Below are positions 1 to 33,111 of a DNA stretch of 33,111 bases, one piece after another. The stretch comes from Moraxellaceae bacterium. Lineage in GTDB: Bacteria; Pseudomonadota; Gammaproteobacteria; Burkholderiales; Rhodocyclaceae. The notes under the pieces are model-generated. The model ran no database searches and was not told where the DNA came from. It worked only from the letters and a program-made list of their open reading frames with translations. Location: positions 1 through 33,111 of the forward strand of contig JAVHYF010000044.1 of NCBI GenBank assembly GCA_031119205.1. The letters are read 5' to 3'. Each line of letters starts with the position of its first letter. Position 1 is the first letter of the stretch. A program made the translations under genes and the position numbers.

Positions 1-8210: not shown

Positions 8211-8855
8211 CTAGCTGTCTTCGTCCGGCATAGAGAGATTCAGCGTCTGGCCAACCAGGATGGCCTGCGAGCGGGTATTCACACCCAGCACCTGGTAGAC
8301 CGAAGTGAGGTGCATCTTGACCGTGCGCTCGGAGAGATCGAGCTTCTGCGCGATTTCCTTGTTCGACAGGCCTTCCATCAGGCAGCACAGCACCCGTTCC
8401 TGCTTGGGGCTGAGCTTCGGGCGCGCGCGGTTGTCGCCAGCGGCGTTGCGTTGGCCAGCGTCGTCGAAGAATCGGCGACCGCCAAGAAGGGTCTTGACCC
8501 CTTCCACCAGCGCGGCCGGCGCCATGGATTTGCTGAGGAAGCCATCGACATCCGCCTCACGGGCCAGCTGGCGATAGATCGGCGCATCCTGCCCGGAAAA
8601 GACGGCCACCGGCACGCCGGGGGCTTCGCGCCGCAGCAGGGTCAGCAGGCGCAGACCGTCGCTGTCGGGCAATTTCAGGTCGAGCAGGACGAGGTGGAAA
8701 CTGCGCCCGCTGCGCAGGGCACTCACCGCTTCCTGTCCGGTTGCCGCGCAAACGATCTCGCCACCGTTCAACTGCGATTCCAGCATCGCCGACAAGGCGT
8801 GCTGCAGCAAGGCATGGTCGTCAACCAACAGGATGTTGCGGGCGAATGGATTCAC
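8211..8855 (-). CDS. NarL/FixJ-type response regulator (REC + LuxR HTH)
   Basis: I choose the GTG at 8855 because AGGGGA lies 6 bases upstream; a longer frame reaches 8897 but adds residues unlike a receiver domain. The 214-residue protein has a REC domain at 5-125 with acidic residues in LLVDDH (12-13), phosphoacceptor Asp59 in LLDLKLPD and Lys109 in FLSKS. The LuxR/GerE HTH is at about 148-206 and includes NKEIAQKLDLSERTVKMH. This is a standard DNA-binding transcription factor of the NarL family. It precedes its partner kinase by 9 bases in one minus-strand unit. It faces fabA across a 455-base intergenic region holding an operator-like palindrome, which could be its own target or that of another regulator. 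Confidence 0.9.
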   Translation of the reverse strand: MNPFARNILLVDDHALLQHALSAMLESQLNGGEIVCAATGQEAVSALRSGRSFHLVLLDLKLPDSDGLRLLTLLRREAPGVPVAVFSGQDAPIYRQLAREADVDGFLSKSMAPAALVEGVKTLLGGRRFFDDAGQRNAAGDNRARPKLSPKQERVLCCLMEGLSNKEIAQKLDLSERTVKMHLTSVYQVLGVNTRSQAILVGQTLNLSMPDEDS

Positions 8856-8943
8856 TGAGCGTCCCCTGGGAAACCGGGCAGTCCATGGGCCCGGCAAACT
8901 GGATGGCGAAGGTTACCGCAAAGCGAGGCTGCGCCGGAAGAGT

Positions 8944-8960
8944 GTGAAAAACGTTTTCAC
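8944..8960. promoter_or_regulatory. Operator-like palindrome GTGAAAA-ACG-TTTTCAC
   Basis: A 7-base inverted repeat with a 3-base spacer lies 89 bases before the response regulator start and 350 bases before fabA. The A/T-rich arms stand out in a GC-rich region. The central ACGTTTTCA resembles LacI/GalR-family operators. Which protein binds it is unknown. Confidence 0.5.
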
Positions 8961-9232
8961 GCTGCCGCGGGGCCTCGCTACAACCCCGTATGGATGAGGG
9001 GTCAACCGGAACAGGTGCACATTTACCTATGTGGCAGGGCCGATCGGCCAGGCCCCGATGCCCGACCTGTGATCCGCTTTCCGGAACAACGCCGCAGCAA
9101 AGACGTCACACGCCATGGTTAGGCTGCACCGTGAGCCATGAAACAGTTGCCGGGCAGGAATCCATACGGCTGCGAATGGATTGCGGGGCGGACATTGCTG
9201 CGCTGGAGCAAGGGCTTGCACGGGAGCTGCGA

Positions 9233-9238
9233 TATACT
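9233..9238 (+). promoter_or_regulatory. Possible -10 (TATACT) for fabA-fabB-hldC
   Basis: TATACT matches five of six consensus bases and lies 72 bases before the fabA GTG. The hexamer 17 bases upstream is not TTGACA-like; TTGCAC is present but only 11 bases away. I rate this as a lone -10 candidate. Confidence 0.35.
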
Positions 9239-9310
9239 CGCCCACCCCTGCAGCAGGCCGGCCTTGCTTGCCCGCCCGCGCTGCTCCCTCCTCCAGAAGG
9301 CATTCCGATC

Positions 9311-9826
9311 GTGAGCAAACCCTCCAGCTTCTCCTATGAAGACCTGCTCGCCTGCGGGCGCGGCGAGATGTTCGGCCCCGGCAACGCGCAGCTACCGCTG
9401 CCGCCGATGCTGATGATCGACCGCGTAACCCACATCAGCGAAGAAGGTGGTCGTTATGGCAAGGGCGAATTGATCGCCGAGCTGGATGTGCGGCCCGACC
9501 TGTGGTTCTTCGGTTGCCACTTCGAAGGCGATCCGGTGATGCCCGGCTGCCTGGGCCTGGATGCCATGTGGCAGCTGATCGGTTTCTACCTCGGCTGGAT
9601 GGGCGGCCCCGGCCGCGGCCGCGCACTGGGTTGTGGTGAAGTGAAGTTCACCGGCCAGGTGCTGCCGACGGCAAAGAAGATTACGTATCGCATCCACCTG
9701 AAGCGCGTGATCCTGCGCAAGCTGGTGATGGGCATTGCAGACGCCGTCATGGAAGTCGACGGTCGCGAGATCTATGCAGGCAATGACCTGCGGGTGGGTC
9801 TGTTCACCTCCACCGACAATTTCTGA
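9311..9826 (+). CDS. fabA: 3-hydroxydecanoyl-ACP dehydratase/isomerase FabA
   Basis: The start is GTG at 9311, with AGAAGG ten bases upstream; it gives 171 residues, close to E. coli FabA (172), and aligns at [18 protein letters not shown]. The catalytic pair is visible: His70 in [12 protein letters not shown] and Asp84 in LGLDAMWQ. FabA dehydrates 3-hydroxydecanoyl-ACP and isomerises trans-2- to cis-3-decenoyl-ACP, the branch point of anaerobic-type unsaturated fatty-acid synthesis in the cytoplasm. fabB follows after 16 bases, so both enzymes of the branch are in one unit. The upstream in-frame extension from 8990 is a chance open frame. Confidence 0.97.
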
Positions 9827-9842
9827 GGAATACCGGAACATC

Positions 9843-11057
9843 ATGCGTCGTGTCGTCGTCACCGGTCTGGGCATCGTCTCCAGCATCGGCAACAACCAGG
9901 CCGAAGTGCTGGCCTCGCTGCGCGAAGGCCGCAGCGGTATCGAGTTCAACCCACTGCAGGCCGAACTCGGTTTCCGTAGCCACGTGCATGGCCCGGTAAA
10001 GATCGACAAGGAAGCACTGATCGACCGCAAGGCCCTGCGCTTCATGGGGGACGCCGCGGCGTTCAACTACATCGCCATGCAGCAGGCGATCGCCGATGCC
10101 GGCCTGCCGCCGGAACTGGTGTCGCATGAACGCACCGGCCTGATCATGGGCTCGGGTGGTGGTTCGCCGGAAAACCAGGTGGACGCCGTCGACCTGCTGA
10201 AGGCCAAGGGCATCCGCCGTGTCGGCGCCTTCATGGTGCCGAAGACGATGTCATCGACGACCTCGGCCTGCCTGGCGACGCCATTCGGCATCCGCGGCGT
10301 GAATTACTCGATCAGCTCCGCCTGCGCGACCAGCGCGCACTGTATCGGCAACGCCGCCGAGATGATCCAGTGGGGCAAGCAGGACGTCATGTTCGCCGGC
10401 GGCGGCGAAGAAGTTCACCCGTGGATGACCGTGCTGTTCGACGCCATGGGCGCCCTGTCCTCCACCTACAACGATCGTCCGCAACAGGCATCACGCGCGT
10501 ACGACGCTGCCCGTGACGGTTTCGTCATCTCCGGTGGTGGTGGCGTGCTGGTGCTGGAAGAACTGGAACACGCCAAGGCACGCGGCGCGCGCATCTACGC
10601 CGAGCTGGTGGGCTACGGTGCCACCTCGGACGGCTATGACATGGTGCAACCCTCCGGCGAAGGCGCGGTGCGCTGCATGAAGCAGGCACTGGCCAGCGTC
10701 GACACACCGATCGACTACCTGAACACCCACGGCACCAGCACGCCGGTGGGCGACACCAAGGAACTGGAAGCTGTGCGCGCCGTGTTCGGCGACAAAGCTC
10801 CGCTGATCAGTTCCACCAAGTCGATGACGGGTCACGCTCTCGGCGCTGCAGGCGTTAACGAGGCCATCTACTCCATCCTGATGATGACCCATGGCTTCGC
10901 CTGCCGGTCGATCAACATCGACACCCTGGACCCGCTGGCCGAAGGCCTGCCGATCCTGCGTGAGCGCCGCGACGGCGTGAAGCTGAACACCGTCATGTCC
11001 AACAGCTTCGGTTTCGGTGGCACCAACGCCTCGCTGGTCTTCCGCCGCCTGGCCTGA
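9843..11057 (+). CDS. fabB: 3-oxoacyl-ACP synthase I FabB
   Basis: The ATG at 9843 gives 404 residues beginning [16 protein letters not shown], the usual length and N-terminus of FabB. The thiolase-fold condensing enzyme triad is present: Cys161 in SSACATSAH, His296 in [12 protein letters not shown] and His331 in [11 protein letters not shown]. FabB elongates the cis-3-decenoyl-ACP made by FabA and commits it to unsaturated chains. The gene sits 16 bases after fabA, and hldC starts 4 bases after its stop, so the three are likely co-transcribed. The fabA pairing favours FabB over FabF. Confidence 0.96.
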
Positions 11058-11061
11058 GTCC

Positions 11062-11550
11062 ATGTCGTATGCCCGGCCGGAATTCGAGTCCCGCATCGTC
11101 GCGCCCGAATCGCTGGCCGAGGCCATCGCCCGCCTGCCGCGGCCGCTGGTGTTCACCAACGGCTGCTTCGACATCCTGCACCGCGGCCACGTCACCTACC
11201 TGACGCAGGCCCGCGCGCTGGGTGCAAGCCTCGTCGTCGCACTCGACACCGACGAGTCGGTGCGCCGTCTCGGCAAGGGCGAAGACCGCCCCTTCAACAC
11301 GCTGGCCGATCGTGCGGCCGTCATTGCCGCCTTGCGCTGCGCCGACCTCGTCACCTGGTTCGAGGACGGCAACCCGCTACCCCGCATCCTGGAATGCCAT
11401 GCGGATATCCTCGTAAAGGGTGGCGACTGGCCGGTCGACAAGATCGTCGGCTACAAGGAAGTCATCGGCTGGGGCGGCAGCGTGCATTCCATCCCCTTCG
11501 AGCACCAGCGCTCGACGACATCGCTGGTCGACCGCATCCGCAAGAGCTGA
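11062..11550 (+). CDS. hldC: D-glycero-beta-D-manno-heptose 1-phosphate adenylyltransferase
   Basis: The ATG at 11062, 4 bases after the fabB stop, gives 162 residues starting MSYARPEFESRI; an earlier in-frame start overlaps fabB and is rejected. The cytidylyltransferase-like fold shows FTNGCFDILHRGHVTYL with the HxGH nucleotide-binding motif, then VVALDTDESVRRLGKG and DILVKGGDW. It matches the C-terminal half of bifunctional E. coli HldE as a separate protein. It transfers AMP to heptose 1-phosphate to give ADP-heptose for the LPS inner core. The kinase half is not in the window. Placement in the fabA-fabB unit links lipid and LPS supply. Confidence 0.93.
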   Translation: MSYARPEFESRIVAPESLAEAIARLPRPLVFTNGCFDILHRGHVTYLTQARALGASLVVALDTDESVRRLGKGEDRPFNTLADRAAVIAALRCADLVTWFEDGNPLPRILECHADILVKGGDWPVDKIVGYKEVIGWGGSVHSIPFEHQRSTTSLVDRIRKS

Positions 11551-11620
11551 GCGCCCCCGCAACGCGAAGCCCCCCGAAACACACTGAACTCCCGGACCGG
11601 AGAACGGCCAGAGTTTGACT

Positions 11621-11650
11621 GCCGTCAGCTTTACCCCGCCCGATGACGGC
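11621..11650. other. Inverted repeat upstream of cysK
   Basis: GCCGTCA and TGACGGC form a perfect 7-base inverted repeat around 16 bases, in the 168-base gap between hldC and cysK. No T-tract follows. It could be an operator or a Rho-type 3' structure for hldC; nothing seen decides this. Confidence 0.4.
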
Positions 11651-11683
11651 GGAAGCCGGTCGAAGTCGCCAATGACCGGGCGC

Positions 11684-11689
11684 TAGAAT
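11684..11689 (+). promoter_or_regulatory. Possible -10 (TAGAAT) for cysK-patB
   Basis: TAGAAT matches five of six consensus bases and lies 29 bases before the cysK ATG. The candidate -35 hexamers at 16-18 bases spacing (such as CGAAGT) are poor, so an activator may be needed. A strong ribosome site, GGAGGTT, follows at 11708-11714. Confidence 0.4.
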
Positions 11690-11718
11690 CGGCGTCAGTC
11701 CATTCACGGAGGTTCGCC

Positions 11719-12651
11719 ATGCGCGTCGCCAACAACGTCACCGAACTGATCGGCAACACGCCGCTCGTCCGCCTCAATCGCGTCACCGCCGGCCTGCAGG
11801 GCACGGTGCTGGCGAAGCTGGAGTTCTACAACCCGGCACACAGCGTGAAGGACCGCATCGCGGCGGCGATGCTCGACGCGGCCGAGAAGGCCGGCAAGAT
11901 CACGCCGGACACGATCATCCTGGAACCGACCTCCGGCAACACCGGCATCGGCCTTGCAATGGTGTGCGCAGCGCGCGGCTACAAGTGCTGCTTCGTGATG
12001 CCGGAGACGATGAGCCGCGAGCGCCGCCTGCTGCTGAAGGCCTATGGTGCCGAGCTGGTACTGACGCCGGGGCCCGAAGGCATGCCGGGTGCAATCAAGC
12101 GCGCCGAGGACATGGCAGCCAGTGATCCGCGCTATTTCATGCCGCAGCAGTTCGACAACCCCGCCAATCCGGAAATCCACCGTAACACGACGGCTGAAGA
12201 GATCTGGCGCGACACCGACGGCAATGTCGACCTGTTCGCCGCCGGCATCGGCACCGGCGGCACCATCACCGGCGTGGGTGAAGTGCTCAAGGCACGCAAG
12301 CCGGGCGTGAAGGTATTCGCGGTGGAGCCGGATGCGAGCCCGGTATTGTCTGGTGGTCAGCGCGGTCCGCACCCGATCCAGGGCATCGGCGCCGGCTTCG
12401 TGCCTTCCATCCTGAACACCAAGGTTTATGACGAAGTCGTGCGCGTGCAGAACGCAGATGCGCTGAACATGGCCCGCCGCCTCGCGACCGAGGAAGGTTT
12501 GCTGGTCGGCATCTCGTCCGGCGCAGCGGTGTCAGCCGCGCTCCACGTGGCGAGTCGCCCGGAAAACGCGGGCAAGACGACCGTGGTGATCATCCCGAGC
12601 TTCGGTGAGCGCTACCTGTCCACCGTGCTGTTCGAACACCTGTCGGTGTGA
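11719..12651 (+). CDS. cysK: O-acetylserine sulfhydrylase (cysteine synthase A)
   Basis: The 310-residue protein starts at an ATG preceded by GGAGG. The PLP lysine is Lys44 in AHSVKDRI, the cofactor/substrate loop is PTSGNTGIG, and the PLP phosphate loop is [25 protein letters not shown] and the C-terminal FGERYLST favour CysK over CysM. The enzyme makes cysteine from O-acetylserine and sulfide in the cytoplasm. patB overlaps its stop by 4 bases (GTGA), so the two proteins are translationally coupled. The promoter is only tentatively identified. Confidence 0.94.
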
Positions 12652-13811
12652 GCCAGGACGACGGCGCCTCGCTGCTGCGCAGCCCTGAGCGGCGCGGCAG
12701 CGACAGCATCAAGTGGCAGCGCTATGCCGGGCGCGACGTGCTGCCACTGTGGGTGGCGGACATGGATTTCGCCGCACCGCAGCCGGTGCTCGAAGCCTTG
12801 CAGGCACGTATCGCCCACGGTGTATTCGGCTACGCCCACCCCTGGCCTTCGCTGACCGATGCCGTCGTCGACGGCATTGCGCGGCATCACGGCTGGCAGA
12901 TCGACGCCGACTGGCTGGTGTGGTTGCCCGGCGTCGTAACTGGCTTCAATGTGGCCAGCCATCTGGCTGGCGAGCCAGGCGACGGCATCCTTGCCATGAC
13001 GCCGGTCTACCCGCCCTTCCTGTCTTCGCCCCGGCTCGCGGGCCGCAAGTTGCTGCGCAGCGACCTGCTGCAGGTCGGCGAGTCCTGGATCCCGGACTGG
13101 GAGGATCTGCACACCCAGGCCTCGCAGGCCCGCATGCTGATGCTGTGCAACCCGCACAACCCGGTGGGGCGCAGCTGGACGCGACAGGAACTACAACACA
13201 TCGCCACGCTGGCCGAGCAGCACGACTGGCTGGTGATGAGTGACGACATCCATTGCGGGCTGGTGCTCGATCCACAGCGCCCCTACACGCCACTCGCTTC
13301 GCTGGACGAGGACATCGCCCGGCGGACGATCACGCTGATGGCGCCGTCCAAGACCTGGAACATCCCGGCCTTGTATGCGGGCTTCGCGATCATTCCCGAC
13401 GCGCCGCTACGTCGTCGCTACCAACATGCCATGCAGGGATTGGTGCCCCATCTCAACGTGCTGGGCCTGGTGGCGACGGAAGCAGCCTACCGTGACGGCG
13501 ATGCCTGGCTCGATGCATTGATCGCGCAGCTGCGCGACAACGCGCATACCGTGCAGGACGCAGTCGCGGCCATGCCCGGACTGACGACGACGCCGGTCGA
13601 AGCCACCTACCTCGCCTGGCTGGATTGCCGGGCATTGGCCGGTCACGGCGTGAGCGACGCCGCTGCGTTCTTCGAGCAGCACGGCGTGGGGCTGTCGGAT
13701 GGCAAGGATTTCGGTGCGCCGGGGTTCCTGCGGCTGAACTTCGGTTGCCCCCCGGCCTTGCTGGCCCAGGCGCTGCAACGCATGCGCAGCGCGTTGGCTA
13801 CGCTCGCATGA
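12648..13811 (+). CDS. patB: PatB/MalY-type PLP-dependent C-S lyase
   Basis: The GTG start overlaps the cysK stop (GTGA). The 387 residues form a fold-type I aminotransferase-like enzyme: [13 protein letters not shown] near the N-terminus, [10 protein letters not shown] at 166-175, SDDIHCGLV at 198-206 and the PLP Schiff-base Lys235 in [10 protein letters not shown]. These are hallmarks of the MalY/PatB cystathionine beta-lyase (C-S lyase) group, which cleaves cystathionine or related thioethers to a thiol, pyruvate and ammonia. Coupling to cysteine synthase suggests a role in the cysteine-to-homocysteine branch or in sulfur recycling. The precise substrate is not determined by sequence. A bidirectional terminator follows. 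Confidence 0.9.
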
Positions 13812-13833
13812 GGCCGTCTGCGAAAGGCAAAAC

Positions 13834-13859
13834 AAAAGGCCGCTCGTAAGCGGCCTTTT
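13834..13859. terminator. Bidirectional intrinsic terminator between patB and the HTH-REC regulator
   Basis: AAAAGGCCGC-TCGTAA-GCGGCCTTTT is a perfect 10-base inverted repeat with A and T tracts. It lies 22 bases after the patB stop and 19 bases after the stop of the opposing regulator gene, and it can end both transcripts. Confidence 0.93.
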
Positions 13860-13878
13860 GTTTCAGTGCAGTAAGGGC

Positions 13879-14505
13879 TCAGGCGCGTGCGCGCTTCTGC
13901 AATGACACCAGCTTGGCCTGCACGTAACCCTTCAGTTCCTTGAAGGGAATCGGCTTGCCGTAAATGATGACGTCGTCAGGCAGGCCCCCCTGTTCGTCGA
14001 TGTCCTCCGGCGTCAGGCCAGTGACCACCACCACATCCATTTGCGCCAGCGCGGGCTCGGAACGCAGCTTGCGGATCATCGCGAAGCCGTCCAGCCCCGG
14101 CATCACCAGGTCGGACACCAGCAGATCCGGCGGATTGCGGCCGATTTCCATGAGGCCTTCGAAACCGCTGGCCACGATCTTCACATCGATCGGCAACTCC
14201 CAGTTCGCCAGCGTGCGCTCGTAGAGCGCCTGCATGATGCGATCGTCTTCGGCGATCAGCACGCGCAGCGAAACTGCGCCGCCGACATGGACCGGGCCTG
14301 CCTGGCGCTTGCGCAGGAAGGCCTCCACCGATGTGATGCGGATGCGGCGATGGCCGCCCGCCGTCTTCCATGCGTCGAGAAGACCGTTCTCGACCATTTG
14401 CTGCACGGTTCCGAGAGAGACTCCCAGCATCTGTGCTGCTTCGCTGGTGCTGCAGTACTCGCGTTCGGGCTTGGTATTGACCTGCGACACGTCAGCCATG
14501 GGCAT
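13879..14505 (-). CDS. Response regulator with N-terminal excisionase/MerR-like HTH and C-terminal REC domain
   Basis: The 208-residue protein has a DNA-binding domain at about 16-68: CSTSEAAQMLGVSLGTVQQMVENG, then the wing residues TAGGHRRIR and SVEAFLRKR. This is the HTH_17/excisionase-type winged helix. A receiver domain follows at about 79-204 with E86-D87-D88, phosphoacceptor Asp132 in LVSDLVMPGLDG, Thr162 and Lys184 in YGKPIP. The order HTH then REC is the reverse of most response regulators. No kinase is adjacent. The gene starts 7 bases after ssb in the yajR-like-ssb unit. GAGGA lies 4 bases before the first ATG and 10 before a second ATG (residue 3), so the start is uncertain by two codons. 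Targets are unknown. Confidence 0.88.
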   Translation of the reverse strand: MPMADVSQVNTKPEREYCSTSEAAQMLGVSLGTVQQMVENGLLDAWKTAGGHRRIRITSVEAFLRKRQAGPVHVGGAVSLRVLIAEDDRIMQALYERTLANWELPIDVKIVASGFEGLMEIGRNPPDLLVSDLVMPGLDGFAMIRKLRSEPALAQMDVVVVTGLTPEDIDEQGGLPDDVIIYGKPIPFKELKGYVQAKLVSLQKRARA

Positions 14506-14512
14506 TCAGTCC

Positions 14513-15001
14513 TCAGAAAGGAATATCGTCCTCGAAATCACCGAAACCCGACGATGCCGGGCTGGAATTGCTGCTGCTACGCTCGGGCGCCGGCCGGCTG
14601 GCAGGACGCGACGGCGGTGCATCGTAGTCATCACCACCGCGCGAGGAATCACCACCACCCATGCCTTCGCGGCTGCCCAGCATCTGCATCACGTCACCGC
14701 GGATCTCGGTGGTGTAACGCTCCTGGCCATCCTTGTCCTGCCACTTGCGGGTACGCAGGCTGCCCTCGACGTACACCGGGCGCCCCTTCTTCAGGTACTG
14801 GCCGGCGATCTCGGCAAGCTTGCCGAAGAACACCACGCGGTGCCATTCGGTCTGTTCCTTCTTCTCACCGCTGGACTTGTCGCGCCAGCTGTCGGTGGTC
14901 GCTACCGTGATATTGCAGATCGCATCACCGCTGGGCGCGTAACGGGTTTCAGGATCCCGTCCCAGATTACCGATCAGGATGACTTTGTTGACCGAGGCCA
15001 T
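14513..15001 (-). CDS. ssb: Single-stranded DNA-binding protein
   Basis: The 162-residue protein begins [18 protein letters not shown], with the OB fold at 1-110, including [21 protein letters not shown] and [13 protein letters not shown] Gly/Ser/Pro/Arg-rich flexible linker follows, ending in the acidic tip DFEDDIPF that recruits repair and replication partners in the SSB family. It coats single-stranded DNA during replication, recombination and repair. The MFS gene stop and the ssb start abut exactly, as TGA then ATG. uvrA lies divergently on the far side of the MFS gene, the same uvrA-MFS-ssb order I know from Pseudomonas. Confidence 0.98.
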
Positions 15002-16375
15002 TCAGGCTTCTCCTCCTATGTACCGGAGCATGAGACGTTCGTCCCAGCGCTCCGGGTTGATTTTCAATCTTGCCACGCGGCGCTCCGGCTCGACGGCCAC
15101 TTCACGCACGCCGGGCAGGCGACCGATTTCCTCGCTCGCCGTGTCGAGATCCACTTCGGGCGGCAATGCATATTCACGCTGATCCGACAGCGGCGGCACG
15201 CGCATCGAGCGCGCCCACACCAGCCACACCAGCATCAGCACCAGCGCCGCGACGAACACTGCACGCGGGCCGTGATTCATCGCCAGCCAGCCACCCAGCA
15301 CGCCGCCGCAACCTGCGCCCAGCGCCTGCGCAGTGTTGAAGGCGCCCAGCGCAAAACCCCGGGTTCCGGCAGGCGCCATGCGCGACACGAGCGCCGGCAG
15401 ACTGGCTTCCAGGATGTTGAACGCGAGGAAGAATACCAGCAAGGCAGCTGCCAGCAGGCGGAAGTCTGTGTAGCCGAGGATCAGCAGGACTTGCGATACG
15501 GCCAGCAGAACGATGCAGCCCAGCAACACCTGGCGGATCCAGCCACGCTTCTCGGCCACGACGATCACCGGCGCCATCAGCACGAAGCTCACCAGCACGA
15601 CCGGCAGGTACAGCTGCCAGTGCCGACCAGCCGGCATGCCGTGCAGATCGACCAGCAAGCGAGGTATGACGAGGAAAAGCGCAATCTGGGTCAGATGCTT
15701 GACGAAGATGCCGAAATTCAATCGCCACAGCTGGCCATCACTCAGCACCGGCCACAGGGGAAGCGGGCCGGCCTGCTTCGCCAGTGCGGGCGGGTTCGGC
15801 ACGATGCGCCACACCACCACGATCGCCAACAGGGCCAGTCCCGCGATGCCCGCGAACATCGCCGGCATGCCGACGGACGCGTAAAGGGCCGGCGCCGCCA
15901 CCAGCGACACCGCGAAAACGACGCCGATGGACGCGCCGATCATCGCCATGACCTTGGTGCGATGCTGCTCGCGCGTGAGATCGGCAGCCAGCGCCGACAC
16001 GGCGGCGGAGATGGCTCCGGCTCCCTGCAGCACGCGCGCAGCGATCATCCACTCTATGGTCGGCGCCCAAGCCGCCAGCCCGCTGCCGAAGGCGAACAAC
16101 AGCAAGCCGGCAACGATCACCGGCTTGCGGCCCCAGCGGTCGGACGCAAGTCCGTAAGGAATCTGGAACAGTGCCTGGGTCAGCGCGAAGGCGCCCAGGG
16201 CGATCCCAGCCCAGGCCAGGCTGTCGCCGCCGGGCAGGTCGCGCACGTACAGCGACAGCACCGGCAGGACCATGAACAAGCCCAGCATCCGCAGACCGAA
16301 CACCGCCGCCAGCGCAGCCCCGGCACGCAGCTCACTGCGGCTCATGCGGTCTTGCGGGGGAAAGGCTTCGGCCAT
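15002..16375 (-). CDS. YajR-type MFS transporter with C-terminal ferredoxin-like domain
   Basis: I start at the ATG at 16375 (457 residues). The open frame extends further, but that part has no transporter character, and an ATG at 16345 is also possible. The body is a hydrophobic 12-helix major facilitator with motif A near helices 2-3 (YGLASDRWGRKP). The last ~60 residues (from PPLSDQREY) form a soluble segment, LPGVREVAVEPERRVARLKI, matching the HMA/ferredoxin-like YAM domain known in E. coli YajR. The substrate is unknown; the family is a proton-driven exporter group. The gene is immediately followed by ssb and is divergent from uvrA, with 155 bases between the two starts. Confidence 0.88.
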   Translation of the reverse strand: MAEAFPPQDRMSRSELRAGAALAAVFGLRMLGLFMVLPVLSLYVRDLPGGDSLAWAGIALGAFALTQALFQIPYGLASDRWGRKPVIVAGLLLFAFGSGLAAWAPTIEWMIAARVLQGAGAISAAVSALAADLTREQHRTKVMAMIGASIGVVFAVSLVAAPALYASVGMPAMFAGIAGLALLAIVVVWRIVPNPPALAKQAGPLPLWPVLSDGQLWRLNFGIFVKHLTQIALFLVIPRLLVDLHGMPAGRHWQLYLPVVLVSFVLMAPVIVVAEKRGWIRQVLLGCIVLLAVSQVLLILGYTDFRLLAAALLVFFLAFNILEASLPALVSRMAPAGTRGFALGAFNTAQALGAGCGGVLGGWLAMNHGPRAVFVAALVLMLVWLVWARSMRVPPLSDQREYALPPEVDLDTASEEIGRLPGVREVAVEPERRVARLKINPERWDERLMLRYIGGEA

Positions 16376-16473
16376 GTAGGGGAACGGTGTCGTGACGGCG
16401 GGCAATCGGCGGATTTTAGCAGAGCCACTCAGGGCCGATCTGCCAATCCCGTGGACGCGCTGCAACATCAGGC

Positions 16474-16502
16474 TTGGTCGTGCTGCAGCCACTTGCTACA
16501 GT
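16474..16502 (+). promoter_or_regulatory. Likely uvrA promoter
   Basis: TTGGTC at 16474-16479, a 17-base spacer and TACAGT at 16497-16502, preceded by TGC (extended -10). The predicted start of transcription near 16509 leaves a leader of about 22 bases. I did not find a good LexA box (CTGT-N8-ACAG) here. Confidence 0.45.
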
Positions 16503-16530
16503 ACCGGGTTGCTCACACTCGCGCGCAAGC

Positions 16531-19374
16531 ATGGACTGGATCAGGATTCGCGGGGCCCGCACCCACAACCTCAAGAACATCAGCGTCGACCTGCCGCGCA
16601 ACCAGCTGACGGTCATCACCGGACTGTCCGGCTCGGGCAAGAGCTCGCTGGCTTTCGACACGCTGTACGCGGAAGGCCAGCGCCGCTACGTGGAAAGCCT
16701 GTCCGCCTACGCCCGCCAGTTCCTGCAGCTGATGGAAAAGCCGGACGTGGACCTGATCGAGGGTCTGTCGCCGGCCATCTCCATCGAGCAGAAGGCCACC
16801 AGCCACAACCCGCGCTCCACCGTGGGCACGGTGACCGAGATCCACGACTACCTGCGCCTGCTCTATGCGCGCGCCGGCACGCCGCATTGCCCCGACCACC
16901 ATCTGCCGCTGGAGGCCCAGACCGTCTCGCAGATGGTCGACCACGTATTGGCCTTGCCCGAAGGCACGGCGCTGATGATCCTCGCGCCGGTGGTGGCCGA
17001 TCGCAAGGGAACGCATGAGGAGTTGATCGCCGAGCTACGCGCACAGGGCTTCGTGCGCCTGCGCGTGAATGGCGAAATCGTGGAGATCGATGCCCTGCCT
17101 GCGCTGGCGAAGAACAGCAAGCACAGCATCGACGTCGTGGTGGACCGCATCAAGCTGCGTCCCGACTCCCGCCAGCGTCTCGCCGAGAGCTTCGAGACCG
17201 CACTCGCGCATGCAGAGGGACGCGCCATCGCGATGGAAATGGACGGCGGCAAGGAGCATGTCTTCTCCGCGCGCTACGCCTGCCCCGTCTGCGGTTTTGC
17301 CGTGCAGGAACTGGAACCCCGCCTGTTCTCGTTCAACAACCCGGTCGGCGCCTGCCCGAGCTGCGATGGTCTGGGCACCCAGGAGTTCTTCGACCCGACA
17401 CGTGTCGTAGCCCATCCCGAGCTGTCGCTGTCAGCGGGCGCCATCCGCGGCTGGGACCGCCGCAACCAGTTCTACTTCCAGATGCTGCAGAGCCTGGCGA
17501 CCGGCTATGGCTTCGACATCGACCAGTCCTTCGAGGCACTCGACGACAACGCGCGCGAAGTCATCCTGCATGGATCCGGCACGCGGAAGCTCCCGTTCAA
17601 GTACCTGTCGGAATCCGGCCGCACCGTCACGAAAGAGCACAGCTTCGAAGGCATCATCCCCAACCTCGAACGCCGCTACCGCGAAACGGATTCGATCGTC
17701 GTGCGCGAGGAGCTGGCCAAGTATCGTTCCAACCGGCCCTGCCCGATCTGCGCGGGCAGCCGGCTGCGCCGCGAAGCGCGCTTCGTGCTGATCGGCGAGC
17801 GCTCGCTGCCGGAGATCAGCATACTTTCCATCGCGGATTGCCAACAGTTTTTCGACGGCCTGCAACTCAGCGGCCATCGCGCGCAGATCGCCGACAAGAT
17901 CGTGCGTGAGATCGCCGTTCGCCTGCAGTTCCTCGTCGACGTCGGCCTCGACTATCTGAGCCTGCATCGCTCGGCCGACACGCTGTCCGGCGGTGAGGCG
18001 CAGCGCATCCGCCTGGCCTCCCAGATCGGCTCCGGCCTCACCGGCGTCATGTACGTGCTCGACGAGCCCTCCATTGGCCTGCATCAGCGCGACAACGACC
18101 GTTTGCTGGACACCCTGCGCCGCTTGCGCGATCTCGGCAATACCGTAATCGTCGTGGAGCACGACGAGGATGCCATCCGCATGGCCGATCACGTCATCGA
18201 CATGGGTCCCGCAGCAGGCGAGCACGGCGGTCAGGTGGTCGCGAGTGGCAGCCCGCAAGAGGTGATCGATCATCCCGATTCGGTCACCGGCGCCTACCTG
18301 TCCGGACGCAAGGTCATCGCGGTGCCGGAGAAGCGCGGCAAGCCGGATGCGGAACGCATGCTGCGCATCACCGGAGCGCGTGGCAACAATCTCAAGAACG
18401 TCACCCTGGAGATCCCGGTAGGCCTGTTCACCTGTGTGACCGGCGTCTCGGGATCGGGCAAGTCCACGCTGGTCAACGACACGCTGTACGCCATGGCCGC
18501 GCGCAATCTCTACGGCTCGTCCACCGACCCGGCGCCACATGACGAGATCGCCGGACTGGAGTTCTTCGACAAGGTCATCAACGTCGACCAGTCTCCCATC
18601 GGCCGTACGCCACGCTCTAACCCGGCGACCTACACCGGCTTGCTGACGCCGATCCGCGAGCTCTTCGCCGGTGTGCCTGAAGCGCGCGGCCGCGGCTACG
18701 GCCCGGGCCGTTTCTCGTTCAACGTCAAGGGCGGTCGCTGCGAAGCCTGTCAGGGCGACGGCATGATCAAGGTGGAGATGCACTTCCTGCCTGACGTGTT
18801 CGTACCCTGCGACGTCTGCCACGGCCGCCGCTACAACCGCGAGACGCTGGAGATCCGCTACAAGGGCAAGACCATTGCCGACGTACTGGACATGACGGTG
18901 GAAGAAGCCCAGCGCTTCTTCGACGCCGTGCCGACGGTCGCGCGCAAGCTCGACACGCTGATGGAGGTGGGCCTCGGCTACATCCGCCTCGGCCAGAGCG
19001 CCACCACCCTGTCCGGCGGTGAGGCACAGCGCGTCAAACTCGCGCTAGAACTCTCGAAGCGCGATACCGGCCGCACCCTGTTCATTCTCGACGAGCCAAC
19101 CACCGGCCTGCATTTCCACGACATCGAGCTGCTGCTGACCGTGCTGCACCGCTTGCGCGATCACGGCAACACCATCGTGGTCATCGAGCACAACCTGGAT
19201 GTCATCAAGACCGCTGACTGGATCGTCGACCTCGGACCGCAGGGCGGCGCCGGTGGCGGACAGATCCTGGTTTCCGGCACACCGGAAGAGGTGGCTGCCA
19301 ATACTGCAAGCCATACCGGGCATTACCTGGCGCGCACCCTGGCCGCAGCCGGGGCCTCTGTTCCTGCGGGCTGA
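16531..19374 (+). CDS. uvrA: Excinuclease ABC subunit A
   Basis: The ATG at 16531 gives 947 residues starting [14 protein letters not shown], the family's usual start; the frame is open to 16474, but that part would overlap the promoter. Two ABC ATPase modules are visible: Walker A GLSGSGKS at 31-38 and GVSGSGKS at 638-645, LSGGEAQR signatures at about 485 and 827, and DEPSIGLH and DEPTTGLH Walker B regions. Zinc-binding Cys sets are C251/C254/C275/C278 and C737/C740/C760/C763. UvrA scans DNA for bulky damage with UvrB in nucleotide excision repair. The gene converges on rplQ at a bidirectional terminator. Confidence 0.98.
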
Positions 19375-19419
19375 TCGATCACACCGCGCCCCGGCCTGCC
19401 CGGCCGGCGGTACAAACAC

Positions 19420-19447
19420 AAAAAGCCCGCTGATCGCGGGCTTTTTT
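19420..19447. terminator. Bidirectional intrinsic terminator between uvrA and rplQ
   Basis: AAAAAGCCCGC-TGATC-GCGGGCTTTTTT has a 7-base GC-rich stem with A and T tracts on both sides. It terminates uvrA on the plus strand and the ribosomal alpha-type operon on the minus strand. Confidence 0.95.
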
Positions 19448-19468
19448 GTTGAGGCTTCGCTTCCTGCC

Positions 19469-19486
19469 GGCAGCCGGAAGGCTGCC
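19469..19486. other. Second hairpin just after rplQ
   Basis: GGCAGCC-GGAA-GGCTGCC is a perfect 7-base stem with a stable GNRA-type GGAA loop on the plus strand (TTCC on the minus strand), 10 bases after the rplQ stop. No T-tract follows directly. It may stabilise the operon's 3' end ahead of the main terminator. Confidence 0.55.
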
Positions 19487-19496
19487 GCGGGACCAC

Positions 19497-19880
19497 TTAC
19501 GCTGCGTCGGCCACGTCCGCTTCCGGACGGTCCAGCAGTTCGACGTAAGCCATCGGAGCATTGTCGCCGACGCGGAAGCCGCACTTCAAGATGCGCAGGT
19601 AGCCACCATTGCGGCCAGCGTAGCGCGGACCCAGCACTTCGAACACCTTGCCGACGATGTCGCGATCGCGGGTGCGGTCGAAAGCCAGACGGCGGTTCGC
19701 CAGACTGGGCTTCTTGCCCAGCGTGATCAGGGGTTCGACGACACGACGCAGTTCCTTGGCCTTCGGCAACGTGGTCTTGATGACCTCGTGCTTCAGCAGG
19801 GAGTTCGCCATGTTGCGCAGCATCGCCGAGCGATGTGCGCTAGTGCGGTTCAGTTTCCGCAGACCGTTACCGTGACGCAT
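19497..19880 (-). CDS. rplQ: 50S ribosomal protein L17
   Basis: The 127-residue protein begins [17 protein letters not shown], the universal L17 N-terminus, and carries [29 protein letters not shown]. It binds 23S rRNA near the exit side of the large subunit. It is the last gene of the minus-strand alpha-type unit, 26 bases after rpoA, as in most proteobacteria. The short Ala/Asp tail (ADVADAA) varies in the family. Confidence 0.98.
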
Positions 19881-19906
19881 TTTTCTTTCCTATCTCTTTG
19901 CAAGCT

Positions 19907-20887
19907 TTAGCTGACTTTTTCCAGGCCAGCCGGCGGCCAGTTCTCGAGCTTCATGCCCAGCGTCAGGCCACGCGAAGCGAGAACGTCCTTGATTTCATTG
20001 AGCGACTTGCGGCCGAGGTTCGGCGTCTTCAGCAGCTCGGTCTCGGTGCGCTGGATCAGATCACCGATGTAATAGATGTTTTCGGCCTTCAGGCAGTTGG
20101 CCGAACGCACCGTCAGTTCCAGGTCGTCCACCGGGCGCAGCAGGATCGGATCGATGCTGGGCGCACGTTGCACTTCCTGAGCCACCGGCGTGCCTTCCAG
20201 GTCGGCGAACACCGACAGCTGATCCATCAACACGCGCGCGGCGTAGCGGATCGCTTCTTCCGGATCGACAGCACCGTTGGTTTCCAGATCGATGACCAGG
20301 CGATCCAGGTCGGTACGCTGCTCGACGCGAGCGCTTTCAACCTGATAGCTCACACGGCGAACCGGGCTGAACGAAGCGTCCAGCACGATACGGCCGATGA
20401 CCTTGTTGTCACCATTCAACGGACGCACATTGCCCGGCACGTAGCCGCGGCCCTGTTCGACCTTGATCTGCATGTCGATCTTGCCGCCCGGTGCCAGGTG
20501 AGCGATCACATGCTCCGGGTTGATGATCTCGACATCGTGAGTCGCTTCAATATCGCCCGCACGGACAACACCTTCGCCACTCTTGGACAGACGCAGTACC
20601 GTTTCACCACGGTTGTGCAGCTTCAGCACGACACCCTTCAGGTTCAGCAGGATGTCGACCACGTCTTCCCGCACGCCATCCAGCGTGGAGTACTCGTGCA
20701 GCACGCCGTCGATCGTCACTTCCGTCGGCGCGTAGCCAGGCAGCGACGACAGCAGGATGCGACGCAGGGCATTGCCCAGGGTATGACCGAAACCGCGTTC
20801 GAACGGCTCCATCACCACCACGGCGTGAACCGGGGAAATGCTCTGGACATCGATGATGCGGGGTTTCAGCAAATTACTACTCGCCAT
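19907..20887 (-). CDS. rpoA: DNA-directed RNA polymerase subunit alpha
   Basis: The 326-residue protein has the N-terminal dimerisation domain ([31 protein letters not shown]) at about 1-235 and the C-terminal domain at about 250-320 with [21 protein letters not shown], which includes the Arg that contacts UP elements and activators. It assembles the polymerase core. The end, [11 protein letters not shown], resembles betaproteobacterial RpoA from memory. The start has a GAGAGGGA ribosome site. Upstream, 202 bases without rpsD separate it from rpsK, which is unusual. Confidence 0.98.
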
Positions 20888-21089
20888 TGACGATCCCTCT
20901 CTTCAGCACGAGATTCGCAGGTTAGCGCCAGTGTCAGCCGACCATGAGCTCGTTGGCAGTCGGCGACAACTCGATGCGGTAAATCCTTTGTGTGCTTATG
21001 CCGGCAGCGGCATTGTTTCCGGGCTCTCGGAAACCAGCACGGCTCGCGAACCAGCTACTTGCAGGTCGCGAGCCTGACTCTTGCCTGCG
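20888..21089 (-). other. Structured rpsK-rpoA intergenic region in place of rpsD
   Basis: Most proteobacteria carry rpsD (S4, ~206 codons) here; no frame of that length or start is present. The minus strand shows three inverted repeats in transcription order: 21074-21041 (9-base stem GGCTCGCGA/TCGCGAGCC plus two more pairs past a bulge), 21034-21015 (GTTTCCG-6-CGGAAAC) and 20964-20937 (GCCGAC-16-GTCGGC). A short minus-strand frame reads RIELSPTANELMVG and stops. It recalls the RSDLSADINEHLIV part of the E. coli S4 C-terminus (identical at R, L, S, N, E). No T-tract follows the stems, so transcription into rpoA is probably not terminated. Whether this is a relic, a regulatory RNA element or an assembly join is open. 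Confidence 0.6.
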
Positions 21090-21479
21090 TCAGATACGAC
21101 GACGCTTGGGCGGGCGGCAACCGTTGTGCGGAACCGGCGTGATGTCCGTGATCGAGGTGATCTTCAGACCCAGCGCGTTCAATGCACGCACAGCGGACTC
21201 GCGACCCGGGCCCGGGCCCTTGATGCGCACTTCCAGGTTCTTCACGCCACATTCCTGGGCTACCTTGCCGGCAGCTTCGGCGGCGACCTGAGCGGCAAAC
21301 GGGGTGCTCTTGCGCGAGCCCTTGAAGCCTGCGCCACCCGACGTCGCCCACGACAGGGCATTGCCCTGACGGTCGGTGATCGTGATGATCGTGTTGTTGA
21401 AGGACGCGTGCACGTGGGCAATGCCCTCGGCAACGTTCTTTTTGACCTTCTTGCGGACCTTCGCAGCAGTCTTAGCCAT
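21090..21479 (-). CDS. rpsK: 30S ribosomal protein S11
   Basis: The 129-residue protein is colinear with S11: [60 protein letters not shown] and the basic end [10 protein letters not shown]. It forms part of the 30S platform and the mRNA exit region with S7 and S18. It lies 7 bases after rpsM. The next gene should be rpsD, but a 202-base structured gap follows instead. Confidence 0.98.
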
Positions 21480-21486
21480 GTTCTAA

Positions 21487-21852
21487 TTAACCCTTCTTGC
21501 CAGCCATAGTCTTGCGCGGACCCTTGCGAGTACGGGCATTGGTACGGGTACGCTGACCGCGCACCGGCAGGCCACGGCGGTGACGGACACCGCGGTAGCA
21601 ACCGAGGTCCATCAGACGCTTGATGTTCATGGTGATCTCACGACGCAGATCACCCTCGACGGTGAACTTGCCCACCTCATCACGCAGACGTTCCATCTGG
21701 TCTTCGGTCAGGTCTTTCATCTTTGCGCTGCGCGGCACGGAGGCTGCGTCGCAGATCTTCTGGGCACGGGTACGGCCAATGCCGTAGATGGAAGTCAGCG
21801 CGACTTCCGCGTGCTTGTGATTCGGGATGTTGACACCAGCAATCCGGGCCAT
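21487..21852 (-). CDS. rpsM: 30S ribosomal protein S13
   Basis: The 121-residue protein begins [22 protein letters not shown] and ends with the basic tail [14 protein letters not shown] that contacts P-site t[14 protein letters not shown] is the helix-hairpin-helix region, and [19 protein letters not shown] is the core signature. It sits in the 30S head and bridges to L5. It is the first gene of the alpha-type unit, just after a promoter with a perfect -10. Confidence 0.98.
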
Positions 21853-21899
21853 GAGCTCAACCTTTAATTACACGAACGCCGCAAAAAGCGAAACGTTAG

Positions 21900-21928
21900 A
21901 TTATACGACAACAGCAACCGCGCCTCAA
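21900..21928 (-). promoter_or_regulatory. Promoter of the rpsM-rpsK-rpoA-rplQ unit
   Basis: On the minus strand, TTGAGG (21928-21923), a 17-base spacer and a perfect TATAAT (21905-21900). The -35 overlaps the rpmJ stop codon. Transcription would start near 21893, leaving about 40 bases of leader with a weak hairpin (21875-21897) before rpsM. Confidence 0.8.
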
Positions 21929-22038
21929 CCCTGGCGCTGCTTGTGGCGCGGATCTTCGCAGATCACACGCACCACACCCTTGCGACGGATCACTTTGCAC
22001 TTGCGGCAGATCCGCTTCACGGAAGCTTGCACTCTCAT
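21925..22038 (-). CDS. rpmJ: 50S ribosomal protein L36
   Basis: This small gene encodes 37 residues, [20 protein letters not shown] and onward to HKQRQG. The zinc ligands are C11, C14, C27 and H32, the zinc-binding (C+) form of L36. It is a late-assembling 50S protein near the peptidyl-transferase region. It lies 29 bases after infA, and a promoter -35 for rpsM overlaps its stop. The start has AGGAGTGA a few bases upstream. Confidence 0.96.
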
Positions 22039-22067
22039 TTCATCACTCCTCAAAAACCCAGCTGACT

Positions 22068-22289
22068 TCAGTTCTTCGAGCGGAACACGATGCGACCTTT
22101 GGACAGGTCATAAGGCGTCAGCTGAACGGTCACTTTATCCCCCGGCAGGATGCGGATGTAGTGCATGCGCATCTTCCCGGAGATATGACCCAAAACCACA
22201 TGACCATTTTCGAGTTTGACCTTGAAGGTCGCGTTCGGCAGGTTCTCGGTCACTTCGCCCTGCATTTCGATGACATCTTCCTTGCTCAT
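22068..22289 (-). CDS. infA: Translation initiation factor IF-1
   Basis: The 73-residue single OB-fold protein reads [20 protein letters not shown] and [29 protein letters not shown], typical of IF-1. It occupies the ribosomal A site and helps IF-2 and IF-3 select initiator tRNA. It lies 6 bases after secY and before rpmJ. That position is usual in Betaproteobacteria and Firmicutes, whereas E. coli has infA elsewhere, so it is a useful taxonomic clue. Confidence 0.98.
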
Positions 22290-22295
22290 CGACTT

Positions 22296-23624
22296 TCACT
22301 TCGCAGGTAACCCGAAGCCACCTTTGAAATTGGCCTTCTTCAGCAGGCTCTCGTACTGATGAGACATGATGTACGCCTGCACCTGCGTCATGAAGTCCAT
22401 GGTTACCACGACGATGATCAGCAGCGAGGTTCCGCCGAAGTAGAAAGGCACCTGCCACTTCAGGATCAGGAACTCGGGGATCAAACACACCGCCGTGATG
22501 TACGCCGCACCGATCAGGGTCAGGCGCATCAGGATCTTGTCGATGTACTTCGCAGTCTGGTCACCAGGCCGGATGCCCGGCACGAAGGCCCCGCTCTTCT
22601 TCAGGTTGTCCGCGGTTTCCTTCGAATTGAAGACAAGCGCGGTATAGAAGAAGCAGAAGAACACGATCGCGGCCGAGTACAGCAGGATATAGATCGGCTG
22701 ACCTGGCGACAGCGTGGCGGAGATGTCCCGCAACCAGCGCATGCTTTCCGACGAACCGAACCACTGTGCAGCCGTCGCCGGGAACAGGATGATCGACGAT
22801 GCAAAGATCGGCGGAATCACACCTGCCATGTTCAGCTTCAGCGGCAGATGCGAGCTCTGGCCACCGTACACCTTGTTGCCGACCTGACGCTTGGCGTAGT
22901 TCACCAAGATCTTGCGCTGACCACGTTCCACGAACACCACGAACGCGGTCACCAGCGACACAAGCGCAACGATGAACAGTGCCCACAGCGGATGGATCGC
23001 TCCAGTACGCACCAGCTCCAACAGGCCGCCGATCGCACTCGGCAAACCGGCCGCGATACCCGCAAAGATGATGATCGAGATGCCGTTGCCCAGACCGCGC
23101 TCGGTGATCTGCTCACCCAGCCACATCAGGAACATCGTGCCCGACACCAGCGTCGTTACCGCGGTCAGACGGAACATGACACCCGGATCGGTCACCAGAC
23201 CCGGTTGCTGCTCCAGCGCGATCGAAATACCGACAGCCTGGAACAAGGCCAGCACCACCGTGAAGTAGCGCGTGTACTGCGTGATCTTGCGGCGCCCTGC
23301 TTCACCCTCTTTCTTCAGCGCTTCCAGCTGCGGCGAAGCAATCGCCAGCAACTGCATGATGATCGACGCCGAGATGTACGGCATGATCCCCAGCGCGAAG
23401 ATCGTGAAACGCGACAGCGCACCGCCCGAGAACAGGTTGAACACGCCGAGGATGCCGCCCTTCTGTGAATCGAAGAGACGGGCCAGCTCGTTCGGGTCGA
23501 TACCCGGCACGGGGATGTGCGCGCCGATCCGATAGACGATCAATGCGCCCAGCAGGAACCACAGCCGGCGCTTCAGATCGTCGTATCGTCCGGTCTTGCC
23601 GAGGACTCCAGGTTGCGTCGCCAC
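22296..23624 (-). CDS. secY: Protein translocase subunit SecY
   Basis: The 442-residue hydrophobic protein has ten predicted membrane helices. The two SecY signatures are visible: [22 protein letters not shown] in the first helix and plug region, and [19 protein letters not shown]. The cytosolic loop with [25 protein letters not shown] binds ribosome and SecA in the family. It forms the SecYEG channel for secretion and membrane insertion. It follows rplO by 23 bases in the spc unit. Confidence 0.98.
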
Positions 23625-23647
23625 TTAGCGTCAGCCCCAGTCAGTAC

Positions 23648-24082
23648 TTATTCAGCCACGGAACCGCCGGCCGCCTCGATGGCAGCACGAGCGCCCTTGG
23701 TTGCACCGATGCCGCGCAGCACAACCTTACGGGAGATCTCACCCGACAGGATCACTTTGGCGGACAGCGCGTCGATCGCTACGATGCCGGCTTGCTTCAG
23801 CGCCAGCAGATCGATGTCTTCGATCGGCAGTTGCTGGATTTCCGACAGACGCACTTCGACGTTGCGGGCAGCCGTCAGCGACACGAAGCCACGCTTCGGC
23901 AGACGACGCTGCAGCGGCATCTGACCGCCTTCGAAACCGACCTTGTGGAAACCACCGGCGCGGGACTTCTGACCCTTGTGGCCGCGGCCGCAGGTCTTGC
24001 CCAAGCCGCTGCCGATACCACGACCGACGCGGCGGCGCGACTTCTTGGAGCCCTCACCGGGCTTGATGGTGTTCAGTTCCAT
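23648..24082 (-). CDS. rplO: 50S ribosomal protein L15
   Basis: The ATG at 24082 gives 144 residues starting [20 protein letters not shown]; an upstream in-frame codon would overlap rpmD. The Gly/Arg-rich extension [22 protein letters not shown] penetrates 23S rRNA, and [18 protein letters not shown] is the family signature. It lies 2 bases after the rpmD stop. Confidence 0.97.
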
Positions 24083-24084
24083 GC

Positions 24085-24267
24085 TCAGGACTCCCACTTC
24101 ACCAGGTAAGCCACCTTGTTCACCATGCCACGCACGGCCGGGGTGTCTTCCAGTTCAACAGTGTGGTTCACACGACGCAGGCCCAGGCCACGCACGGTGG
24201 CGCGGTGATCCTGCTTGGTGCCGATCAGGCCCTTGACGAGCGTGACGCGAATCTTCTTGTCAGCCAT
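24085..24267 (-). CDS. rpmD: 50S ribosomal protein L30
   Basis: The 60-residue protein, [20 protein letters not shown] through [10 protein letters not shown], matches bacterial L30 in length and in the motif [29 protein letters not shown]. The start is fixed by the ATG 2 bases after the rpsE stop; a longer open frame reads back into rpsE and is not used. L30 is a small 23S rRNA-binding protein near the central protuberance. Confidence 0.97.
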
Positions 24268-24269
24268 GA

Positions 24270-24794
24270 TTAACCCCGGATTTCTTCGACGGTCTTGCCG
24301 CGCTTGGCTGCGATCTGGGCCGGCGTGCTGGTGGCGTACAGACCATTCAGCGTGGCGCGAACCACGTTGTACGGGTTGGTCGAGCCGATGCACTTGGCGA
24401 TCACGTCAGTCACGCCCATCACTTCGAAGACAGCGCGCATGGCGCCGCCCGCGATGATGCCGGTACCGGTCGGAGCCGGTTGCATCAGCACCACGGCTGC
24501 GCCGTGCTTGCCGATCACCGTGTGCTGCAGGGTGCCGTTACGCAGGGCGACCTTGGCCATCTTGCGACGGGCTTCGTCCATCGCCTTCTGCACCGCCACC
24601 GGCACTTCGCGCGACTTGCCCTTGCCCATGCCGACGGCGCCATCGCCATCACCGACCACGGTGAGCGCGGCAAAACCCAGGATCCGGCCGCCCTTCACCA
24701 CCTTGGTGACGCGGTTGACCGACACCATCTTTTCGCGCAAGCCGTCGTCACGTTCCTCGGACGCCTGCACCTTCTTGGTTTGCTGTTTAGCCAT
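24270..24794 (-). CDS. rpsE: 30S ribosomal protein S5
   Basis: The ATG at 24794 ([19 protein letters not shown]) gives 174 residues; a GTG one codon earlier is ignored. The double-stranded RNA-binding domain contains [19 protein letters not shown], and [21 protein letters not shown] and [16 protein letters not shown] follow. S5 shapes decoding fidelity and mRNA entry, together with S4 in known ribosomes. It matters here because the S4 gene is missing from its usual site. Confidence 0.97.
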
Positions 24795-24805
24795 CACTCA
24801 CTCGC

Positions 24806-25159
24806 TTAGAACTTGAGCCCGCCTTCACGCGCGGCTTCCGCCAGCGCCTTCACGCGACCGTGGTACTGGAAGCCGGCACGATCGAATGCGACCGTCTCGA
24901 CACCTGCCGCCTTGGCGCGCTCGGCAATCAGCTTGCCGACGACCTGGGCCGCACCGACGTTGCCGCCGTTGCTGACTTGCGACTTCACGTCCGCTTCGAC
25001 CGTGGAGGCCGTCGCCAGCACCTTGCCACCGTCGGCCGAAATGACCTGGGCGTAGATGTGCAGGTTGGAACGGAACACGGTCAGACGAACCGTCTTCATC
25101 TCCGCGATACGGGCGCGGGTTTTGCGCGCACGGCGCAGACGAGATTCCTTCTTGTTCAT
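24806..25159 (-). CDS. rplR: 50S ribosomal protein L18
   Basis: The 117-residue protein begins [20 protein letters not shown], basic and arginine-rich, and has [44 protein letters not shown] and the C-terminal [26 protein letters not shown]. It binds 5S rRNA with L5 in the central protuberance. Spacing is 11 bases to both rplF and rpsE, typical of one transcript. Confidence 0.98.
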
Positions 25160-25170
25160 AGCCGTCCGCC

Positions 25171-25704
25171 TTACTTCTTCTTGGTTTCCTTGATGACCAC
25201 CACCTCATCCGCGTAGCGGACGCCCTTGCCCTTGTAGGGCTCGGGAGCGCGGTAAGCACGCACTTCGGCGGCCACCTGGCCAACCTGCTGCTTGTCCACA
25301 CCCTTGATGATGATCTCGGTCTGGCTAGGCGTCTCCACCTTCACGCCAGCGGGCATCTGGTGCACCACAGGGTGCGAGAAGCCCAGCGTGAGGTTCAGCT
25401 TGTCGCCTTGAGCCTGGGCACGATAGCCCACGCCCACCAGGTTCAGCTTACGCTCGAAGCCCTTGCTCACGCCGATGACCATATTGTTCACCAGCGCGCG
25501 GGTCGTACCGGACAGTGCATTGCCGTTGACACCACCCGCCACCGCCTTGAAGACCAGGCTCGTGCCTTCCTTCTCGACGCTCACGGACGGGTGCAGGCGC
25601 TGCTTCAGCGAACCCAGCGGACCCTTCACGGTCAGCTCGCCGGACGCGATGTTCGCATCCACGCCAGCCGGCAGCACTACGGGGTTTTTAGCTACGCGTG
25701 ACAT
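25171..25704 (-). CDS. rplF: 50S ribosomal protein L6
   Basis: The 177-residue protein, [19 protein letters not shown], contains the two tandem L6 folds and the family signature [11 protein letters not shown] near the end. L6 lies by the sarcin-ricin loop, where elongation factors bind. It is 12 bases after rpsH in the spc order. Confidence 0.98.
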
Positions 25705-25716
25705 ATCGGTCTCTCC

Positions 25717-26112
25717 TTACGCCACGATGCACAGCACTTCGCCGCCGACGTTCTGCGAACGGGCACGGCGATCGGTCATCACACCACGCGGCGTCGACAC
25801 GATGGCAACACCCAGGCCATTCATGACGCGCGGCAGGTCATTGCTGCCCTTGTACACGCGCAGGCCGGGCGTGCTCACACGCTCGATGCGGTCAATGACC
25901 GGGCGACCAGCGTAGTACTTCAGTGCGATGTCGAGCACGCGCTCGGCACCATCACCACGCACCACGAAATCTTCCACATAGCCTTCGTCCTTCAGCACAG
26001 CTGCAATGGCAGCCTTCAGCTTGGACGCCGGCATCACCACCGAGCTCTTCTGCGATGCTTGCGCATTGCGGATGCGCGTCAGCATGTCGGCGATCGGATC
26101 GGACATACTCAT
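25717..26112 (-). CDS. rpsH: 30S ribosomal protein S8
   Basis: The 131-residue protein starts [18 protein letters not shown], like E. coli S8 ([18 protein letters not shown]), and ends with [26 protein letters not shown]. It binds helix 21 of 16S rRNA. In E. coli S8 also represses the spc operon by binding the rplE region of the mRNA. I did not identify such a site here. Confidence 0.98.
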
Positions 26113-26126
26113 ATTTCTATACCCCC

Positions 26127-26432
26127 TTACCAGCTCGCCTTGGTCATGCCAGGCACTTCACCGCGGAATGCAACTTCACGCAGCTTGTTGCGGCACAGAC
26201 CGAACTTGCGGAACACGCCACGCGGACGACCGGTCAGCTCGCAGCGATTACGCTGGCGCGACGGGCTGGAGTTGCGCGGCAGCGCATTGAACTTCTGACG
26301 CGCTTCTGCACGCTCTTCGTCGGACTTGTTCACGTCTTCAAAGATCGCCTTCAGCTGAGCACGCTTGGCGGCGTACTTCGCCACCGTCTTGGCACGCTTT
26401 TCTTCGCGATTGATCAAAGCCAGTTTTGCCAT
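26127..26432 (-). CDS. rpsN: 30S ribosomal protein S14, long zinc-free form
   Basis: The ATG at 26432 gives 101 residues, [20 protein letters not shown], with [24 protein letters not shown]. Only two Cys are present, without CxxC pairs, so this is the long zinc-independent type usual in proteobacteria. The in-frame upstream codons overlap rplE and are rejected. It lies 7 bases after rplE. Confidence 0.97.
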
Positions 26433-26439
26433 GTCAGCC

Positions 26440-26979
26440 TCAGTTCTTGAACGGGAACTTGAATGCAACCAGCAGCGCGCGGCATTCTTCGTCCGTCTTG
26501 GCGGTGGTGGTGATGCTGATGTTCAGCCCACGCAGCGCATCGATCTTGTCGTACTCGATCTCGGGGAAAATGATCTGCTCTTTCACGCCGAGGTTGTAGT
26601 TACCGCGACCGTCAAAGCCCTTGGCAGCGATACCACGGAAGTCGCGGATACGCGGCATGGCGATGGTCACCAGGCGATCCAGGAACTCGAACATGCGCGG
26701 ACCACGCAGGGTCACCATGCAGCCGATCGGGTAACCCTCACGGATCTTGAAACCGGCGATGGATTTCTTGGCCTTGGTGGTGACCGGCTTCTGGCCGGCA
26801 ATCTTCACCAGATCGCCCAGCGCATGCTCCAGCACCTTCTTGTCACCCACAGCCTCACCCACACCCATGTTCAGGGTGATCTTGGTGATGCGCGGCACTT
26901 CCATGACCGACTTGTAACCGAACTGCTCGCGCAGACCCGGCACCACGGTCGACTTGTAGAATTCTTGAAGACGAGCCAT
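26440..26979 (-). CDS. rplE: 50S ribosomal protein L5
   Basis: The 179-residue protein has [42 protein letters not shown] and the C-terminal [17 protein letters not shown], all standard L5 landmarks at the standard length. L5 binds 5S rRNA and contacts S13 in the inter-subunit bridge. It is 9 bases after rplX. Confidence 0.98.
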
Positions 26980-26988
26980 CGCGATTCC

Positions 26989-27306
26989 TTACGCTTTCAC
27001 CAGTTCGCCGTTCGACTTGAAGAAACGGACCTTCTTGCCGTCTTCAAGCGTCTTGATACCGACGCGGTCAGCTTTTTGCGTCGCGGGATTGAACAGCGCG
27101 ACGTTGGAAATGTGGATGGACGCCTCACGCTCGACGATGCCGCCAACCTCACCCTTCATGGGGTTCGGCTTGACGTGCTTCTTGACGCGATTAACACCTT
27201 CCACGACCACACGCTCGGCATCGACACGGCGCGCGACAGTACCGCGCTTGCCCTTGTCCTTGCCGGTCAGGACGATGACCTCGTCCCCTTTCTTGATCTT
27301 ATCCAT
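26989..27306 (-). CDS. rplX: 50S ribosomal protein L24
   Basis: The 105-residue protein has an N-terminal KOW motif, [20 protein letters not shown], and [17 protein letters not shown]24 starts 50S assembly by binding the 5' domain of 23S rRNA. It lies 9 bases after rplN. Confidence 0.98.
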
Positions 27307-27315
27307 GACGGCTCC

Positions 27316-27684
27316 TTACAGCACTTCCGGGGCCAGCGACACGATCTTCATGAAGCGCTCGGTACGCAATTCACGCGTAACCGGTCCGAAGATACGAGTG
27401 CCAATGGGCTCGAGCTTGTTGTTCAGCAACACCGCAGCATTGCTGTCGAACTTGACCAGGGAACCGTCGGGACGGCGCACGCCCTTGGCGGTACGCACCA
27501 CCACGGCGCTGTAAACGTCACCCTTCTTAACGCGGCCACGCGGCGCGGCATCCTTGATGCTGACCTTGATGATGTCACCCACGCCGGCATAGCGACGCTT
27601 GGAACCACCCAGCACCTTGATGCACATGACCGAGCGCGCGCCAGTGTTATCGGCGACGTCGAGGATCGTCTGCATTTGGATCAT
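27316..27684 (-). CDS. rplN: 50S ribosomal protein L14
   Basis: The 122-residue protein, [20 protein letters not shown] through [23 protein letters not shown], is full length for L14. It sits at the subunit interface. It is the first gene of the spc-type unit, after a 156-base leader region with its own promoter, unlike the few-base spacings elsewhere in the cluster. Confidence 0.98.
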
Positions 27685-27758
27685 GTTTTTTCAACTCCAT
27701 CCAACTTGGCCGCTACCGAAGCAACGCCCAGTCTTGGATCCCGTCCGGGAAAAGTGAT

Positions 27759-27780
27759 CTGCCGAAGAAGAATCCGGCAG
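27759..27780 (-). other. Leader hairpin upstream of rplN
   Basis: CTGCCG-10-CGGCAG is a perfect 6-base stem lying inside the predicted ~105-base leader of the spc-type transcript. A compact TCCCG-TC-CGGGA repeat follows at 27739-27750. No T-tract is seen, so it is not a terminator. The role is unknown. Confidence 0.45.
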
Positions 27781-27795
27781 AACGGAAAGCCGCGC

Positions 27796-27824
27796 ATTAT
27801 GCGCGAGCTTTCCAATCTTGGCAA
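27796..27824 (-). promoter_or_regulatory. Promoter of the rplN (spc-type) unit
   Basis: On the minus strand, TTGCCA (27824-27819), a 17-base spacer and CATAAT (27801-27796), each matching five of six consensus bases. It lies in the 156-base gap between rpsQ and rplN, exactly at the classical S10/spc boundary. Predicted transcript start is near 27789. Confidence 0.8.
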
Positions 27825-27840
27825 GCCCTTGCGTAAGAAA

Positions 27841-28110
27841 TTACGCTTGAGCCTTTTCGACCACGCGCGTCACGCGCCAGGTCTTGGTCTTCGAGATCGG
27901 GCGGCACTCTTCGATTTCCACCAGATCACCGGCAGCGGCCACGCCGTTGTCGACGTGAGCGTGGTACTTGTTCGAACGCACGATCACCTTCCCATACAGC
28001 GGGTGCTTCACGCGACGCTCGACCAGCACGGTCACCGTCTTGTCCATCTTGTCGCTGACGACACGACCGACGACGGTGCGCTTGACGCTTTGTTGGACCT
28101 GTTCACTCAT
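27841..28110 (-). CDS. rpsQ: 30S ribosomal protein S17
   Basis: The 89-residue OB-fold protein has [32 protein letters not shown] and the end of [24 protein letters not shown], standard S17. It is a primary 16S rRNA 5'-domain binder. Its ATG overlaps the rpmC stop by one base (TAATG). It is the last gene before the spc-type promoter region. Confidence 0.98.
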
Positions 28111-28301
28111 TATGCAACCGCCTTCTCACGCAGGATGGTGCGCACGCGCGCGATGTCGCGGCGCACACGGCCCAGCTGGGCGTTATTGCTCAGCTGTTGG
28201 GTCGCGTGCTGCATGCGCAGAGAGAACTGCTCTTTCAGCAGCTCGATCAGCTCCTTCTGCAGGTCCTCGTTGCTCTTGGACCGGAGTTCAGTAGCCTTCA
28301 T
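28110..28301 (-). CDS. rpmC: 50S ribosomal protein L29
   Basis: The 63-residue protein, [20 protein letters not shown] then [20 protein letters not shown] and [15 protein letters not shown], is a typical two-helix hairpin L29. It lies at the polypeptide tunnel exit near L23, where trigger factor and SRP dock. It is 5 bases after rplP and shares one base with rpsQ. Confidence 0.98.
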
Positions 28302-28306
28302 GTCGA

Positions 28307-28720
28307 TTACCCCACTTGCCGTGTCACGAACACGGTCTCCAAGGGCAGCTTGGCCGCAGCCAGGCGGAATGCTTCACGCGCCAGGGCTTCGTCCACACCG
28401 TCCATTTCATACAGCACCTTGCCCGGCTGGATCTCGGCAACCCAGTACTCCGGATTGCCCTTGCCGTTACCCATACGGACTTCGGCCGGCTTCTTGGAGA
28501 TCGGCTTGTCCGGGAAGATGCGGATCCAGATGCGGCCGCCACGTTTGATGTGACGGGTCATGGCACGACGTGCCGATTCGATCTGGCGGGCCGTCAGGCG
28601 GCCACGTGCAACGGCCTTCAGGCCGTACTCGCCGAAGCTGACCTTGGCGCCGCGGGTCGCGAGACCCTTGTTACGGCCCTTCTGCTCCTTGCGATACTTC
28701 CTTCTATTCGGCTGCAGCAT
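28307..28720 (-). CDS. rplP: 50S ribosomal protein L16
   Basis: The 137-residue protein starts [19 protein letters not shown] and carries ITARQIE-like ([20 protein letters not shown]) and [20 protein letters not shown], the L16 signatures. It lies near the A-site tRNA elbow. Its start overlaps the last 17 bases of rpsC in another frame, so the ATG-CTG-CAG-CCG of rplP lies within the Ala-rich S3 tail. This start is needed because L16 invariably begins with MLQP. Confidence 0.97.
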
Positions 28721-29489
28721 CGCTCGCTCCTGCTGTCTTCACGCCGGCACCACGACGCACGGTACGACGACCGGCCGGCTTGTCACCTTCGGGACCACGC
28801 GGGGCACGACGGGGACGCTTGTTGTCTTCGGGGGTTTCGACGACGGCGGGCTGTTCACCCTTGCCGAGCATCTCGCCCTTGTACACCCAGACCTTGATAC
28901 CGATCTGACCGTAGGTGGTGCTCGCTTCGGAGAAGCCGTAGTCGATGTCGGCGCGCAGGGTATGCAGCGGCACGCGACCTTCGCGATACCACTCGGTACG
29001 TGCGATTTCGGCACCGTTCAGACGACCCGAACTCATGATCTTGATGCCCTGGGCACCCAGACGCATGGCGTTCTGCATCGCGCGCTTCATCGCGCGGCGG
29101 AACATGATGCGCTTCTCGAGTTGCTGGGCAATCGAGTCGGAGATCAGTTGCGCATCGACTTCCGGCTTGCGGATTTCTTCGATGTTCACATGCACCGGCA
29201 CGCCCATGATCTTCTGCAGATCGGCCTTGAGCAGCTCGATGTCCTCACCCTTCTTGCCGATCACCACACCCGGACGAGCCGAGTAGACAGTGATGCGGGC
29301 GTTCTTGGCCGGACGCTCGATCAGCACGCGACCCACGGAGGCGTGCGCCAGTTTCTTCTTCAGGTGCTCACGGACCTTGATGTCCTCGAGCAGCATCTTC
29401 GAAAAGCCCTGGCTGTTGGCGAACCAGCGAGAGCCCCAGTTCCGGGTTACCGCGAGGCGGAAACCGGTCGGATGGATTTTCTGTCCCAT
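28704..29489 (-). CDS. rpsC: 30S ribosomal protein S3
   Basis: The 261-residue protein begins [20 protein letters not shown], has the type II KH motif in [14 protein letters not shown], and the C-terminal domain [19 protein letters not shown] and IKVWVYKGE. The tail past ~215 is Arg/Pro/Gly/Ala-rich, longer than in E. coli (233 aa). S3 forms the mRNA entry helicase site with S4 and S5. It overlaps rplP by 17 bases. Confidence 0.98.
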
Positions 29490-29497
29490 ACGCTCCC

Positions 29498-29827
29498 TTA
29501 CTCCCCAACAGTCACAAAAATGTGGCAGGTCGGCTTGGTGATGCGATTGCCGCGACCCTTCGCACGTGCCGTGAAACGCTTCAGCACGACACCCTTCTCG
29601 ACGTAGATGGTCTTGACCTTCAGGCCGTCGATATCGGCGCCGTCGTTGTGCTCGGCGTTGGCGATGGCGGATTCGATCACCTTCTTGACGATGCCAGCAC
29701 CCTTTTTGGGGCTGAACGTCAGGATGTTGAGCGCCTGCTCGACGGACTTGCCGCGAACTAGGTCGGCCACCAGGCGACCCTTCTGGGCCGACAGGCGAAC
29801 ACCGCGCAGAATGGCATTGGTTTCCAT
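29498..29827 (-). CDS. rplV: 50S ribosomal protein L22
   Basis: I choose the second ATG (29827): AAGGA lies 6 bases upstream and it gives 109 residues, [20 protein letters not shown], matching the usual start. An ATG two codons earlier (29833) sits directly on the ribosome site. [19 protein letters not shown] is the family signature. The beta-hairpin lines the peptide exit tunnel and is where macrolide resistance mutations occur in other species. Confidence 0.96.
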
Positions 29828-29836
29828 GTTCATTCC

Positions 29837-30112
29837 TTACTTCTTCGCCTTCTTGCTGGCAGCGTGACCCTTGAAGGTACGCGTCAGCGCGAATTCGCCG
29901 AGCTTGTGGCCAACCATGTTCTCGGTGACATACACCGGAATGTGCTGGCGACCGTTATGCACGGCGATCGTCAGACCGACGAACTCCGGCAGGATCGTGG
30001 AGCGACGCGACCAGGTCTTGATCGGGCGCTTGTCCGAACCGCCCACCGCAGCGTCGACCTTCTTGATCAAGTGGGCGTCGACAAACGGACCCTTTTTGAC
30101 AGAACGAGCCAT
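29837..30112 (-). CDS. rpsS: 30S ribosomal protein S19
   Basis: The 91-residue protein, [20 protein letters not shown] through [20 protein letters not shown] and [14 protein letters not shown], is standard S19. It forms a complex with S13 in the 30S head near the A site. It is 10 bases after rplB. Confidence 0.98.
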
Positions 30113-30122
30113 TGACTACCCC

Positions 30123-30947
30123 TTAACGCTTGTGACGGCGCTGGACGATCATCACGTCCGTGCGCTTGTTGTTGCGGGTACGGTAACCCTTGGTCGGCTG
30201 GCCCCACGGACTGACCGGCACGCGGCCCTCACCCGTACGACCCTCACCACCACCGTGCGGGTGATCCACCGGGTTCATGGCAGTACCACGAACCGTCGGA
30301 CGGATACCGCGCCAGCGCTGGGCACCGGCCTTGCCGATCTTGCGCAGGTTGTGCTCTTCGTTGCCGACTTCACCGATGGTGGCGCGGCATTCGATATGCA
30401 CACGGCGGATTTCGCCGGAGCGCAGACGCAGCTGGGCGTAAGCACCGTCGCGAGCCAGCAGCTGCACGGAAGTACCTGCCGAGCGCGCCAGTTGCGCACC
30501 CTTGCCAGGCAGCATCTCGATGCAGTGGATCACGCTACCCACCGGGATGTTGCGGATCGGCAGGGCATTGCCCGGCTTGATCGGCGCCTCGGAACCGGAG
30601 ATCAGCTCCTGGCCCGGGGTAACACCCTTGGGGGCGATGATGTAGCGACGCTCGCCATCGGCGTAGCACAGCAGCGCGATGTTGGCGGTGCGGTTCGGGT
30701 CGTATTCGATACGCTCGACCTTCGCCGGGATGCCGTCCTTGTTGCGCTTGAAGTCGACCACGCGGTAATGCTGCTTGTGACCACCACCCTTGTGACGGGT
30801 AGTAATGCGGCCGTTATTGTTACGGCCAGCAGTGTTCGACTGCTTTTCAAGCAGCGACGCTTCCGGGCGACCCTTGTGCAGGTTCGGATTGACGACCTTG
30901 ACAACCCCGCGGCGACCAGGAGAAGTCGGTTTGACCTTGACCAGCAT
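30123..30947 (-). CDS. rplB: 50S ribosomal protein L2
   Basis: The 274-residue protein has [19 protein letters not shown] near the N-terminus and the catalytic-centre-proximal loop [14 protein letters not shown] near the C-terminus, including the conserved His. L2 is required for subunit association and peptidyl transfer. Its start directly abuts the rplW stop with no spacer. The protein begins MLVKVKP, lacking the Ala after Met common elsewhere. Confidence 0.98.
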
Positions 30948-31256
30948 TTAAGCAGCCCCCCCGTCGACGAAGTTGATTTCCTGGCCCGGCTTCAGGCACA
31001 CGAAAGCCTTCTTCCAACCTTTGCGCTGACCCGTGATGCGGCCAAAACGCTTGGTCTTGCCTTTCACATTCAGCACTTGCACGGACTCGACCTGCACCTT
31101 GAAGAGCAGCTCGACCGCGGCCTTGATCTCCGGCTTGGTGGCATCGGAGGCCACGCGGAAGATCACTTGCTCGTTCTTCTCGGCAACAGCAGTTGCCTTT
31201 TCCGAGATCTGCGGTGCGAGCAGCACCTGCAGCAGACGTTCTTGGCTCACGCTCAT
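30948..31256 (-). CDS. rplW: 50S ribosomal protein L23
   Basis: I choose the ATG at 31256, which overlaps the rplD stop (ATGA); it gives 102 residues, [24 protein letters not shown] two codons upstream is less likely. [30 protein letters not shown] is the L23 core. L23 docks trigger factor and SRP at the tunnel exit. It is translationally coupled to rplD. Confidence 0.96.
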
Positions 31257-31873
31257 TGCCACATCTCCTCGATCTTGGCGATCGCGGCACGCGTCACGAG
31301 CACGCGCTGGAAGCGCACCAGCGAAACCGGATCGGCTTCGTGGGCTTCGAGCACCAGCACGTTCGGCAGGTTGCGCGACGACAGGAACAGGTTTTCATCC
31401 AGCTCGTCAGTAATGACCAGCACGGACTCCACACCAAAACCCTTCAGCTTCTGCGCCAGCAGCTTGGTCTTCGGCGCCTCGAGACTCAGGCTCTCAACCA
31501 CCGAAAGACGATCTTCACGCACCAGCTGCGAGAGGATCGACGCCATACCGGCGCGATACATCTTGCGGTTCAGTTTCTGCGTGTAGTTCTGATCCGGGCG
31601 ATTCGGGAAGATGCGACCACCACCACGCCACAGCGGCGAGGAGCTCATACCGGCACGAGCATTACCCGTACCCTTCTGGCGGAACGGCTTCTTCGTGGTG
31701 TGCTTGACTTCGCCGCGATCCTTCTGGGCACTGTTGGCCGAGCGGGCATTGGCCTGATAGGCCACCACCAGCTGGTGCACCAGCGCTTCATTGTACTCGC
31801 GACCAAAAACGGTGTCCGAGGCCTGCAGACTGGCAGACGCCTGACCCTGATCGTTAATCAGCTTCAGTTCCAT
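31253..31873 (-). CDS. rplD: 50S ribosomal protein L4
   Basis: The 206-residue protein has the extended tunnel loop with [20 protein letters not shown] and [14 protein letters not shown], and a C-terminal Rossmann-like domain ([22 protein letters not shown]). In E. coli L4 also represses its own S10 operon by promoting termination in the leader. This is relevant here because a terminator-like hairpin lies in the leader just upstream of rplC. It is 10 bases after rplC. Confidence 0.98.
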
Positions 31874-31883
31874 GGCGCTCCCC

Positions 31884-32522
31884 TCAAGCCTTCACTGCCG
31901 GACGCACAACGACGTCACCGCCGTCGTAGCCCGGAACCGCGCCCTTGACCAGCAGCAGACCACGGGCGGCATCGACGCGCACCACTTCCAGGTTCTGCAC
32001 GGTGGACTTCACATCACCCAGGTGACCGGACATGCGCTTGCCGGGGAAAACACGACCCGGATCCTGCGCCATACCGATCGAACCCGGCACGTTGTGACTA
32101 CGGGAGTTGCCGTGGGAGGCACGCTGCGAACCGAAGTTGTGACGCTTGATGGTGCCCTCGAAGCCCTTACCGATCGAGGTACCGGTCACGTCAACCTTCT
32201 GGCCGACAGCAAAGATTTCGACGCTGATGACGTCGCCCGGCTTGTAACCACCGAGCTTTTCGCCCTCGACGCGGAATTCGCGCAGCACGCTGCCCGCTTC
32301 CACACCCGCCTTGGCCAGATGACCAGCCAGAGGCTTGTTAACGCGAGAGGCGCGACGAACGCCATAGGTCACCTGAACGGCGGAATAACCATCCACCTCA
32401 GGCGTCTTGATCTGGGTCACGCGATTGTTCGACACGTCAAGCACCGTCACCGGGATGGATGCACCATCCTCAGCGAAGACGCGAGTCATGCCGACCTTGC
32501 GACCGACAAGGCCTAGACTCAT
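31884..32522 (-). CDS. rplC: 50S ribosomal protein L3
   Basis: The 212-residue protein reads [20 protein letters not shown], then [20 protein letters not shown] and [13 protein letters not shown]. Gln153 aligns with E. coli Gln150, the residue methylated by PrmB. L3 starts 50S assembly and reaches the peptidyl-transferase centre. The gene is preceded not by rpsJ at short range but by 146 bases with its own promoter and a terminator-like leader, so it appears to head the S10-type unit. Confidence 0.98.
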
Positions 32523-32536
32523 GTTTGTTCTCCAAC

Positions 32537-32560
32537 GACCCGGTTACGATTGACCGGGTC
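32537..32560 (-). promoter_or_regulatory. Second leader hairpin before rplC
   Basis: GACCCGGT-8-ACCGGGTC is a perfect 8-base stem that ends 14 bases before the rplC ATG, between the leader terminator and the ribosome site (GGAGAA). It could compete with ribosome binding or be the protein-binding element of a leader switch. Confidence 0.55.
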
Positions 32561-32564
32561 AGCC

Positions 32565-32596
32565 AAAAAAAACCTACGCACCGGACACCCGGTGCG
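32565..32596 (-). terminator. Intrinsic-terminator hairpin in the rplC leader (candidate attenuator)
   Basis: On the minus strand, CGCACCGG-GTGT-CCGGTGCG is followed after GTAGG-type bases by eight T residues. The hairpin begins about 12 bases downstream of the -10 element of the rplC promoter, so it lies inside the leader of that promoter. It can also end read-through from tuf-rpsJ. Confidence 0.85.
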
Positions 32597-32607
32597 CGAA
32601 GCCCGGC

Positions 32608-32637
32608 ATTCTATACCGGATTTTTCATTGCTTGCAA
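32608..32637 (-). promoter_or_regulatory. Promoter of the rplC (S10-type) unit
   Basis: On the minus strand, TTGCAA (32637-32632) and TATAGAAT (32615-32608). Spacing is 16 bases to TATAGA or 18 bases to TAGAAT. It lies in the A/T-richer gap after rpsJ. Predicted transcript start is near 32601. Confidence 0.7.
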
Positions 32638-32668
32638 GAGGCAGTTGCTTTGCCCCTTGCCTGCTTCA

Positions 32669-32980
32669 TTACTGCAGCTTGATCTCGACATCCACGCCGG
32701 CGGGCAGGTCCAGCTTCATCAGCGCATCGACCGTCTTGTCGGTCGGGTCGATGATGTCCATCAGGCGTTGATGGGTGCGGATTTCGAACTGGTCGCGCGA
32801 GGTCTTGTTCACGTGCGGCGAACGCAGCACGTTGAAACGTTCGATCTTGGTGGGCAGCGGAACGGGGCCACGAACAACGGCGCCGGTACGCTTCGCGGTG
32901 TCGACGATTTCCAGGGCGGACTGGTCGATCAGGCGATAGTCAAAAGCCTTCAGGCGGATACGGATCTTCTGGTTCTGCAT
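32669..32980 (-). CDS. rpsJ: 30S ribosomal protein S10
   Basis: The 103-residue protein, [20 protein letters not shown], with [20 protein letters not shown] and [23 protein letters not shown], is standard S10 (NusE). It works in the 30S head and in the NusB-NusE antitermination complex. It is separated from tuf by 77 bases and from rplC by a promoter/terminator region, so it may be expressed with the str-type (tuf) unit instead of the S10-type unit. The start has AAGGA upstream. Confidence 0.98.
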
Positions 32981-33019
32981 GTCAGTTCCTTAAAGAGCGA
33001 CAAAGAGCGGAAAGAACAA

Positions 33020-33045
33020 GGGAGCGCAGCATACGCCACGCTCCC
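33020..33045 (-). other. Hairpin between tuf and rpsJ
   Basis: GGGAGCG-12-CGCTCCC is a perfect 7-base inverted repeat starting 12 bases after the tuf stop. On the minus strand it is followed by TTGTTCTTT, a weak T-rich stretch. It may be a partial terminator or mRNA-stabilising element that lowers tuf read-through into rpsJ. Confidence 0.55.
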
Positions 33046-33057
33046 GGGGTACATCAA

Positions 33058-33111
33058 TTACTCGATGATCTTTGCGACGACGCCGGCGCCGACGGTACGA
33101 CCGCCTTCACG
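33058..33111 (-). CDS. tuf: Elongation factor Tu, C-terminal 17 codons
   Basis: Only the end lies in the window: REGGRTVGAGVVAKIIE and a TAA stop, the invariant EF-Tu C-terminus. EF-Tu delivers aminoacyl-tRNA to the ribosome. Its position before rpsJ shows the str cluster continues beyond the right edge. Confidence 0.95.
   Translation of the reverse strand, partial: REGGRTVGAGVVAKIIE

Follow-up and report, generated by a model that had tools for sequence, protein, structure and literature searches.

The window analysed in this study, a stretch of 33,111 nucleotides, carries on its minus strand the genes of the S10-spc-alpha cluster, which follow the usual order from rpsJ to rplQ with the exception of rpsD, the gene of ribosomal protein S4. 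The names given to the ribosomal genes are a reading of their translations rather than the outcome of a family search. The features that matter for the argument are the following.

32669-32980, minus strand: rpsJ, start of the run in usual order to rplQ (reading of the translation)
21487..21852, minus strand: rpsM (S13), first gene of the alpha operon, its start overlapped by a subthreshold Alpha_RBS match
21090..21479, minus strand: rpsK (S11), upstream neighbour of the spacer, ending CGTATCTGA
20888..21089, minus strand: rpsK-rpoA spacer of 202 bp, rpsD absent, single copy in the genome
20912..21022, minus strand: probable remnant, now decayed, of the 3' end of the C+ rpsD, matching in register about the final 120 bp of the rpsD region in relatives
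19907..20887, minus strand: rpoA, downstream neighbour of the spacer
19497..19880, minus strand: rplQ, end of the alpha operon (reading of the translation)

The initial annotation of this DNA had described an otherwise canonical cluster that lacks rpsD between rpsK and rpoA, and our reading of the translations agrees with it on both points: direct reading of 20888-21089 reveals no S4-like open reading frame within these 202 bp. Comparison with close relatives, which had been proposed as a check, places this absence in context. We infer that the window genome belongs to the same genus as Uliginosibacterium aquaticum. Six of its seven congeners have an rpsD gene of the zinc-binding C+ class (CxxC...CxxxxC) between rpsK and rpoA, in an interval of 675-692 bp, and each has in addition an S4 gene of the zinc-free C- class elsewhere; in one of the same genus (G002) an S4 gene is placed as in U. 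aquaticum NZ_JABCSC020000001.1. Because six of seven same-genus genomes hold rpsD at this position, the absence of rpsD, which is real in the window contig, is confirmed as specific to the window lineage within the genus. The seventh congener, G005, gives no rpsK, rpoA or S4 match, which marks an assembly gap. The same lack of S4, rpsK and rpoA matches is seen in G015, G036 and G070, all rated, like G005, more than 90% complete, and in these four genomes the absence of S4 looks like an assembly effect.

The genome to which the window belongs, as contig C24, measures 4.63 Mb in 90 contigs and is estimated as 96.06% complete with 2.85% contamination. A search of the whole genome with PF00163, the first of the checks suggested earlier, finds one S4 gene, G000:C7:29309-29575, on contig C7, which encodes 203 aa. 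Its product has both S4 Pfam domains complete and aligns over nearly its whole length with uS4 from ribosomes of known structure. The four N-terminal cysteines are missing from it, whereas they are present in all 33 operon S4 proteins extracted (two of the 35 loci yielded none); its one cysteine lies between residues 105 and 112 of the alignment, outside the N-terminal motif. Positions 1-95 of PF00163 span 267 bases in this gene and 288 in each of six congeners' operon genes, so that the domain is seven residues shorter than the congeners' operon S4 and the seven-residue indel of the C+ class is absent. Chen, Roberts and Luthey-Schulten (2009; PMC3087516) have defined the C+ and C- classes, and the part of their paper available to us gives Leu or Phe at residue 15 and Gly or Pro at residue 21 as the signature of C-(IV). 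The window genome's S4 has L15 and G21, both invariant across ten aligned C- S4 proteins. By its sequence it is thus a zinc-free S4 of the C-(IV) class. Of the explanations put forward when the gap was first noted, a second S4 gene that took over is therefore the one that gains support, since the sole S4 is a divergent zinc-free paralogue. That rpsD had simply moved elsewhere is not borne out, for the PF00163 search finds no C+ S4 in the assembly. A relocated operon rpsD would explain why the S4 gene lies outside the operon, but the sole S4 belongs to the C- class, lacks the cysteines and is shorter by seven residues, and it falls among C- genes in the tree described below; we regard relocation as having next to no chance of being correct. 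Since the assembly is incomplete, a second S4 could lie on a missing contig. The C-(IV) protein would be the working S4 of this ribosome, presumably assembled in its 30S subunits.

The third explanation, that the assembly has lost about 600 bases, depends on how far the contigs can be trusted, and so does the related concern that C7 is a contaminant or that rpsD was dropped from the rpsK-rpoA interval in assembly or binning. The assembly is indeed fragmented, the alpha-operon genes tested are missing from many assemblies of the family, and in G041 and G174 rpsD is cut by a contig edge. Against this, the junction lies inside a 33-kb contig and consists of 202 bp of unique sequence without intact rpsD ends. 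G053, four Methylobacillus genomes and two Myxococcales MAGs show the same arrangement, some of these cases being clean. As for C7, its tetranucleotide profile correlates at 0.89 both with the window and with contig C2, while C7, C24 and C2 reach only 0.70-0.81 when compared with 40-kb samples taken from four other genomes. This test is not sharp, because contigs C1 (12.7 kb) and C30 of the same bin agree less closely with its other contigs (0.67-0.82 and 0.76-0.82, respectively). The only HemB match of the genome also lies on C7, with an identity of 82-84% to its six nearest genomes; these span several genera, so that HemB cannot settle the genus. Composition and the sole HemB fit with C7 belonging to the window genome.

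The spacer itself provides a further argument against an artefact. Aligned with the rpsD region of congeners, it matches their last ~120 bp in the correct register, with a score of 44 against G006 and 45.5 against G004, neither of which is reached in 500 shuffles; with the remaining four of the six congeners the score is matched by 27-243 of 500 shuffles. The same alignment shows no rpsD signal at the 5' end of the spacer. With a nucleotide profile built from eight relatives, the spacer alone reaches 6.2 bits (nhmmer, E 4.2e-5), and in a scan together with 3622 genome windows the spacer is outscored only by four windows of the C- S4 gene and two at one other place. Among 3602 genome windows, a set that comprises the genome minus the S4 gene and the alpha-operon region, 16 reach the alignment score of the spacer, none of them in register, and 18 reach its mean score over the six congeners. 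We conclude that the spacer probably carries the decayed 3' end of the C+ rpsD. A misassembly would not produce such an in-register remnant, which therefore argues for a true deletion. Taken with the unique spacer and the same arrangement in other genomes, this disfavours the loss of 600 bases in assembly, and we consider an artefact of any of these kinds very improbable. The profile scan shows no rpsD remnant in the G053 spacer. We also considered the window spacer as a mobile or repeated element and rejected this, as it occurs once in the genome and, among 394 family genomes, only in the window's own (best two candidates per genome, among the matches listed). Its predicted RNA fold has an energy of -83.3 kcal/mol (z -2.6), equalled by 5 of 200 shuffles, and no known RNA family matches it at threshold. 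A wider search with E up to 10 gives, apart from Alpha_RBS at rpsM, weak matches that stay far below their thresholds.

The relationships of the sole S4 point to where it may have come from. In a tree of 48 C- S4 proteins it groups with those of Methyloversatilis universalis and G012 (support 97/91) and next with an Azospira/Azonexus group (98/94), while the C- S4 proteins of the six congeners form a separate clade with Niveibacterium and G019 (100/96). In the RpoA tree the window is sister to the six Uliginosibacterium congeners (92/91), as the deepest branch of the genus. Because the S4 tree conflicts with the RpoA tree, and because the AU test also speaks for it, the window S4 gene is probably a horizontal arrival. 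The other possibility is that the gene on C7 descends vertically from the paralogue native to the genus and evolves fast, so that only the operon C+ gene was lost and no new transfer took place. The deep position of the window in the genus would suit such a history, and so would the long end branch of its S4 (0.44) and the fact that its highest pairwise identity, 66% over 111 columns, is to a partial congener row. However, the tree supports the placement in another clade, and the AU test rejects both versions of vertical grouping, the one in which the window S4 is forced into the C- clade of the genus (p-AU 0.007) and the one that extends this clade to Niveibacterium and G019 (p-AU 0.010). The surroundings of the gene speak against vertical descent as well: a 91-aa open reading frame lies before it and a ferritin-domain gene, confirmed by Pfam, after it, and of 18 other loci compared only that of G012 shows a match to these neighbours. 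We therefore hold vertical descent to be unlikely, and horizontal arrival of the window S4 remains the reading that we prefer.

Some further observations concern the loci of C- S4 genes. Upstream of the window genome's S4, two abutting 91-aa open reading frames without a Pfam match occupy L075 3436-3980, and both resemble one and the same stretch that precedes the S4 gene of G012. Ferritin-type or ExbB/ExbD-like genes lie near the C- S4 genes in L071 (G012), L073, L074 (Uliginosibacterium) and L075 (window genome), these names being a reading with Pfam confirmation only for the ferritin domain of the window genome. Such genes are hinting at a metal-related neighbourhood. The best match to a Zur operator in the 300 bp upstream of the window S4, scored with one form of the consensus, covers 7 of 14 positions and is reached by 196 of 200 shuffles, and no Fur consensus is found upstream of the gene. 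The 2009 paper, in the part available to us, likewise saw no Zur site in the vicinity of paralogues of S4 (PMC3087516). By our reading, the C-C-C-H zinc pattern is kept in L36, the rpmJ product (window 21925-22053); zinc sparing would therefore be incomplete in the ribosome of the window genome.

If the C- S4 has become the working protein of the ribosome, its codon usage may be expected to tell. We scored the codon usage of each C- S4 gene within its own genome between operon genes (rpsM, rpsK and rpoA where found) and background genes; G713 was dropped since its C- gene was not obtained, and G004, G012 and G745 were scored without rpsK as a reference. The window S4 has a z of 1.9 towards the ribosomal-protein style, as high as only 3 of 60 background genes, and the sole C- S4 genes of Methylobacillus have z values of 3.9, 3.8 and 2.3. 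In 12 of the 13 genomes with two copies, by contrast, z lies between -2.4 and 0.8 and the C- S4 is without such usage. The difference between sole-copy and two-copy genomes gives a Mann-Whitney p of 0.020, with three lineages against 13 and Methylobacillus counted once. Two genomes are contrary: the sole C- S4 of G053 shows no shift (z 0.2, from only seven background genes), and in the two-copy congener G006 (L060) the C- S4 is ribosomal-protein-like, with a z of 2.4. In G006 the gene is possibly highly expressed already, before any loss of the C+ gene. Codon usage thus fits with takeover by a sole C- S4, seen in few lineages and with G053 and G006 pointing the other way.

The loss of operon rpsD is not confined to the window lineage. 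S4 matches were found in 324 of 346 family genomes (completeness at least 90%) and in 386 of 399 order genomes. Genomes whose best S4 match is weaker than about 1e-23 were followed up by rpoA and partly by rpsK, as were 20 of 22 family genomes and 1 of 13 order genomes without S4. Within this range, adjacency of rpsK and rpoA confirms the loss in the window, G053 and four Methylobacillus genomes (G084, G421, G732 and M. glycogenes G744), the gap in the last four being about 90 bp by match coordinates. Such an arrangement is also found beyond the order: in the Myxococcales MAGs G748 and G750, rpsK is followed immediately by rpoA, and the only S4 gene of each, of the C- class, lies on a different contig. 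In the RpoA tree G041 is the sister of G053 (100/98), and because G041 still shows the 3' end of an operon rpsD, the loss in G053 is separate from that of the window. Several other candidates were not accepted as losses. G041 and G174 were rejected, their rpsD being cut at a contig edge. In the rest a loss is not shown: a partial S4 match adjoins rpoA on one contig in G587, rpsK and a true rpoA are absent from G019, there is no rpoA match in G196, G246, G384 and G388, and G219 has no S4 match and its rpoA at a contig edge. G241 and G741, in which rpoA is cut by a contig edge, stand outside the count of confirmed losses.

The initial annotation also held that control of the alpha operon must have been rewired. 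Our results leave this claim unsupported either way. The S4 leader model Alpha_RBS (RF00140) matches the window at 21820-21923 with 36.6 bits against a gathering threshold of 38, and no RNA family matches the window at threshold. The alignment has a hairpin with 9 of 10 standard pairs, and most of the other matched letters lie in rpsM codons, as does much of the score in the seven Alpha_RBS alignments that we compared. The whole E. coli leader, as a control, gives 102.7 bits and pairs its whole hairpin. Upstream of the rpsM codons of the window there is no RF00140 match, the E. coli comparison being one of uncut sequence only. Among 37 leader loci, a set that includes the window (L032) and in which L021/L172 and L031/L037 are one region each counted twice, 36 have a match of 22-43 bits and one, L201 of a Myxococcales MAG, has none. 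Four of the 36 exceed the threshold (L039 of G053, L177, L178 and L030). G053, with its operon rpsD lost, reaches 42.7 bits, and relatives with an operon C+ rpsD have 22-42 bits, three of them over the threshold. At eight loci with C- S4 genes no leader match is found. Because much of the Alpha_RBS score sits on rpsM codons, we do not claim an S4 leader for the window.

Replacement of this kind has a published precedent. The available part of the 2009 study describes a 'path B' in which horizontal transfer of a C-(IV) gene is followed by loss of the operon C+ gene, with Methylobacillus flagellatus and Finegoldia magna as examples (PMC3087516). The window genome shows the elements of this route, namely a C-(IV) S4 outside the operon, no operon S4, relatives with an operon C+ gene and conflicting trees. 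M. flagellatus is, like the window organism, a member of the Betaproteobacteria whose C-(IV) S4 gene lies elsewhere and whose operon has lost rpsD, and it is listed with C-(IV) only, in two identical copies, in contrast to the one S4 of the window genome (PMC3087516, in the part available). The four other Methylobacillus genomes observed here share the arrangement. The window differs from Methylobacillus in that its loss is separate, as its congeners keep the C+ gene, in that its S4 stands on another branch of the C- tree, in the visible probable rpsD remnant and in the additional absence of the genus's own C- copy. In Nitrosomonas europaea and the two-copy Rhodocyclaceae the same C- S4 family as in the window occurs and the operon C+ gene is kept; we find two S4 genes in N. 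europaea, which that source, as available, lists with both classes among the multi-copy genomes (PMC3087516). The Alphaproteobacteria, according to the same portion of the paper, have only C-(IV) S4 outside the operon, an end state like that of the window, but theirs is ancient and class-wide while that of the window is lineage-specific. A cyanobacterial source was proposed there for the Methylobacillus C- S4, which differs from the placement in our C- tree. In that tree of 48 sequences, with limited sampling, the betaproteobacterial C- S4 proteins are nearer to Myxococcota and Poribacteria rows than to cyanobacterial rows. As far as the accessible part of Yutin et al. (2012; PMC3353972) goes, all highly diverged paralogues of ribosomal proteins are zinc-motif proteins. 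Our search, in which sources were available in part, found no report of S4 loss in Uliginosibacterium. Thus the route is already published, and the window appears to be a further and informative example in which two resident S4 genes were displaced.

Taken together, we propose that a standalone C-(IV) S4 gene, a relative of the one in Methyloversatilis, was acquired by the window lineage. The incoming protein, encoded at about 29309 of contig C7, would have become the working S4, and the zinc-binding operon rpsD would then have been dispensable. A deletion between rpsK and rpoA may have removed it and left a decaying 3' remnant in the spacer, and the genus's own C- S4 would likewise have been lost from this lineage. 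The parts of this account differ in firmness: the window genome lacks rpsD at the locus and carries a single C- S4 elsewhere, its congeners hold a C+ rpsD in place, and the S4 and RpoA phylogenies disagree, while the remnant and the codon usage support the account more weakly. The order of events, the donor and zinc sparing as an advantage are what we would infer from these results. As a whole, we consider it highly likely that an arriving C-(IV) gene took the place of the operon C+ rpsD as well as of the resident C- S4. That the double displacement is still visible, with a newcomer that ousted C+ rpsD and the C- paralogue of the genus, a carcass left in the operon and codons already shifted, is a reading that we favour by a small degree.

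S4 is a primary binder of 16S rRNA, and its gene serves as a marker in concatenated phylogenies. The history of the window S4 differs from that of its neighbours, and automated pipelines could therefore misplace or miss S4. With this case the published replacement route gains further lineages. The case also suggests a testable rule by which sole C- S4 genes adopt the codon usage of ribosomal proteins and offers a natural system for the question whether S4 feedback governs the alpha operon in these bacteria. If the double displacement is true, S4 would be a component that these bacteria can exchange time and again, its operon gene having disappeared in separate events at least in the lineages of the window and of G053, in Methylobacillus and in one lineage of Myxococcales.
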